Source: Gracilinema caldarium
Lineage (GTDB): Bacteria; Spirochaetota; Spirochaetia; Treponematales; Breznakiellaceae
Direction of reading: 5' to 3'
Length of the DNA: 64,000 nt
Assembly: GCF_029265695.1 (NCBI RefSeq)
Contig: NZ_JAJUHW010000003.1
Location: 62,001 to 126,000, forward strand
Below the pieces are notes generated by a model. The model was given only the letters and a program-made list of their open reading frames with translations, did no database searches and was not told the origin of the DNA. Shown here piece after piece: positions 1 through 64,000 of this stretch (its first letter is position 1; every line of letters starts with the position of its first letter). The position numbers and the translations under genes are program-made.

Positions 1-116
1 CTGTTTTTATGCTGCGGCTCCCCTTCTAGATACACCACCGTAGTATTCTGGGCCATCAGTATGCCGGCAGAAAAAATGCAGGCAAGGTGAAACCATATAA
101 ACAGGCTGCGTTTCAT
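1..116 (-). CDS. Exported protein, N-terminal fragment
   Basis: Only the first 38 codons lie in the window; the gene runs off the left edge. The ATG at 116 overlaps the stop of the upstream lipoprotein gene (ATGA), so the two are probably translationally coupled. The first 22 residues form a signal peptide (basic MKR, hydrophobic core, cleavage expected near LMA-Q). The start of the mature part, with NTTVVYLEGEP, resembles the opening strand of FecR-type domains common in spirochaete exported proteins. That resemblance is weak and the product is best left as exported and unknown. Confidence 0.6.
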   Translation of the reverse strand, partial: MKRSLFIWFHLACIFSAGILMAQNTTVVYLEGEPQHKN

Positions 117-592
117 AGAGATCCCCCCTTGCTCGTAAAGCCGATGATTTTAGGTGTGAACCAGGTGCGCCCGCCGGTTATAATGTAAAAAGTTCCCAGG
201 CTTGTTGCCACTTCCGCGACGGCCCCGTCCTTGGGAACATATTTCTTAAAGAAAAATTGGGCATCCTTGGAATTGCCAAAAAGCAGATAACTTTCGCTGT
301 TCACTGGTTGTATCGATACAATTTCTGCTTCGGAAAAGCTGAATCGGGCGGCCCGTAGATTCTGCCAGAGAGATTCTAGGTCGGATTCCCGCACTATTAT
401 TTCCCCGTCCAAAAGAAACGGACGACTGGATCGTTTCATGAGGCTTTCGACCGGTTCAGTGTTGAGGGCCTGAATAAGACTCTGTACCCGTCTGGGGTTT
501 TGAGACATAGGCAGGGTAGAACAAGATGCAAGGCCGCCCATAATAAGGGCTCCCATAAGAGAAAATAAAAAGCAGTATACATTCCTATTCAT
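113..592 (-). CDS. Hypothetical lipoprotein
   Basis: This 159-residue protein has a lipoprotein signal peptide: about 20 hydrophobic residues ending in GLASC, so Cys24 is the likely lipidated residue. The mature part has no family I recognise. It is predicted to be an envelope protein and is first in a two-gene unit with the exported protein downstream. There is no Shine-Dalgarno before the ATG at 592. Instead a -10-like TATTAT sits 6 nt upstream with TTGTGA 17 bp further up, so translation may begin on a leaderless mRNA. Confidence 0.65.
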   Translation of the reverse strand: MNRNVYCFLFSLMGALIMGGLASCSTLPMSQNPRRVQSLIQALNTEPVESLMKRSSRPFLLDGEIIVRESDLESLWQNLRAARFSFSEAEIVSIQPVNSESYLLFGNSKDAQFFFKKYVPKDGAVAEVATSLGTFYIITGGRTWFTPKIIGFTSKGGSL

Positions 593-627
593 AGTGTAAT
601 AATATCCCGGTTTTCATTGGTTCACAA
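593..627 (-). promoter_or_regulatory. Promoter, leaderless type, for lipoprotein gene
   Basis: On the minus strand TTGTGA (622-627), a 17-bp spacer and TATTAT (599-604) end 6 nt before the ATG at 592. The transcription start would fall on or next to the start codon. Confidence 0.45.
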
Positions 628-713
628 GCAGACTATTTTCATCAATATATGATGGCCCTCACCTCTCGATTTATACCACCTCTTTGGGCTACAATAAAGC
701 TCGGAGGAATACT

Positions 714-1559
714 ATGAAACAGGTTCAAGTTAAATTTGCTCTCGTTATTCTAGCTGTCATGCTTGTAGCTGGTTTTGTTTCCTGTGCAAAAAAAGCGGAT
801 AACACCGCGGCGCAGCCTAGCCAAGGCACACTGAGCGCTGGTTTGCCAGACCTTAAGGGCCGGACGATACGGGCGGTTACCGAAAATGCCTACACACCCC
901 TAAATTTTGTGGATCCCAAGACCGGCAAGGCTATGGGCTGGGAATATGACGCTACGGAAGAAATTGCCCGCCGGCTGAATGCCAAAGTGGAATGGCACAT
1001 CACCTCCTGGGACACCATGATTCAGGCGATTCGGGATGGCCAGTTTGATGTGGGTATGGACGGTATTACTATTAACGATGAACGAAAGGCCCAGGTCGAT
1101 TTTTCCATTCCCTATATGACCAGCCAGCAATTTATGCTGGTTCGTGCCGATGAAACCCGTTTTACCGATGCTAAATCCTTTGCGGCCAATCCAAAGCTGC
1201 TCATCGGCTCCCAGGCTGGTACCACCAATTTTTATGTGGCTGTCTATAACGTACTGGACGGGAACGAGTCCAATCCGCGGATTAAACTCTTTGAAACCTT
1301 CGGTGCAGCGGTGCAGGCCTTGTTAGCAGGCGATGTGGATACGGTGTTGATGGATGCGGCTTCCAGCAAAGGCTATGTGGGTGCAAACCCTGGGAAACTT
1401 AAGGTCCTGGGCGAAGCTCTGGGCACCGAAGAATTCGGCTTTATCTTTAAAAAAGGTTCAGATCTCGTTGAGCCCTTTAACAAGGCAATTGAGTCTATGA
1501 AAGCCGATGGAACTCTGGACAGGCTGAATACCAAGTGGTTTTTTGAATACCAGCCGTAA
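714..1559 (+). CDS. Amino-acid ABC transporter substrate-binding lipoprotein
   Basis: The product is the extracytoplasmic binding component of a polar amino-acid ABC importer (SBP_bac_3 family). The start is the ATG at 714, preceded by GGAGG; an upstream in-frame start at 684 has no such site. The signal peptide ends in FVSC, giving lipidated Cys24. The mature part has the family landmarks: [14 protein letters not shown]-like first strand, [14 protein letters not shown], and a final helix ending in DRLNTKWF. Five bases separate it from the permease gene. The substrate cannot be read from sequence. No ATPase subunit gene is adjacent, so the pair must use one encoded elsewhere. Confidence 0.85.
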
Positions 1560-1564
1560 ATAGC

Positions 1565-2359
1565 ATGGCGAAACAGGACTTCCCCTGGTGGCTCGGCCTC
1601 CTTGCGGTTTTAGCCGCCGCTATCATCGTATCTGTAGCGGTTTCCCCTGATAGCCAGGTTATTTTTACCGCCGTAGCAAAGGGCTTGGGGGTTACTATAA
1701 CGGTATCTCTTATAGCGTACGGGACTTCGGTACTTCTTGGCCTTATATTAGGGCTCCTCAGGGCTTCTCCTTTTAAGCCCTTTAGGGAATTGGCCACCTT
1801 TTATATCGAGGTGGTCCGGGGCCTCCCGATGCTGGTTATCCTTTATTATATCGCCTTTGTCGGGGCTCCGGCCTTGGCATCCGCGTTGAACTGGCTTATC
1901 GCACCTTTTATAAAGTTGGGCTGGCTCGCTGCAGTGGAAGTCCGCGCTTTTAATTTTACCGTTCGGGCGGTTCTGGCCCTAACCCTGGGGTACGCGGCTT
2001 TTATTGCCGAAATTTTCAGGGCCGGTATCGAAAGCGTGCCCCGGGGCCAGGTGGAGGCTGCCCATGCGCTGGGTTTAAGCCATGGTCAGACTCTGCGGAA
2101 AGTGGTGCTCCCCCAGGCGGTACGAAACGTGCTCCCCGCGTTGGCTAATGAATTTGTGGCTATTGTCAAAGACTCTTCCCTCGTATCGGTTTTGGGGGTC
2201 CAGGATATCACCCAGCTCGGCAAAGTCTATTCCGCATCGACCTTTAAGTTTTTCGAAACCTACAATGTGGTAGCCCTTTTCTATCTTTTCATTACCATTA
2301 CTCTTTCTTTGGCGGTTCGTTCCCTGGAGAAAAAACTAAAACGGAGTGTGCATCCATGA
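1565..2359 (+). CDS. Amino-acid ABC transporter permease (HisM/GlnP type)
   Basis: This inner-membrane permease of 264 residues has about five to six hydrophobic segments and the cytoplasmic EAA loop that docks the ATPase (EAAHALGLSHGQTLRKVVLP, residues 160-179), with the conserved G. It follows the binding-protein gene by 5 bp, and its stop overlaps the next start (ATGA at 2356). It forms the membrane channel for the substrate bound by the upstream lipoprotein. Confidence 0.87.
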   Translation: MAKQDFPWWLGLLAVLAAAIIVSVAVSPDSQVIFTAVAKGLGVTITVSLIAYGTSVLLGLILGLLRASPFKPFRELATFYIEVVRGLPMLVILYYIAFVGAPALASALNWLIAPFIKLGWLAAVEVRAFNFTVRAVLALTLGYAAFIAEIFRAGIESVPRGQVEAAHALGLSHGQTLRKVVLPQAVRNVLPALANEFVAIVKDSSLVSVLGVQDITQLGKVYSASTFKFFETYNVVALFYLFITITLSLAVRSLEKKLKRSVHP

Positions 2360-3213
2360 ATCAGGCTTTGGTACTGCAAAGTGACTTCGGGCTTTCCGAT
2401 GGGGCCGTTTCGGCCATGTACGGTGTAGCCCTTAAGGTTGCGCCGGACCTAAAAATCTATGACATTACCCACGATATCCCGCCCTACAATGTCTGGGAGG
2501 CCTCGTACCGTCTGGTTCAGACCCTGGGCTACTGGCCCGAAGGCACTGTGTTTGTCTCTGTGGTTGACCCGGGGGTGGGCAGCAATCGCCGGAGTGTGGT
2601 TGCAAAAACGAAAAGCGGACATCTGGTGGTAACCCCCGATAACGGCACCCTGACCCATGTGGGGGCCTTTTATGGCATTGCCGAGGTTCGCCGTCTGGAT
2701 GAAACAAGACACCGGCTTGCGGGATCCGAGCTTTCCTATACCTTTCATGGCCGGGATGTATATGCCTATACCGGGGCCCGGCTGGCTGCGGGATTTATTG
2801 GTTTTGATGCGGTGGGTGAAATGGTAGCTCCCGAAAGCCTTGTTCAGCTGCCCTTGGTCCATGCCCAACGGGAAGGAGATGTGGTAAGCGGTACTATTGA
2901 TGCGCTGGATGTCCGCTTTGGCAGCCTCTGGTCCAATATTCCCTATACTATGTTTGCTGAACTGAACATACCCTACGGAGGCCGGGTGGAAGTTTCTATC
3001 CGGAACGATACCCGGGAAGTGTACCGGAATACCATGACCTATGCCAAATCATTCGCTGACGTAAACGTAGGGGAGCCCTTGGTGTATATCAATTCACTTT
3101 TGAATGTGGCGGTAGCCATCAATCAGGGCTCCTTTGCCCGGGCTTACAATATCGGTACGGGGCTATCCTGGAAAATCGCAGTCAGGCGGGCTCCCAAAAT
3201 AGTTTATGAATGA
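2356..3213 (+). CDS. SAM hydroxide adenosyltransferase / SAM hydrolase (DUF62 family)
   Basis: The family splits S-adenosylmethionine into adenosine and methionine using water or hydroxide and is related to fluorinases and chlorinases. Diagnostic motifs are present: the N-terminal SDFGLSDG with the substrate-binding Asp, VSVVDPGVGSNRR, and VTPDNGTL. The length of 285 residues is typical. The start codon overlaps the stop of the permease gene, so it is co-translated with an amino-acid importer. This suggests, by inference only, a link between uptake and methionine or adenosine recycling. The C-terminal half carries the SIRNDTREV-type domain usual for the family. Confidence 0.85.
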   Translation: MNQALVLQSDFGLSDGAVSAMYGVALKVAPDLKIYDITHDIPPYNVWEASYRLVQTLGYWPEGTVFVSVVDPGVGSNRRSVVAKTKSGHLVVTPDNGTLTHVGAFYGIAEVRRLDETRHRLAGSELSYTFHGRDVYAYTGARLAAGFIGFDAVGEMVAPESLVQLPLVHAQREGDVVSGTIDALDVRFGSLWSNIPYTMFAELNIPYGGRVEVSIRNDTREVYRNTMTYAKSFADVNVGEPLVYINSLLNVAVAINQGSFARAYNIGTGLSWKIAVRRAPKIVYE

Positions 3214-3225
3214 AAGGAAAGGTTG

Positions 3226-3921
3226 ATGAACAAATCTGTTGCGCCCATGCTTTGTATTCTGTGTTTGACACTTTTGTTTGCCAATGCTGCTTTTGCTCTC
3301 CCCTCGCTCCTGGAAGATCCCCTGCTTAAACAGGATCCTTGGAATTTCCCATCCCCAGGAACAGAACTTGGAGAAAAAGCCAAGACTTTTGTGTTCACCC
3401 TGGAAACCCTGCCTCGGGAGGGAAACACAACCTGGATCCGTACCCAGCAGGATATACAGGCTCTGCTGCCCATTTCCATGAAAGCCTTTGCGGAGGTTTT
3501 TCTGGATTTCCCGAGTCATGTTTCTTATATGCCCCGGCTTGCAAAAATAACCATGCTGAAACAGGCTGGCGGGCTTTATGAGGTCCGGCAGCGCTATGAA
3601 ATACGAATTTTAGGTTACATCTATCCGACCGAATACGATATGCGCTACGAATTTGTAGAATATCCAGACAAACGCCGGGCTGAAATACGCTGGCACCTGC
3701 TTGGATCCGATGGTTCTATTGGTGGTTCTGAAGGGGGCTGGTTTATGGAAGAAGTTTCTACTCCCAAAGGGCCGGCGGTTAAGGTTCGCAATATCAATGC
3801 GGGGCTGGTTCGGAAGGATTTTCCTTTGCAGGCCCAGATTATGAAAATGGTGGGCCCCGGCGAACTTGAAGGAATAGTAACGGCCCTGTACAAGGAAGCC
3901 CAGCGCCGGGGCTTAAAGTAG
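3226..3921 (+). CDS. Exported START/SRPBCC-like protein
   Basis: This 231-residue protein has a cleavable signal peptide (MNKSV, then a hydrophobic stretch ending in AFA). The rest reads like a START/polyketide-cyclase fold, a helix-grip pocket for lipids or other hydrophobic ligands: a segment on LDFPSHVSYMPRL, then alternating strands with ILGYIYPTEYDMRYEF and a C-terminal long helix. The ATG at 3226 is preferred because AAAGGAAAGG precedes it at good spacing. It would act in the periplasm or be secreted. The ligand is unknown. Confidence 0.6.
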   Translation: MNKSVAPMLCILCLTLLFANAAFALPSLLEDPLLKQDPWNFPSPGTELGEKAKTFVFTLETLPREGNTTWIRTQQDIQALLPISMKAFAEVFLDFPSHVSYMPRLAKITMLKQAGGLYEVRQRYEIRILGYIYPTEYDMRYEFVEYPDKRRAEIRWHLLGSDGSIGGSEGGWFMEEVSTPKGPAVKVRNINAGLVRKDFPLQAQIMKMVGPGELEGIVTALYKEAQRRGLK

Positions 3922-3984
3922 GGTCATCCTAAGCAGCGCAGGGTTTGCGGTCTGGGGCCTGCATCGGCCCCGCCACAGCCTCTC

Positions 3985-5166
3985 TTACCGAACCACCAGA
4001 TTGGTTAAAAAGGGTATGGAAATGAAATTTCCGATTGCTCCGCCTAAGGATGAAAGGAAAAAGACTAAGAGTGCCCTGCTGACCCGGTTCCGGTATAGGC
4101 CCTTGAGGCTGGTGATATCCTCCGAAAGGTGTTCTATATCCTGAACTCGGGGACGGCGCAGGGTCGCTTCTACCACACCGGCAAAGAGGCCTACGCCAAT
4201 AAAGGGATTAATGGTTGCCACCGGGGCTCCCAAAAAGGCAGTCAACACCGAAAGGGGATGCCCCAGGGCAAGTATAGTTCCCAGTGCGGCGAGGGAGCCA
4301 TTCCAGAGCATCCATTGAATAAGCATGGAAAGGCTCACTGCCCCGCCGCTTTTAAAAAAGCCTGCGAGGATAAGCGCTACAATCAGGGCGGGGATGATCC
4401 AGGGGGCCAGCTTGCTGAACAGGGAGGACGGCGGGAGCTCTTCCAATTCAAGGGTATTAATAGATGCTGCGCCTTCGGAAAGTTTTTCCAGGTGGGTTTT
4501 CACCCCTCCCATATGTCCTGCGCCGATAACAGCCACGATGCGGCTGCCCCGACTCTCCCAGATTTTGGCAGCTAAATACTGGTCCCGTTCATCAATTAAA
4601 ACTCTTTTTATCTCAGGTAGATAGTTCGCGAGTTCTCCCATCATGCTGTCCAGTTCATTTTTGCTTTTAAGGGACTCAATCTGGTTTTCATCAATTTTTT
4701 CAGTGGTAAAGGCACTGGAAAGCAGGGTTGCCAAGAGTTTGTTTTTGCTCCAGAAACTGCAGCTTCCCCAGGCCCGTTTCAGGGTGAGCTGGACTTCACG
4801 GTCACAGAGACTATAGGGGATACCCAGTTCTGTAGCCTTGTCTATGGCTGCCCGCATCTCATCTCCCGGTTTAACCCCCAGGTTTTGTCCCATCCGGCGC
4901 TGAAAACCCGCCAAGACCAGGTTTGCCATGAGGAGAAACCCTTTTCCCTCCTTAAACACCTTAATTAAGTCGAGTTTTTCCCAGGAATCCTGCTCTTTCA
5001 TGGACGCCAGGCGCCCCGCATCGAGCTCCACGCAGACCATGTCGGGTTTTACTTCTTCTATTACCTTATTTACTTCGTCTATGCTGTCCCGGGACACATG
5101 GGCGGTGCCTACGAGGATTATTTCCCGGTCCTTAAGCGTAAGTTTTGTTTGTGTTTCTTCGTTCAT
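3985..5166 (-). CDS. TraB/PrgY family membrane protein
   Basis: The N-terminal 240 residues match the TraB/PrgY domain: GTAHVS (20-25), VELD (46-49), a central CDREVQLTLKRAW segment and GAGHMGG. The family is related to erythromycin-esterase/ChaN-type proteins with conserved GxxH and E residues proposed to be catalytic. From about residue 250 there are four to five membrane segments. PrgY inhibits a peptide pheromone in Enterococcus, but the role in spirochaetes is not established. GGAG sits 5 nt before the ATG, which overlaps the stop of the upstream DHH gene by 4 nt. Confidence 0.8.
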   Translation of the reverse strand: MNEETQTKLTLKDREIILVGTAHVSRDSIDEVNKVIEEVKPDMVCVELDAGRLASMKEQDSWEKLDLIKVFKEGKGFLLMANLVLAGFQRRMGQNLGVKPGDEMRAAIDKATELGIPYSLCDREVQLTLKRAWGSCSFWSKNKLLATLLSSAFTTEKIDENQIESLKSKNELDSMMGELANYLPEIKRVLIDERDQYLAAKIWESRGSRIVAVIGAGHMGGVKTHLEKLSEGAASINTLELEELPPSSLFSKLAPWIIPALIVALILAGFFKSGGAVSLSMLIQWMLWNGSLAALGTILALGHPLSVLTAFLGAPVATINPFIGVGLFAGVVEATLRRPRVQDIEHLSEDITSLKGLYRNRVSRALLVFFLSSLGGAIGNFISIPFLTNLVVR

Positions 5167-6164
5167 TGGTTCTCCTGGGCTGTCTCCACGGCCTTTACAA
5201 AGCGCCGGAATAGAGCCTGTTCATCAATATGTGCTGTGGGATGGATAATTCCACCCGCCATGTGGTCGTGTCCGCCCCCTTCACCGATACCTGCCAGCGC
5301 AAGCCTCACCACGGTTGCGGCGGAAATATCGGGTGTTCTGCTCCGGACCGACACATGATACCGGGGACCGCCGGCTTCGACAATGACCGAAACCTGAATT
5401 TCCCTGAGGCGCAGAAAAAAATCTGCGAGAATAGAAATGAGTTCCTGGGTGCAGTCGCTGGGAAGCATGGTAAAGAAAAGGTTCCCTTGGGTGTAAAAAT
5501 GCTGGGTGGCATAGCTGAATGCCCTGAGGTCTGCGATGGAGAGGGATGCTTTTACCACTTGGGTGCCGAACTGCCAGTCGGCCTGAAAAAAGAGCCGGTG
5601 GTGGGCATCGAGGTCTGCGGGACTGACCCGGCGGGATAAAAAATCCGTGTCTATTTGTATGCCCATGAGAAGGGCTGTCGCGGTTTGGCGGTCAGGAATC
5701 AGTTCCGCCTCCTGCCAGTAGTCGGCGATAATGCTGGAGCATGCGCCGTAGCTGGTACGGATGTCCACAAAAGGAAGCGGCAGTTCCCCAGGGTTAACAT
5801 GATGATCTATAACGGCTATCAGATTGGATGAAAGGGGATGGGCATTGGCGTTATTGGGACTGCCGTCCACTAATATACAGGGGGCCTCCGCACATTCGGG
5901 ATCGAGTTCCCCACTTATTTGTTCCAGCGGAATATTGAGATCCCGGATCATTGCATTGAGCGAATGGCTGCGGATTGGATAACGGTGGACCAGGCGGACC
6001 TTAAAGGAAAGCCGTTCAAGCAGCCGCCCTAAGCCGAATGCGGAGGCCACCGCATCGTGATCCGGAAAATCGTGGGTTTGCACCAGAATCAGGTTGTCAT
6101 TCCGCTTCATCCGAAGGGTGGCCAGAATGTAGTTGAATTGTTCAAAGGCGGAACTGCTGCCCAT
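5163..6164 (-). CDS. DHH/DHHA1 phosphoesterase, NrnA-like
   Basis: A 333-residue member of the DHH superfamily, whose NrnA-type members degrade nanoRNA oligonucleotides and hydrolyse pAp. It has the metal-binding motifs HDFPDHD (31-37), LVDGS near 99-102 and DHH (120-122), followed by a DHHA1 domain with GGGHDHMAGG (296-305). A c-di-AMP or pGpG phosphodiesterase of the same superfamily is possible, but no PAS or GGDEF domains are attached. No Shine-Dalgarno precedes the ATG; a TATACT box ends 6 nt before it, so the mRNA may be leaderless. Confidence 0.8.
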   Translation of the reverse strand: MGSSSAFEQFNYILATLRMKRNDNLILVQTHDFPDHDAVASAFGLGRLLERLSFKVRLVHRYPIRSHSLNAMIRDLNIPLEQISGELDPECAEAPCILVDGSPNNANAHPLSSNLIAVIDHHVNPGELPLPFVDIRTSYGACSSIIADYWQEAELIPDRQTATALLMGIQIDTDFLSRRVSPADLDAHHRLFFQADWQFGTQVVKASLSIADLRAFSYATQHFYTQGNLFFTMLPSDCTQELISILADFFLRLREIQVSVIVEAGGPRYHVSVRSRTPDISAATVVRLALAGIGEGGGHDHMAGGIIHPTAHIDEQALFRRFVKAVETAQENQ

Positions 6165-6200
6165 ATAATCAGTATAATCCTAGGAACTTACGCTTTGTAA
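6165..6200 (-). promoter_or_regulatory. Possible leaderless promoter for DHH phosphoesterase gene
   Basis: On the minus strand the -10-like TATACT (6171-6176) ends 6 nt before the ATG. The -35 region TTACAA (6195-6200, 18-bp spacer) is a poor match, so this is a weaker example of the leaderless arrangement. Confidence 0.3.
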
Positions 6201-7664
6201 GCCTCTGCCAATCACTTCCCATTCATTAAGCCGCCATTCGATCATATTTTTCCGGTTCATCTCCCGGACCATAATAAAATACTTATTGGCCAGGCTGGTA
6301 TTTCCTTTTAGATCATAGTATTGAGCCAGGTAATAGAGCATGCGAGCCTTTGTATCCAGCTTTTTTTCATTGCCAATTCGGTTTGCGATATCCGTATCCC
6401 CGGAAAAATCGAAAAACAGCCGCAGCATGTACCATTCCAAGGAATTAGGTGTTACTGTGGGGATTACTTTTTCCAGAAATCCCTTTACTTCCTGAGGTTT
6501 GCCGATTTTATACCAGGAAATACTCGCTAAAAGTGCGTAGCTGCTGTGGCTTGGTGACCGTTTATAGGCTTCGATAAAGGCGTCCCGAGCTTCGCGCCAC
6601 CGTTTATCCCTCATGTAGAGCATCCCGAGGGCTTCAAAGGCGAAATAATAGTCAGGGTTCAGTTCGGAAAGCCGTTTATAGTCCCGTTCTGCCCCTTTAT
6701 AATCTTCCAGTTCATCCCGGATGCCCGCGCTGTACACATAGGCAAGAAAATAGTCCTTATTAATGCTGATAGCCCGGTCATATTCGGCGAGGGCTTCTGT
6801 TTTTCTGCCTAAATCTAAAAGTACATTGCCCCGGTCCAGAGCAACCCAGTAATCGCCGGGGGCGAGCTCTTTTGCCAGATCCAGGTCTGTCAGGGCCTCC
6901 CGGAGAAAATTATTCTCCCGATACAGGCGGGCCCGTTCCTGCAGTGGCAGGGCCCATTTAGGGTTAAGTGCAATTGCCTTGTTAAAGGCCGCTTCGGCTG
7001 CCTTGGGGTTCCGGTTGTAGCGGTCTACCCTGCCTTGTCCAAGGAGGGCGTCGCTATTATCAGGATCTATAGAAAGGGCTTTTTTATAGTAGGCTTCGGC
7101 AAGTTTGTAAGTCTTAGCTTCTAAGGCTATATCTCCTAAATTTGTCAAAGCCTGGGTGTTTTGGGGGTTGATGGACACAATACGTTCTAACAGCTGTTTC
7201 TGTTCTTTTGTGTTGCCCCCTAAGCCCTCTACCTCTGCGAGGAGGAGCAGGGTTTCCTGATTGTCCGCGTCCTTCTGCAAAAGATTCTGTAGGGTTAAGC
7301 GGGCATCGGCAATATTACCCGATGTTGCAAGAATGCTCGCCTTTAAGCGCTGCATGGGAGCTGTGTCGGCTGTGTCCTTATCTAACTGGTCAAAAAGTTC
7401 CAGAGCTTTGGAGAATTTTCCCTGCTGCATGGCTTCAGTAACGGAAGCAAGCACCTTTGCAATTTGTTCTTCCTTTTTAAGCGGTTTCTCAGGAGGTGCT
7501 TTTTCCGGTATTGATGTAGCTTCTGTTGTTTTTCCTCGCAGATCGGATTCCTGAGGCGTCTTTTCCGGGAATCCCGCTGAACCAGGCTTACTGGTAACAC
7601 AAGATCCAAGCAGGAGGAGGGTAAGGGCCAGCCCAAACACCATTCTATATTGTAGTAATTGCAT
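6180..7664 (-). CDS. TPR-repeat lipoprotein
   Basis: A 494-residue lipoprotein (lipobox LLGSC, Cys22), followed by a Lys/Glu/Pro-rich spacer and about ten tetratricopeptide repeats, for example ALTNLGDIALEAKTYKLAEA and DALLGQGRVDRYNRNPKAAE. TPR arrays are protein-protein interaction scaffolds; envelope-anchored ones often support outer-membrane assembly or motility in spirochaetes, but no specific partner can be read here. The start at 7664 is chosen because AAGGA lies 5 nt upstream; two further in-frame ATGs (7679, 7715) lack a ribosome site and would bury the signal peptide. Confidence 0.8.
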   Translation of the reverse strand: MQLLQYRMVFGLALTLLLLGSCVTSKPGSAGFPEKTPQESDLRGKTTEATSIPEKAPPEKPLKKEEQIAKVLASVTEAMQQGKFSKALELFDQLDKDTADTAPMQRLKASILATSGNIADARLTLQNLLQKDADNQETLLLLAEVEGLGGNTKEQKQLLERIVSINPQNTQALTNLGDIALEAKTYKLAEAYYKKALSIDPDNSDALLGQGRVDRYNRNPKAAEAAFNKAIALNPKWALPLQERARLYRENNFLREALTDLDLAKELAPGDYWVALDRGNVLLDLGRKTEALAEYDRAISINKDYFLAYVYSAGIRDELEDYKGAERDYKRLSELNPDYYFAFEALGMLYMRDKRWREARDAFIEAYKRSPSHSSYALLASISWYKIGKPQEVKGFLEKVIPTVTPNSLEWYMLRLFFDFSGDTDIANRIGNEKKLDTKARMLYYLAQYYDLKGNTSLANKYFIMVREMNRKNMIEWRLNEWEVIGRGLQSVSS

Positions 7665-7759
7665 ATTCTTCCTTGCCATGGTGGCTATAGTATATGATGG
7701 TATTAAAATCGGCAAGGTGAGCCAATTTCAAAAGTCTTGAGCTTTTGAAATAGCTTCAG

Positions 7760-7796
7760 TTGAAATAAAGCTAGCTATTGAGGTATGCTGAGGATA
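7760..7796 (+). promoter_or_regulatory. Promoter, leaderless type, for 7797 gene
   Basis: TTGAAA (7760-7765), an 18-bp spacer and TATGCT (7784-7789) end 7 nt before the ATG at 7797. The same -10 hexamer and spacer length occur upstream of ptsI. Confidence 0.45.
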
Positions 7797-9608
7797 ATGA
7801 AAAGACATGTTGTATTGCGAACCATAGGTCTTATCGGCCTCTATGCAGCGGTATTTGTTGCTCTTGTTCTTATTCAATATGTGCGGAGAACCGCCTTTAC
7901 TCTGAACCTGGGCTCCTTGGTCATTTCTGGCAATTACCGGGATGCAGGGGCGATTAAAAAGCAGGCAAAAGAAGAGCCATACCTGACCGAAGGCCGGCTT
8001 TCGGTATTTTTTGGCGGTATGGAATTTAGGATGGCTGAGGAAGATGGTTTTTCTGTAACCAAAACCAATGGAACAAAACATCCCCTTTCTGGGCTTTCCT
8101 TTACCCTTTTGGATAACGCTGTACAAGTAGCCTTGTCAGATGGTAGTACTTTATTATTTAAGACCTTCTACGCTAATGGTGTAGAGACCCTAAGCATACA
8201 GGCCTCTTTGGAAGGGTCGTCACAGGATATCAGGCTTCCCTTCCGGCCCTTGAGATCCTCCCATGTTATGTCCGGTGAGCAGAATCGATATATGGTATCT
8301 GCGGGCGGCAAGAATTATCTGTTTACCGGGTCATCTGTGGATTATCAAAATAAATTGATTAGCCTTAAAAAGGGTATGTCCATGGCAGCCTATGGTATGA
8401 TGCCAGAAAAGAAGGGCTTTAATCCCAGCGACCTTGTTATCGCAAGCGCTCTGGATTCTCAGGCCTATACAGCAGCAATCAGCCGATGGCAGGCCCAAGC
8501 CTCCGCGACCTGGGAACGCAATATGGCTGGCAGCCCCGATGAAGATACCGTACTTGCCTATGTTTCTCAGGCTGCCAGAAAGGGGAGCTACCGGAGCGCA
8601 ACCGGTACAACTCCCGTGGTTTTCCTTGAGGGAAATCAGCGAACCTATCGATCTTCCGCATTCTTCGGCCGCCTGGATATTGCTCTGCGAGGCCTGGTTT
8701 CGGCAGACCGGGAATATCTGGGCCGGCTCTCTCGGATGATAAACGAAAAAAACCAGGATATTCTTGCTGAACCGGACCTGGTGCGAAACCTTTCCATCCG
8801 GGGATCCAAAGCCCTCGTGGATGATCTTATGAACATGGTAAAAACCATGGATCCAAGTACAATAAGTCCTGCTACTGCCCTGGGTGTTATAGAGAATTTT
8901 GTCAGCTGGAAAAAATACCGCGGATCAGATGAGAACCCCTTTGAACGGCTGAAAGAACAGGCCCTCTTTGTTCTTTCTGGCACCTTAAAGTCCAGTTCCG
9001 ACGGTCTTGTGCTTGCCTTCCCCGCAGCACAGGGTGATGTAGCGTATTCGATAAGACTAGGTAACGCGTTCGTGCTCTATGGCACCAGCGCAGGGCTTGC
9101 CGATTGGACAGCGCTTGGAAGGACCTTAATTCTTTCTGTATTAAGCCTTGCCGATTCAAGCGGCTCTGTGCCTGCTCTGGTGGATCTATCAAAAGATAGC
9201 AAGTCGTTTGTTGTTGCAGGGGAAACAAGAATTTCCGCATCTCGCATGTATTCCCAAATTACCGGGGACCTGTATTATCCGCGGATTGAACAAATTGCCG
9301 TTTCCGGTTACCCAGGCCTCTGGGCATGGACCGGAGCCGGAGCTCTTTCTGCCACCTTTGATGGATCGGTCCTTGATATTACAGTTCCCTTTTATGAAGG
9401 GGAAACCCATTACATGATGATAAAGGGGGTAAAACCCTTTAGAAAAATACAGCTCTATTCTATCGATTTCCGTACTGATCCCCGTTTTGAACGGTATGAT
9501 TCATCTGGTTGGGCCTATTCTGAGTCGGAACAAACCCTGCTCTTAAAAATGAAGCACCGCGCACAGGAAGAGCATATACGGATTTTCTATCAAACTGCGG
9601 AACAGTGA
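7797..9608 (+). CDS. Membrane-anchored protein of unknown function
   Basis: A 603-residue protein with one N-terminal hydrophobic segment (residues 5-25) that acts as a signal anchor, and a long extracytoplasmic part with many beta-like stretches and no family I recognise. It is rich in Ser, Leu and Ala and has no repeats. An in-frame ATG 12 nt upstream (7785) is rejected because it overlaps a -10 box. Its stop overlaps the start of the histidine phosphatase (TGATG), so they form a translationally coupled pair. Function unknown. Confidence 0.6.
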   Translation: MKRHVVLRTIGLIGLYAAVFVALVLIQYVRRTAFTLNLGSLVISGNYRDAGAIKKQAKEEPYLTEGRLSVFFGGMEFRMAEEDGFSVTKTNGTKHPLSGLSFTLLDNAVQVALSDGSTLLFKTFYANGVETLSIQASLEGSSQDIRLPFRPLRSSHVMSGEQNRYMVSAGGKNYLFTGSSVDYQNKLISLKKGMSMAAYGMMPEKKGFNPSDLVIASALDSQAYTAAISRWQAQASATWERNMAGSPDEDTVLAYVSQAARKGSYRSATGTTPVVFLEGNQRTYRSSAFFGRLDIALRGLVSADREYLGRLSRMINEKNQDILAEPDLVRNLSIRGSKALVDDLMNMVKTMDPSTISPATALGVIENFVSWKKYRGSDENPFERLKEQALFVLSGTLKSSSDGLVLAFPAAQGDVAYSIRLGNAFVLYGTSAGLADWTALGRTLILSVLSLADSSGSVPALVDLSKDSKSFVVAGETRISASRMYSQITGDLYYPRIEQIAVSGYPGLWAWTGAGALSATFDGSVLDITVPFYEGETHYMMIKGVKPFRKIQLYSIDFRTDPRFERYDSSGWAYSESEQTLLLKMKHRAQEEHIRIFYQTAEQ

Positions 9609-10312
9609 TGGAACTGAACATGGAAAAAGTTGATGGAGCCTTCTTTGCAGGCTGTAAACATCCGGTGGAATTTGTGTTTATCCGACATGGTGAGAGTGAA
9701 GGCAACGCAGTGGGAGTTTTTCAGGGACTTCTTGATTTTCCGCTCACCGACCGGGGCCGTGAACAAGCCCGGCTTCGGGGAAAGCAGCTAAAGGCTCTGC
9801 CCTGTTGCGTGCATCCCAATAAGGTCGGCGTTTTTTCTTCCCCCATGGGTCGGGCCCAGGAGACCGCCGCGCTTGTAGCGGAGGCCGCAGGTTTTGCCCC
9901 GCCGACGATTGTCCCATCCCTTACTGAACTTGATACCGGTGTCTGGACCGGTAAGGCCTGGGCGGATGTTCGCTCCGACGATAACGAACTGTGGCCCCAT
10001 TTCCGAGCTAAAAGCTGGGCAGCGATTCCCGAAGCTGAATCGGAAGGCGCCCTTTACCAAAGAGCCCTGGATGCGTGGAAATATCTAAGGGACCAATCGA
10101 TAGACCATAACTTGCAGACCGTTATTGCTGTAAGCCACGCTGGTTTCTTGCAATGGTTGTTTAGGGTAACCTTGGGCTGTACATCCTGGTTCCCCCTCAT
10201 TCCGGTGCATAACTGCGGAATGTTCCGTTTTAAGGTAGAACCAATCAAGGGTCATGCCGCCTATGTTGCCTGGGAAACTATCGACGAACCGTTGCCTTCG
10301 GCATCATTGTAA
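9608..10312 (+). CDS. Histidine phosphatase superfamily (phosphoglycerate mutase-like)
   Basis: The protein carries the branch-1 histidine phosphatase signature FIRHGESEGN (His27 as phospho-acceptor) near the N terminus, the SPMGRAQETA segment with the second Arg, and the downstream VSHAGFLQWL with the second catalytic His. At 234 residues it is phosphatase-sized; the substrate could be a phosphosugar, a nucleotide or a cobalamin intermediate, and true glycolytic mutase activity is not implied. ATG 9608 overlaps the previous gene's TGA; the slightly earlier GTG is less likely. Confidence 0.8.
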   Translation: MELNMEKVDGAFFAGCKHPVEFVFIRHGESEGNAVGVFQGLLDFPLTDRGREQARLRGKQLKALPCCVHPNKVGVFSSPMGRAQETAALVAEAAGFAPPTIVPSLTELDTGVWTGKAWADVRSDDNELWPHFRAKSWAAIPEAESEGALYQRALDAWKYLRDQSIDHNLQTVIAVSHAGFLQWLFRVTLGCTSWFPLIPVHNCGMFRFKVEPIKGHAAYVAWETIDEPLPSASL

Positions 10313-12706
10313 AGATTCTGGCCCCGCCCGCTCCATAAGCTCATCCCGTTCCTGTTCGCTGTCCGCAATAATGCTTGCCGCAAGGAAGCGGGCGACCACG
10401 GTTTCTGTCGTATAGACCCCCATGGGTACGGCCCCTTCTTTCCATAGCTCTTTCGATGTGCTGTACCCCGAAAAATCCACGAGTCCTTCCTGCTGGGAGG
10501 TACAGTAGAACCGGGCCTGTTTTTTCCGGCCCATTGCAAAGGCCCGCTTCAGCGAATAGGGACCCTCGCGGAAACCGGCGGTTCCTGTGTCGTAGAGTTC
10601 AAGAAAGAAATATCGAACCCCCTGGTCCATAAGGGCCGTCAGATAATCGGAGCGGAGCCCCGGGTAGATACGGAAAACACACATGGAATTGGCAGCCTCT
10701 TCTAAAAGCTGGGTCAGCACATATTGGTCCGCTTCCAGGGGCCCGGTAAGCAGGGAAGACCCGGCATGGATAGGTTTCTGCATGTTCCAGTTTCTAAATC
10801 CATCAGACCCGATTCGTTCAAATTTAAGGTTCAAGGGCGAAAGAATCCGCCCGCTATGCACCACATATACCCCGGTCTTTTCTTTTACCGCCACGTTGAT
10901 GGCCAATTCCATGGCTTTGGCAGCCTCGTCGGAGGTTCCCGGTGCGGTGGAGGATGCGGCAAGCACGATAGGGACCCCCGCATCGGCGAACAGCCAGTAA
11001 AGGAGGGGAGCTGTATAGGGCAGGGTGTCGGTACCATGGGTTACCACGATACCGTTGGCAGTACCAGAATTTATCCGTTCTGTAATGGTCGTAATCAGGG
11101 CTGCCCAGTCGGAGGGTATAATCTCTTCCGAGAGGATGCGCCCTACTTGGATAGATTCAAAGCGGATTTTCGATTCCAGGTGGTTCATGCGCTGGTGGAT
11201 CAGTTCCTTTAGTACCCGTTCATCGCCACTTTCTACCATGCCGTCTTCTGCTATGCGGCCCGAAATGGCTCCGCCCATAGAAAGAACATAGACTAAGGAA
11301 ACGGAAAGCTGCTCCCGTAAGATCTCCTTGACCATGTTCGGTTCCGCAAGCCCGCCGGTCTCCCGCATGATCCGGCCTGTCAGGAAACGAATAGGCCGTG
11401 CATCTCCTTCCCGAACCCGCTTAACTTCCAGCGGATTTTCTTCAATTACCCGGCGGACTATGTCGGAAATGACCTTTTCGTCGGTTAATTGTTCCCAGCC
11501 CTGTTCTTTTACAATGGTTTCCGGATCCTTATTTTCTTCCAGCACTGCGGTGATTGTCTGTTTTGCAATACCCGTATGGATGCGGCGGTCTGCAAGGAGT
11601 TTTATGATAGTAGCAAACCGTTCAGGTGTGAGCGGTGAGGTCTGGGGTGTTAATTGCAGCCGTTTAAATTCTTTAATGACATAGGATGAAAGCCATTGGG
11701 CAGTTTCCCGGGGACTGGCCCCATGGGCGATGGTCTGTTCAAAAAAATCGGCCCGGCTTTTTTCATCACATATAAACTCTGCCTGAGGAAGGGTAAGTCC
11801 ATATTGGGCCATAACACGGTTGCGGCGCGGTTCAGGCAATTCAACCGTAAAGGATTCCAGGGCTTCAAGAATATCCGGACCCGGTATAAAGGGTTGTGTC
11901 TTAGGAAGCAGCTCGAATTTGGGCTGGTTCTCGAGTTTACGTTTCTGGAAGGATTCGGTGTTGTTTTTAGTTTCATTCCATATTCGGCTTTCAGGAAGCA
12001 CGGTTCCGCCGTGTTCCAGTATTTCTTCCTGCCGATTAAGTTCAACGTTAATCGCTTTTCTGACAAAGTTAAATGAATTAAGATTTCGCAGTTTTACAAA
12101 ACCCTCAGGCTCTTCCGGATAGGGGGCAAGGGCGACATGGGCATTACAGCGGATAACACTTTCTACGGGTACCCCAGGGATGACCTCCAGGTACTGAATA
12201 CGGCGGCGTAAATCAGACAGGAAGACCTCCGCTTCTTCTCCAATCTCAAAGTCCGCCTCGGTGCGGATTCTGAGGCTGGGCATTCCGGCGGTAGAATAGT
12301 CCATCCGTGTTTCCTTTCCTGAATGGGTAAGCCGACCAGCATCTTCTTCGATCCTGAGTTCCGCGATGCGGATGTGTTTTTTTCTTCTATGAAAGACGAT
12401 ATCCATAAAGCCGTCGGTGCCGAGTTTTAGGGATAGACGGGAAAGGGCATATTCGGGGGGTAGATCCGGGGTGCTCAGGTTCTTTTCATAGACTGGTTTT
12501 TTTACCAATACGCAGTTCAAGGCCTTTGCGATCGTATAGGCCTTACGGGCTGCTATCTGGTTTAATTGGGGCGGAACGGTGCCTTCACCCCGGCATACTG
12601 GGCAAGAAGCAAGCATGCCGTTTTCCATATATGTGCAGTCGCAAAAGGTTTTTACCCCCGTTAAAAGGAGTATGCGTACTTCCAGCGAAATATAGGATTT
12701 TAACAT
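10304..12706 (-). CDS. GatB-like / asparaginase-like fusion (GatE-GatD-like), degenerate active sites
   Basis: Residues 1-460 follow the B subunit of tRNA-dependent amidotransferases: ISLEV start, four Cys in C-x-C...C-x2-C (22, 24, 35, 38) as in the GatB zinc site, EEDAGRLTH (120-128), KLRNLNSFNFV, and a full YqeY-like tail ending FLTGRIMRETGGLAEPNMV. Directly after it, residues 470-800 follow the asparaginase fold (MGGAISG, THGTDT at 556-561, a C-terminal domain), as in archaeal GatD. Archaea encode GatD and GatE separately; here they would be joined in E-then-D order. Expected catalytic residues differ: GatB His in EVH is Arg11, the Glu in PLIEI is Arg146, the asparaginase GGT Thr is Ala480 and the catalytic Lys is Val578. 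The start at 12706 has AGGCGG 7 nt upstream. Activity is doubtful; a regulatory or new ligase-like role is possible. Confidence 0.75.
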   Translation of the reverse strand: MLKSYISLEVRILLLTGVKTFCDCTYMENGMLASCPVCRGEGTVPPQLNQIAARKAYTIAKALNCVLVKKPVYEKNLSTPDLPPEYALSRLSLKLGTDGFMDIVFHRRKKHIRIAELRIEEDAGRLTHSGKETRMDYSTAGMPSLRIRTEADFEIGEEAEVFLSDLRRRIQYLEVIPGVPVESVIRCNAHVALAPYPEEPEGFVKLRNLNSFNFVRKAINVELNRQEEILEHGGTVLPESRIWNETKNNTESFQKRKLENQPKFELLPKTQPFIPGPDILEALESFTVELPEPRRNRVMAQYGLTLPQAEFICDEKSRADFFEQTIAHGASPRETAQWLSSYVIKEFKRLQLTPQTSPLTPERFATIIKLLADRRIHTGIAKQTITAVLEENKDPETIVKEQGWEQLTDEKVISDIVRRVIEENPLEVKRVREGDARPIRFLTGRIMRETGGLAEPNMVKEILREQLSVSLVYVLSMGGAISGRIAEDGMVESGDERVLKELIHQRMNHLESKIRFESIQVGRILSEEIIPSDWAALITTITERINSGTANGIVVTHGTDTLPYTAPLLYWLFADAGVPIVLAASSTAPGTSDEAAKAMELAINVAVKEKTGVYVVHSGRILSPLNLKFERIGSDGFRNWNMQKPIHAGSSLLTGPLEADQYVLTQLLEEAANSMCVFRIYPGLRSDYLTALMDQGVRYFFLELYDTGTAGFREGPYSLKRAFAMGRKKQARFYCTSQQEGLVDFSGYSTSKELWKEGAVPMGVYTTETVVARFLAASIIADSEQERDELMERAGPESLQ

Positions 12707-12728
12707 GGTATAACCGCCTTTCATTCGT

Positions 12729-12757
12729 ACTATGCTGGGCATAGCCCTGCCTGTCAA
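12729..12757 (-). promoter_or_regulatory. Promoter for the GatB-like fusion gene
   Basis: On the minus strand a consensus TTGACA (12752-12757), 17-bp spacer and CATAGT (12729-12734) lie 22 nt upstream of the ATG at 12706. Confidence 0.5.
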
Positions 12758-12780
12758 GGTCTTGCCAAGGATGAATATAT

Positions 12781-12809
12781 TTGACATTTTATCTTCCTTA
12801 CGTTAATTT
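12781..12809 (+). promoter_or_regulatory. Promoter for the glycoside hydrolase gene
   Basis: TTGACA (12781-12786), 17-bp spacer and TAATTT (12804-12809), followed by AAAGGAG before the GTG start at 12833. It is divergent from the promoter of the GatB-like fusion. Confidence 0.45.
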
Positions 12810-12832
12810 TGTAAGGATGTAAAGGAGACTGT

Positions 12833-14257
12833 GTGATCAAGCGTGACTTTCCAAAAATCCACTTCTATGACCAGGATTTTGTAGACATATACGACAGAAC
12901 GTGGGCTTGGATACAGGACAGCTGGCTTTCTGGACCGGAGAAAAGCGCCGTTAAGGGCAAGTTTTTTGGCTATCCCGGTTGTACCAAAGTAACCCAGCTG
13001 GAAGCTATTTTATCATCCTTTTTTCTCGTTTACTCAAATAGAATTTACCAGGCCCATCCTACTTTGGATATATTTTACGAACGGCAGGAAGCCAATGGGG
13101 CAATCCGCTGGGCCTACGAAATAGAGTCCGGTAATCCGGTTGTGAGCCCAGAAAATCCTGAAGGGTTAGGCCTTCCGCTCTTTGCCTGGGCCGAGTTTAA
13201 TCTTTACCATAAATCTGCCAATAAAAAGCGTGTTAAAGAGGTAGTCCCCGTCTTACATCGGTATATGGCCTGGATCGATTCCCTGTATAAGCGTCCGAAC
13301 GGGCTCTATGCGGTACCTCTGGCTGCAACGGGTATGGACAATGCTCCCCGGGAAGATGCGGTGTACCTTATAGATTTTAACACCGTCATGGCAATCAACG
13401 CCCTGTATATGTCAGCCCTTGCAGATATCCTTAATGACAAGGAAGCCAGCTTTCAGTACAAACGGCAATATTTCTCGCTTAAAACAAGGATCAATTCGCT
13501 CATGTGGGACCCTGATTCGGGATTCTATTATGATCTTGATGAAAATGAACGCAGGCTTTCGGTTAAGACTATTGCGGGTTACTGGCCTCTTTTAGCTGAG
13601 CTGCCAAACGACGATAAGGCGGAACGGATTATCGAAAAACTCACCGATCCGGAATATTTTGGTACCCCCCATCCCTATCCAACGGTGGCACGAAACGAGC
13701 CCAGTTTCAGCGAAAACGGTGACGGCTATCGGGGTTCGGTGTTTCCTCATTTGACATTTATGGTAATTAAGGGCTTGGAAAAATACCAACGCTGGGATCT
13801 GGCTCGGGAATGCGCTATCCGGCACCTCTATTTTGTGCTCGATTCTATGCATCCGGAGGGAAATCACCATAAGGGAAACCTCTGGGAAGCCTATTTGCCC
13901 CTAAAAGAAGGTCCTGCCCAATGGCCGGGCCGCGAAGGATTTCCCCGACCTAATTATCTCAGTTATATCGCCCTGTCTACTATTTGCCTTACAATAGAAA
14001 ATATCATTGGTCTTTCCATCTCGCTGCCGCGGAAGACCGTAGACTGGATAATTCCCAACCTGGAGATTATGGGTATAGAAAACCTTTCCCTTAAGCGGAA
14101 CATGATTACGATTCTGTCGAATAAAAGCGGCCGCGGCTGGGAAATACACATGGAAAGCGAAAAACTTTATTATTTTACCATCAATATCCTGGGCAAGAAA
14201 AAGAAGACCCTTCCGATCCCATCTGGAAAATGCTCTATGCTCATAGACAAGCTGTAA
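12833..14257 (+). CDS. Glycoside hydrolase, GH37/GH63-like (alpha/alpha)6 barrel
   Basis: A 474-residue cytoplasmic enzyme with the layout of trehalase and GH63 alpha-glucosidases: GMDNAPRED (a match to the G-x-D-N-S-P-R catalytic segment, with the acid Asp), then YLIDFN, a Glu- and Trp-rich middle and LWEAYLPLKEG near the end. The last 80 residues form a small beta domain. Family members cleave trehalose, mannosylglycerate or glucosyl-oligosaccharides; the exact substrate is not readable. The GTG start has AAAGGAGA upstream and a good promoter. It is followed after 10 bp by the ppx gene. Confidence 0.7.
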   Translation: MIKRDFPKIHFYDQDFVDIYDRTWAWIQDSWLSGPEKSAVKGKFFGYPGCTKVTQLEAILSSFFLVYSNRIYQAHPTLDIFYERQEANGAIRWAYEIESGNPVVSPENPEGLGLPLFAWAEFNLYHKSANKKRVKEVVPVLHRYMAWIDSLYKRPNGLYAVPLAATGMDNAPREDAVYLIDFNTVMAINALYMSALADILNDKEASFQYKRQYFSLKTRINSLMWDPDSGFYYDLDENERRLSVKTIAGYWPLLAELPNDDKAERIIEKLTDPEYFGTPHPYPTVARNEPSFSENGDGYRGSVFPHLTFMVIKGLEKYQRWDLARECAIRHLYFVLDSMHPEGNHHKGNLWEAYLPLKEGPAQWPGREGFPRPNYLSYIALSTICLTIENIIGLSISLPRKTVDWIIPNLEIMGIENLSLKRNMITILSNKSGRGWEIHMESEKLYYFTINILGKKKKTLPIPSGKCSMLIDKL

Positions 14258-14267
14258 GTGGGCACCT

Positions 14268-15809
14268 ATGGCCAACGGGGACTTTCGACTTGTAGCGGTG
14301 ATTGAAATTGGCTCCACAGGAATTCGTCTGGTCGTTGCAGAGATTAATTCCTCCGGAGCCTGGCATGTGGTGGACCGGGCAGGAAAACCCGTCGCTCTCG
14401 GCCGTGATGTCTTTACCCGGGGTGTTATTTCCCGGGAGTCCATGCTTGCAAGCATGGTGGTCCTGCAAAACTACCGGGAACTTTTGAATGGCTGGGGTAT
14501 TGATGACCGGGATATCCATGTTATAGCTACCAGCGCCCTCCGGGAAGCCCGAAACCGGGATATGTTTATTGACCGGGTCTACCTAGTGACCGGTTTTAAA
14601 ATCGTTGTAGTCGAGGGTATCGAAGAAAACCGCCTCATGTATCTTGCGGTTCGTTTTGCCTTAAAGGATGACCGCCCCCAGTTCAGCCGTTCAAACTCGG
14701 TCATAATAGAAGTGGGCGGCGGTTCTACGGAACTCATGCTTCTTCGGCGGGGAAAAATGGTAGCTGCCCACAGCCTCAGGCTGGGGACCATACTGGTGGA
14801 CCAGCAGGTCAGACAAACCATGGGATCAAATCTCTATTTACAGCGCTTCCTGACCGAAAGCGTTAATAATACCTGCGAATCTCTTAACGTAGAGCTTGAT
14901 TTAAGCCATGTCAAAATATTTATTGTAGCCGGTTCAGATGCACGTCTTGTGGCAAGCCGTTTTGGAGTAGAAATAAATAAAAACTGCTGGGTGGTGGATA
15001 GGGAAGTCTTTTGTGAATTTGTGGATCGTATAAAGGGCTACAGCATAGAAGAGTGTGTACAGAAACTGAGAATTCCCTTTGCAGAAGCAGAAGGTATAAT
15101 TCCGGGGCTGCTTACTTATAAATTGTTCCTTGAAAAGACCTCGGCCACAGAATTAATCGTTCCTAATGCGTCCATACGGGAAGGAATGCTTATCAATCTG
15201 TCTCAGGGTATTGATCCGGGGTTGCAAGAAGAGTTCTACTCTCAGATTATTGCATCGGCGGTCAATTTAGGAAGAAAATATCGGTTCGATGAAAACCATA
15301 GCCGCCATGTCACCACGTTAGCGCTCCAGCTTTTTGATGCACTGATAAAAATACATGGTATGGATCGGCGGGCCCGCCTCTTACTGGAAGTTTCCGGTGT
15401 GTTGCATGATGTGGGCATGTTTATCCGCAGTTCCGGGCATCACAAGCACAGCCAATATATAGTAGCTAATTCTGAAATATTTGGTCTCCATCAGGAAGAT
15501 TTGGATATTATTTCCAATGTGGTACGCTACCATCGCAAAAGCCCTCCAAATTCAACCCATATTTCTTTTATTGCCCTCCAGCGGGAGGACCGAATATTGG
15601 TATTAAAACTTGCAGCCCTGCTTCGGGTGGCCGATGCACTCGACCGTGGTCATGCGCAACGAATACAGGATATACGGGTTGAACAAAGGGATGACTCTAT
15701 TGTGATTCTGGTCCCGGGAAATCATGATTTGACCCTGGAACGGTATGGTTTGGAAGAAAAAGCTGATATGTTCCAGGAAGTCTTTGGTTACAAGGTCGTT
15801 TTATTGTAG
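14268..15809 (+). CDS. ppx: Exopolyphosphatase / GppA-type phosphatase with HD domain
   Basis: Ppx/GppA enzymes remove terminal phosphate from polyphosphate or convert pppGpp to ppGpp. The N-terminal half has the ASKHA-fold motifs: AVIEIGSTGIRL, ATSALREARN, and IEVGGGSTEL, the phosphate-binding loop. The C-terminal half is an HD domain (LHDVGMFI, then HHKHSQY). The length of 513 is typical. It is directly followed by ppk (7 bp gap), supporting a polyphosphate role over guanosine pentaphosphate hydrolysis. Upstream is the glycoside hydrolase. Confidence 0.88.
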   Translation: MANGDFRLVAVIEIGSTGIRLVVAEINSSGAWHVVDRAGKPVALGRDVFTRGVISRESMLASMVVLQNYRELLNGWGIDDRDIHVIATSALREARNRDMFIDRVYLVTGFKIVVVEGIEENRLMYLAVRFALKDDRPQFSRSNSVIIEVGGGSTELMLLRRGKMVAAHSLRLGTILVDQQVRQTMGSNLYLQRFLTESVNNTCESLNVELDLSHVKIFIVAGSDARLVASRFGVEINKNCWVVDREVFCEFVDRIKGYSIEECVQKLRIPFAEAEGIIPGLLTYKLFLEKTSATELIVPNASIREGMLINLSQGIDPGLQEEFYSQIIASAVNLGRKYRFDENHSRHVTTLALQLFDALIKIHGMDRRARLLLEVSGVLHDVGMFIRSSGHHKHSQYIVANSEIFGLHQEDLDIISNVVRYHRKSPPNSTHISFIALQREDRILVLKLAALLRVADALDRGHAQRIQDIRVEQRDDSIVILVPGNHDLTLERYGLEEKADMFQEVFGYKVVLL

Positions 15810-15816
15810 GTGGTTT

Positions 15817-17910
15817 ATGCTTACTGTTCCTTTTCGTTATTTTAACCGTGATCTATCTTGGGTTGATTTTAACGCCCGTGTCCTTGGAGAAGCCCTTCGT
15901 CAGGATTTGCCGGTCCTTGATCGGCTCAAATTCCTTACCATAGTGGCATCCAATTTTGATGAGTTTTTTATGGTCCGGGTGGCGGCAATAAAGCGAGCCC
16001 AGCGGATGAACCTTGGCCGGGATCCCTCCGGTCTTCTTCCGGAAGAACAATTGCAGCTTATTTCGGAAAAGGTAAAGGAAATAACCCGTAAAACCTACGA
16101 ATGCCTCACAGCAGAAGTGCTTCCCGATCTTGCACGGGCAGGCCTAGAACTTATTCGTCCTGGTTCCTACAGCGAAGCCCAATATGAATATTTGGAAAAC
16201 CTGTTCCAAAAAGAAGTGTATCCGATTTTAACGCCCCTTAAACTCGAAGAAGGTAAGGAGCCCCCAACCATGGGGAACCTGAAACTGCATGGGGCTTTCC
16301 TTCTTGAAAGCGGTCAGGTTGCCATTGTACAGGTCCCCACCGCTTTGGATCGAATAATTTGGCTGCCTCCGGAACCAGGTCAAAAAAAGCCCTGGGCCTT
16401 GCTGGATGATGTGGTAATGCTCTGGGCCCATCGGCTTTTTAACGGGTATACCATCAAAGAGGCCATGCTTTTTAAGGTTACCCGGGACGCAGATTTTTCG
16501 GTAGACGAAGAACGGGACGAAGATTTTGTAGAAGCTATGGCAGAGGTGCTTCAGAACCGGGAACATTCCTGGCCAGTAAGGTTATCTTATTCGGGTAATA
16601 GCCCTGTCCTTAAGGAACGGCTTGCCAAGCTCCTGGAATTGGAAGAGATGGATCTCTATGAAATGCCTGGACCTATCGATCTGCGGTCCCTTTCTGAATT
16701 AGCCTTTATAAAAGGCTTTGATCAGTTCCGGGAGCCCCTCTGGCCTGCTCTCTGGCCGGCAGAATTGCCGGAAGATGAACCGATGTGGGAGTACTTGCAC
16801 CAATCTGATCTATTGCTGCAGCTTCCCTATCATTCTTTTGATCCGGTTGTTCGTTTTATTCAGGATGCTGCCATAGACCCCCAAGTTTTGGCTATTAAAA
16901 TTACCCTGTACCGCACAAGCGGCGATTCCCCCATTGTCAAAGCCCTTGAACAGGCCGCCCGGAACGGCAAGCAGGTAACGGTACTGGTAGAATTAAAGGC
17001 CCGATTTGATGAGGAACGTAACATTACCTGGGCAAGCAGGCTCGAACGGGCTGGGGTCATTGTGGTTTATGGAATCGCCCAGTTAAAAGTACATGCAAAA
17101 ATCTGCCTTGTGGTACGGAAAGAAGAAAACGGGATTTGCCGCTACGTTCATATATCTACGGGAAACTACAATGATAAGACTGCCCGACTGTATAGCGATC
17201 TGAGCCTGTTTACCACAAACCAGCAAATTGCTCAGGATGCAACCCTATTCTTTAATATGATTACCGGTTATTCAGTCATCCAGAGTACCCAGCAGCTTTT
17301 AATCGCACCGGTTAATCTTAAGCGCCGTCTGATTGAACTGATAGATCGGGAAGCAAAGCGGTCAAGTCAAGATTATCCGGGGAGAATTGTGGCAAAATTC
17401 AATTCCCTCGCAGATGTGGATATCATCAATGCCCTGTACCGGGCTAGCCAGGCAGGGGTTTCTATTGAGCTCAACGTACGGGGCATTTGTATGCTCGTGC
17501 CAGGTGTTCCGGGGTTATCAGAGCATATCCGGGTGGTAAGTATCGTAGACCGTTACTTAGAGCATTCCCGTATCCTCTATTTTGCAAACGGAGGGGCTGA
17601 GGAACTCTATATTTCCAGCGCCGATTGGATGAGCCGGAATCTGGATCGGAGAATTGAGCTCATGGTTCCCATACTGGATGCTTCCATTGCTGAAACTGTT
17701 AAAAAGCTGCTTTTTAGCTATTTTAATGACAATACCCACAGCCATATTTTAGGTTCTGATGGCAGTTGGGTTCGGCGGGAGCCAGGATCGGAGGAAAGTG
17801 CTTTCCGGGTTCAAGAAGCGCTCTATACGTCGATTAAAGAGACTAATGAAATATCCCGCTCGGCTCCCCGGCAGGAATTTGTAGTCCGCCGCCGCCCTCC
17901 ATCTGAATAA
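15817..17910 (+). CDS. ppk: Polyphosphate kinase 1
   Basis: PPK1 polymerises the gamma-phosphate of ATP into polyphosphate, and runs the reverse reaction. The 697-residue protein starts RYFNRDLSWVDFNARVL, the family's N-terminal signature, and includes the HD-like region with KVHAKICLV (the phospho-accepting His) and a second conserved His in YLEHSRILYF. The final segment LYISSADWMSRNLDRRIEL is typical. The ATG at 15817 with AGGTGG upstream is chosen; an in-frame ATG at 15745 lies inside ppx. It forms an operon with ppx and the rRNA methyltransferase gene downstream (26 bp gap). Confidence 0.93.
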   Translation: MLTVPFRYFNRDLSWVDFNARVLGEALRQDLPVLDRLKFLTIVASNFDEFFMVRVAAIKRAQRMNLGRDPSGLLPEEQLQLISEKVKEITRKTYECLTAEVLPDLARAGLELIRPGSYSEAQYEYLENLFQKEVYPILTPLKLEEGKEPPTMGNLKLHGAFLLESGQVAIVQVPTALDRIIWLPPEPGQKKPWALLDDVVMLWAHRLFNGYTIKEAMLFKVTRDADFSVDEERDEDFVEAMAEVLQNREHSWPVRLSYSGNSPVLKERLAKLLELEEMDLYEMPGPIDLRSLSELAFIKGFDQFREPLWPALWPAELPEDEPMWEYLHQSDLLLQLPYHSFDPVVRFIQDAAIDPQVLAIKITLYRTSGDSPIVKALEQAARNGKQVTVLVELKARFDEERNITWASRLERAGVIVVYGIAQLKVHAKICLVVRKEENGICRYVHISTGNYNDKTARLYSDLSLFTTNQQIAQDATLFFNMITGYSVIQSTQQLLIAPVNLKRRLIELIDREAKRSSQDYPGRIVAKFNSLADVDIINALYRASQAGVSIELNVRGICMLVPGVPGLSEHIRVVSIVDRYLEHSRILYFANGGAEELYISSADWMSRNLDRRIELMVPILDASIAETVKKLLFSYFNDNTHSHILGSDGSWVRREPGSEESAFRVQEALYTSIKETNEISRSAPRQEFVVRRRPPSE

Positions 17911-17936
17911 GCCTCAGCAAATAAAAAGGAAACATT

Positions 17937-19235
17937 ATGAAACGCATCATACTAAAGCCATCTCAAGAACGCCGGTTGCTTGCCGGTCATCCCTGGGTTT
18001 TTGATAACGAGGTTGAACGCATTCTTGGCCCCGATGGTCCGGCTCACCTGGAAGCGGGAGAACTGGTAGATGTGGAAAGTGCTCGGAAAACCTATATTGG
18101 CCGGGCGTTTGCCAATCCCCGATCAAAGATAGTGGGCCGAATATTTTCATCATCCAAAGAAGGGGTCGACAAGGGTTTTTTTAAGGCCCGGCTTCGCAAT
18201 GCAATTGAGCGGAGAAAAGAGTATTACAATTTGGATGAGGAGTGCGAGCGGCTGGTTTTTGCCGAAGCGGATCTGTTGCCTGGTCTTATCATTGATCGTT
18301 TTATTGGATGGCCGGCGGTTCAAGCTGAGCCCCATATACTGGAAAAAAATAATGCAGGCGAACCGGTGTCTTTTAAAACCCTTCAGGCTGCCCTGGGGCC
18401 CGCAGGTATCTGGCTTTCAGTCCAGTTTCTCAGTTATGCGGTGGATCTTCGGAAAACACAGATCCTTGAAGTTCTGGAAGAGCTTATTGGTCCAGTTAGC
18501 GGAATCATCGAACGGGATGAAAGTCCGGTCCGCAGTTTGGAAGGACTCCCTCAGTTTTCGGGTCTTATTGCCGGTACTTATCCAGAGGGGGGGATTTGCA
18601 TATTTGAAAACGGACTTCCCTTTTTCGCTGATCTTATGGAAGGCCAAAAAACAGGGCATTTTTTAGACCAGCGCGATAATCGGCGCCGGGCTGCTCGATA
18701 TGCTTCGGGCAAGCGAGTATTGGATATGTGCTGCCATTCAGGGGGTTTTGCAATTCATGCGGCCCGCGGGGGTGCTTCGTCTATATTAGCGGCGGATATT
18801 TCCCCCCATGCACTGGATTCGGTGGTCCGTAATGCTCGCCTTAATGGTGTGGAGGATAGACTCTCTGTAGAACAGGGAGACCTGTTTGATCTGCTCCGAA
18901 ATTATGAACGAAATAAACAGGAGTTTGATCTCGTTATCCTCGATCCGCCAGCCTTTGCAAAATCTCATAAAAGTATAGAAGGGGCTATTCGGGGCTATAA
19001 GGAGATTAATCTGCGGGCCCTTTCGCTGCTGAGGCGGGGCGGGATCCTGGTAACCTGTTCCTGCAGTCAAGCTATGACGGAAGGACGCTTTAAGGCCATG
19101 GTCCAAGAAGCTGCCATGGATGCGGAGAAACGGCTCCATATGCTGGAATTTGCCTATCAAGCGCCAGATCACCCAATCCTTGTGGGCTACGAGGAGTCCT
19201 TGTACTTAAAATGCGGTATTTACCGGGTCTTGTAA
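17937..19235 (+). CDS. Class I SAM-dependent rRNA methyltransferase, RlmI/RlmK family
   Basis: The N terminus is a PUA-like RNA-binding domain (LKPSQERRLLAGHPWVFDNE). The C-terminal half has the methyltransferase fold: DQRDNRR, VLDMCCHSGGFAIHA as the SAM loop, and LDPPAFAKS, followed by CSCS at the active site. E. coli RlmI makes m5C1962 in 23S rRNA; that exact position is assumed by family, not shown. AAAAGGAAAC precedes the ATG at 17937. A 16-bp gap separates it from the convergent mntP gene. Confidence 0.85.
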   Translation: MKRIILKPSQERRLLAGHPWVFDNEVERILGPDGPAHLEAGELVDVESARKTYIGRAFANPRSKIVGRIFSSSKEGVDKGFFKARLRNAIERRKEYYNLDEECERLVFAEADLLPGLIIDRFIGWPAVQAEPHILEKNNAGEPVSFKTLQAALGPAGIWLSVQFLSYAVDLRKTQILEVLEELIGPVSGIIERDESPVRSLEGLPQFSGLIAGTYPEGGICIFENGLPFFADLMEGQKTGHFLDQRDNRRRAARYASGKRVLDMCCHSGGFAIHAARGGASSILAADISPHALDSVVRNARLNGVEDRLSVEQGDLFDLLRNYERNKQEFDLVILDPPAFAKSHKSIEGAIRGYKEINLRALSLLRRGGILVTCSCSQAMTEGRFKAMVQEAAMDAEKRLHMLEFAYQAPDHPILVGYEESLYLKCGIYRVL

Positions 19236-19250
19236 TTAGTAGTGGTACTG

Positions 19251-19832
19251 CTACAATAAATGTTCAAGCAGTATTTTTAAGCCTATGGCTATGAGAATAA
19301 TGCCCCCTGCAAGTTCTGCCCGTTTTTCAATTAAATAGCCAATCCGTTTTCCAAATTCAAAACCCGCGAGGCATACTCCAAAGGTTACTGCTCCTATAGT
19401 GAGCGCGGGGAACAGAATTGCTTTTCCGAGAAGACTATAAGATAGACCGACCGCCAGGGCATCTATGCTGGTTGCGATGGACAGGGTGAGCAGGATTTTC
19501 ACATCCCGTACGTCTGTTTTACCTTTTTTCTGAGGTGTTTCCCCATCTTCGCAGGCAGGATTTTCATTTTCAAAAGATTCTATCACCATTTTAATGCCGA
19601 TAAATGCAAGCAGTACAAAGGCGATCCAGTGGTCGATTTTTTGAATATAAACACGAAAATAGGTTCCTAAAAACCATCCTAATACGGGCATGGCAAATTG
19701 GAATAATCCGAACGAAAAGGATCCCCTCAGAATATGGCGGGCCTTCAGTTGGTCGGTACAAATACCAGAAGAAACGGACACTGCAAAAGCATCCATAGAT
19801 AAGCCAATAGCAATCAATAAAGTCTGAAACAT
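19251..19832 (-). CDS. mntP: Manganese efflux pump MntP
   Basis: A 193-residue, six-membrane-segment protein with the two DUF204 repeats: GLSMDAFAVSVSSG in the first half and SIATSIDALAVGLSYS in the second, each with the conserved Asp implicated in Mn2+ transport. It exports manganese in the E. coli model. The ATG at 19832 lies 5 nt past the stop of the polyprenyl synthase gene with no clear ribosome site; translation coupling is likely. No yybP-type Mn riboswitch is visible upstream, because the gene is downstream in an operon. Confidence 0.9.
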   Translation of the reverse strand: MFQTLLIAIGLSMDAFAVSVSSGICTDQLKARHILRGSFSFGLFQFAMPVLGWFLGTYFRVYIQKIDHWIAFVLLAFIGIKMVIESFENENPACEDGETPQKKGKTDVRDVKILLTLSIATSIDALAVGLSYSLLGKAILFPALTIGAVTFGVCLAGFEFGKRIGYLIEKRAELAGGIILIAIGLKILLEHLL

Positions 19833-19837
19833 GGGGC

Positions 19838-20806
19838 CTAGTATGTACGAACCAAAAGCCTTTTTGCAAGCCGTTCTATATTATCTTTTGCAGACCCGTG
19901 AGGCAGTTTATATATTTCCCGCAGTGCCCGCTCTGTGTAGCGGTGTGCGAAGCTCCTTGCGGCTTCTATTCCCCCAAGATTCCGTGTTGCAGCAAGTATG
20001 AGATTATAGTCACTGTTCGGAAACCGTTCTGTTTGAACAAGCTCTCTCAGTTTGCCATCCTTGTCCTGGCGCAGTGCGCAGATGAGCGGAAGCGTAACGA
20101 GGCCCGCACGAATATCATTACCCACAGGTTTTTTTAGTTCCGTTTCATTGCCGGTATAGTCAAGAATATCATCGATGATTTGGAATGCCATGCCAATGTT
20201 GTATCCGATACGTCTCAGCCGTTCAGTAATCTGGGCTGCTGCTTTGGCTTCGGAAGCGCCGACATGGCATGCAAGGGAAAACAGTAAAGCGGTCTTGCCG
20301 ATGATTTTCTGCAAATAGATCCTAATTGATGTAGAAGGACGGTAGCGATCCGCATCTTGGTTGAGCTCCATGGAACAGATTACCGAAATAACCTTCCCAA
20401 GATTTACCGCATTTTGCGGATTTGTATACTCGGCAGCCACGAGAAAACAGCGAGAAAGCAAAAAATCGCCAATCAGAACCGCATCCTTCTTGCCGTAATT
20501 GATATGTACCGCCGGTAATCCCCGGCGGAGCGGAGAATCATCAATAACATCATCGTGAATCAGTGTGGCCGTATGCAGCATTTCAATCGCAGCTGCAAGG
20601 GGATATATTCGTTTTGGGTCTGGGTTCCCAAATTGAGAAGCCAGAATCAGCATACCGGGCCTGAGCATTTTCCCCGGATTATGAAACAATTCGGAAAGAG
20701 CCTCCTGAATGATAGGATTAGATGAGGCAGTAGCTGTATGGATATAGTCGGACACGGCCGTAATGGCCGTGTCCATACCGGGGAAATCACTCCAGAAATC
20801 GCCCAT
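19838..20806 (-). CDS. Polyprenyl diphosphate synthase
   Basis: The protein makes linear isoprenoid chains from IPP and an allylic primer, for quinone or lipid carriers. It has both Asp-rich motifs: LIHDDVIDD (first, DDxxD) and FQIIDDILD (second), plus GKMLRPG with the conserved Lys and Arg at the IPP site. At 322 residues it is the size of octaprenyl or geranylgeranyl synthases. The chain length cannot be set from sequence by eye. The gene lies directly after the NDH-2 gene and before mntP; a role in supplying a quinone is attractive but inferred. Confidence 0.85.
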   Translation of the reverse strand: MGDFWSDFPGMDTAITAVSDYIHTATASSNPIIQEALSELFHNPGKMLRPGMLILASQFGNPDPKRIYPLAAAIEMLHTATLIHDDVIDDSPLRRGLPAVHINYGKKDAVLIGDFLLSRCFLVAAEYTNPQNAVNLGKVISVICSMELNQDADRYRPSTSIRIYLQKIIGKTALLFSLACHVGASEAKAAAQITERLRRIGYNIGMAFQIIDDILDYTGNETELKKPVGNDIRAGLVTLPLICALRQDKDGKLRELVQTERFPNSDYNLILAATRNLGGIEAARSFAHRYTERALREIYKLPHGSAKDNIERLAKRLLVRTY

Positions 20807-20817
20807 ATTGTTTAGTA

Positions 20818-22935
20818 TCAGTCCTTTTTGGAAGGATTATCCAGGTACAGATAATTTTTTCTGGCGAAGCGGGTTCCATTCCACCATTTTTTAAAGAACG
20901 GCACAACCCAGCAATCTAGTCCAAAGGCCCGACCGGCGCCGCCCAACATGAGGAAAGCCGCAAATATGAACCACACCTGGTCCCAGGCGAACATACCCGA
21001 CAGGGTAAAGACCACGCACATAACGATGGATGCCGCTGCGGCCCACCAGGTAAAGAGGCCGCCAAAAAGCGCGAGCCCTATACCAATTTCGGCGGCGACG
21101 ACCATAAGCTGGAAGGCCTGGAATGGTATGTGGCTTGCCATACCATCCATGAAGGTGGTCCTAAACCAGGTTGCCACTACCCCTTGGGGGTTAAATATAG
21201 GTTTGCTGAGGTCCCAGATTTTTCCAAAAGTTTGTGCAACTGCTTCTGTTCCCGCCGCTACTGCCGTCCCGACCGTTTCGGCTGCCTGTTCAGAAGCTGC
21301 CGCAACCGCATCGTAGGCTGGCTGGGCTGCCTGTGCAACCGCCGCAGCTGTATTGGATACCTCTTCCGATGCCGCTGCCACCGCATCAGCCCCGGTAGAT
21401 GCCGCCGCTTGGACTGCCTGGGCTACTGCAGTGCCGGCCTGTTTAACGCCGGGGCTGAACATCCAGGTCGATTTGCTTCCCGAACCCCAGGCGAGCCATC
21501 CCTCACCTATCTTGTTGACCCCTTCCATAACCCACATGAGTCCGAGCCATAACCTTAAGGGGAGGAGCCAATATCCTCTGGTCCGGTAAGAACCAAATCC
21601 ATGCACTATGTTGCGGTGATGTTCCATGATAAGGAATTCGTGTTTGAGGTATTCCCAACATTGGTTGATACCAGCTACTCCCAGAAGATAGTGCAGATTG
21701 ATGAGATGCTTCATTGCCATGGCGGGCAAGCCTGATAATTTCATGCCTCCCGCATTGGAAACAGCGTATTTACCGCCTACAGAAACCATAAATCCGTGAT
21801 AGTTAGACTTAAAGGTCTTTACCGGGGTTCCGTCTATTGCGGCTGCAATATTGTGGGCCGCTACATCTGCGGTTTGCAGGGCCGTTTCTACAATTTGGGG
21901 CAGGGGCTTGTTGTTCTCGATAAACCAGATATTGTCCCCCACCAGAAACACGTTCTGATAATCAACGGATCTCATTTCCGCATTAACCAGGATGCGGCCT
22001 TTCTTCCCTGAAATATCCCGGTGTTCCTTTTTGAATTTGCAGTCCGCTAGTCCGCAGGTTCCATGGGCTTTCATGATTTCGCAGTCCCTGTTACCGCAGC
22101 GCCCCTTGGTGAGGTCGAGCATACCCGCAAAGTGACAGCCCTGAACCCCTGCGGTCCAAACAAAGGTTTCGGTTTCAATGGTGGACCCATCTTTCAGTTT
22201 AACAATTCCGGGTTCAGCCCCCACAATTGGAGTGTTGGTTCTGAGTTCAACTTTGTGTTTTTTAAGGTATTTTTCTACCTTTGCGCGCAGGTCTTCTTCC
22301 AAAATGGGGAGAATTGAAGGCAATGCTTCGACCACGATCACCTTGACCTCGTCGGGAGAAACAAGCCACTTTTTGCACATTTCATCTCGCCATTCAAGGA
22401 GTTCCCCTGCAAGCTCAATACCGGTAAAACCAGCTCCGGCAACAACAAAGGTGAGCATTTTTTGTCTGAGTTTTGTATCCTGAATCGCAATGGCCTTTTC
22501 AAAGGTTTTTTCGATATGGTGCCGGATTTTTATAGCATCATCAAAGGACCAGAGGGTAAACGAATTTTCTTTAATGCCCGGTACGCCAAAAAACTCAGGT
22601 TCTGCGCCGGAACCAATGACAAGATAATCATAGCTATACCGGTTGGTGGCAGAGATAGCAACCTGTTCTTTAAAGTCGATTGTTTCGATACGGTCAAGGA
22701 TAACCTTAACTTTAGATGCGCCAAAAATTTTGGCGAATGGAATACGAACCGAATCTGGCTCTACCCGATGCCCTGCAACCTCATGAAGTTCAGTCATCAG
22801 TGTATGAAAGGGATTCCTGTCTATTAGTGTGATTGAGATGTCGGGGTTTTTCTTAAAATGTTTAGCGAGCTTTTTAGCTGCTTCGATGCCGCCGTAGCCG
22901 CCTCCAATTATGAGTATGTTTTTTGATTCACCCAT
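20818..22935 (-). CDS. NDH-2-type NADH dehydrogenase fused to a DoxX-like membrane domain
   Basis: Residues 1-430 are a FAD- and NAD-binding pyridine nucleotide-disulfide oxidoreductase of the type II NADH:quinone oxidoreductase group, with IIGGGYGGIEAAKKL, VVAGAGFTGIELAGEL, and VFLVGDN. The C-terminal 260 residues have about four hydrophobic segments resembling DoxX, separated by an Ala-rich linker (AAVAQAAQPAYDAVAAASEQ). An unusual insertion at residues 267-299 carries five Cys (267, 280, 285, 294, 299) not expected in plain NDH-2. AAGGAG precedes the ATG. Electrons from NADH would go to a quinone, or possibly to a DoxX-linked acceptor. Confidence 0.8.
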   Translation of the reverse strand: MGESKNILIIGGGYGGIEAAKKLAKHFKKNPDISITLIDRNPFHTLMTELHEVAGHRVEPDSVRIPFAKIFGASKVKVILDRIETIDFKEQVAISATNRYSYDYLVIGSGAEPEFFGVPGIKENSFTLWSFDDAIKIRHHIEKTFEKAIAIQDTKLRQKMLTFVVAGAGFTGIELAGELLEWRDEMCKKWLVSPDEVKVIVVEALPSILPILEEDLRAKVEKYLKKHKVELRTNTPIVGAEPGIVKLKDGSTIETETFVWTAGVQGCHFAGMLDLTKGRCGNRDCEIMKAHGTCGLADCKFKKEHRDISGKKGRILVNAEMRSVDYQNVFLVGDNIWFIENNKPLPQIVETALQTADVAAHNIAAAIDGTPVKTFKSNYHGFMVSVGGKYAVSNAGGMKLSGLPAMAMKHLINLHYLLGVAGINQCWEYLKHEFLIMEHHRNIVHGFGSYRTRGYWLLPLRLWLGLMWVMEGVNKIGEGWLAWGSGSKSTWMFSPGVKQAGTAVAQAVQAAASTGADAVAAASEEVSNTAAAVAQAAQPAYDAVAAASEQAAETVGTAVAAGTEAVAQTFGKIWDLSKPIFNPQGVVATWFRTTFMDGMASHIPFQAFQLMVVAAEIGIGLALFGGLFTWWAAAASIVMCVVFTLSGMFAWDQVWFIFAAFLMLGGAGRAFGLDCWVVPFFKKWWNGTRFARKNYLYLDNPSKKD

Positions 22936-22968
22936 TGTAGTGACTCCTTGTAGTTAATTATGGTACAT

Positions 22969-23020
22969 AACCGGCTTAATCCTATATTATGTTATCGATA
23001 TAATTGTTTCTAAGCCGGTT
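22969..23020. repeat. 10-bp inverted repeat around a 32-bp AT-rich loop
   Basis: AACCGGCTTA (22969-22978) is repeated in reverse complement at 23011-23020, with 32 AT-rich bases between. It lies between holA and the NDH-2 gene, where the NDH-2 promoter would be expected. On the plus strand it is followed by a run of T, so it could fold as a terminator, but no plus-strand gene ends there. Confidence 0.5.
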
Positions 23021-23050
23021 TTTTATCAAGAAATAAGTATATTGTGGTTT

Positions 23051-24040
23051 TTATATTGTGGCAAGAGTATGTTGACTAGTTAAGTCAAATATTTTTGATA
23101 AATAAATATCTATTAAAATATGTTCGAGAGCCGATCCTGCGGATCGTATCTGCATGTCTCCTTCGGTGATAAGAGAGAGTGCTTTGAGCGCTCTTTGTGT
23201 ATCGTATCTTTTTGCAGCTTCTCGGTAATCCCTCTGGGCACGGGGAGAAGCGAGCCCAATTTTTTTAAGTTCAAAATCATTAAGTTGTCGGGTCTGAACA
23301 AGTCCAAGGTAATCGAGGAGTTTCCTAAAACACCAGGCAAGGCCTGCGAAAAGGGCCTGGGGACTTTCCTTTGAATTGAGTAAGGTATGTACTATTTCAA
23401 ACCCCTTTTCTCGATCTCCAAGGGCAATTTGGGTAAAGAGTGTAAATGCCGATTCTTCCCGTGTATGGGCGAGCAGTTGTTCTACCTTTTCAGCGCTGAT
23501 GGGTTCAGATTTATCAAGAAAGAGCACAAGCCGCGAGCATTCCTGCCTTAGTGCTTCTGTGTTGTTTTCTACCAGTTCGAGTATTGTCTCGACCGCATCG
23601 CTTTGAATCTGAAAGCCTGAGCGTCGAAAAAAAACTGTTACCCATTCGGTTTTACGATTTTCAAAGAGCTCCCAAAAGATTTTTTTTTGATCCTTTGGTA
23701 TGGTGGTCTCAAGCTTTTTATCTATCCCAATCTCATCAGAAATAAGTATGAGAAAAGTATCTTCCTGAGCTTGGACAAGATAGCTTGCAAGAAGTTCTAT
23801 ATCATCCTTTTTTTTAATGGATTCAGCATTTTTTACGAGAATAAGTCGGGCTTCAGAAAAGAGAGAACTATTGTGAAGGACAGAAACAATATCCGAAATT
23901 GGGGTTTCGGATGCATAAAATGTTTGTTCCTCCGGAGCAAAGCCATATTTTTTTGTAATTTCTTGTCGTACTGCCTGTACAGCGTCTTGCCGCTCTCCGA
24001 TTTCCGGGCCCGTAAAGAGATAGCACAGTCCTTTTGCCAT
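23051..24040 (-). CDS. holA: DNA polymerase III delta subunit
   Basis: The delta subunit opens the beta clamp during clamp loading. The 329-residue protein begins with a FTGPEIGERQDAVQAV ATPase-like fold start, has ASETPISDIVSVLHNSSLFSEARLILVKNAE, and a C-terminal helical domain that includes QALFAGLAWCFRKLL. Overall layout matches HolA. The gene ends the lexA operon, 9 bp after lexA. Pairing a replication gene with lexA fits a DNA metabolism role. Confidence 0.85.
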   Translation of the reverse strand: MAKGLCYLFTGPEIGERQDAVQAVRQEITKKYGFAPEEQTFYASETPISDIVSVLHNSSLFSEARLILVKNAESIKKKDDIELLASYLVQAQEDTFLILISDEIGIDKKLETTIPKDQKKIFWELFENRKTEWVTVFFRRSGFQIQSDAVETILELVENNTEALRQECSRLVLFLDKSEPISAEKVEQLLAHTREESAFTLFTQIALGDREKGFEIVHTLLNSKESPQALFAGLAWCFRKLLDYLGLVQTRQLNDFELKKIGLASPRAQRDYREAAKRYDTQRALKALSLITEGDMQIRSAGSALEHILIDIYLSKIFDLTSQHTLATI

Positions 24041-24049
24041 AAAATCCTA

Positions 24050-24661
24050 CTAATAAGAACGAATAATGCAGGAGAGTCTGCCGAGAACTCGTACATCCTG
24101 GCAAAAAATAGGTGAATAAGCGGAATTTTCTGGCTGTAGTCGGATTCGGTTACTCTCTTTATAAAAACGTTTCAAGGTGACCGCATCATCTACTACGGCG
24201 ACCACAATTTCTCCGTTATGAGCCGTTTCCCGTTTCTCTATGACTGCCAAGTCCCCGTCCATAATACCCGCTTCAATCATGGAATCGCCGCGTATGTTGA
24301 GCGCAAAATATTCACCCTGTTTTTTTACAAGCGATGGTGGAACGGAGATGGTTCCTTCCCAGTTCTCTTCTGCCAGTATGGGTTTGCCCGCTGCAACAGT
24401 CCCCAAAATGGGAATTTGGATCGGTTGTTCCGTCTTTTCATGCTCAATCTTGTCTTGAACTACTTCGATAGTACGGGACCGTTTGTCTGCCAGTCGGAGA
24501 TACCCCTTTTTCTTAAGGGCACTCAGATGATCGTAGGCGCCTTTGACCGAAATTGAAAAATGATCCGCAATTTCGCGGATTGTGGGCGGGTAGGTGTGGG
24601 CTTTTGTAAACGCACTGATGAAGGACAACACTTCCCGTTGCCGTTCCGTGAGCTCTTTCAT
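24050..24661 (-). CDS. lexA: LexA repressor
   Basis: LexA represses SOS genes and cleaves itself when RecA filaments form. The N-terminal winged helix (residues 1-65) has LTERQREVLSFI and PPTIREIADHF. The linker carries the Ala91-Gly92 cleavage bond (TVAAGKPI), and the peptidase has Ser127 (GDSM) and Lys164 (TLKRF). Its ATG overlaps the stop of the ntrC-like gene (ATGA), so it is translationally coupled to a sigma-54 activator. No intergenic space exists for its own LexA box immediately upstream. Confidence 0.95.
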   Translation of the reverse strand: MKELTERQREVLSFISAFTKAHTYPPTIREIADHFSISVKGAYDHLSALKKKGYLRLADKRSRTIEVVQDKIEHEKTEQPIQIPILGTVAAGKPILAEENWEGTISVPPSLVKKQGEYFALNIRGDSMIEAGIMDGDLAVIEKRETAHNGEIVVAVVDDAVTLKRFYKESNRIRLQPENSAYSPIFCQDVRVLGRLSCIIRSY

Positions 24662-26058
24662 CGTTCCATCCTTATGCCATGCTTTTTGATCTTCGCATGG
24701 AGATTACTTGGATACATACCAATCACTTCTGCTGTACGAGATATAATATACCCATTTTCAGAAAGTTTGTACTCCAAATAGCGTTTTTCGAACAAATCTT
24801 TAGCATCGTTATAATTAAGTTCCAAAATGTCGCTCGGGAGTCCTGTTGGGGAATTTAATTCTCCGGCGGCTGATTTTTTAATAGTTTTGCTTGATTGGAT
24901 ATTAGAAACCATTCCTAGCATGTTTTCTACCACATCCCGTTCAACTGTTTCTGTTTCGCAGAGTATCGAAAGCCGTTCAGCAAAATTTTTAAGCTCCCTT
25001 ACGTTTCCCGGCCAGGCATATTGGCTGATAAAATTCATGGCTTCGGTAGAAAGTTTGATATCACTGGTGCCAAAGGATTGTAAAAAGTGTTGCAGCAATT
25101 CTGGAATATCCTCAGTCCGTTCTCGGAGAGGCGGAATATGGATAGGAATGACGTTAAGACGGAAGAAGAGGTCCTCCCGGAAGCGCCCCGCCCTGCACTC
25201 AGCTTCCAAATCCTTATTGGTAGCTGCGATGATGCGAACATCGACTGTGAGGGTCTGCTCCCCTCCTAGCCGTTCTATCTTTTGTTCCTGTATGGCCCGC
25301 AGCACCTTTGCCTGGGCTGTCAATGTCATATCCCCAATTTCGTCTAGAAAGAGGCTTCCCCCATTAGCGATCTCGAATCGCCCTTTGCGGCTCGATACCG
25401 CATCGGTAAAGGCTCCCTTTTCGTGGCCAAAAAGCTCGCTTTCTATAAGCGTATCAGGGATGGCAGCGCAGTTTACCTCCACAAGGGGTTTGTCCGCCCG
25501 TCCTGACTTAAAATGAATGGCCCGGGCAACCAGTTCCTTGCCGGTGCCGTTCTCACCGCTAATGAGTACCCTCGCATCAGACTGGGCTGCCTGTTCTATA
25601 CGGTCTTTTACTGCCTGAATCCCCGGGCTGTGGCCGATGATTTCTTCATAGGAAAGCTGTTTTGCTTTTTTTAGGCTTATATTTTCATGACGCAGTTTTT
25701 GAATTGTCAGAGCATTTTTCGTAACCGTTAAGACCTTATCGAGCGAAAGGGGCTTTTCAAGAAAATCAAAGGCTCCAAGCTTTACAGCCTTAACAGCCAT
25801 ATCAACATTTGCATGGCCCGAAATCATAATTACTTCAATTCCTGGCCAAGCACTGCGTATTTTTTCAAGGGCTTCGAGCCCTCCCATCCGGGGCAACAGT
25901 ACATCGAGAAAAATGAGGTCAAAGAATGTTTGTTCAAGCAAAGAAAGCCCTATAAGGGCATCTTCGGCTGTTTCCACACGGTAACCCTCATCCATCAATA
26001 TGGAAGACAGGGCCGTACGGATACCCGATTCATCATCTATAATTAAGATAGTATTCAT
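24658..26058 (-). CDS. Sigma-54-dependent response regulator (NtrC family)
   Basis: Receiver domain with phospho-accepting Asp52, AAA+ domain with Walker A GENGTGKE (168-175) and Walker B LDEIGDM, and a C-terminal Fis-type helix-turn-helix. The sigma-54-contacting loop reads GAFTDA (215-220) rather than the common GAFTGA; the D variant is known in some activators, but it should be tested. The gene overlaps the NtrY-like kinase by 4 nt, and lexA follows with an overlap. Its target genes are unknown; no GG-N10-GC sigma-54 promoter was noticed nearby. Confidence 0.88.
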   Translation of the reverse strand: MNTILIIDDESGIRTALSSILMDEGYRVETAEDALIGLSLLEQTFFDLIFLDVLLPRMGGLEALEKIRSAWPGIEVIMISGHANVDMAVKAVKLGAFDFLEKPLSLDKVLTVTKNALTIQKLRHENISLKKAKQLSYEEIIGHSPGIQAVKDRIEQAAQSDARVLISGENGTGKELVARAIHFKSGRADKPLVEVNCAAIPDTLIESELFGHEKGAFTDAVSSRKGRFEIANGGSLFLDEIGDMTLTAQAKVLRAIQEQKIERLGGEQTLTVDVRIIAATNKDLEAECRAGRFREDLFFRLNVIPIHIPPLRERTEDIPELLQHFLQSFGTSDIKLSTEAMNFISQYAWPGNVRELKNFAERLSILCETETVERDVVENMLGMVSNIQSSKTIKKSAAGELNSPTGLPSDILELNYNDAKDLFEKRYLEYKLSENGYIISRTAEVIGMYPSNLHAKIKKHGIRMER

Positions 26059-27809
26059 GAGCGTTGCAAGCCCTCATCAACAGGCAAATCGATGTAAAAG
26101 GTGGTACCCACCCCTACGGCAGAATCAAACCAGATACTTCCCCCATGGTCAAGAACAATTCGTTCTACGATAGATAATCCCAACCCGGTACCTGCCGCTT
26201 TGGTTGTAAAATAGGGAGTAAAAATGAGTGCACGGTTTTCCGCAGGAATACCGCAGCCGGTATCCTTAATGCTGATTCTACAATAGCGGCTATCCTGTTT
26301 TTTGACAAGGTCAGAACGTATTTCAATGGTTCCTCGGTTATGCATGGCATCGATGCTGTTGATAATCAAGTTTGCTAATACCTGGCTAATATGCCGTCTA
26401 TCTACACGTAAATAGATGTTTTCCGAACCTATATTGGTAATAAATTGAACTTCAGGGAAGGAATTCCTATACAGGCTGATGGCTTCATCGATAAGCGGTG
26501 TAAGGGCTGTGCGTTCCAGAGTGGGCGGCGGAAGCCGGGAAAAGGTTCTAAATTCGGTGAGCAGGTTGGTAAGACTGTCGGTTTCCTGAATAATGGCCAT
26601 CATGGAACTTTCCAGTATTTCGCCAAGCCGTTTCGGTTCGGTCTTCCATCTTCGCAGCACCCGTTCAGCGGAAAGTTTTATAGGAGTAAGGGGATTTTTA
26701 ATTTCATGGGCAAGCCGCTGAGACATATCTTTCCAGATAATTTCCTTTTCGGTCTGCAGTGCTTTGGATTGGGCCTTTTCCAGGTTCCTGACCATGCTGT
26801 TAAATGAATCTATCAGGATGCCAAAATCGTCTTTTGTCCTGCTCAGTACCCGGATGGAAAGATCCCCTTCAGCTACCTTTTTTGTTGCCTGAACCAGGTT
26901 GCTGATGGGCTGGCTCAATGTGGTGCTCAGTGAAATGGCGATAATGACAACCATGAGCACAATAGGCAAATAAAACACAAGATAAAAGCCGCCCAAGAGG
27001 GGAACCAATTGGGATCCAAGGTCGGATAGGGTTGCGATAGTGTACTTCCCTGCATCAATACGGGCGAGTTTTTCATCAAAACCTGGTCCGAGGCTATAGG
27101 TAATAACTACAACAGAAGTATCAGACTGAGGGACGATATAGCGAATGCAGTCTGGATCCCTATTTTCGTTTCTGTTTACAAAGCCTTTTGCCGTACCGGG
27201 AGGTTCGGCTAATAAGAATTGATCATTCCCGAAAGCCCGTTTTGTCTTATAGATACCGTCCTCATTCTTAACAAACTGCTGTACCGCAAGGAGCGATGGA
27301 TCGATGTCAGAAAGGGGCTGCTTTTGTTCTAAAATCGTTGTAAGAGGAGCCGAGTCTGCCCATTTTTGTAAAAATGCGAGCCGGTAGCGGTAAGCATCCA
27401 GGGCAAACCATCGGGCATCTTCCGCAATGGTTCCAATTTTGGTCTGGTCCCATGTGTGCAAAAGATTCGAAATGAGCCGCACATGAATGATGACCGTAGG
27501 AATAGAAATAAAAAGCGTTAGCACAAGGAAATAGACCAGAAACTTCAGTTTAAGGCGGCTCCCGCTTCTTTTTTGCAGGATATCTCGAATGAGCCGGTAC
27601 AGGGCCACCGCAAGAAAAAGGCCCAGGACCAGAGATATCATGACAAAAACGATGATGTACAAGGATACGGAAAAACTCTGTCTATTTACAAATTGGGTAA
27701 ACAGGCTTGATGAAAAAATAAGCGCTAAAATACCAACAATTATGTAGATAAATATAAGCGCCGGGAGCGTCAGTGTGGTTGGCCGTTGCTGGGAATCAAG
27801 CCGGAACAA
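26055..27809 (-). CDS. NtrY-like sensor histidine kinase
   Basis: A 584-residue membrane kinase with N-terminal transmembrane segments (about residues 10-115), a periplasmic or extracytoplasmic stretch, another membrane segment, a HAMP linker (PISNLVQATKKVAEGDL), the phospho-accepting His in SQRLAHEIKNPLTPIKL, and an ATPase domain with NLIINSIDAM (N box), DTGCGIP and GTGLGLSIV. The NtrY pattern fits HEIKNPLTPI. It pairs with the response regulator downstream. The sensed signal is not readable. Confidence 0.88.
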   Translation of the reverse strand: MFRLDSQQRPTTLTLPALIFIYIIVGILALIFSSSLFTQFVNRQSFSVSLYIIVFVMISLVLGLFLAVALYRLIRDILQKRSGSRLKLKFLVYFLVLTLFISIPTVIIHVRLISNLLHTWDQTKIGTIAEDARWFALDAYRYRLAFLQKWADSAPLTTILEQKQPLSDIDPSLLAVQQFVKNEDGIYKTKRAFGNDQFLLAEPPGTAKGFVNRNENRDPDCIRYIVPQSDTSVVVITYSLGPGFDEKLARIDAGKYTIATLSDLGSQLVPLLGGFYLVFYLPIVLMVVIIAISLSTTLSQPISNLVQATKKVAEGDLSIRVLSRTKDDFGILIDSFNSMVRNLEKAQSKALQTEKEIIWKDMSQRLAHEIKNPLTPIKLSAERVLRRWKTEPKRLGEILESSMMAIIQETDSLTNLLTEFRTFSRLPPPTLERTALTPLIDEAISLYRNSFPEVQFITNIGSENIYLRVDRRHISQVLANLIINSIDAMHNRGTIEIRSDLVKKQDSRYCRISIKDTGCGIPAENRALIFTPYFTTKAAGTGLGLSIVERIVLDHGGSIWFDSAVGVGTTFYIDLPVDEGLQRS

Positions 27810-27814
27810 GGACT

Positions 27815-28081
27815 TTAATCTTCTTCAAATTTAGAATCAAAAAGATGCACCAGGGCATTGATTGCATCCTGTTCATCTTCACCTTCGGCAATCAGTTTTA
27901 GGTTCGTATCGTACCCTGCCCCTAGGGTTATGATCCCCATGATAGATTTTCCATTAATCCGGTCACTGTCTTTTTCTATGTATATTTTTGATTTGAATTT
28001 GCTGGCGGTCTGCACGAGCAGGGCTGCTGGACGGGCATGAATGCCGGCGCGATTTTTAATAGTGACCATTTGTTCTACCAT
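27815..28081 (-). CDS. ptsH: Phosphocarrier protein HPr
   Basis: An 88-residue HPr with His15 in RAGIHARPA, the site phosphorylated by enzyme I, and Ser46 in NGKSIMGI, the site used by HPr kinase. It lies 15 bp after hprK and 5 bp before ntrY. Since no sugar permease occurs in the window, it may serve mainly in regulation. AAGGA precedes the ATG. Confidence 0.95.
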   Translation of the reverse strand: MVEQMVTIKNRAGIHARPAALLVQTASKFKSKIYIEKDSDRINGKSIMGIITLGAGYDTNLKLIAEGEDEQDAINALVHLFDSKFEED

Positions 28082-28096
28082 AGGATAATCCTTTCT

Positions 28097-29086
28097 CTAA
28101 ATAAAATCGTCCTGCCCAAAGTATACTGAACGGGCAGAATCGCTTTCTATCCATTTCAAAATATTCTGATTAAATTCCTTGGCTGAAAAATAACCCATTT
28201 TTTTAAGCCGCTCATTCATCGCCGCGGTTTCGATGATAATAGGAATGTTCCGGCCGGGCTTTACAGGAATTTCTAGTTTTGGCACCTGGACTCCCAGAAT
28301 TTCCATGGTTTGTTCCTGGGTGCCGAGCCGATCGTACATTTTGTCCGAATTCCATTCTTCCAGCACAACCACAAGCTGGATCTGCTTTTTATCCCGGATG
28401 GCGCCGACGCCGAAAAGGTGGGTAATATTGATGATCCCCAAACCCCGTATTTCCATATGGTGACCGATTATTTTGTTGGCCCCGGACCCCATTAAAATAT
28501 TGCCGTTCACACAGCGAATTTCAACCACATCATCTGCCACAAGCCGGTGTCCCCGTTCTATGAGCTCCAGGGCTGCCTCGCTTTTTCCCACCCCCGAATC
28601 ACCTAAGATAAGAATACCAAGACCGAATACTTCCACCAAAACACCGTGGACGCTTTTTTGGGGCGCAAAAATGTTGCTTAAAATACGCAATAAACGGGAT
28701 GAAAACTCAGAGGAGGGTAAATCTGTCTGCAATATGGGACACTGGGCTGCTTCGGCGATTTCAAAAAAGTTTCGGTCCGGTGTTTGGTTATAAGTAAAGA
28801 TGCAGCAGGGGATAGTGTAGCTGAACATCTGGGTAATGGTGTCCGTTTTCCCTTCTTCCGCCAGCTTGCGAAGGTACGCTACTTCTCCACGTCCAAAAAT
28901 CTGTATCCGCTCATGGGCAAAGGAATCGTAAAAACCAGACAGGGCAAGGCCTGGCCGGTTTATATCGGGGATAGCGATGGTTCGGTTCAAACCCTTTCTA
29001 CCGCCAATACAGCGGAGATTGAGGGAGTTATGCTCCTTTAGATCGATATCTATGAGGTCCAGAACCGTGAACCGTTTCGCTGGCAT
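28097..29086 (-). CDS. hprK: HPr kinase/phosphorylase
   Basis: HprK phosphorylates Ser46 of HPr and removes it again, reporting ATP, Pi and fructose-bisphosphate levels. It has an N-terminal domain and the catalytic domain with the P-loop GDSGVGKS (162-169) and the conserved His in SVHGVLVEV before it, plus a GVQVPKLEIPVKPGRN-like CxxC-terminal HPrK signature. The start at 29086 is chosen over an in-frame ATG at 29104 because that earlier ATG lies in the -10 box TATGAT. ptsH follows at once. Confidence 0.92.
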   Translation of the reverse strand: MPAKRFTVLDLIDIDLKEHNSLNLRCIGGRKGLNRTIAIPDINRPGLALSGFYDSFAHERIQIFGRGEVAYLRKLAEEGKTDTITQMFSYTIPCCIFTYNQTPDRNFFEIAEAAQCPILQTDLPSSEFSSRLLRILSNIFAPQKSVHGVLVEVFGLGILILGDSGVGKSEAALELIERGHRLVADDVVEIRCVNGNILMGSGANKIIGHHMEIRGLGIINITHLFGVGAIRDKKQIQLVVVLEEWNSDKMYDRLGTQEQTMEILGVQVPKLEIPVKPGRNIPIIIETAAMNERLKKMGYFSAKEFNQNILKWIESDSARSVYFGQDDFI

Positions 29087-29121
29087 GGCTGTATCATAAT
29101 CCAAATAGGTTTAGCTTGCAA
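29087..29121 (-). promoter_or_regulatory. Promoter, leaderless type, for hprK
   Basis: On the minus strand TTGCAA (29116-29121), 17-bp spacer and TATGAT (29093-29098) end 6 nt before the ATG at 29086. The promoter is divergent from that of rex with the -35 boxes only 4 bp apart. Confidence 0.5.
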
Positions 29122-29125
29122 CATG

Positions 29126-29154
29126 TTGACAGTTGAAATCTCCGATGTTATAGT
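29126..29154 (+). promoter_or_regulatory. rex promoter
   Basis: Consensus TTGACA (29126-29131), 17-bp spacer and TATAGT (29149-29154). The transcription start falls near 29161, inside a Rex-like operator. Confidence 0.65.
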
Positions 29155-29156
29155 GA

Positions 29157-29174
29157 TTGTGAAAAAAATAACAG
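29157..29174 (+). promoter_or_regulatory. Rex-like operator
   Basis: TTGTGAA, four A and ATAACAG resemble the Rex consensus TTGTGAA-N4-TTCACAA or TTGTTAA-N4-TTAACAA; the left half is exact and the right half matches at 5 of 7. It overlaps the start of transcription of rex, so autorepression released by high NADH is expected. Confidence 0.55.
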
Positions 29175-29185
29175 AGAGGTGAGGT

Positions 29186-29797
29186 TTGAATCTAATTCCT
29201 GAACCAAGTGTAGAACGGCTTCTCATTTTAGCCCGTCTTCTTGATCGTTTAGATGTTCAATTTATAACATCAGGAGAAATCGAAGCCCGGACTGGCTGGT
29301 CCAGCAACACCATTAGAAAGGATATTTCTTATCTGGAAGGTTCTTTTGCGAGTCCTGCAGGCTATGATCGCGAAAAATTGTCAGGGGCGATAAAAACAGC
29401 CCTGGGGCTTGATAAGCCGCAGCGTTTTTGCGTGGTTGGTTTGGGGCGTCTTGGTTCGGCTTATTTAAATTATCCTGTTTTTGCAGAAGAAGGTTATGAG
29501 CTTGTAGCCGGCTTTGATTCGAGTGTAAACCGGATTGAAATATTAAGGTCCCCTGTTCCGCTCTATCCTGCATATAAAATGGCAGAAGTGATTTCCCGGT
29601 TTCAGATTTCGCTGGCCCTGCTCTGTGTGCCCCCCGAGGAAGCCCAACATGCCACCGACCGGCTCGTCGCTGCGGGGATTAAGGGGATTATTAATTTTGC
29701 TCCAGTGGTGCTGCAAGTACCTGAGGGCATACAGGTCCGTAATGTGAATGTGGTTGATGAACTGAGGGCGATCAGCGCCACCATACAATGTTCATAA
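29186..29797 (+). CDS. rex: Redox-sensing transcriptional repressor Rex
   Basis: Rex binds DNA when the NADH/NAD+ ratio is low and leaves it when NADH is bound. The 203-residue protein has a winged helix (residues 1-75, SNTIRKDISYL as recognition region) and a Rossmann domain with GLGRLGSAYLNYP. The C-terminal helix swaps between subunits. The start is a TTG with GAGGTGAGG before it. It is first in the operon rex-serC-serA, so redox state may tune serine synthesis. The promoter has a Rex-like site. Confidence 0.93.
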   Translation: MNLIPEPSVERLLILARLLDRLDVQFITSGEIEARTGWSSNTIRKDISYLEGSFASPAGYDREKLSGAIKTALGLDKPQRFCVVGLGRLGSAYLNYPVFAEEGYELVAGFDSSVNRIEILRSPVPLYPAYKMAEVISRFQISLALLCVPPEEAQHATDRLVAAGIKGIINFAPVVLQVPEGIQVRNVNVVDELRAISATIQCS

Positions 29798-29810
29798 TGA
29801 GGAGGTCTTA

Positions 29811-30905
29811 ATGAACAAGCGGGTGTATAATTTTTCGGCGGGGCCGTCCATGCTGCCCCTGGCGGTACTGGAACGGGCTGCGGCGGAAATGACCAATGCG
29901 AATGGGACCGGACAGTCGGTCATGGAAATGAGCCACCGGTCTAAAGATTTTAAGCCAATCATTGATCATGCAGAGGCAATGCTTAGGGAATTGATGAGCA
30001 TTCCTGATAATTATAAGGTGCTCTTTCTACAGGGCGGGGCTTCTCTCCAGTTTTCTATGATTCCGCTTAATCTGGCGGTGAGAGAGGATGGTAAAAAACA
30101 GAAAGTAACCTATGTGGATACCGGTGTGTGGGCTTCCAAAGCCGCAGAAGAGGCTGCTAAGTATGCGGATGTGCGGGTAGCGGCAAGCTCAAAGGACAAG
30201 GCCTATTCGTATATTCCCGAAGCACCTGCTGCCGATCCAGAAGATGTTTATTACCATATAACATGGAACAATACCATCGTTGGAACAAAATGGACGAAAA
30301 TTCCCAATACCGGTTCGGTGCCTTTGGTAGCGGATATTTCTAGCTGCATACTCTCGGAACCTTTGGATGTTTCAAAGTTTGGCCTCCTCTATGCGGGGGC
30401 TCAGAAAAATCTTGGGCCCGCTGGGGTTACGGTGGTGATAATCCGAGAGGATCTTATTAAACAGGTCCCCGCGTGGATTCCGACCATGCTCCGTTATGAT
30501 ATACATGCAAAAGAGGGTTCCATGTATAACACTCCGCCCTGCTATGGAATTTATGTGATAGGCCTCGTGTTAGATTGGATGAAAGAACAGGGCGGCTTGG
30601 CAGAAATGGAACGGCGTAATAAAGAAAAGGCAAAGCTGCTGTATGACTATCTTGATCAGTCTGCATTGTTCCGGTCTCCGATTCGCAAAGAAGATCGTAG
30701 CCTTATGAACATCCCCTTTGTTATCGGAAATGCTGATTTGGAAGCCCAGTTTGTAAAAGAAGCTGCTGCTGCAGGACTTGTTAACCTTGCAGGACACCGG
30801 CTTGTTGGCGGTATGCGGGCCAGCATCTACAATGCAATGCCAAAAGAGGGTGTGCTTGCCCTTATAGACTTTATGAAGCAGTTTGAAGCTGCCCACAGGA
30901 GCTAG
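29811..30905 (+). CDS. serC: Phosphoserine aminotransferase
   Basis: SerC converts 3-phosphohydroxypyruvate and glutamate to phosphoserine with PLP. The protein has the N-terminal FSAGPSMLP, the substrate loop MEMSHRSKDF, and the PLP lysine in YAGAQKNLGPAG (about residue 198). The 364-residue length is typical. GAGG lies upstream of the ATG, 13 bp after rex. serA follows after 3 bp. Confidence 0.95.
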   Translation: MNKRVYNFSAGPSMLPLAVLERAAAEMTNANGTGQSVMEMSHRSKDFKPIIDHAEAMLRELMSIPDNYKVLFLQGGASLQFSMIPLNLAVREDGKKQKVTYVDTGVWASKAAEEAAKYADVRVAASSKDKAYSYIPEAPAADPEDVYYHITWNNTIVGTKWTKIPNTGSVPLVADISSCILSEPLDVSKFGLLYAGAQKNLGPAGVTVVIIREDLIKQVPAWIPTMLRYDIHAKEGSMYNTPPCYGIYVIGLVLDWMKEQGGLAEMERRNKEKAKLLYDYLDQSALFRSPIRKEDRSLMNIPFVIGNADLEAQFVKEAAAAGLVNLAGHRLVGGMRASIYNAMPKEGVLALIDFMKQFEAAHRS

Positions 30906-30908
30906 AGC

Positions 30909-32078
30909 ATGTTCAGAATTCGTACGGCAAATAAAATTTCTCCCCTGGGACTGGAGCTTTTTCCCCGGGATCGGTATGAGGTCGCCAGTGATCTCCCCAA
31001 TCCGGATGCAATCCTTGTACGGAGCGCCGATTTGCATCAGGTTGAAATTCCAGAAACGGTAAAGGCGATCGCCCGGGCCGGAGCGGGGGTAAACAACATT
31101 CCGATAGATCTGTGCAGTGAACGGGGCATTGTTGTATTCAACACTCCTGGTGGCAACGCTAATGCGGTAAAGGAACTGGCGATTGCGGCCCTTCTGCTCT
31201 CATCCCGGAAAATTATTGATGGTATTGCCTGGGCAAAGACGCTGTCTGATAAAAAAGATGAGGTCCCTGAACTGGTGGAAAAGGGAAAAGCCCAGTTCGA
31301 AGGCCCCGAACTTAAGGGAAAAACCCTAGGTGTGATTGGCCTCGGTGCTATTGGTGTCATGGTGGCCAACGATGCTACTGCCCTGGGAATGCATGTTATC
31401 GGCTATGACCCCTTTATTTCAGTGGATGCCGCTTGGAGCCTTTCACGTTCGGTCCAGAAAGCCGATACGCTGGAAGGTCTGCTGAGACAGTCTGACTATA
31501 TAACGATCCATGTCCCCTTGACCGAGGATACTAAGGGTCTTATCAATGCGGAACGGATCAAAATCCTTAAAAAAGGTGCAAGAATTATCAACCTCGCCCG
31601 CGGGGGGCTCGTGAATGAGGCTGATGTGCTGGGAGCCCTGAACGACGGACGGCTCTCCTGCTATGTTACCGATTTTCCCAATGCGGAGCTTTTAGCAAAC
31701 AATAAAGTAATTTGTATCCCCCATTTGGGCGCTTCCACTCCCGAAGCGGAAGATAACTGCGCGATTATGGCGGTGCAGCAGCTCATGGACTACCTTGAGT
31801 GCGGGAATATAAAAAACTCGGTTAATTTCCCCCATTGCCGGCTTGAACAGCGCTCGCCCTTCCGGCTTTTAGTCTCGAACCGCAACGTTCCCAATATGGT
31901 CGGACAAATAACCAGTATACTGGCGGGGGCAAACATCAACATTACGGACCTGATAAATCATCATAAGGAAAAATACGCTTATAACATTATCGATACGGAA
32001 CAGGAAATACCCGATGACATTCTGGATCGTATCAGTAAGGTCGAAGGTATTATTCGCGTCCGGGCTATAAAAAAATAG
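30909..32078 (+). CDS. serA: D-3-phosphoglycerate dehydrogenase
   Basis: SerA oxidises 3-phosphoglycerate to 3-phosphohydroxypyruvate with NAD+. The 389-residue protein has the NAD loop GVIGLGAIGVMVANDA, the substrate Arg/Glu/His triad in NLARGGLV, and HLGASTPEAEDN, and an ACT-like regulatory domain at the C terminus (residues 320-389, QITSILAGANINITDL). This short form with a single ACT domain is common. Together with serC it completes the first two steps of serine synthesis, behind rex. Confidence 0.93.
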   Translation: MFRIRTANKISPLGLELFPRDRYEVASDLPNPDAILVRSADLHQVEIPETVKAIARAGAGVNNIPIDLCSERGIVVFNTPGGNANAVKELAIAALLLSSRKIIDGIAWAKTLSDKKDEVPELVEKGKAQFEGPELKGKTLGVIGLGAIGVMVANDATALGMHVIGYDPFISVDAAWSLSRSVQKADTLEGLLRQSDYITIHVPLTEDTKGLINAERIKILKKGARIINLARGGLVNEADVLGALNDGRLSCYVTDFPNAELLANNKVICIPHLGASTPEAEDNCAIMAVQQLMDYLECGNIKNSVNFPHCRLEQRSPFRLLVSNRNVPNMVGQITSILAGANINITDLINHHKEKYAYNIIDTEQEIPDDILDRISKVEGIIRVRAIKK

Positions 32079-32113
32079 AAAATAGTTCTTTTTCTGCGGG
32101 TTTTTGTCCGCGG

Positions 32114-32138
32114 GCCTGCGGGTTTTTAACCCGCAGGC
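32114..32138. terminator. Stem-loop, probable terminator after serA
   Basis: GCCTGCGGGTT, loop TTT, AACCCGCAGGC form an 11-bp perfect stem 36 nt after serA. No T tract follows, so it may end transcription weakly or act as an RNA stabiliser. Confidence 0.45.
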
Positions 32139-32262
32139 GCCTTCCTTCCGCTTGTGCATACTTGTCATGAGAATGAAATATCAATAAAATGCAATCTACT
32201 TCAAGCTTTTACATCAAACGGTAGTATATCGTAGGTATCCCAAATGGAGTATTTCTGTAGGA

Positions 32263-33045
32263 ATGATTCGAAGAAAGACAGTCTATATAGTGTCCGTTGT
32301 TTTTGTCGTGGTGCTTGGGGTTGGGGCCAGTATTTACTTTTCTAAGTCCTTTGATGCTTCTTTTTTTGGTTCTACTGTAGAAGATAAGACTGAATGGGTT
32401 GCAATGCATCCCAAGGAATATCGGGATGCAATTATTAACGCAAAGAAGGAAAAAATCGATTTAGTCCTTGCCCTGTATCGGGATCCCCTTTCACGAGATT
32501 CGGTGATCGGTTTTTTTGAGGCGATTACCCAATCCCGCCAAATTGCAGAGCTTATTCTTAAATACGCCGACGAATTTGAAGTTTCACCGAGTTTGGTTTT
32601 TGCGCTGGCCTGGGAGGAGAGCAGGTATAACCCGCGGGCTGTTAATAAAAACAAGGCCAGTATAGATCGGGGCCTTTTTCAGCTTAACTCTAAATCCTTT
32701 ACCAGCCTTACAGAGGAAGATTTTTTTAATCCCGATATCAATTCTCGGTATGGGGTTGCCCATTTGCGGTGGTGTTTGGATCTGGCTGGTTCCGAGGTTG
32801 CCGGTCTTGCCATGTACAATGCAGGAACTACCCGGGTCCGTTCTGACAGTACACCCAAATCCACCTTGGATTACATATCCCGGATTCAAAATTTCCAAGC
32901 AGGTATTGATCAGCTTTTCCAGCAGGAACTGGCAAGCCGATGGGTAATAGCCGATGGTGGTGTTAGACCAGCGTCTTCCAAAGCAGGGGAGTCCCGCCTT
33001 GCTTCGGTCCGCTTCCCCCTGCTCAATGCCTTCCGTCAGCCCTGA
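32263..33045 (+). CDS. Lytic transglycosylase (SLT domain)
   Basis: The enzyme cleaves peptidoglycan glycan strands. Residues 1-25 form a signal anchor; the SLT domain starts at about residue 95 with AELILKYADEF, has the catalytic Glu119 in FALAWEESRYNP, then DRGLFQLN and AMYNAG, all standard. At 260 residues there is no LysM domain. It is a single-gene unit. The ATG has GTAGGA directly before it, a poor spacing. Confidence 0.85.
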   Translation: MIRRKTVYIVSVVFVVVLGVGASIYFSKSFDASFFGSTVEDKTEWVAMHPKEYRDAIINAKKEKIDLVLALYRDPLSRDSVIGFFEAITQSRQIAELILKYADEFEVSPSLVFALAWEESRYNPRAVNKNKASIDRGLFQLNSKSFTSLTEEDFFNPDINSRYGVAHLRWCLDLAGSEVAGLAMYNAGTTRVRSDSTPKSTLDYISRIQNFQAGIDQLFQQELASRWVIADGGVRPASSKAGESRLASVRFPLLNAFRQP

Positions 33046-34916
33046 ATAAGAACTTTAATCTTGCAGGGTATGCCTGGATTTACCAGGTATAGTATGCTCT
33101 TTGCCTGATCCCAGGCATACTGTACCTGGATCTTTTCGGCTGTTTCCCCTGTCTCTGGGGTTTCGGCTGTAATGAATATCTGTGGATTTAATCCTACATG
33201 ACGCTCTCCAAGATAGAGCTCTGTAGGGCCTTCAGCCTCTGTATTTGCTGTATAAACATAGAGGCAGGTTTTACGCGTGTAGTCCCAGGAAAAAAGTTCG
33301 GGTTTACCGGCGGTGGCCCGCGGGAATGGTCTATCCCAAGCTATTTGTGCCCGCGTTTTGCCTTCTCCAAACAGAGAGAGATCTTCGTCATTCCAGCCGT
33401 CTCCCCGCTCGTGGGTATTATCCGGTGTATAATTCCAAATGGTGGAATGTAAAAACAGACTCTCTATGGCACTGTAGTACATATCCAGAGCTTGAATGTG
33501 TTTTGCATAGTTGCCTGTTTTATATGCCTTTTTATTGTACAAATCAAAGGGAAGGCCAAATTCCCCCAGAAGGCACGGAGCGTTATCCATGGATGTTTTG
33601 GCCCAGTCCATATCTTCCTTAAGTTGATCAATAAAGCTAGCCAGGACCGCTTGCTTACCAAATACGAGCTTGCGATTGTCCGCCCGTACAGAAATATGGG
33701 GATTAAAGGTCTTTGAAAAAAGGGTAGCACCGTCATACCAGTGGAAGGCGTGTACGATTCCCTGTCCCTCTTCTTGCCGCCAAGATGGATGATCTCCATT
33801 GGGTATTCCTTCGATGAACAGAAAAACCTTGGGATTAACTTCCAGTATCCGGTCCCGGAACTTTTTAATAAAGGGTTTTAGGAAATCTTCAATAAAATTG
33901 ACTTCCCTTCCCTGGTAATGGGCAAAGTAGTCCTCTTTCAATAGAACCGGTTTTCCTCCGTCTTCGCCCCAAACACCTGCTTTTTTCCATGGACAGGAAT
34001 AACCTTCCTTAAAAAGAGATACACCTTCGGGATTAAGTGTTTGTTTTCCAATGACCCGGGTACCCAGTATATCTGTTTTGTATACCGGAATTTCTACTAT
34101 ATAACCGGAAGCCGATGCCATCGCTTGGAAGGCCGACGGAATTGGCCCTAAGGCTATGGAATTATTTTCCAGTCCCGATAGGTCCTTATAACCGATAAAA
34201 CCCTGATGGGGTTCGTTCATGGCTCCCCAGCCAATAATGGCCTTGCAGTCCTTGAGCCGCCTATAGCAGTGCCGAAATGCAGCCAAATATCGTTCCTGCA
34301 GCCAGTCCTGGGCAGGTTCTCCGTCTATAGTTGTGCCAGGGGCATACACGTTTCCCGCAAAAAAAAGGGTGAACATGGTTGCCGCGGCGTAGCGGTTGTA
34401 GTTGGTGGGCCACATCATTTTAGGAAGCGGGTCTCCCAATTCCTGATGTGTAAGGGCCGCACCGGTTGCATAGATATGTTCCAGTTGTATGCCGATCTTT
34501 TCCAAGGTCCAAGCCGGAGCTCCGTCTCCTCCGGTCCAGCGGCTCCATACATCCTGATGGGGATCCATGTATACCCAGATCCCCCGGTCTTCACATTTTT
34601 TTATTATTTTCCTTAAGTACGCTAGATATTCTTCGTCATAAACTCCCGGCCCGGCATGTTCTATAGCTTCCCAGGTAATCACCATACGGATGAAATTAAA
34701 ACCCCAGGATCTTAAGCGGTCTAAATGTTCGTCAGCTTCTTCGAGCGGGAAGGGGCGGCCGACAAAAGAAACCATCTCTGGATTCTTTAACGAATCCTTT
34801 CGCCAAGTTTCCCCCTTAGGTGTAAAGGGGACTTTGGAACTGCCGCTCACATTGCAGCCTCTCAGCCAAAGAATGCGCCCCTGTTCATCATAGAAATAAT
34901 TATCTTTAAGAATCAT
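33036..34916 (-). CDS. Glycoside hydrolase family 5, glucocerebrosidase-like subfamily
   Basis: A large GH5 enzyme of 626 residues. The acid/base Glu235 is in GAMNEPHQG and the nucleophile Glu452 is in LLGEFGLP. The long insertion between them and the N-terminal FYDEQGRILWLRGCNVSG layout resemble fungal glucosylceramidases and sterol glucosidases (GH5_12). A C-terminal beta domain follows. No signal peptide is present, so the enzyme is cytoplasmic. The substrate is inferred only. AGGAG precedes the ATG. Its 3' end overlaps the transglycosylase gene tail by 10 nt. Confidence 0.75.
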   Translation of the reverse strand: MILKDNYFYDEQGRILWLRGCNVSGSSKVPFTPKGETWRKDSLKNPEMVSFVGRPFPLEEADEHLDRLRSWGFNFIRMVITWEAIEHAGPGVYDEEYLAYLRKIIKKCEDRGIWVYMDPHQDVWSRWTGGDGAPAWTLEKIGIQLEHIYATGAALTHQELGDPLPKMMWPTNYNRYAAATMFTLFFAGNVYAPGTTIDGEPAQDWLQERYLAAFRHCYRRLKDCKAIIGWGAMNEPHQGFIGYKDLSGLENNSIALGPIPSAFQAMASASGYIVEIPVYKTDILGTRVIGKQTLNPEGVSLFKEGYSCPWKKAGVWGEDGGKPVLLKEDYFAHYQGREVNFIEDFLKPFIKKFRDRILEVNPKVFLFIEGIPNGDHPSWRQEEGQGIVHAFHWYDGATLFSKTFNPHISVRADNRKLVFGKQAVLASFIDQLKEDMDWAKTSMDNAPCLLGEFGLPFDLYNKKAYKTGNYAKHIQALDMYYSAIESLFLHSTIWNYTPDNTHERGDGWNDEDLSLFGEGKTRAQIAWDRPFPRATAGKPELFSWDYTRKTCLYVYTANTEAEGPTELYLGERHVGLNPQIFITAETPETGETAEKIQVQYAWDQAKSILYLVNPGIPCKIKVLIQG

Positions 34917-34995
34917 TCTTGATACTCCTGTATGAAATGCTTGAAAAAGCCCCTATAATCTATCATATTATACATGTTTTTAGGAGGATATATAC

Positions 34996-35895
34996 ATGAA
35001 ACACATGATAGCCCTTGCTGGTCTTTGTACAATATTTCTTTCTTGTGCAGGAACGCAGGTTGTGCCGAATGATACAAAGTCTGATACTCAGCCGCGATTA
35101 GAAGTACTGGCGACCAATGAGATACAGAAAAAAAATGAACAAACTGTTGCAAAGAAAACAATTACCATACAGATTCCTGTGGAAGTTAAATCGGTGGTAA
35201 AGTTTGCTGACAATACTATTGATGAATACACCGTCTCTGTGTGGGACGAAAAACGGTGGGTTCTGCAGAATCAGACCAGGTACAGTGCATCTGGAGCAGT
35301 TCTTGAAAAAATTGAATACTTTTATGTCGGAAACCAACTTGCGGAAAAGGTCATAAAAGACCGGGATGACAAAATTGTATCAAGGAGGGCCTATTCTTAT
35401 AATGCGAATGGCCTTCTAATCGGAGAAAATGTTACCGATGCCAATGGTAAACTGGTTTCGTCCTATGAATATGTATATGATAACCAGAAGAATAAAATCA
35501 GCTGGATAGTAAAGGACAATAATAATTCAAAGGTTGCTGAAACTAAATATACATATATCAACGGCAAGGTCCGAAGCGCTGTTTTAACCGATGCAACGGA
35601 CAAAAAAAATGGTTCGAGCGTGTATGACTATGATTCTAATGGCAACCTTTCCCAGGTAAGCTATTTTAATGCCCTGGACTCACTGCTTCGTAAGGAATTT
35701 TCATACTGGGATAAAGGCCTCTTAGTTAAAGAAGAACGCACCAGCGCAGGAGGCCAGGTGCTGCAACGAACAACCTATGAATATGGCCCCAATAAGGAAC
35801 TTGTGCGTAAAATCGTAGAGGATCTGCAGGGCAAGTCGAAACAGATTGTGGAATTTGAATACTCAATACGTACCGAAACTAAAGTTGTTGAATAA
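34996..35895 (+). CDS. Lipoprotein with YD-like repeats
   Basis: A 299-residue lipoprotein; signal peptide MKHMIALAGLCTIFLSC with Cys17. The mature part has about seven imperfect 20-25-residue repeats of the type YxYxxNGxLxxxxxxDxxGK, resembling YD/RHS repeats but without the Rhs toxin fold. Such repeats form beta-sheet tubes. Strong AGGAGG precedes the ATG. The stop overlaps the next gene start by one base (TAATG). Confidence 0.7.
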   Translation: MKHMIALAGLCTIFLSCAGTQVVPNDTKSDTQPRLEVLATNEIQKKNEQTVAKKTITIQIPVEVKSVVKFADNTIDEYTVSVWDEKRWVLQNQTRYSASGAVLEKIEYFYVGNQLAEKVIKDRDDKIVSRRAYSYNANGLLIGENVTDANGKLVSSYEYVYDNQKNKISWIVKDNNNSKVAETKYTYINGKVRSAVLTDATDKKNGSSVYDYDSNGNLSQVSYFNALDSLLRKEFSYWDKGLLVKEERTSAGGQVLQRTTYEYGPNKELVRKIVEDLQGKSKQIVEFEYSIRTETKVVE

Positions 35896-37091
35896 TGGGG
35901 ACTAAACAAACAATGAAACGATTACTCACCTTAATTTTTTCTCTTTGTATTTTTGCTAATCTATTTGCTTCTGAGGCGATAGACGTTTATTCACTGCTCT
36001 ATGAACAGGCTTCAACAACTCAGGAACGTCTAGCGGTACTGAAAAGTATTGCGGATCAGAATATTGTCGGCGCCGGACAGCTTTATGCTACAGCCTTATC
36101 TCAGCTGCTCCAGGAATTTCCCTCCCTCAAGTCTACCGCAGAACGGGATGCGGCAGACCAATCGGCAAGGCTTCTAGCACAACTTTTAGGCAATTCTAAA
36201 TACTCAGCTGCAGCTGGTGACCTCTGGAAGGTTGTACAGAGTTTTTCCAACCCCTTGGTAAAAGCGGATGCGCTCATTGCAATGGGTAAGCTGAGAAATC
36301 TTGATTATTCAGAACAGATAGAAAAACTCTTGCAAGGTCTCAATTTAAAACCTACTGATGATCCTGAAAGCGGAGAAAAGATTGCCTATGGAGCAATTAT
36401 CGCTTTGGAAAAATATCAGCAGCCTTCAGGTTATCTGCCGGTGTTCTTTGCAGCAAATGGCTGGTATAGCAAGCGAATCCGAGAACAGGCTGACCGGTCG
36501 CTGCCTTTTATTATAGAAGACCCCGAAACACCGCTTTCGGAAATTATTAGGTCCAGCAGCTATTCCTATGATATTAAACTACTTGCTCTGCAGCGAATGG
36601 AAAGTTCCCGGGCTGCTTCTGAAGCAAAGGCCCGAGTGGCGGTAAGGGCTCTTGCAGAAGCCTGGCGTGCTTCGACCATGGATGTTAAACAGCGGGTCAT
36701 ACTGAGCAATTCCAGAAAGCTTGCTATAGATATGATTCGTCGTTACAAAACCAATGATACTTCTGTACTTCCCCTGTTTGAACGATCTTATAAAGAAGGT
36801 ATTGATACGGAAGAGAAACTGAATAGTGTTGCAGCTCTCTCTTCCATAGGCACCGATGATGCAGCCAAGCTCTTATCTAACTTCCTATTAGCTTTAAACG
36901 CAAAGCGCAAGTCAAACAATATTACCCAAGAAGATGAGCAGCTCGTTCGTGCAGTTATACCTGCTTTAGGCGCGACAGGAAAAGCTGTGGCAAGGCCAGC
37001 GCTGCAGGCTATCGAATACCAGGAATGGAACAACTATGTAAAGGTGTTGGCCCAAGAAGCGCTGAAACAAATAGGATCCAATAAAGACTGA
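35895..37091 (+). CDS. Exported HEAT-repeat protein
   Basis: The protein has a signal peptide (LLTLIFSLCIFANLFA) and then helical repeats with the HEAT pattern, for example VKADALIAMGKLRNLDYSEQI and NSVAALSSIGTDDAAKLLS. HEAT arrays bind partners. The start at 35895 overlaps the upstream stop by one base; an ATG at 35913 (MKRLLT) would give a better signal peptide but has no ribosome site. Coupled to the YD lipoprotein, it may be its envelope partner. Confidence 0.7.
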   Translation: MGTKQTMKRLLTLIFSLCIFANLFASEAIDVYSLLYEQASTTQERLAVLKSIADQNIVGAGQLYATALSQLLQEFPSLKSTAERDAADQSARLLAQLLGNSKYSAAAGDLWKVVQSFSNPLVKADALIAMGKLRNLDYSEQIEKLLQGLNLKPTDDPESGEKIAYGAIIALEKYQQPSGYLPVFFAANGWYSKRIREQADRSLPFIIEDPETPLSEIIRSSSYSYDIKLLALQRMESSRAASEAKARVAVRALAEAWRASTMDVKQRVILSNSRKLAIDMIRRYKTNDTSVLPLFERSYKEGIDTEEKLNSVAALSSIGTDDAAKLLSNFLLALNAKRKSNNITQEDEQLVRAVIPALGATGKAVARPALQAIEYQEWNNYVKVLAQEALKQIGSNKD

Positions 37092-37122
37092 GCCATTAAA
37101 AAACAAGAAACGTTTGAATATT

Positions 37123-37159
37123 AAAAGACCCGGCAGTTCGATCGGCCGGGTCTTTTTTA
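37123..37159. terminator. Bidirectional intrinsic terminator
   Basis: AAAAGACCCGGC, a 10-base loop, and GCCGGGTCTTTTTT. The A run and the T run make it work on both strands, between the convergent HEAT-protein and IIA genes. Confidence 0.85.
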
Positions 37160-37213
37160 TATCCTCACATTTATCTAGCGGCCGCTGAGTAGCAACCCCA
37201 AGCGGATAAGCGT

Positions 37214-37660
37214 TTATTCTACTAAGACCTTAAGCACATCCTCTGGTGTTTTTGCCGCAAGAATTTCTGCCCGTTTTTCAGAACTTTTAAACAAAAGGCT
37301 CACTTCTGCAAGAAATTGCAGATGCGGCCCTGTCTTATCGATAGGTGACAGGGTCATTATGAAAATGCGGCAAGGTTCATGGTCCAGGGAGTCAAAATCC
37401 ACCGGTGTATCTGATATACCGATACAGGCAACAAGCTCATGTACTGTTGGAGACTTTCCATGAGGGATGGCGATACCATGCTTCATGCCGGTTGACATTT
37501 TCCGTTCACGGTCCATTATGGCAGCAAAAGCTGCTTCCCTGTCTTTAATTTTCCCGCTCTGAACCAGGACATCCAGCAATTCATTGATAATTTGTTCTTT
37601 TGTGGTCCCCTTAAGATGGAGACGTATAGTATCACGGCTAAGTACGCTCTTGAGGTTCAT
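37214..37660 (-). CDS. PTS IIA domain protein, PtsN/fructose type
   Basis: A stand-alone 148-residue IIA of the fructose/mannitol/nitrogen family with phospho-accepting His67 in GIAIPHGKS. No IIB or IIC is attached or adjacent, so it probably acts as a regulator receiving phosphate from HPr. The ATG at 37660 is chosen over an upstream TTG (37681) because the -10 box TAAACT ends 7 nt before it; no Shine-Dalgarno is visible. Confidence 0.85.
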   Translation of the reverse strand: MNLKSVLSRDTIRLHLKGTTKEQIINELLDVLVQSGKIKDREAAFAAIMDRERKMSTGMKHGIAIPHGKSPTVHELVACIGISDTPVDFDSLDHEPCRIFIMTLSPIDKTGPHLQFLAEVSLLFKSSEKRAEILAAKTPEDVLKVLVE

Positions 37661-37696
37661 GGCTACAAGTTTAGAGCCCAATTACGTAAAAGTCAA
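37661..37696 (-). promoter_or_regulatory. Promoter, leaderless type, for the IIA gene
   Basis: On the minus strand TTGACT (37691-37696), 17-bp spacer and TAAACT (37668-37673) end 7 nt before the ATG at 37660. It is divergent from the promoter of the next gene. Confidence 0.5.
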
Positions 37697-37713
37697 GAAC
37701 TAGTTACATCCAT

Positions 37714-37747
37714 TTGCAAACTTTGCTATTTGTTGTATAGTAATGCA
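37714..37747 (+). promoter_or_regulatory. Promoter, leaderless type, for 37748 gene
   Basis: TTGCAA (37714-37719), 16-bp spacer and TATAGT (37736-37741) end 6 nt before the ATG at 37748. Confidence 0.45.
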
Positions 37748-38128
37748 ATGCGACCAGTTGAACATTTTTTATCAGACTTAAATAAACGGTTCCAAAATAA
37801 GGAACCCTTGGAAGATGGCCTTACTACAGATCGGCTTTTTGTTGCTTTTTCGAGCCTGGTTACACCCCATTTGGGGCTCCAGGGGTCTGAAGAATTATTT
37901 AAATATTGGAAAGATTCCTATACTTCCCAGGATGTACCCGATTATCTTCGTCTTGGATATATCGCTGCTTTTATAGTTAATGAATATGATGAAAGCTCAA
38001 TGACACTTTCTCGGGAAGATTTAGAAGAAATTCGAGATACCCTTTCGAGCCTGGCCGATGAAATGCATATAGATACCTTAACAACTCTTATGGCAGAGCT
38101 GGTAAGCCGAGGCTTGCTTGATCAGTAA
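37748..38128 (+). CDS. Small hypothetical cytoplasmic protein
   Basis: A 126-residue, acidic, all-helical-looking protein (MRPVEHFLSDLNKRF, then a C-terminal helical half ending MAELVSRGLLDQ) with no membrane segment. I do not recognise the family. The ATG at 37748 matches the promoter; a longer frame upstream would overlap the IIA gene. It lies divergently from that gene and upstream of the structured RNA candidate. Confidence 0.55.
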   Translation: MRPVEHFLSDLNKRFQNKEPLEDGLTTDRLFVAFSSLVTPHLGLQGSEELFKYWKDSYTSQDVPDYLRLGYIAAFIVNEYDESSMTLSREDLEEIRDTLSSLADEMHIDTLTTLMAELVSRGLLDQ

Positions 38129-38133
38129 GTTGG

Positions 38134-38151
38134 GGCTCTTTCAAAAGAGCC
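38134..38151 (+). other. Short stem-loop after 37748 gene
   Basis: GGCTCTT...AAGAGCC forms a 7-bp stem just past the stop codon. It lacks a T tract, so it is a weak terminator candidate at best. Confidence 0.3.
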
Positions 38152-38174
38152 TCAATTAAAAAATTAAAAAAGTC

Positions 38175-38202
38175 TTGCATTTCTTCAAAAATTGATTAAA
38201 TT
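38175..38202 (+). promoter_or_regulatory. Promoter of structured RNA
   Basis: TTGCAT (38175-38180), 16-bp spacer and TAAATT (38197-38202). The start would be at about 38209, at the base of the first hairpin. Confidence 0.5.
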
Positions 38203-38208
38203 TATATT

Positions 38209-38536
38209 AGCTGGTTCTAAAGAACCAGCTCAGAAGTTGGTTCATGGCCCACCGGATGGGGGTTCATGAATGACTTATTCTGGCTTGTTCGCCATGTAAT
38301 GTGGGAGGGCCCTTTATGGAAACTCCGCCTAAAAGGTTATGACCGGGGAATGCTTTTGGGTATGCTCCGGTCGAGCAGAGACAGCGAATTTATTTAGTGC
38401 CGTGTATTGTATTTTGTACAATGCAGACAAATTATAGGAACGCTAAAATGCGTGACGTCCATCTCTGGCCCTGCTTATGATGAGGCAGGCAACTGAGCAG
38501 GACACCGACAAGCCGGTTTTAGACCGGCTTTTTTAT
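38209..38536 (+). ncRNA. Candidate structured non-coding RNA, about 328 nt
   Basis: This 480-nt gap between convergent genes holds a self-contained transcription unit: promoter, several hairpins and an intrinsic terminator. The first 21 nt form a perfect GCTGGTTCT/AGAACCAGC hairpin. Then TTCATG...CATGAA encloses CCCA/TGGG, followed by a GGAG...CTCC arm, a GACCGG/CCGGTC stem-loop at 38341-38372, and a TTGTA/TACAA arm. It is not tmRNA (no CCA end, no tRNA-like fold), not RNase P RNA (no GAGGAAAGTCC or ACAGAA cores), and does not look like the SRP RNA GGAAG loop. It also contains a 43-codon ORF (38266-38397) whose coding status is unclear. I do not recognise the family. Confidence 0.55.
38510..38536 (+). 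terminator. Intrinsic terminator of structured RNA
   Basis: AAGCCGGT, loop TTTAG, ACCGGCTT followed by TTTT. Eight perfect pairs with a T run. Confidence 0.8.
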
Positions 38537-38549
38537 TGGTCTTGCAATT

Positions 38550-38597
38550 AAAAAAAAGGGAGGATGTCCTTAACCTATTGGACATCCCCTTTTATTA
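38550..38597 (-). terminator. Intrinsic terminator of RRM gene
   Basis: On the minus strand GGGGATGTCC, a 10-base loop, GGACATCC(T)CCC and eight T. It lies 12 nt downstream of the RRM stop codon. Confidence 0.85.
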
Positions 38598-38608
38598 AGG
38601 TGCTTATG

Positions 38609-38896
38609 TTACCAGCGGTTGTATCCGCCGTTATCGCGTTCGCGGCGAGGTTTATCCATAGCTTCGTTTACGCGGAGCTGTCGCCCCTCGAACTCACGAC
38701 CGTTGGTGCCTGCAATAGCAGCACTAGCTTCTTCGTCTGTGCTCATTTCGACAAAGCCGAAGCCCTTGGAGTTACCTGTTTCACGATCAAAAATGATCTT
38801 GGCGGAGGCAACGCTTCCAAAATTAGAGAACAGATTGCGGAGGCTGTCTTCGGAAGTGTTGTACGAGAGATTGCCGACGTAAAGTTTCTTGGCCAT
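38609..38896 (-). CDS. RRM-type RNA-binding protein
   Basis: A 95-residue single-RRM protein with RNP2 LYVGNL (5-10) and RNP1 KGFGFVEM (44-51), then an Arg/Gly/Asn-rich tail (RRERDNGGYNRW). Similar Rbp proteins in cyanobacteria and other bacteria act in cold adaptation or mRNA binding. The start at 38896 has AGAAGGA at 9-nt spacing. A long leader with several hairpins precedes it, and the gene faces the structured RNA candidate across a shared terminator region; an interaction is only a guess. Confidence 0.9.
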   Translation of the reverse strand: MAKKLYVGNLSYNTSEDSLRNLFSNFGSVASAKIIFDRETGNSKGFGFVEMSTDEEASAAIAGTNGREFEGRQLRVNEAMDKPRRERDNGGYNRW

Positions 38897-39238
38897 CGAG
38901 AAAATTCCTTCTCCCGGAAATGCGTCCGGGTGCGCTGTTATACGGTTCCATGATGCCATGGACCTCTCCAGCCCTCTCTACGAGAGGAACGAGGATACTA
39001 GTTTTTGTACGGGAACTAACAGCACAGTGCAACACAGAAGGGGTAAACGAAAAAGGCAACACACAATCTTGTAATCCCGCAGTCCGGTCAAGGACGTGCA
39101 CATTCGTACTATTTTCAAAAAAATTCCCTATAACAATTAAAACACTAGCCTATCTTTACGGTGCCGTCAAGCAGTTTTTATAAAAACAGCGCAGACTGGT
39201 TTTATACTGCTGATACCGGCCGCTGCATGCATAACCCA
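38897..39238 (-). promoter_or_regulatory. Long hairpin-rich 5' leader and promoter of RRM gene
   Basis: No gene is visible in these 342 nt. On the minus strand a promoter TTGACG (39165-39170), 17-bp spacer, TAGTGT (39142-39147) would give a leader of about 240 nt. Near the ATG lie three hairpins: CCTCTC/GAGAGG (38973-38987), TCCATG/CATGGA (38948-38963) and CCCGGA/TCCGGG (38913-38930), the last touching the ribosome site. This suggests folding- or temperature-dependent translation. Confidence 0.45.
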
Positions 39239-40618
39239 TCATGTCTGCTCCATTAATTTTTGAATGGCCGTTTTAATATCCGGGACCCGGATGTATATTT
39301 CCGTGTCTCCTGCGCTGAGTTCATCCAGGCGGGGGCGCTGCTCCTGTCCAGGTCCGATAAAACGGGTAAAGGACAGGGCTCGTCCCGCCTTGATGCGGGA
39401 CGCAAGCCGGCGGATGGGACGGACCTCTCCAGCCAGGGACAGCTCTCCGGCGAGAAAGGTTTTGGCGGGCAAGGCGAGCCCTGTCCGGGCCGAATGCAGC
39501 GCCGCCGCAAGGGCAAGGTCCAAACCTACCTCGGAAATGCGGATTCCTCCGGCAACATTAACGTACATGTCGTGGTCTGACAGGCAAAGCTTGGTATGTT
39601 TTTCCAGTGTTGCTGCTATTCGGGAAATTCGGCTTGTGTCCACCGTATCCGAGAATACGCGGCTCATGGCTCCCTTGGCGGGAATGACCAGGGCTTGAAT
39701 CTCGACCAGGAGGGGCCTGCTCCCTTCTAATACCGCAGCAGTGGCGATTCCCGGCGGGATTTCGCCGTCCCGGCGTACAAGGAATAGGGTGGAAGGGTCT
39801 TCTACCGGTACGAGTCCCTTTTCCTGCATGGAAAAAAGTCCGATTTCATCGATGGACCCAAAACGATTTTTCGATGCCCTGAGGAAGCGGGTATCCCCTT
39901 CGTTTTGTTCAAAATAAAGGACCGTGTCCACCATGTGCTCAAGAGTTTTGGGGCCCGATATCTGGCCGTCTTTGGTTACATGGGCTACGAGGAACAGGAC
40001 CGCATCGTGCTCTTTAACCCAATGGATAAGCTCGTAGGAACAGTATTTCATTTGGTTGACCGTGCCGGGAACCATGCCAATGTCAGGCGAATAGAGGGTC
40101 TGAACCGAGTCGACAATGACAATAATGGGTTTGACCGCTTCCAGTATCCGTTCTATGTCCTGGAGGAGGGCTGAACAGTAGACTTCGATGCGGTCGCCAG
40201 CGATCCCGAGCCGGTCGGACCTCATGCGGATCTGCCCTGCCGACTCTTCTCCTGATATATAGAGTATCCTTCCGTTGGTCTCCGCCGATGAGGCGACCTG
40301 GAGGAGCAGGGTCGATTTCCCGATGCCCGGTTCGCCGCCAACCAAAATGGCGGACCGTTTCATCATGCCACCACCGAGGACCCGGTCGAGTTCGCTCACC
40401 CCGCTGCTGATTCGTATCCCTTCCTGGGGATCTACCGCTGAGAGAGGAATAGATGAGAGATTGAGGTTCGGCGCACTGGACCCTGCCTGGATGTGGCTTG
40501 TGCTGCTTGTTTCAAGGAGGGTGTTCCATTCGCCGCATTCGGGACAGCGGCCAAGCCACTTGGGCTCCTCATGGCCGCAGGACGTACAGCGGAATATGGT
40601 CGGTTTTGCCTTTTTCAT
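39239..40618 (-). CDS. radA: DNA repair protein RadA
   Basis: RadA is a RecA-like ATPase that promotes branch migration. It has the N-terminal zinc finger (CTSCGHEEPKWLGRCPEC, residues 11-28), Walker A GGEPGIGKST, Walker B IVIVDSVQT, the RadA-specific KNRFG motif, and a Lon-like C-terminal domain (GGIRISEVGLDLA). At 459 residues it is full length. AAGGG precedes the ATG; the cyclase gene is divergent. Confidence 0.95.
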   Translation of the reverse strand: MKKAKPTIFRCTSCGHEEPKWLGRCPECGEWNTLLETSSTSHIQAGSSAPNLNLSSIPLSAVDPQEGIRISSGVSELDRVLGGGMMKRSAILVGGEPGIGKSTLLLQVASSAETNGRILYISGEESAGQIRMRSDRLGIAGDRIEVYCSALLQDIERILEAVKPIIVIVDSVQTLYSPDIGMVPGTVNQMKYCSYELIHWVKEHDAVLFLVAHVTKDGQISGPKTLEHMVDTVLYFEQNEGDTRFLRASKNRFGSIDEIGLFSMQEKGLVPVEDPSTLFLVRRDGEIPPGIATAAVLEGSRPLLVEIQALVIPAKGAMSRVFSDTVDTSRISRIAATLEKHTKLCLSDHDMYVNVAGGIRISEVGLDLALAAALHSARTGLALPAKTFLAGELSLAGEVRPIRRLASRIKAGRALSFTRFIGPGQEQRPRLDELSAGDTEIYIRVPDIKTAIQKLMEQT

Positions 40619-40658
40619 TTCATCAACCCTTATATTGACCCGTTATAAATGTGCCTGT

Positions 40659-42863
40659 ATGCTCATCAATATGGATGAAAAAGAATACCGCCTTGCGGCG
40701 ATTATGTATACCGATATAGCCGGTTTTTCCAGGATGATGGAGACCAACGAGAAGCGGACCCTGGAACTGCTTACCCTGCATAATGGGATTATCGAAGCTG
40801 CGGTTAAACAGTTCCGTGGTACGGTTATTAAGACCATCGGCGATGCCTATATGGTGGACTTTAAAAACTCCGTGGACGCGCTGAACTGTGCGCTTAAAGT
40901 GCAGTATGACCTTTATGATTATAATAAGCAGAATAAGGATTTGCCCCTGCTGGTCCGGATTGGGCTCCATATCGGGGATATTTATTTTTACGAAAACGAC
41001 GCCCTGGGGGAGGGTATTAATATTGCCGCCCGGCTCCAGTCTATCGCCCATCCGGGCTGTATTTGCATGTCCCAGCACCTTTACAATCTGGTGCTGAATA
41101 AGGTTGATTTTGCCGCGGAAAAGCTGGGAAAGGTGAGCCTTAAGAATATTACCAAGGAAATCATTGCCTACGAAATTGTAACCCCAAATGTGGAATTCGA
41201 TCCCAACCGGGATGCCCGGCCGGTGCTGAAGCCCGACAAGGTAGAAAAGGGGGTGGTGATGGAAGGGGATTCTGGCTCGAGCCAGATTGATGAGCCTGAT
41301 AAACGTTTAGCCCTGAAAAAGGCTATTCTTTCTGACATCCAGTCTTCCGGTAAGCGTATGACCGTGGAAGAGGCTCGGAAACGATTCGCCGCCGAGATGC
41401 CCGTGGCTGAAGATGTGATTGAAGAGCTTGCCACCAAGGGTATACTCCGATCGGAGCCGCTTTTCATTGATAACAGCTGGAGCAGCTCTGAACTGGGGGA
41501 GACCCTGTCGGAAGTAGCCCGGGAAGTGAGCTCCGCCTTTAAGGAAGCGGTTGAAATTGCCCGGGAGGAATACCGCTCTGAACGGCATAGGCTTCGGAGC
41601 GAATACCGGGATGGTCGGGTCCATCGCAGGTCGCGCCGCGGGCAAGAGGGCGAGATCCAAGAGGAGGAGCGCCTGCAGGAAGCAGCGGCGGGAGGCAAGA
41701 GCGAAGGTACTGCACCTGTATCGGATGGATATGAATCCTACGATGAATATGTAGAAAAGCTTGAACGGGAAGCTCGGCATGCGACCGGTGGTTTTGTGGG
41801 CCACCTGGTTCCCTTTGTTATGGTAAATGGCTTTTTAATGACCTTGAATGCGGCGGTTAGCCCCGGGTTCCCCTGGGCCCTCTTCCCCTTTGGCGGCTGG
41901 GGTATAGGTCTCTTGGAGCATTTTGCGGGGGCTCTGCGGACTAAAGAAAAATACCGGGAGCTTGCAAAATTGCCTCCCCTTTCGGATGAACAGCTTAGCA
42001 TATTCAAGAAACTGCAGAAGAAAAAGGATGAGCTCTGGCAGAGCGGCACCGGTTTTATACCCACGAGTCTCTTTCTTTTTATGATCAATATCATTACCTC
42101 CCGCGGTTTTCTCTGGAGTCTTATTCCTATCTTTTTTATGACCATGGGTTTCTTTGGAAAACTAGTTAAAATGCCGGGAGAAATTGCAGCTTTGAATCAG
42201 GACTTAAAGGATGCGCTGCGGAACAAAGGAACAAGGAGCCGCAGGCAGAAATCTACTGCTGCTGCCCCCAGCGGTCCCTATGCTGCCTTGGTGCAGGAGG
42301 CTTTTAATGTCCGGGATGCGATTTTAGAAATGGTCCAAGAGCCTTCTGCAAAGGAAAGGCAGAAGGGAACTGCGAAAGCGGATCTCCCTGAGGCGGATGA
42401 ACTCATACCGGTATTGAATGCCTATGTGGAACAGGTGCAGCTCCTGGCGGACCGTACCGCTGAGGTGGATCGGATTATTGAGCTTATACCCCGGACCGCT
42501 TTGCAGCGGGACAAGGAAGTTTTGGAACGGAAACTTCAGGAACAGAGCAAACCGGAGCTGCGGAAGGAATACGAGCGGGCCCTGGCAGAACTTGAGCAGC
42601 AGGAAACATCATTTATGGACCTCGGAGAACAGCGGGACCTTTTGGAACTTAAGCTGCGCTCCTCGGTAAATAACCTTAAGCAGATGCAGATTGATATCGG
42701 CCGGATTATCAGTTTGACCGGGTCCAGCGAAAGCGGTGCAGACCGGTCGCTGCACTACAAGACCGAGGAACTTAACCGGTATCTTGAAGATCTGCGGAGC
42801 GGTTACGAAGAGGTTGAACGGATCGAAAACAAGGCAACCCAGATTTCTCTTGAAGAAAGGTAA
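40659..42863 (+). CDS. Class III adenylate/guanylate cyclase with two 2TM domains
   Basis: Residues 5-175 form a class III nucleotidyl cyclase domain with the metal Asp in YTDIAGFSR, second Asp in IGDAYMVDF, the Lys before it, and the transition-state Asn/Arg in GEGINIAARL. A central charged region follows, then two copies of a 2TM domain (first with FVMVNGFLMTLN and GGWGIGLLEH, second LFLFMINIITSRGFLWSLIPI). The last 200 residues are coiled-coil-rich. The product is probably cAMP. The start could be 40659 or 40671; neither has a ribosome site, and a TATAAA lies 9 nt before the first. Confidence 0.85.
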   Translation: MLINMDEKEYRLAAIMYTDIAGFSRMMETNEKRTLELLTLHNGIIEAAVKQFRGTVIKTIGDAYMVDFKNSVDALNCALKVQYDLYDYNKQNKDLPLLVRIGLHIGDIYFYENDALGEGINIAARLQSIAHPGCICMSQHLYNLVLNKVDFAAEKLGKVSLKNITKEIIAYEIVTPNVEFDPNRDARPVLKPDKVEKGVVMEGDSGSSQIDEPDKRLALKKAILSDIQSSGKRMTVEEARKRFAAEMPVAEDVIEELATKGILRSEPLFIDNSWSSSELGETLSEVAREVSSAFKEAVEIAREEYRSERHRLRSEYRDGRVHRRSRRGQEGEIQEEERLQEAAAGGKSEGTAPVSDGYESYDEYVEKLEREARHATGGFVGHLVPFVMVNGFLMTLNAAVSPGFPWALFPFGGWGIGLLEHFAGALRTKEKYRELAKLPPLSDEQLSIFKKLQKKKDELWQSGTGFIPTSLFLFMINIITSRGFLWSLIPIFFMTMGFFGKLVKMPGEIAALNQDLKDALRNKGTRSRRQKSTAAAPSGPYAALVQEAFNVRDAILEMVQEPSAKERQKGTAKADLPEADELIPVLNAYVEQVQLLADRTAEVDRIIELIPRTALQRDKEVLERKLQEQSKPELRKEYERALAELEQQETSFMDLGEQRDLLELKLRSSVNNLKQMQIDIGRIISLTGSSESGADRSLHYKTEELNRYLEDLRSGYEEVERIENKATQISLEER

Positions 42864-42973
42864 CCTGAAGCGGCTTTTGTTGTTAATTATGCACTAAGTA
42901 GTGTCTTACAGCTGGCAATTTACATCCTTCATGCTGTATATTATTAATAGAGATTATTATGACGGGAGTAGAT

Positions 42974-43390
42974 ATGCCAAAAGAGGCTATTCTTTGCGTG
43001 GATGATGAGGCGATTATTGTAATTGCCATGAAACAGGAACTCAAAAGCCATTTTGGTAGTACCTATTACCTTGAAACTGCTCTGTCTGCCCAGGAAGCCT
43101 TTGTAAAAATTGATGAAATGATAGAAAACGGCATACGCCTGGTGGTTATTATTTCCGACTGGCTCATGCCCGGTATGAAGGGCGATGAATTCCTGCGGCG
43201 GATCCACGATAAATACCCCCATGTGGTTTCTATTCTGGTAACCGGTCAGGCCGATGCGGAAGCCATAGACCGGGCGATGCGGGATGCTAAAATTAAGGCC
43301 TGTCTTAAAAAGCCTTGGCGTTCAAAGGATTTGATTGCGGTCATTGAGCGGGCTTTGGTAAATCCTCTGTCACCGGGCTGCGGCGGTTAA
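42974..43390 (+). CDS. Stand-alone response regulator receiver
   Basis: A 138-residue single-domain receiver: DDEA acidic pocket, phospho-acceptor Asp in VVIISDWLMPGMKG, Thr in ILVTGQ and Lys in CLKKPWR. It resembles receivers of c-di-GMP or HD-GYP regulators but no output domain is present. GGGAG precedes the ATG. It follows the cyclase by 110 bp, and its last 21 nt overlap the end of the convergent radical-SAM gene. Confidence 0.85.
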   Translation: MPKEAILCVDDEAIIVIAMKQELKSHFGSTYYLETALSAQEAFVKIDEMIENGIRLVVIISDWLMPGMKGDEFLRRIHDKYPHVVSILVTGQADAEAIDRAMRDAKIKACLKKPWRSKDLIAVIERALVNPLSPGCGG

Positions 43391-45664
43391 TACGACAAGT
43401 CCTGAACCTCGCAAAAAGCGCCACAAGGGGTCCGCAGTTTTCTGCGGCAAAAGCTTTCTCAGTTCTTGATATGCTGAGTCTGCCTTATGAGTGCCCGCTG
43501 ACCTGAGTGCTGTGAGGATTGATAGGACGCCTTCGGCTGTAGCTTTGGGATCTTCTGTTAAAACCGTAAGTTCTGTTTCCTGGTCTGCCTTTTTATGGGC
43601 GCTTTTTGTGAACCTTACCGCATATTCGCTGAAATTCCACCTCCACCACATAATCGCGCTTGTTGGTTTTACTTCGATCCAGGGCTGGGGGCCTACAAAG
43701 ATGGTTAGGGCATTCTCTAGATCCTCTGGCTGAGCGGACGCTTCTTTCTGTGCGAGGTAGGCCGCAAGGAGTTCTTCGACCCGGTTCGGGGGTATAGTGG
43801 GAGCGGGCATTGCAAAAGGAAAGGCGCTTCTCACTGGCTGTTCGGTGTGCCCCTGCATCCACTGGGCAAGCAAACTGTCCAGGGGCTTGGTATAGCGGTC
43901 GTAGTTGCCCTCTCCTGCAAAACGAAGATCGTTGTCCGCAAAAAAGTCTGTCGGATTTTCACTATCTTCATCAATAATAACGAGGTCCTTGTGGCGGCCC
44001 TGCTCTTTTTCGCGGTAAATGCGGGAATGGCGGGTGAGGACAAACTTGTGCCAGAAGGCGGAATCGATGAGGCCCGCTGCGAATAGCTGGCGCATAGTTT
44101 CTGCCGCATCGACAATTTCCTGCGCATCCTGGTCCCAATAGCCGTAGATAAGGTACGCATGGGTCAGTATGCCCGCTTCCTTAAAAGCTGCGCAGGAATT
44201 GACCACCTCCGCGAGTCCTATGCCTTTGCCCAGCCGCTTAAAGCCCGCAGCGGATGCTACCTCGATGCCGCCTGAGACTCCCAGGAGGCCCCCTGCGGCG
44301 AGCAGGGCCGCCACATCGGGGGTAAAAGCCTTTTCGAACCGTATGTTACCCCAGAAGGTGAGGGGAAGCCCCGCCTTTCGGTTAAGCAGAGCTAGTTCTA
44401 CAAGGGATGAAACGGGGGCAGCCTCGTCTACCAGGTGTATGCCCCGTATGCCTGTTTGCTTTGATTGGGCGCGGAGATGAGAAAAAAGCGGTTCTACGGG
44501 AACAGGCTGGAAGCCCCGGATGTAATCGAGTTGGACATCGCAAAAGGCGCAGGCATGCCAATAACAGCCGTGGGCTAGATAGGCCTTGAGCCAGCGGCCT
44601 TCGGTCCAAAGCCGGTGCATGGGGTTGGTGTCGTCCACGGGGAGTATATAACGGGTAAAATCGACCCCCCGGTAATCTGGATAGGTTGTGCTGGTTGCTT
44701 CCCGGTCTATGGTATCGTAGCGGGCTATGCTTGTGTCGGCTGAACCGCTGGGCCCTCCTGAGGGGCCCCTGAATATGCAGCGATGCAGATTGGGATCTGC
44801 TTCGGGCGAGCTTTTAAGAGAATCAAGCACTGAGAGGAAGGACCCATACCCCCGGTCAAAGGACAGATAATCGATGTAGTCAAAAAACTTTGCGGCCTTG
44901 ATGTGGCGGAGTTCGGTGTTCACATAGCCGCCGCCCGCGATAATGGGGAATTGAGGTCCGAAATAGGATTTTGCTGAGCGGGCGGCGGCGAGGGCCCCCG
45001 CAAGACAGCCGGGGAAGGGAATGGTGAGTCCTAAAATGTCCGGCCGTTCTGTGCAGCGCTCCCAGGTTTCTTTAAGGAGGGGTTCATAAAAGGTGGTGAG
45101 TACATAACCCTGCAGGGCCGATTCGGCCCGGGAAAAACTGCGAATGCTGGCGGCCAGCGAGTCTGCGTATTTAACGAGCGAAAAGGTCGGATCCAGAACC
45201 GCAGTGATGAAATCCGCCAGGTCCGCCAGCATGGTGCTGGCCAGGATGTTTGCCTGGTCTGGGAGCAGCGCATGCTGGTGATCTGCAAGCAGGGCTTGAG
45301 TGCGGGGGCCCGTGGGGAGGCTGTTGTTGCAAAGTGATATTACATGGGCATATTCCTGATCCTTTCCCTGTAAAAAGGCTACAAGCCGGTCGATATGGGC
45401 GATCCAGAGCTCCCGTTCTGAAAGGTATTGCCGGGCTATGTGTTCTGCATGAGGCTCCAGATGGGGCTGTTTTGCAAGTCGGACTAATCCGTCATTGAAC
45501 ACCCGTTCGAGGCTCTGAGGAGAGAAAAGACGGTGGAAAAGACCGATTGAATGGTCATCAATCTGAACATCGTAGCCCTGGTCTTCTAGAAAGCTCCGCA
45601 GATAGTACAGCGAAGGGTAGGGCGCATTGAGCTGAACAAAGGGTGGTTGGATAAGCAGTATCAT
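43370..45664 (-). CDS. B12-binding radical SAM protein
   Basis: A 764-residue protein. The N-terminal 330 residues match the cobalamin-binding region of B12-dependent radical SAM enzymes, with LGLTIPFPGCLAGALAAARSAK. The iron-sulfur loop reads CYWHACAFC, a CX4CX2C spacing instead of the common CX3CX2C, but the CYWxxC form occurs in part of this class. Such enzymes catalyse methylations or rearrangements; the substrate is not known. The start overlaps the stop of the small 4-Cys gene (ATGA). Confidence 0.8.
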   Translation of the reverse strand: MILLIQPPFVQLNAPYPSLYYLRSFLEDQGYDVQIDDHSIGLFHRLFSPQSLERVFNDGLVRLAKQPHLEPHAEHIARQYLSERELWIAHIDRLVAFLQGKDQEYAHVISLCNNSLPTGPRTQALLADHQHALLPDQANILASTMLADLADFITAVLDPTFSLVKYADSLAASIRSFSRAESALQGYVLTTFYEPLLKETWERCTERPDILGLTIPFPGCLAGALAAARSAKSYFGPQFPIIAGGGYVNTELRHIKAAKFFDYIDYLSFDRGYGSFLSVLDSLKSSPEADPNLHRCIFRGPSGGPSGSADTSIARYDTIDREATSTTYPDYRGVDFTRYILPVDDTNPMHRLWTEGRWLKAYLAHGCYWHACAFCDVQLDYIRGFQPVPVEPLFSHLRAQSKQTGIRGIHLVDEAAPVSSLVELALLNRKAGLPLTFWGNIRFEKAFTPDVAALLAAGGLLGVSGGIEVASAAGFKRLGKGIGLAEVVNSCAAFKEAGILTHAYLIYGYWDQDAQEIVDAAETMRQLFAAGLIDSAFWHKFVLTRHSRIYREKEQGRHKDLVIIDEDSENPTDFFADNDLRFAGEGNYDRYTKPLDSLLAQWMQGHTEQPVRSAFPFAMPAPTIPPNRVEELLAAYLAQKEASAQPEDLENALTIFVGPQPWIEVKPTSAIMWWRWNFSEYAVRFTKSAHKKADQETELTVLTEDPKATAEGVLSILTALRSAGTHKADSAYQELRKLLPQKTADPLWRFLRGSGLVVLTAAAR

Positions 45665-45870
45665 TTAAGGCCCTTTTTTAAGGCAAAGGAAGGGCAATGA
45701 CGGCCCGTGGCTTGGAATACTTCTACAGACGGCAGGTGTTTTGTTTTAATGCCGAAGACGGTGCAGAGCCGGGGAAAGGCGGGATCCCATGAGACGCGAA
45801 AATAAAGGCATTTGAGGCAATCCGGTGCCCGGCTGCCCGGTGTCCTGCTATCTTCTGTTTCTGCTGTCAT
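45661..45870 (-). CDS. Small conserved four-cysteine protein
   Basis: A 69-residue protein with Cys pattern CLKC...C...C and a WDPAFPRLCTVFGIKTKHLPS core. I recall this pattern as a widespread small bacterial family of unknown function; the cysteines may bind zinc or iron. AAGGAAG precedes the ATG at 45870; a longer frame upstream would overlap the ptsI promoter. It is coupled to the radical SAM gene, suggesting cooperation. Confidence 0.6.
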   Translation of the reverse strand: MTAETEDSRTPGSRAPDCLKCLYFRVSWDPAFPRLCTVFGIKTKHLPSVEVFQATGRHCPSFALKKGLK

Positions 45871-45890
45871 AGTGCTTCCTTTTAACCTGT

Positions 45891-45928
45891 TTGACAGTTT
45901 ACTCGCCTTTGCGGTATGCTTCAATATA
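45891..45928 (+). promoter_or_regulatory. Promoter, leaderless type, for ptsI
   Basis: Consensus TTGACA (45891-45896), 18-bp spacer and TATGCT (45915-45920) end 8 nt before the ATG at 45929. No Shine-Dalgarno is visible between. Confidence 0.5.
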
Positions 45929-47665
45929 ATGAAAGAGTTCAAGGGCATTTCCGCCTCTTCGGGAGTAGCAATCGGCAAGGCATTTCTCTATGTGGATGAT
46001 GTGTTTTCGCAAATTCCCCGATATACTATTACGAGAGACGAAGTTGATCTTGAATGGGCCCGGTTCCTCGAAGCGGTTTTGGCCGCCGAAACGGAAGTAC
46101 TGGAGCTGCTTGAACGGGCAAACCGTGAAATGGGCGAGGAACAGGCGAAAATATTCGAATCCCACCTGATGATGCTCCGGGATGAGGATCTGAAAGACCA
46201 AATTCAGACAAAGCTTCATAAAAGCAGCCAGAATATTGAATGGGTTCTCTGGGATATTTCCCGGGAACTTACCCAGAAATTGTCCAATTCTTCCGATGCC
46301 TATTTACAGGAACGGGTGGTGGATATTTTTGATGTTTCCCGCCGTATCCTGCATAAATTGCTCTTTATAAAAAAGGTGTCTCTGGCGGACCTGCAGAAAG
46401 AGGTGATCCTGGTCACCCACAATCTGCTTCCTTCGGACGCCCTGGTAATGAATAAACGGCTTGTAAAAGGCATAGCCATGGATATGGGCGGGCCTACAAG
46501 CCATACGGCTATTTTGGCCCGGGCCTTTGAGATTCCTGCCGTACTGGGACTTTCCAGGGCAACCACAGAGATAAAGAACGGAGACCTGGTTATTGTAGAC
46601 GGGAATGCGGGGCACATTATCTGCAATCCGAACAAAGAAGTTCTTGAACGGTACCAACGGATGGCAGTGCAGCTTAAAAAGATGGCGGAGGACCTGAAGT
46701 CGCTCCGGGACCTGCCAGCCGAGACAACCGATGGCTACCGGGTAACGCTGAAAGCAAATATAGAGATACCCGAAGAAGCCCCGCTGGCCCTGCAGCATGG
46801 GGCGGAAGGTATAGGGCTGTACCGGTCGGAGTTCCTTTTCCTGACCCCCGGCCAGTCCGCCGACGAAGAACGGCAATACCGGGCCTATAAGCAGGTTCTC
46901 GAAGGTATGGGAAGCCTGCCCGTTACGATCCGTACCCTGGATGTGGGGGGAGACAAGATAATTCCCGATCTGCAGGCCACGGAAGAAAAGAATCCTCTTT
47001 TGGGCTGGCGGGCTATCCGGTTCTGTCTCGCCCATAAGGAGTTTTTTAAGACCCAGCTCAAGGCCCTGCTGCGAAGCAGCGTGCACGGGAACCTTAAAAT
47101 AATGTTCCCTATGATTTCAGGGATCGAGGAACTGGAAGCAGCCCTGGCGGTGCTGGAAGAGTCTAAGGTTGAACTGGCTGCTTCCGGCAAGGCTTTTTCT
47201 GAAAAGCTTGATGTGGGCGCAATGATAGAAATCCCTTCTGCGGCAATGACCGCGGATATTCTGGCAAAAAAAGCGGCCTTTTTTTCTATTGGCACCAATG
47301 ACCTTGTTCAGTACAGCCTCGCGGTTGACCGGGGCAATGAACGGATCGCATACCTGGCCCAGCCTTTCCATCCGGCGGTGCTGCGCTTTATTAAGCGTAC
47401 TATCGATGCGGCCCATGAGGCGGGAATTCCGGCGGCCATGTGCGGAGAATTGGCGGGAAACCCCCATGCCACGGCGCTGCTCCTCGGCCTTGGCTTGGAT
47501 GAATTCAGCATGTCCGCCGCTTCTATTCCGCTGGTAAAAAAGATAATCCGTTCAGTCTCTCTCAAGGACTGTCAGGCCCTCGCCTCAGCTGCGCTGGCCT
47601 GCAGTTCCTATGTAGACGTTGAAAACCTGGTCACCCAATGGATGCGGCAGCGTATAGCTTCTTGA
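45929..47665 (+). CDS. ptsI: Phosphoenolpyruvate-protein phosphotransferase (enzyme I)
   Basis: Enzyme I moves phosphate from PEP to HPr. The 578-residue protein opens KGISASSGVAIGKA, has the phospho-His in GGPTSHTAILARAFEIPAV, the PEP-binding LYRSEFLF, and C-terminal catalytic GTNDLVQYSLA and CGELAGN motifs. The ATG at 45929 is chosen because the promoter ends 8 nt before it. It has no neighbouring permease genes. Confidence 0.95.
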   Translation: MKEFKGISASSGVAIGKAFLYVDDVFSQIPRYTITRDEVDLEWARFLEAVLAAETEVLELLERANREMGEEQAKIFESHLMMLRDEDLKDQIQTKLHKSSQNIEWVLWDISRELTQKLSNSSDAYLQERVVDIFDVSRRILHKLLFIKKVSLADLQKEVILVTHNLLPSDALVMNKRLVKGIAMDMGGPTSHTAILARAFEIPAVLGLSRATTEIKNGDLVIVDGNAGHIICNPNKEVLERYQRMAVQLKKMAEDLKSLRDLPAETTDGYRVTLKANIEIPEEAPLALQHGAEGIGLYRSEFLFLTPGQSADEERQYRAYKQVLEGMGSLPVTIRTLDVGGDKIIPDLQATEEKNPLLGWRAIRFCLAHKEFFKTQLKALLRSSVHGNLKIMFPMISGIEELEAALAVLEESKVELAASGKAFSEKLDVGAMIEIPSAAMTADILAKKAAFFSIGTNDLVQYSLAVDRGNERIAYLAQPFHPAVLRFIKRTIDAAHEAGIPAAMCGELAGNPHATALLLGLGLDEFSMSAASIPLVKKIIRSVSLKDCQALASAALACSSYVDVENLVTQWMRQRIAS

Positions 47666-47683
47666 TATGGAGTACCCTTTAAT

Positions 47684-49099
47684 ATGGAATTTAGTCCTGA
47701 TCTGAAATATCGGAACCTTCCGGTAGTAGCCCTCGTGGGGCGTCCTAACGTGGGAAAATCTACCCTCTTTAACCGGCTGCTCAGGCAGCGCAGGGCCATT
47801 ACCGATCCTACCCCGGGGGTTACTCGGGATCCCATCGAGGCTACTGCCTTTATTGCGGGCCATCCCGTAACCCTCATTGATACGGGGGGCTTTAAGCTTG
47901 AGCGGGAAGTCCTGGAAGATCTCGTGGTAGAAAAAACCCTGGATACCCTGAACCGGGCGGATCTGATTGTGCTGGTTATGGAAGCGGGGGACCCGACCAG
48001 CGAAGACGAAGAGTTTATAGACCGGCTGCGGCCCTACTGGGACAAGGTCTTGGTGGCGGTAAACAAAACCGAGGGGGGCCGCCGGGAAAGCTACGCCTGG
48101 AACCTGCTGTCCTACGGTTTTAATGATATCTTCATGATTTCTGCTGAACATGGAGACAATATCCTTGAGCTGGAAGAAGCCATTGTGAAGCGACTCGATT
48201 TCTCAGCGGTGACGCTTGTGGAAACTGAGCCTGAGCGGCTCATTCGGCTTGCGCTCATCGGAAAGCCCAATACGGGCAAATCAACCCTGTCCAACAGGCT
48301 TACCGCTTCCGATGCTTCTATAGTGAGCGATATTCCCGGTACAACCCGGGATGTGGTAAGCGGCCAGTTTGAATATAACAATCATCATTTTATTGTACTC
48401 GATACGGCGGGAATACGACGCAAAAATAAGGTGACCGAGAACATCGAATATTATTCGGTCAATCGGGCTATTAAGACACTCGACGAAGCGGATATCGTAT
48501 TCTTGATGATTGATGCCCAGGAAGGACTTACCGAACAGGACAAAAAAATTGCGGCCCTTGCCCATGAACGGGGACGGGGCATTATTTTCGTGCTGAATAA
48601 ATGGGATATCATGCCCCAGATAAAAAATGCCTATGAGGCTACCGTGGACCGCATTCATTTCCTTTTCGGCCAGATGGAATATGCGCCGATAGTCCCTATC
48701 AGCGCTCAGAATGGTACCGGTGTGGATAAGCTCTTAGAAACTGCGCTGCGGATGTACGGTCAGCTTAACAAGCAGATAGAAACAGGACCCCTGAACCAGG
48801 CGCTGGATCGCTGGCTCCAGGAGTATCCGCCACCTATTGGGCCCCGGACCCGCTTTAAGATTAAATACACCGTGCAGGCTTCCAGCAATCCGGTGAAATT
48901 TATCTTTTTTGTGTCCCGACCCCAGGCGGTGAGCGAAGCCTATGTGGCATACCTCAGAAACAAGATACGAAAAGATCTAGGTTTTTCCATGATTCCAGTG
49001 CAGATAGAACTGCGTCCTTCCCGGAAGGATCCTGTCACAGCCCGAAAAGAGCGGGAAGCCAAGAGAACCGAGGAAAATAAAGCCAAGAGGGATACTTAA
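47684..49099 (+). CDS. der: GTPase Der (EngA)
   Basis: Der has two tandem GTPase domains and is needed for 50S ribosome maturation. G1 motifs are GRPNVGKST and GKPNTGKST; G3 DTGG and DTAG; G4 NKTE and NKWD; a C-terminal KH-like domain follows and a basic tail. The length of 471 is usual. GGAG precedes the ATG at 47684, 18 bp after ptsI. Confidence 0.95.
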   Translation: MEFSPDLKYRNLPVVALVGRPNVGKSTLFNRLLRQRRAITDPTPGVTRDPIEATAFIAGHPVTLIDTGGFKLEREVLEDLVVEKTLDTLNRADLIVLVMEAGDPTSEDEEFIDRLRPYWDKVLVAVNKTEGGRRESYAWNLLSYGFNDIFMISAEHGDNILELEEAIVKRLDFSAVTLVETEPERLIRLALIGKPNTGKSTLSNRLTASDASIVSDIPGTTRDVVSGQFEYNNHHFIVLDTAGIRRKNKVTENIEYYSVNRAIKTLDEADIVFLMIDAQEGLTEQDKKIAALAHERGRGIIFVLNKWDIMPQIKNAYEATVDRIHFLFGQMEYAPIVPISAQNGTGVDKLLETALRMYGQLNKQIETGPLNQALDRWLQEYPPPIGPRTRFKIKYTVQASSNPVKFIFFVSRPQAVSEAYVAYLRNKIRKDLGFSMIPVQIELRPSRKDPVTARKEREAKRTEENKAKRDT

Positions 49100-49102
49100 T
49101 CC

Positions 49103-49459
49103 ATGGAGACCTACCAGATTGGGGATGTGGAGCGCCTCCTCGGGGTAAGGGCCCATGTTCTGCGATACTGGGAAAAAGAGGTGCCGCTCCTTCAGGTCCG
49201 CAAGGATCTGGGTGGCCGGCGGGTGTACAGCTCCCGGGATATCAGGATCCTGCTGCGGCTTAAATATCTGATCTATGATCGGCACTTTACCCTGGAAGGG
49301 GCCAGGGAGGAGCTGCTTCGGGAACTTGCAGGCCCCGGCCAGAATCTCCGGGCCGAGCTCGATGCAATCCGCTCTGATCTTCTAGATTTATACAGTATCG
49401 TTTCCCAGAGAACCCAAAGGACTTTAGATAATGACGAATCTTTTTCTTCCCCTGAATGA
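49103..49459 (+). CDS. MerR-family transcriptional regulator
   Basis: A 118-residue regulator with the N-terminal MerR helix-turn-helix (YQIGDVERLLGVRAHVLRYWE) and wing, then a short coiled-coil for dimerisation. No effector-binding domain follows. It lies 3 bp after der and overlaps the next start by 29 nt. Confidence 0.8.
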   Translation: METYQIGDVERLLGVRAHVLRYWEKEVPLLQVRKDLGGRRVYSSRDIRILLRLKYLIYDRHFTLEGAREELLRELAGPGQNLRAELDAIRSDLLDLYSIVSQRTQRTLDNDESFSSPE

Positions 49460-50702
49460 ACCGGTCCGGACGGATCTGGAAAGGCTTTTTCCTCTTTTAG
49501 AGCAGCTTTTCCCTATACCGGGCCGTTTCCGTGCCCGGCTTCCCCAGGATGTGGCAGAGCTTTCCCGGCAGCTTACGAGCGAACGGCCCCGGCGGGATGC
49601 GGGGTATTTGGGCCAGAAGGCCCTGCTTTCGGCCTATCTCCATTATTTTATGCCCTGGAACGTGTTCCGCCTCTGCCGGTTGCTTCCTGCGCTTGATATT
49701 GAGCTCAACGAGGGGGATGCGGTTACTGACCTTGGCTCAGGTCCCCTGACGCTGCCAATCGCGCTCTGGATGTGCCGGCCAGACCTCCGGGAGCTTCCCC
49801 TGGAATTTCGCTGCCTCGATAGGACCGCGGCGATTTTAGATGCGGGAAAGCGCATCATGCAGGCCCTGCCGTCCCAATGGAAGATACGTACTATCCGGGG
49901 CAGCCTGGGTGAGCGGATCGAAGGAAAGCCCGCGAAACTGGTAACGGCCATTAATGTGTTTAACGAGTTATTCTGGGATACCCATGACGGTCCCCGCCTC
50001 GTGGCGGAGCGCTACGGGCCGGTGCTTTCTGCGCTGGCTGCAGAAGAGGGGCTCATATTGATAGTCGAACCGGGGATTCCAAGGTCGGGGGAGTTTATCA
50101 GCCTTATGCGGGAAGGGCTTCTCAGCCTGGGCCGTGTGCCCCGCGCTCCCTGTACCCACAGCGCCGCTTGCCCCCTCCCCGGCGGGCGGCGGGGCGCCAA
50201 GTGGTGCCACTTTGCCTTTGATACCGACGAAGCCCCAGAAGCCCTGCACCGGCTTTCCCGGGCAGCGGGGCTCCCCAAGGAGCGGGCCACGATGAGCTTT
50301 TTGCTCGCCGGCCCGCCGCTTCGAGGTTTCCGCCCAGACGCAGCAGGGAAAGCTGAGCCGGCTGTGGCAATGCCTAGCCTGCCTGCTCCTGCGGCCGCCC
50401 CTGCGGCAACCGCTATGGGAGCGACAGCCTCAGCCGTACAAGCTGGGTCAGCTGCTATTGGGCACAAACTGGCTTTCCGGGTCCTTTCGGATCCCTTCCC
50501 CCTGGGGGACAAGGCAACCTTTAGTCGGGGGTCCCTATTGCTGGGCCGCTATGCCTGCTCGGAAAAGGGGCTTGTACTTTTGCGGGGACAGGCTGGCCGG
50601 ATACAGGGCCTTGCTGCCGGGGCCTATGCGGAAGTACAGGGCCGGGACCTGCAGCGGGAGCGGGATAAAAAATCCGGGGCTCAGATCATCAATCTAATGT
50701 AA
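49431..50702 (+). CDS. Rsm22-like methyltransferase-related protein
   Basis: The 423-residue protein has an AdoMet-fold core (VTDLGSGPLTLPIALW, with an Asp after beta2) and the Rsm22 Cys signature APCTHSAACPLPGG...KWCHF. Mitochondrial Rsm22 is a small-subunit assembly factor with an iron-sulfur-like site. An Ala/Pro-rich low-complexity stretch (about residues 315-345) is inserted before a C-terminal region. It overlaps the MerR gene by 29 nt. Confidence 0.75.
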   Translation: MTNLFLPLNEPVRTDLERLFPLLEQLFPIPGRFRARLPQDVAELSRQLTSERPRRDAGYLGQKALLSAYLHYFMPWNVFRLCRLLPALDIELNEGDAVTDLGSGPLTLPIALWMCRPDLRELPLEFRCLDRTAAILDAGKRIMQALPSQWKIRTIRGSLGERIEGKPAKLVTAINVFNELFWDTHDGPRLVAERYGPVLSALAAEEGLILIVEPGIPRSGEFISLMREGLLSLGRVPRAPCTHSAACPLPGGRRGAKWCHFAFDTDEAPEALHRLSRAAGLPKERATMSFLLAGPPLRGFRPDAAGKAEPAVAMPSLPAPAAAPAATAMGATASAVQAGSAAIGHKLAFRVLSDPFPLGDKATFSRGSLLLGRYACSEKGLVLLRGQAGRIQGLAAGAYAEVQGRDLQRERDKKSGAQIINLM

Positions 50703-50712
50703 AATTCTCTTA

Positions 50713-51519
50713 TTATTCCAAGTTCAGGGCTGTTCCCAGGGCCTTTTCCATTTGGTTTACCAGGGCTCTGAAATCCCGGGGAAGGGGGGCGGTAAAGCTC
50801 CGTATTGCGCTGGTTCCTTCAGGCAACACAAGCGAATAGGCATGGAGACCGAGGCGGGCGAGGAGTGGTTTTTCTTCCATGCTGTCTCCCCTCCAGCCCC
50901 GCTTAAAGGCCGAAAGGTAGACCGGCTTGGTGTTTCCGTACAGGGGATCGCAGACCACCGGGTGCCCAAGGCTTGCCAGGTGTACCCGGATCTGGTGGGT
51001 GCGGCCCGTTTCTATCTGGGCCTGGATGAGGGAATAGGCACCCACTTCGGCAAGGAGCTTAAAATGAGTCAGCGCATGTTTACCCTTAGCCTTGTCTATG
51101 ACCGTACGATGTTCCCGGTCTCCATCGGCCCTGAGGGGGAGGTCGCAGACCGTTTCGGTCCATCCTGGTCTTCCGTGAATGACCGCCAGGTATGTTTTTT
51201 CGATGCTTCTTGATTCAAAGAGGGAAGACAGGTCCCGGTGGGCTTCCTTGGTTTTGGCAAAGAGTACGAGCCCGGAAGTGTCCCGGTCGATACGGTGTAC
51301 CACATAGACCCGGTGAGGGAAGGGGGTACGGGGCTCCCGGGGAGGCACCGCAGAGGCCGCCTCTCCTGCCTCCTTCGCATAATAGGCATTCAAAAGCTCG
51401 TCCAGCCGTTCCTTGGAATCATCCCAACGGTCCGCAATAACCGCAATGCCGCTTGCCTTGTTTACCACGAGGAAGCGGTCGTTTTCGTACAATATGCTAA
51501 AGGGTTCGATATGTTTCAT
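50713..51519 (-). CDS. RluA-family pseudouridine synthase
   Basis: The enzyme isomerises uridines in rRNA. The 268-residue protein has the catalytic Asp in VHRIDRDTSGLV, then KTYLAVIHG and RTHQIRVHLASLGHPVVCDPLYG, all typical of RluA/RluC/RluD. There is no S4 domain. ATG 51519 lies 61 bp after the MFS-HEAT gene. The exact rRNA target is not readable. Confidence 0.88.
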   Translation of the reverse strand: MKHIEPFSILYENDRFLVVNKASGIAVIADRWDDSKERLDELLNAYYAKEAGEAASAVPPREPRTPFPHRVYVVHRIDRDTSGLVLFAKTKEAHRDLSSLFESRSIEKTYLAVIHGRPGWTETVCDLPLRADGDREHRTVIDKAKGKHALTHFKLLAEVGAYSLIQAQIETGRTHQIRVHLASLGHPVVCDPLYGNTKPVYLSAFKRGWRGDSMEEKPLLARLGLHAYSLVLPEGTSAIRSFTAPLPRDFRALVNQMEKALGTALNLE

Positions 51520-51580
51520 CTCTATGAGTGTAATCTGTTTGCCGCTTCCGGAGCAAGGAGTCTTAACCTGCTCGTTCCAC

Positions 51581-53947
51581 TTAGTTCCAGTTGGATTCCA
51601 GAAAGAACACGATGAGGAGGGCGAGGAGCCGCTGTATTTCTGCCTCATCGGGCGAACTCTTTGGCAAGGTGCCGAGGTATTTTTGGACCTCTTCCAGAAA
51701 CCAGACAAAGGACCCAAAGTGAATGTCGATCCTAAAAGCGAGCTCCTGAAATTGCCGGGACTCGACCGCCTCACCGAGAATTTCCGCCAAAATATCCTGG
51801 GCAAAACGGGTGATTTTTATTAGGGCATCCAGGTCCTGTCCTGCGTCCAGGTGCTCCCGTACTTCTTGAATGGCCGTAATGCGGCTGTGAATCTGGTGTT
51901 TTGACAGTTTAGAAATGGGTAGTTTGTGGAGCCTAAAGTTGGTGGATCGGATTTTGCCTTCCAATTGATGGAAAAGCCGGGAGATGCGGTCCGCGCTGGC
52001 CCCTTCTGAGCCCGAAACAAAGGGATAAAAGTCACCCGGGGGACCAAAAAGGTTACCCAGGGCGATGGCGTACTGGCGGCGGATGCTAGAGCTTTTGCCT
52101 GCAATGAGCCGGGGGAGGAGTTCGCTGGTTGCTTCAAACAGGCCCAGCCGGCTTGCTGCGTCGGCTGCGGCGGCTCTGAGCCGGTCACTGGCGGCGTTCC
52201 GGTAAAATTCTGCTACCGTTTGGGCTGCCACTTCTCCGCCAATGTCTCCCAGGGCCTGGATGCAGGCTTCCTGGAGCTCTTCTGACTTGGTGCTCTTAAG
52301 GCAGTGTATGAGGGGTTCTACCGCCCGCCGGTCCCGTATTTTACCTAAAGCCCGGGCCACGGTTATCTGGAAATGGGATTGGTTAGATTCGAGCCGCTGG
52401 ATAAGGGGTTCCACCGCATAGGCTGAACCGATGCGGCCCAGGGCCCGCGCCGCTTCTTCACGAATTTCCAGGTACGGATCATCAAGACGGGCAATTATTT
52501 CATCCAGGGCAAGGTCTCCGGTTTCTGCCTCTATAGACCGGAGGGCCTGTTCAGTTCTGCCTGGATCTGTAGCGGTAGCAATGTCATCGAGATAGGCATA
52601 GGTTTTAAGGATCCCCGGATTTGCTACGCGGCCAATGACAAAGCCCACTTCCTGTTCTCGGCCTTCCCGAACCCGGGAAATAATCCAGGCTGAAAGGAGA
52701 ACCATGAGTATGCTGCCGAACTGTACCACGTGGAATCCCGAAAAGGAAAGGCGGAAAAGTTCAATCCTAAAAGATGCGAGGGCATCGAGCAGGGCGCCGC
52801 CCAGGAGGGAGCCCCCGGAGGACACAAGCCCTACCAGGGTCATGTACCAGGCAACGTAGGCGATCCTGTTTTTATTGGGCGAGAGGGAGAGCATCATCTG
52901 GTTTACCCCCTCCCAGAAGGCAGGTGCTAGGAGCCCCGCTGCAATGGATATCAGCGGCAAAAGGTATATATAGGTGCGATGGTTCAGGAAAAAGTAACCG
53001 GTCCAGCTTAGGACAAAAAAACAGCCGAGTACGACCACGGGTTTCCGTCCCCATTTATCCATAATAGTTCCCCAGAACGGGGCAGTGACAACCCAGGTAA
53101 GCTGGGATATGACGAACATGATGCCGAGCCAGGTGTTGGGCGCGGCGACCCCCTTGGGATCAACGACATAGGGGGACTGAAAGGGTCCGATCAGGTTGAT
53201 GGAAAAAATGGCGATACCGACCGCAACTGAAAATTGTATAAAATTTTTATTTTTTAGCGGTTCCAGGGCATCAAGGGGATTAAAGGTTTCCGTCTCTGTA
53301 GGTTCCGGTTCGGGGATGAACAGGTTCAGGATGATATCGACAATACCGGAAATGGCGCCGATGCTGAAAATGGCCCCATAAATCCAAAAGGTATAGGGTC
53401 CTTTAATCAAGTCCAGGACCATGCTGGCAAGAAAAAACCAAATAACGTTGATAATATTGATGATAGCCGACCGCTTAAGGAAAAAGGCTCCCCGGATTTT
53501 TTCCGGGAAGAGGTCTGCCACCCAGCTCCACCAACCAGCGGCGCTGGCGTTCATGAATACCCAGGACAGGGGAACCGCAATCATAATAGCCCGGATGCCC
53601 CAGTCGGTGTTTCCCGTGGCTGCTGCCACAAAGGCCGCGGCGGCGATGGCCAGGGTAAGAAGGCGGTGAATCAGGTGAGCGGCGATAAAAAAGGGCTTTT
53701 TCCGGCGGGCATAACCATAAATAAAGATAGATGCGAGCTGAAAAAGGCCTGAGATCTGGAGCAGGGCAACAAGAAAGCCCAAGGTAGAAGAAGATGCTCC
53801 TAAATGGTTAATGACAAAGACGTTGAAAATTGGCTGGGGTGAACAGACAATGCCCCATACGGTGGCAAGGCAGCCTGTAAAAATGTTGAGCTGCATGGCC
53901 AGGTTCAGTTGTTTGGGGGTAAGTTTTTTTACTGGATTAAGGGTCAT
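51581..53947 (-). CDS. MFS transporter fused to HEAT repeats
   Basis: Residues 1-430 have about 12 membrane segments with the MFS pattern and a DKWGRKP loop between segments. Residues 450-640 are a HEAT/PBS-lyase-like array (IIARLDDPYLEIREEAARALGRIGS, then EPLIQRLES). A last domain of about 150 residues is unrecognised. The substrate is not readable. The start has no Shine-Dalgarno; a perfect 11-bp palindrome (53948-53973) abuts it and overlaps the -10 box. Confidence 0.8.
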   Translation of the reverse strand: MTLNPVKKLTPKQLNLAMQLNIFTGCLATVWGIVCSPQPIFNVFVINHLGASSSTLGFLVALLQISGLFQLASIFIYGYARRKKPFFIAAHLIHRLLTLAIAAAAFVAAATGNTDWGIRAIMIAVPLSWVFMNASAAGWWSWVADLFPEKIRGAFFLKRSAIINIINVIWFFLASMVLDLIKGPYTFWIYGAIFSIGAISGIVDIILNLFIPEPEPTETETFNPLDALEPLKNKNFIQFSVAVGIAIFSINLIGPFQSPYVVDPKGVAAPNTWLGIMFVISQLTWVVTAPFWGTIMDKWGRKPVVVLGCFFVLSWTGYFFLNHRTYIYLLPLISIAAGLLAPAFWEGVNQMMLSLSPNKNRIAYVAWYMTLVGLVSSGGSLLGGALLDALASFRIELFRLSFSGFHVVQFGSILMVLLSAWIISRVREGREQEVGFVIGRVANPGILKTYAYLDDIATATDPGRTEQALRSIEAETGDLALDEIIARLDDPYLEIREEAARALGRIGSAYAVEPLIQRLESNQSHFQITVARALGKIRDRRAVEPLIHCLKSTKSEELQEACIQALGDIGGEVAAQTVAEFYRNAASDRLRAAAADAASRLGLFEATSELLPRLIAGKSSSIRRQYAIALGNLFGPPGDFYPFVSGSEGASADRISRLFHQLEGKIRSTNFRLHKLPISKLSKHQIHSRITAIQEVREHLDAGQDLDALIKITRFAQDILAEILGEAVESRQFQELAFRIDIHFGSFVWFLEEVQKYLGTLPKSSPDEAEIQRLLALLIVFFLESNWN

Positions 53948-53983
53948 GGGGCAAGTCTAACCAGACTTGCCCCGCCATGTCTA
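53948..53983 (-). promoter_or_regulatory. Leaderless promoter with perfect palindrome, MFS-HEAT gene
   Basis: On the minus strand TAGACA (53978-53983), 18-bp spacer, TAGACT (53954-53959), 6 nt, ATG. The palindrome GGGGCAAGTCT-AACC-AGACTTGCCCC (53948-53973) covers the -10 box and most of the spacer, as an operator would. Confidence 0.5.
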
Positions 53984-54110
53984 GAAGCGGTTTATGGGCT
54001 CCACTGACTTTGTTTTTTACAATATTTCGGTCTGTATGTTGCCAGCGGCCAGTCGCACTCAAGCGGCTCGTGTGACGTTAGCGGTCTGGGTGCGGCAAGC
54101 TAAACAAATC

Positions 54111-54725
54111 TTAATTGGTGGCAAATTTTCGGGATCCCGGTTTTACATAAGGGATGTTTTGCTTGCAGAGGTCGCAGTCCCCCGCGTCCCAGTTGGCCAC
54201 GCTGACCGTACAGGCAGGGTACAGGGGCCAGCGAACCTGAACCCCCTGGGCCCGCCGGTCCACCACACAGGCGAGGGCTACTACCTTGCCGCCGAGGGCT
54301 TCGAGCACCGCAGCGCTTTCTTCCGAGGACTTCCCCGTGGTTACCACGTCTTCGGCTATTAAAATTCTTTGCCCCGCCGCTATCTCGAAGCCCCGGCGCA
54401 GCGTCATGGCACCCGTGTCGTCCCGTTCGGTAAAGAGGGCCGGCAGCCCAAGCTGGCGGGCGAGTTCGTAGGCCACAATGATACCCCCCATGGCGGGCCC
54501 AACCACCATATCCACGGCGAGCCGGCCCGCGGCAACGTCCGCCTTAATAGCCGCTGCGACCGCAGAAAGGGCCTCCGCTGCCCGGTCCGGATATTGCAGA
54601 AGCCGGGCGCACTGGAAATACCGGTCCGAGTGCCGCCCCGATGACAGGAGAAAATGTCCTTCCAGCATGGCCCCCGATTGGCGGAGCAGTTCCAATGTTC
54701 TGTTTGTATGTTCTGAGTTGTTCAT
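54111..54725 (-). CDS. pyrE: Orotate phosphoribosyltransferase
   Basis: PyrE makes OMP from orotate and PRPP. It has the PRPP loop ILIAEDVVTTGKSS, LLSSGRHSDRYFQ near the N terminus, and FTERDD; 204 residues. AAGGAG precedes the ATG. It is the last gene of the pyr operon; the C-terminal tail with CDLC is a small extension. Confidence 0.93.
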   Translation of the reverse strand: MNNSEHTNRTLELLRQSGAMLEGHFLLSSGRHSDRYFQCARLLQYPDRAAEALSAVAAAIKADVAAGRLAVDMVVGPAMGGIIVAYELARQLGLPALFTERDDTGAMTLRRGFEIAAGQRILIAEDVVTTGKSSEESAAVLEALGGKVVALACVVDRRAQGVQVRWPLYPACTVSVANWDAGDCDLCKQNIPYVKPGSRKFATN

Positions 54726-54738
54726 TCTATGCGTCTCC

Positions 54739-55704
54739 TTAATATTTCCCTTGCAGGGATAGTTCGGACAGCTGTCCGATACCTTCGGTTTTCATAAATC
54801 GTTCGAGTCCTTCGATAATCTCTATCATAGCGCTTGGCCGCGGAAAGGTGGCGGTGCCTACCTGAATGGCTGCAGCTCCTGCCATAAAGAACTCCAGTGC
54901 GTCCTCTGCTATCGCGATGCCGCCCATGCCGACCACGGGGACCTGCACGGCGGCGCAGACGTCCCAGACCATGCGGAGGGCAATGGGCTTAATGGCGGGG
55001 CCGGAAAGACCCGCGGTCACATGGTCGAACACGGGTCTGCGCCGCCGGATGTCAAAGGCCAGGGCTTTAAAGGTATTCACGAGGCTCAGGGCGTCAGCGC
55101 CGGCATCCACACAGGCCTGGGCCACGCCGGCCAGGTCCGGGGCATTGGGGGAAAGCTTAACCATGAGGGGCTTGCTGCTGACCTTACGGACCGCCCGGAC
55201 CACACTGGACGCATCGGCGGGACAGAGCCCAAAGGCCATGCCGCCAGCCTTAACGTTGGGACAGGAGATGTTAAGCTCAATCATATCGATGCCGGTGGCC
55301 CCAAGGAGACGGGCCCCTTCCTGGTATTCTTCTACGGTTGAGCCTGAAAGGTTAGCGATGACTGCAGGCCCGAGGCCGAGCATGGCCGGGAGTTCCTTTT
55401 CAATAAAAGCGGGTATTCCGGGGTTTTCGAGCCCTATGGAGTTCATGAGCCCCGAAGGTGTCTCGTGGAGCCGCCTTCCCCGGTTCCCTTCCCGTGGGTA
55501 GAGGGTAAGCCCCTTGGTACAGATCCCGCCGAGGCGGGATACATCGATAAGGCCCTCGTACTCTCTGCCGTAGCCGAAGGTCCCCGAAGCGGCGATAACC
55601 GGATTTTTAAGAACAAGCCCCGCGATGCGCACCGAAAGGTCCGGTGCTTGAGATGTCTGGGTAGATGTTGTCTGGTCCCTTGCAGATTGATGAGCCTCAG
55701 TCAT
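54739..55704 (-). CDS. pyrD: Dihydroorotate dehydrogenase, catalytic subunit
   Basis: A class 1B-type enzyme oxidising dihydroorotate to orotate with FMN, working with PyrK and NAD+. Motifs include NPVIAASGTFGYG, NSIGLENPG, ELNISCPN, MVKLSPN and GMGGI. The start at 55704 has GAGGAGG 9 nt upstream and overlaps pyrK by 8 nt. The N-terminal 20 residues are Thr/Gln-rich. Confidence 0.93.
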   Translation of the reverse strand: MTEAHQSARDQTTSTQTSQAPDLSVRIAGLVLKNPVIAASGTFGYGREYEGLIDVSRLGGICTKGLTLYPREGNRGRRLHETPSGLMNSIGLENPGIPAFIEKELPAMLGLGPAVIANLSGSTVEEYQEGARLLGATGIDMIELNISCPNVKAGGMAFGLCPADASSVVRAVRKVSSKPLMVKLSPNAPDLAGVAQACVDAGADALSLVNTFKALAFDIRRRRPVFDHVTAGLSGPAIKPIALRMVWDVCAAVQVPVVGMGGIAIAEDALEFFMAGAAAIQVGTATFPRPSAMIEIIEGLERFMKTEGIGQLSELSLQGKY

Positions 55705-56512
55705 CGAAGAGTACCTCCTCGGCGGGGAAAATGGGGCCGTCGGCACAGCAGCGGCGGTTCCCCTGTTTTGTACGGACCGTGCAACCTAGGCAGGCCCCGA
55801 CTCCGCAGGCCATCCGTTCTTCCAGGCTGATAAAGCAGGGAACGGCGGCTTTCGCGCAGTCTTCGGCAATGCGCCTGAGCATGGGGGCAGGGCCGCAGGC
55901 ATAGACCGCCCGGTATTCTGCGGGATTAAAAAAGTCTGGAATTCTCCCCCGGTGCCCTGCGGAGCCGTCCTCGGTAGCAACGGTAAGGTTCTGGCTCGGC
56001 AGGGATTCAAGGCCATAGGGCCGGGATCGGAAACCTGCAAAAAAGCGGAAATCCGCGCTATCCATGATTTTACTTAAAAAAAGGAGGGGAGCAATGCCGA
56101 TGCCTCCTCCGACTAAAGCGAGAGGCTTGGTTACTGCGGAACCTGGGCCGGAAGCCGAGGCCCCTGTTGAGTCAGGCATACTGGGCCAGGTGTTCCCCAG
56201 AGGGCCTGCAAGCTCGATTGTTTCGCCGGGCCGGCCCTGCACCAACTCCCGGCTCCCGGCACCCCGTTCAGCCACAAGGAAGCTCAGAATCCCCTTCTGA
56301 TGATCCAGCACGCTGATGGGCCGGCCCAGGAGGACCCCGCTTCGCACCAGACGGAGCATAAAAAATTGACCCGGCTTGCTTTCTGGCCCATCCCAGCTGA
56401 CCTTCAGCACCGAGACAGCCCCTTCGCCCTTTGCCTCATATATGACCGGGTTGGCAATAATGGTGCCGGGAAGAAAGGCCCGGTCATGGGAGCAGTGAGC
56501 TGTTTCAGCCAC
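55697..56512 (-). CDS. pyrK: Dihydroorotate dehydrogenase electron-transfer subunit
   Basis: PyrK carries FAD and a [2Fe-2S] cluster and passes electrons from PyrD to NAD+. It has GRPISVL for FAD binding, GGGIGIAPL and the cluster cysteines CGVGACLGC with CC near the end. The start is a GTG at 56512 with GGAGGAGG six nt upstream, overlapping pyrF by 8 nt. Length 271. Confidence 0.92.
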   Translation of the reverse strand: MAETAHCSHDRAFLPGTIIANPVIYEAKGEGAVSVLKVSWDGPESKPGQFFMLRLVRSGVLLGRPISVLDHQKGILSFLVAERGAGSRELVQGRPGETIELAGPLGNTWPSMPDSTGASASGPGSAVTKPLALVGGGIGIAPLLFLSKIMDSADFRFFAGFRSRPYGLESLPSQNLTVATEDGSAGHRGRIPDFFNPAEYRAVYACGPAPMLRRIAEDCAKAAVPCFISLEERMACGVGACLGCTVRTKQGNRRCCADGPIFPAEEVLFDD

Positions 56513-57428
56513 GGGAAGCCTCCTCCCAGCCCCTGCTGGCAGCACAGGCCGCAAGAATATCGGTTTTCATGGCCAGAGTTTCCCGGCGGGCTGCGACTGC
56601 CACATCGGCATAGGTAGCTTCCAAGATGTTATGGGTGTTAAAGTCGGCAAACCAGGCTTTGAGGATAGACCGAGATGCATTAACCACCCCACCGTTTCCA
56701 TCAATCAAGAGGCGGCTTGCATCTTCCGCGGCTCCTCCCTGGGCACCATAGCCCGGGATAAGGAAAAAGAGGTCTCTGTATTCCCGTCTGATTTGTTCGG
56801 CTTCTTCCGGTTCGGTACAGCCCACCACTACGCCAAAGGCGCCGAATCCGGAACTCCCCCGGCATTCATGGGCAAGGGCCTGTATTTTCCGTCCGACCTC
56901 GTGATAGAGGCGCCCACCCTTGGCTAATTCTTGGTATTCAAAGTCCTTCATGCCCCTGTTGCTGGTCCGCATGAGCACAAAGGCCCCTTTGCCCTGTTCT
57001 TTGGCATAGGAAAACCAGGGTTCAATGGAATCCATGCCCATATAGGGCGATAGGGTGACCAGGTCTGCTTCAAAGTCCCCTTCATAATGGGCCTTGGCAT
57101 AGCATTTTGCCGTGTCGGCTATGTCTCCCCGCTTAATGTCGGCGATGACGAGGCTGCCCCGCTGGCGGATATATGCCAGGGTGTCCCGATAGGCTTCAAG
57201 CCCCGCAAGCCCCAGCGCTTCGTAATAGGCAATCTGAACCTTGTAGCAGGCCGATACATCCTGTGTCGCGTCGATAATTGCCCGGTTAAAATCTAAAACA
57301 GCCCGGGCCTTGGATGTGGCGTGCTTGAGTTCCCGGGGCGGAATATAATCGGGGGCGGTATCGAGTCCTACACAGACCGGTCCCCGGTCCCGTACCGCCT
57401 CAAAGAGGGCGTCCATGGCATATTTCAT
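56505..57428 (-). CDS. pyrF: Orotidine 5'-phosphate decarboxylase, type 2
   Basis: PyrF decarboxylates OMP to UMP. The catalytic Lys and Asp lie in VIADIKRGDIADTAKCYA; VCVGLDTAPDYIP and FLIPGYGAQGG are type-2 signatures. The 307-residue length is usual for this longer class. It overlaps pyrC by 4 nt. Confidence 0.92.
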   Translation of the reverse strand: MKYAMDALFEAVRDRGPVCVGLDTAPDYIPPRELKHATSKARAVLDFNRAIIDATQDVSACYKVQIAYYEALGLAGLEAYRDTLAYIRQRGSLVIADIKRGDIADTAKCYAKAHYEGDFEADLVTLSPYMGMDSIEPWFSYAKEQGKGAFVLMRTSNRGMKDFEYQELAKGGRLYHEVGRKIQALAHECRGSSGFGAFGVVVGCTEPEEAEQIRREYRDLFFLIPGYGAQGGAAEDASRLLIDGNGGVVNASRSILKAWFADFNTHNILEATYADVAVAARRETLAMKTDILAACAASRGWEEASRG

Positions 57429-58753
57429 CCTATTCTCCTTGGATAATTTGTAAGGGTGTCGTACACGATGTTCCCTTTATGTATGGTCATGAGAACCCGG
57501 CCCTGCAACTGTTTTCCGATAAAGGGACTGTTCGAGCTACGGGATCTAAAGACATCTTTCTGAACGGTCCATTGAGCATTAAGATCTACTAAAACGAGAT
57601 CTGCGCGTGCCCAGGGGGCAAGAAAGCCCCGGTCTTCGAGCCTGAGAATACGGCTCGGGTTGCGGCTCATGAGGGCTGAAAGTTTTTTAAGGGATATATG
57701 TCTTTCTAATACAAGGGCTGTGTAACAAACTGCAAAGGCTGTCTCAAGACCGATAAAACCCGGTGCCCCCTGGGTCTTATCCGCCTCGGTATGGGGCGCA
57801 TGGTCGGTGGCGATAGCGTCGATGGTTCCGCTCTGCACCGCCTCAATAAGAGCGCCGATATCTGCCGCAGTTCTGAGGGGCGGGTTGACCCGGCCATAGC
57901 TTTCAGGGCCCAGCTGGTCCGCAATTTCCTCGGTGCAGTCCAGGTGGTGGGGGGTGGCTTCGCAGGTAAGGCGGAAGCCCTGAGCTGCGGACCCTTTACG
58001 GGCCTTGCGAATGAGCTCTACCGCCTCCTTGGTCGATACATGGGCAATATGGATATGGATCCCCGTTTCGGCTGCCAGGGCAAGGACCCGTTCGGTGGCA
58101 AGGTTTTCCTCCAGGCGGCTCCAGATGCTCCGGGGCAATCCTGCGTTCTTGGCGTCCTCCGCCTCTTTACCGCCCCAGTCGCAGTGAGAACTCACGGGTA
58201 GACCGAGCCTCCGGGCTTCTTGGAAGGCCTTGCGGAGGATCCTATCGTCCGCCACATCTTTGCCGTCCTCAGACAGGAGCCGCACCGTTCCCTGTATCGT
58301 TTTTGCATCGAGGGCTTCCAGGTGGTCTGTGTCACGGCCTTCCATGTTCCGGCTTAAGGACAGGACGGGGAAAAGGTCGATGAGACCAAGCCGCTCGGCC
58401 CGGCTCTGGAGCTGCCGGGCCAGGTCTAAGTTATCGATGACGGGCTTTGTGTTTGCCATGCAAACCACGGTCCCAAAGCCGCCTGATGCGGCGGCGAGGC
58501 TCGCGGATTCGAGACTTTCCTTTTCGGGAAAACCGGGGTCGCGGAAATGTGCGTGGAGGTCCACAAAGGCGGGCATGAGGACCCAGTCGGTGCCCGAACA
58601 GTCAATATGGATTGCCGCCCCGCTTTCTTTTGCCAAATCCGCCGGACCTTCATCAATATAAATTTCTCTGATGTGCCCATCCTCTACTACGAGGCTGCCC
58701 TGTCTATCCATACTGTGGTCCACGAGCCGGACCTGTTCGAATATTAGTTTCAT
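57425..58753 (-). CDS. pyrC: Dihydroorotase
   Basis: A class I dihydroorotase of 442 residues that cyclises carbamoyl-aspartate. Zinc ligands lie in DLHAHFRDPG, with further His in SSHCDW and HIAHVST and the catalytic Asp in ATDHAPH. It overlaps pyrF by 4 nt, and it follows pyrI by 6 bp. Confidence 0.93.
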   Translation of the reverse strand: MKLIFEQVRLVDHSMDRQGSLVVEDGHIREIYIDEGPADLAKESGAAIHIDCSGTDWVLMPAFVDLHAHFRDPGFPEKESLESASLAAASGGFGTVVCMANTKPVIDNLDLARQLQSRAERLGLIDLFPVLSLSRNMEGRDTDHLEALDAKTIQGTVRLLSEDGKDVADDRILRKAFQEARRLGLPVSSHCDWGGKEAEDAKNAGLPRSIWSRLEENLATERVLALAAETGIHIHIAHVSTKEAVELIRKARKGSAAQGFRLTCEATPHHLDCTEEIADQLGPESYGRVNPPLRTAADIGALIEAVQSGTIDAIATDHAPHTEADKTQGAPGFIGLETAFAVCYTALVLERHISLKKLSALMSRNPSRILRLEDRGFLAPWARADLVLVDLNAQWTVQKDVFRSRSSNSPFIGKQLQGRVLMTIHKGNIVYDTLTNYPRRIG

Positions 58754-58759
58754 GAAAGC

Positions 58760-59194
58760 CTACCGGAAGTCTTCGGCGCTCCGCTGTTCATCGCAGTATT
58801 CGCAGCGATAAAGGCCACGCGCCGGGTCTACGAGGTGGAAAATATGGGGAGCGTATTTCTCGGTGGCGGTAATACAGCGCGGGTTTTTGCAGATTAAAAT
58901 GTTTTCTACCCGTTCGGGGAGCTTGAGGCGGATTTTTTCGGTAATCTGCTCGTTTTCTATGACGTTGACCGTAATGTTGGGGTCGATGAGCCCCAAGACG
59001 GCGAAATCGATGGTAATTTCGTTATCAATTTTGATGATATCCTTCCTTCCCATGCGGCGGGATTCGGCGTTGACCACAAAGGCGACCGTGTAAGGGGCCT
59101 TGCCGAGGCCGAGCCAGTTAAAAATACGCAGTCCCTGGCCTGCTTTGATATGGTCGATAACGATACCGTTCTTTATTTTCGCTATGTTTAGCAT
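58760..59194 (-). CDS. pyrI: Aspartate carbamoyltransferase regulatory chain
   Basis: PyrI binds nucleotides and controls PyrB allosterically. The 144-residue protein has the zinc cysteines 102, 107, 131 and 134 and the N-terminal GTVIDHI-like start (here [12 protein letters not shown]). It overlaps the end of pyrB by 7 nt, giving a PyrB-PyrI holoenzyme as in E. coli. Confidence 0.93.
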
Positions 59195-60117
59195 GCTGCG
59201 TCTCCTATAAGGGAAGCGATAAGGGCCATACGGACATACATGCCGTATTTTGCTTGGGCAAAGTAGGCTGCCCGGGGGTCAGCGTCGACCTCCATGGCGA
59301 TTTCGTTCACCCGCGGCAGGGGGTGCAGGACGATGAGGTCCTTTTTTGCGTTTTTTAGTTTTTCGTTGTCCAGGATGTAAAAGTCCTTGAGCCTGATGTA
59401 GTCCTCTTCGTTAAAGAACCGTTCCCGCTGGACCCGGGTCATGTAGAGTACATCCAGGTCGCCCATGACCGACTCGAGCCGGTCAGTTTCCCGGTATTCT
59501 ATGTTATTCCGGGCGAGGGCTCCGTTTTTAATGTACTCGGGGATTTTTAGTTCCTGGGGGGAGATGAACACCATACGGTTGTTGCGGTAGCGGGCCAGGG
59601 TTTCCGCCAGAGAATGGACCGTCCTGCCGAAGCGCAGGTCCCCGCAGAAGCCTATGGTTAAGCCTTCGGTGGAACCCCGCAGCTGGCGGATGGTAAGCAG
59701 ATCCGTCAGGGTCTGGGTGGGGTGATGATGGCCCCCGTCGCCTGCATTGACTACCGGGATTGAGGAATAGCGGGAAGCGAGGAGGGCTGCGCCTTCTTTG
59801 GGGTTCCGCATGACGATCATATCCGCGTAGGCTGCCACGGTTCGGATCGTGTCCGCTAGGCTTTCTCCCTTGGCCACTGAACTGGAGGAAGGTTCTGCGA
59901 AACCGAGGCAGGAGCCTCCGAGCCTGAGCATGGCGGCTTCAAAACTAAGCCGGGTTCTCGTGCTGGGCTCGAAAAAGAGGGTGGCGAGAATTTTTCCCCG
60001 GCATAGATCCCGGTAGTGCAATGGGTCCTTTTGGATACGCTGGGCCAGCGAAAAAAGGTCCTCCAATTCCGTTAATTGCAGATCCTGCGGATCCACCAGA
60101 TGTCTGCCTTGCAGCAT
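59188..60117 (-). CDS. pyrB: Aspartate carbamoyltransferase catalytic chain
   Basis: PyrB condenses carbamoyl phosphate with aspartate. Carbamoyl-phosphate loop [13 protein letters not shown] (48-60), HHPTQTL and [12 protein letters not shown] are present. The start at 60117 has GGGAGGAG just upstream and lies 11 nt after the leader-peptide stop. First structural gene of the pyr operon. Confidence 0.93.
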
Positions 60118-60128
60118 GGGCTCCTCCC

Positions 60129-60299
60129 TTAAACCGGTTCTTTTCTGTTCCAGCCGGTAACGCTCATAGTAAATGGGCAAAAAAAAGCCGCCCTGACAGG
60201 GCGGCTAGAAAAAACGATGAAAAGGGCCGGAAAGAAATTCCCGCCCCGCTGGGGCAAAGCATTATTGCCATGCAACGCTGTTTTGTTTTGTCGGTGCAT
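60129..60299 (-). CDS. pyr operon leader peptide
   Basis: A 56-codon ORF that starts after GGGAGGGG and runs through the pause hairpin, a U-rich tract and the attenuator stem, ending 11 nt before pyrB. Its sequence ([16 protein letters not shown] at the start) has no expected function; translation itself is the regulatory event, as in the E. coli pyrBI leader. It is supported by the ribosome site and layout, not by protein similarity. Confidence 0.65.
60179..60206 (-). terminator. Attenuator of the pyr operon
   Basis: On the minus strand AGCCGCCCT, loop GTC, AGGGCGGCT and eight T, about 62 nt before the pyrB ATG. It lies inside the leader ORF. Confidence 0.88.
60205..60255 (-). promoter_or_regulatory. 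Pause hairpin and U-rich tract of pyr leader
   Basis: On the minus strand GCCCC-AGC-GGGGC (60243-60255) followed by repeated short T runs (TTTCTTT, CCCTTTTC, GTTTTTTC) down to the attenuator stem. In E. coli such a tract slows RNA polymerase when UTP is scarce and lets the ribosome catch up. Confidence 0.55.
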
Positions 60300-60364
60300 C
60301 CTGCTTCCCCTCCCGGTTTGTAATTGGCGGGATGCTATCACAAAGAATATATTTTGCGCAAGTC

Positions 60365-62446
60365 CTAAATTTTAAATTTTACCACCAGGGACTCAAGCTC
60401 TTTAATGGATTGGGCGTTAGAGGTACTCAAATTGCTGATATGCTCCATAGCCTGGACAATTTCAAGCGACCCTTGGGCGTTTTCCTGAGATGCCTGTTCA
60501 ATCTCCTGTGTCCCCTTCATAACCCGGCTCATTTCATCTAAAATAGATTGGCTTCCGATGCGAATTTCTTCCGAGCCGGAGCGGATTTCCGCGGTAATCT
60601 GGTTCAGTTCTTTCATGGCTACCAGTACCTGCTGGGAGCCCTGCTGCTGTTCTTCCATGGCGTTTTTAATTTCAATTTCCTGGTTGCCCACCTTTCTAAT
60701 GCCTTCAAACACATTGTCGAATTTCTTTTGGGCCTCTGCGGTCGAACTTACTGCCTGGTCAATTAAGGATTTGACATTATGCAAAACCTGGGTAATGGTT
60801 TTGCTCTGTTCGTTGGCATTTTCTGCCAGCTCGCGGATTTCCTCGGCTACCACGGCAAAGCCCTTGCCGGCGTCCCCCGCATGGGCTGCTTCTATGGCGG
60901 CATTCATGGAAAGCAGGTTTGTCTGGCTTGCGATATTGGCAATGATGGTGTTGGCCTCGAGCATTCCTTCGCTGGCCTGGTCAATGTTTTGGATGAGGCT
61001 TTCTACATTGTTAAGGAGTTCCTTGCCCGCATCAGAATCTTTGCCCAGGGTCATAATATTTTCGTAGTTTCGGATAGCCGTCTGGGCCACCGCATTGATG
61101 TTGGCTACCATCTCTTCTATGGCGCTGGAAGCCTCAGTAAGGTTTGTCGCCTGGGTTTCAATCATCTGGAGGAATGATTTGATGTTCCGGTTAATCTGTT
61201 CTACCGTAGCTAAGGTCTCGCTGACTCCCGCGGATTGGCTCACCAGCCGGTCCTTAATATCCTCCGTATTGCCGGAAATTTGTTTTGCAGAACTCGCTGC
61301 TTCGGTAGTGTTGGCCTGCAATTCATCACCCAGGAGGCGCATCTGGTCAACAATGTTCCGTACCGAACTGACAATGCTGTGAATGAGATCCAGGAACTGG
61401 TTCAGATTGTTTCCCATTTCGCCCAGTTCGTCGTTGGTGATGATGGTAAGCCGCCGGGTCAGGTCCCCTTCGCCCCGGGCTAAATCTTCGATAGCGTTTC
61501 TGGTTTCCCGAACGGGTTTACTGATGATACGGCCAATAAAATAAATTAAGAGGGCGATAATAAGGGCAAGCCCGATAAACGAAAGAACAACCACGAGAAT
61601 AGTAGCCTGTACAGGGCGGATAAAGTCTGCTTCTGGAATGGCTACGAGATAACTCCAGCCCTGGACTGCAGAGAGGGGAGCCCAGAACGCATGGTACTCT
61701 TCTCCTCCTGCTGTCCGGTAGGTTCCTGAGCCTTCTTTGCCTGCAACCATGTCCTGGGCTAAGCTCTGAAGTCCCCGGTATCCTGCTTCATCAGCTTTCA
61801 GCAGATTGAGCTTCATCCGAATTTGGGAATCTGGGTGGTAGACCACCATTCCTTTGTTGTCCACCAGCATTGCAATTCCATTTAACCCAGTTTCGCTTGA
61901 AAAATAGTGGGCTAAGCTTTGCAGGCTTAACACAAGGCCCACCGCTCCATTTGCTTTGTCCCTGCCACGGTCCTTTATGGCTGCTGCAACTACAATCACC
62001 GGATTTCCGCTTGTTTTGGATATAATTGCATTGCTTACCGTAACCGCTTTATTTAAGTAAAAAATGTCCTGGTAATAATCGTGGTCATTTACCTGGGCCT
62101 GCTGGCCCTCTAAGGTCATAGTTTTGCCTGAAGGTTCGATCAGTAAGGTAGATTCAAGATTAGTGTCATAGGTTTTCTCTTCCTGAAATGCTTCTTTTGC
62201 CCATTCCCACACCATGGATGAAATTCTACTTTCCCGGGCAAGCTGCTGGGATCGCATTTTATAGTTATCAAAAATAATATCGATGGTATGGGCCGTATTT
62301 TTTGCCATGCTGCGGGCAGATGATTCTATGAGTCCATTGGTGCTTTTGCTTGTGGTTACCGATGCTATACCTGCATTTACAATAAGGATAAGAATGAGCG
62401 GAAGCAGCAGCATAAGGTATAATTTTTGCTGTAATCCGATTTTCAT
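60365..62446 (-). CDS. Methyl-accepting chemotaxis protein
   Basis: A 693-residue chemoreceptor. One N-terminal membrane segment, a periplasmic double Cache-like ligand domain (residues 40-280, with [12 protein letters not shown]), a second segment (285-310), HAMP, and a cytoplasmic signalling domain with the tip [19 protein letters not shown] and [22 protein letters not shown]. Ligands for such domains are often amino acids or organic acids; none is readable. AAGGAG precedes the ATG. Confidence 0.93.
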
Positions 62447-62559
62447 ATATAGCTCCTTGCAAAGTCTGTTTTGAGATGGACCGCTCTGAGATGTATTTGC
62501 TGATTATGACAATAATAGGTATATTTGTAGTGATTTACAAGGGTGTAAGGAGGTGCAAT

Positions 62560-63102
62560 ATGATACTTTCGGCTATAGAACAGCGGCGAGCCCGTCGGGC
62601 TCTCAGCCCAGAACCCCTCGATGAGCAGGCGGTGCAGGAAATCCTGGTTGCCGGTACCTTGGCGCCTTCCTGTTACAACAACCAGCCATGGCACCTGGTC
62701 CCAGTTCAGGGTGAAGCCCTGCTTTCGCTTCATGAAGCACTGGCGGAAGGCAATAGCTGGGCAAAAAAAGCACCCCTTATTATAGTCCTGGCTGCACGGG
62801 CCTGCGACGATTGCCGGCTGGACGAGGGCCGCGACTATGCTCACTTTGACCTTGGCCTCTGCGCCATGAACATGATGATCCAGGCAACCCATGTGGGGCT
62901 CATCGCCCATCCTATCGCGGGCTTTAACCCCAAAAAGGTCAGAACTGTCTTAGGGATCCCCAAGGATTACGATGTGGTCACCCTTCTTGTGGTCGGAAAG
63001 CCCGGTTCTCCGGAAGGTCTTGAGCCATGGCAAATGAAGTCCGAAACTGCCATTCGTGAACGGAAAGACCTGGCCCAGGTGGTGCATTACAACAAATGGT
63101 AA
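62560..63102 (+). CDS. Nitroreductase-family protein
   Basis: An FMN-binding nitroreductase-family protein of 180 residues with AIEQRRARRALSPEP as the phosphate-binding start, TLAPSCYNNQPWHLV, and GLIAHPIAGFNP. Shorter forms of this type reduce quinones or nitro compounds; some are in cofactor metabolism. The ATG at 62560 with AAGGAGGT upstream is chosen over an earlier frame start at 62476. Confidence 0.85.
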   Translation: MILSAIEQRRARRALSPEPLDEQAVQEILVAGTLAPSCYNNQPWHLVPVQGEALLSLHEALAEGNSWAKKAPLIIVLAARACDDCRLDEGRDYAHFDLGLCAMNMMIQATHVGLIAHPIAGFNPKKVRTVLGIPKDYDVVTLLVVGKPGSPEGLEPWQMKSETAIRERKDLAQVVHYNKW

Positions 63103-63107
63103 TTTCT

Positions 63108-63878
63108 TCACGAAAAGATAAACCGCAGGGTAACCGAGTTTTCATCCGCTGTAGATGAAACGGTTGCCTTGCTCCCGGTTAAATATAAGGAGATAGAAGG
63201 CCTGTCGATATTCAGATTAAAAAGTTTTTCGCTTTGAATGATTATATCTATCTCCCCTTTCCCCTGTGATGAAATCCAAAACTGGTAATGTCCCAATTGG
63301 GAAGAGAGCTCTTCGAATAGTTCATTAATTCCCAAAAGCAGCGGAACAATTTCTTCCAACGTGTATTGTACCGTATCCTGAATGTCCAGGTTTTCTTTAG
63401 CAACAGGAATATGTCGATAAGAAAAAAAGTGTTCGAGCACTGGCTGTAAGGGTATCTGACGATAATTAGCGAAGGTATACACAAGGTCATGAATTGCACT
63501 GAGGGCGTAGAGCTTATCAAGAATACGATCCTTGGCTATTTCAGTTAATCCCTGTTCTCCGGTTTCTAGATTGATGATACTAATCACATTCTGCAGATTG
63601 TTTTTTATTCGGTGATGCAATTCCCGCATGACCGAGTCTTTTAAATCAATCGTTTGCTTAAGCTCTCCAATCACCTCATTTTTTTGGTTTATCTCTTTTC
63701 TAACAAGAAAAAACAGCATGAGCCCCGTAACGAGTACATAGGCAAACCCTTTAAATTGGGATAAACGGACAAGGGTCTCCACATCCAGATTCAGTATCGC
63801 CAGTGCTGCATCCGAAAAAAAGATCCAGAGAGATGCGACGAAAATGTATATTATTGAAATTCGGAGGGCTTCTTTCAT
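63108..63878 (-). CDS. HisKA_2-type sensor kinase with degenerate ATPase domain
   Basis: The protein has two N-terminal membrane segments with LWIFFSDAAL, then a HisKA_2 dimerisation region with RELHHRIKNNLQNV, the phospho-acceptor His of the family. The region that should hold the ATPase is short: GINELFEELSSQLGH keeps part of the N box, but no DNGxG or GxGLG motif is visible. It may work as a phosphotransfer partner or a dead kinase. 256 residues. Confidence 0.75.
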   Translation of the reverse strand: MKEALRISIIYIFVASLWIFFSDAALAILNLDVETLVRLSQFKGFAYVLVTGLMLFFLVRKEINQKNEVIGELKQTIDLKDSVMRELHHRIKNNLQNVISIINLETGEQGLTEIAKDRILDKLYALSAIHDLVYTFANYRQIPLQPVLEHFFSYRHIPVAKENLDIQDTVQYTLEEIVPLLLGINELFEELSSQLGHYQFWISSQGKGEIDIIIQSEKLFNLNIDRPSISLYLTGSKATVSSTADENSVTLRFIFS

Positions 63879-63928
63879 AGTCTCTTATCAATTTATAGTA
63901 GATGAGTATGATGATTTCCAGCAAAATT

Positions 63929-63936
63929 GATATAAT
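63929..63936 (+). promoter_or_regulatory. Extended -10 promoter before last gene
   Basis: TG-A-TATAAT, an extended -10 box with a perfect hexamer (63931-63936), 16 nt upstream of the ATG. No good -35 is seen, as is common for extended -10 promoters. Confidence 0.5.
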
Positions 63937-63952
63937 TAAAACGGAGGTGTAT

Positions 63953-64000
63953 ATGAATATTAAAAAAATACTTGCCTTATTAGTGGTGGTGCTTACTCTT
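63953..64000 (+). CDS. Exported or membrane protein, N-terminal fragment
   Basis: The first 16 codons of a gene that leaves the window: MNIKKILALLVVVLTL, a signal-peptide-like start, preceded by GGAGGTG and an extended -10 promoter. The product cannot be named. Confidence 0.55.
   Translation, partial: MNIKKILALLVVVLTL

Follow-up and report, generated by a model that had tools for sequence, protein, structure and literature searches.

A GatB-asparaginase fusion in Treponematales: an orphaned gatB and a probable double pseudoenzyme

The gene on the minus strand at positions 10304 to 12706 of the window (the whole 64,000-nucleotide stretch of DNA analysed here) encodes a true fusion, in which a GatB body (residues 1-467) runs into an asparaginase fold (residues 470-800). 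Comparison with its relatives supports well both the loss of catalysis at the two active sites and the view that the gene is an ancestral Spirochaetia gatB, orphaned at the ancestral gatCAB position. Reading the evidence as a whole, we put the probability at about 0.6 that the product is a double pseudoenzyme with a regulatory role, which would bind asparagine or glutamine without hydrolysing it and would also bind tRNA; the ligand, the tRNA binding and the partner are presumed. A pseudoenzyme-type fusion under selection had been proposed in the initial annotation, in agreement with the family-wide replacement of Mg2+ ligands and nucleophile and the low dN described below.

The reading frame, correctly given in the initial annotation as intact, comprises 800 codons and a stop (start codon at 12706, stop codon at 10306-10304). 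The search with domain profiles that was proposed there returned three Pfam matches above their cut-offs and thereby bore out the claim of GatB-like and asparaginase-like halves in one chain: GatB_N at residues 6-259 (E = 8e-40), GatB_Yqey at residues 320-467 (E = 8e-37), and Asparaginase at residues 472-627 (E = 3e-23). The GatB catalytic (cradle) domain (11930-12691, minus strand) scores 137 bits, against 371 bits for the GatB that the genome encodes elsewhere, whereas the helical/YqeY tail (11306-11749, minus strand) outscores the tail of that GatB (127 vs 82.5 bits). The asparaginase-fold domain, delimited by Pfam and structure superposition, covers residues 472-792 (10331-11293, minus strand). 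The fusion falls short of both NCBIfam equivalog cut-offs for GatB (314 bits vs 338; 270 vs 315), and its scores are far lower for GatE (64 and 40 bits vs cut-offs of 456 and 320); for GatD it reaches 89 bits (cut-off 324), no improvement on the 88 bits for asnASE_I.

The resemblance to archaeal GatDE (1zq1, 2d6f) consists of a GatB/E-type kinase combined with an asparaginase-type domain, together with the S-E substrate-pocket pair of GatD. The fusion differs in being a single chain, in being GatB-type by profile score and in missing the nucleophile, and on these comparisons the likeness is superficial. The E-then-D order and the link to GatDE that had been suggested therefore fail, the first half being GatB-type (314 bits) rather than GatE-type (64 bits), and an archaeal GatDE origin is rejected on the same scores.

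An AlphaFold model computed from 39 aligned sequences has a mean pLDDT of 84.7, with a pTM of 0.58 that leaves the placement of the two halves relative to each other uncertain. Residues 1-406 of the model superpose on the GatB chain 2g5i_B, solved with ADP-AlF4 (Z = 36.5), and residues 470-800 on L-asparaginases (Z about 28), including two nucleophile-to-Ala mutants with bound Asn (7c8x, 5dnc). With the GatB of GatCAB (S. aureus 3ip4/2g5i, A. aeolicus 3h0l) the fusion thus shares the cradle and helical/YqeY fold (Z 36), about 30% identity and the ATP contacts, and it differs in having an extra asparaginase domain and no adjoining gatC or gatA. With type I L-asparaginases (P. horikoshii 1wls, P. 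furiosus 4q0m) it shares the fold and the HGTD and catalytic-Lys positions, but the nucleophile Thr has become Ala and the domain is appended C-terminally to GatB. Upstream of the gene lies a candidate sigma-70 promoter, TTGACA-17-CATAGT (12729-12757, minus strand). The match described earlier as a consensus promoter is indeed there, at 10 of 12 positions; with three such sites in the scan against 0.8 expected, it is suggestive only. An Rfam scan of the 64-kb window gave zero matches.

For the GatB half, the ligands of yeast GatFAB served as the reference, namely H36, E156 and E186 for Mg2+ and E34, T189, N230 and S232 for ATP (PMC4027206). They were transferred to the window protein by motif matching (EVH = E9/R11; EED = E120/E121; LIEIVT = R146/T149; NLNS = N208-S211), and 34 Treponematales orthologues were compared with 29 canonical spirochaetal GatBs. 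The His/Glu/Glu triad for Mg2+ is broken in the fusion, only one Glu being retained. Arg11 (12674-12676, this and the following codons on the minus strand) stands for the His in 34/34 orthologues, a position that is His in 29/29 class-level fusions and 29/29 canonical GatBs, and Arg146 (12269-12271) stands for a Glu in 33/34. Four further replacements occur in all 34 orthologues: Arg118 (12353-12355) for the invariant His of HLEED, Asn188 (12143-12145) for an invariant Asp, Lys205 (12092-12094) for an invariant Glu, and R207 for a residue invariant in the 29 canonical GatBs. The ATP contacts E9 (Asp in 4), T149, N208, N210 and S211 are retained in nearly all orthologues. On this alignment, the replaced residues are themselves invariant and cannot be put down to drift.

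Contrary to what had been supposed, the N-terminal GatB half is not complete, since the signature stretch RKxYFYPDxPKxYQIxQ, invariant in the 29 spirochaetal GatBs, is destroyed and variable in the Treponematales fusions. The four-Cys pattern that had been pointed out is present in the window protein but missing from about one third of its relatives. The EED and HGTD motifs are both retained in the window protein, as noted before.

Ala480 (GGA; 11267-11269, minus strand) takes the place of the asparaginase nucleophile in 30/30 class-level fusions and in 29 of the 34 Treponematales orthologues, the others having Thr (3), Ser (1) or Val (1). The Arg11, Arg146 and Ala480 replacements are therefore as first reported. 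The catalytic Lys had been equated with Val578 through an alignment slip; alignment to solved asparaginases and GatD places it at Lys628 (10823-10825, minus strand), kept in 34/34. The alignments accordingly leave the Thr and His positions replaced and the Lys intact, so that the protein is less degenerate than was claimed, while the patterned and invariant GatB replacements go beyond that claim. The Thr-Asp-Lys triad is otherwise well preserved, with Thr559-Asp560 of HGTD (11027-11032, minus strand) found by family alignment in 31/34 and 34/34 orthologues, respectively, and S526/E527 kept in 34/34. The engineered mutants 7c8x and 5dnc show the same Thr-to-Ala change and were solved with bound Asn; the Ala of the fusion is natural and conserved. 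The three Thr480 carriers (L098, L102 and L106) belong to one subclade of family f2. Because Ala is found in all class-level fusions and in families f48 and f1, this Thr is best read as a reversion from Ala, and on their sequences the asparaginase halves of the Thr480 and Ser480 orthologues could be active or reverted.

The relatives of the gene were sought with the asparaginase half in 248 genomes of the class. Strong matches (E below 1e-25) were obtained in 39 of them, 34 lying outside Treponematales. From the 32 class-level loci fetched, many of them in draft genomes, 30 full-length or near-full-length proteins of about 12 families were recovered; all 30 have the canonical GatB residue at each catalytic position checked, and all have GGA. 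These class-level fusions belong to gatC-gatA-gatB operons that lie in divergent orientation to a glycoside hydrolase gene. The gatA gene lies directly upstream of the fusion in 31/32 loci (the remaining locus begins at a contig end), and gatA followed by the divergent hydrolase gene is found in 26/26 loci with a long enough contig. In Treponematales the fusion directly adjoins the same hydrolase gene (MGH1/trehalase-like; 12833-14257, plus strand, in the window), with no gatC or gatA between. The fusion thus stands alone where the class loci have gatCAB, which is why we take the window gene to be an orphaned gatB. In trees of either half the Treponematales fusions form a single clade, and by this distribution the fusion family is ancient in Spirochaetia. 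No GatB-asparaginase fusion in Treponema turned up in a literature search, and a plasmid search gave, among the matches listed, ordinary GatB-type partial matches only.

One genome of family f1, G214 (Treponema UBA12037), encodes two fusions, the orphan (L005) and the GatB of a second gatCAB operon (L022, 8001-10448), which has a GGS asparaginase tail and a long branch. The idea that this tail was copied from the orphan was dropped, as it groups with the class-level operon fusions; the fork (92/96) is not starred and, given the long branch, the exact place of L022 is unsure.

In most bacteria, Gln-tRNA and Asn-tRNA are supplied by GatCAB (PMC8406222). The initial annotation had raised the question of a further gatCAB in the genome, and a separate gatC-gatA-gatB operon was indeed found elsewhere, its GatC being divergent; GlnRS, AsnRS and AsnA are encoded as well. 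Family f2 has a different, divergent GatB type, and no GlnRS match was found in it. In G063 and G169, the two f3 genomes of the phylum sample, no GatB was detected and AsnRS and GlnRS are present, which suggests that some Treponematales have lost tRNA-dependent amidation. The original enzyme was presumably made redundant by direct synthetases or by a second GatCAB. Co-occurrence of the fusion with GlnRS, AsnRS or AsnA gave no clear link and indicated no partner gene. In one f48 locus (L136, G344:C43), the catalytic domain of a canonical GatB is split over two reading frames in the assembly.

Selection was assessed between the window genome and G194 from dN, because dS is near saturation and dN/dS correspondingly rough. 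The asparaginase part of the fusion has a dN of 0.032, the cradle 0.081 and the helical/YqeY tail 0.098, compared with 0.068 for the cradle and 0.213 for the tail of the genome's ordinary GatB. By this measure, selection on the fusion is strong, and strongest on its asparaginase tail.

Such constraint would also be expected of a neofunctionalised enzyme, whose basic cradle pocket and altered asparaginase site would carry out a novel reaction, for instance on a phosphorylated or non-tRNA substrate. The GatB replacements, which are invariant across three families and hence not random, the conservation of T559, D560, K628, S526 and E527, and the Thr480 of some f2 members all fit this proposal. 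We nevertheless consider it unlikely, for most members lack the nucleophile as well as two Mg2+ ligands, 30/30 class-level fusions were already without the nucleophile, and the GatB signature loop varies freely. Somewhat less probable again is a structural partner or decoy that still associates with GatA/GatC or tRNA and modulates GatCAB competitively, the asparaginase domain serving as scaffold only: the well-kept GatB fold and YqeY tail and the full gatCAB of the window genome agree with it, but the supposed scaffold, pocket residues included, is the most constrained part of the protein.

The fusion is, on comparative grounds, useful and not essential, because it has been lost cleanly several times, with the flanking genes directly adjacent in L152, L158, L159, L162, L164 and L165, and because it is a pseudogene with split frames and internal stops in G070, of the f2 genus g7 (L109, G070:C21:38000-51000, 5121-7449). 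These losses and the pseudogene are what a decaying relic without function would leave, a reading that is very improbable and largely refuted by the dN between the window genome and G194, which at 0.064 is about half the value for the ordinary GatB (0.122), and by the intact frame in 33/34 sampled Treponematales that carry the fusion.

The double pseudoenzyme probably arose as follows. The starting point would be an ancestral Spirochaetia gatB whose C-terminal asparaginase-fold domain was by then without its nucleophile. In the ancestor of Treponematales, gatC and gatA would have been deleted from the operon beside the hydrolase gene, and a different gatCAB would have taken over transamidation. 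The orphan would then have lost its kinase and transamidase chemistry, the Mg2+ His and Glu becoming Arg, Asp188 becoming Asn, Glu205 becoming Lys and the signature loop disappearing, and would have been retained for its non-catalytic part. By analogy with the 7c8x and 5dnc mutants, the asparaginase domain may bind Asn or Gln without hydrolysis. The GatB body, with its ATP contacts kept and its Mg2+ site now basic, may bind a nucleotide or other anion without Mg2+ or catalysis, and the intact helical/YqeY tail probably binds tRNA. The output would be ligand-responsive regulation, with GatCAB or tRNA-Asn/Gln charging as a possible target.

A bolder version, which we put forward tentatively and think doubtful, though a little likelier than a new enzymatic activity, is that GatB with a nucleophile-less Asn/Gln-sensing domain controls tRNA-dependent amidation throughout the class, and that the Treponematales orphan is a free-standing sensor of amide amino acids and tRNA with Mg2+-free nucleotide binding through its Arg-substituted kinase site. 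We found no description of a built-in amino-acid-sensing domain on GatB in the searchable literature. If the tail is a sensor, free Asn and Gln would feed back directly on indirect tRNA aminoacylation, and the Treponematales copies would be a natural experiment in which an enzyme subunit was stripped of its partners and its chemistry and retained for its regulatory domain.

A functional link between the fusion and the neighbouring hydrolase was considered and rejected. The hydrolase gene is present in 183/197 genomes of the order, with or without the fusion, and the adjacency is therefore an inherited position. On the other side of the fusion lies a gene for a 607-aa protein (7785-9608, plus strand), which has no Pfam or NCBIfam match. 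In families f1 and f2 this gene is conserved next to either the fusion or the hydrolase gene, and it adjoins the hydrolase gene where the fusion has been lost. In most Treponematales loci the hydrolase gene is followed by a conserved polyphosphate pair, the Ppx/GppA and polyphosphate kinase genes (14268-17910 in the window). At one locus (G243:C240:1-4200), the orphan fusion directly adjoins glnS, the gene for GlnRS, in convergent orientation.
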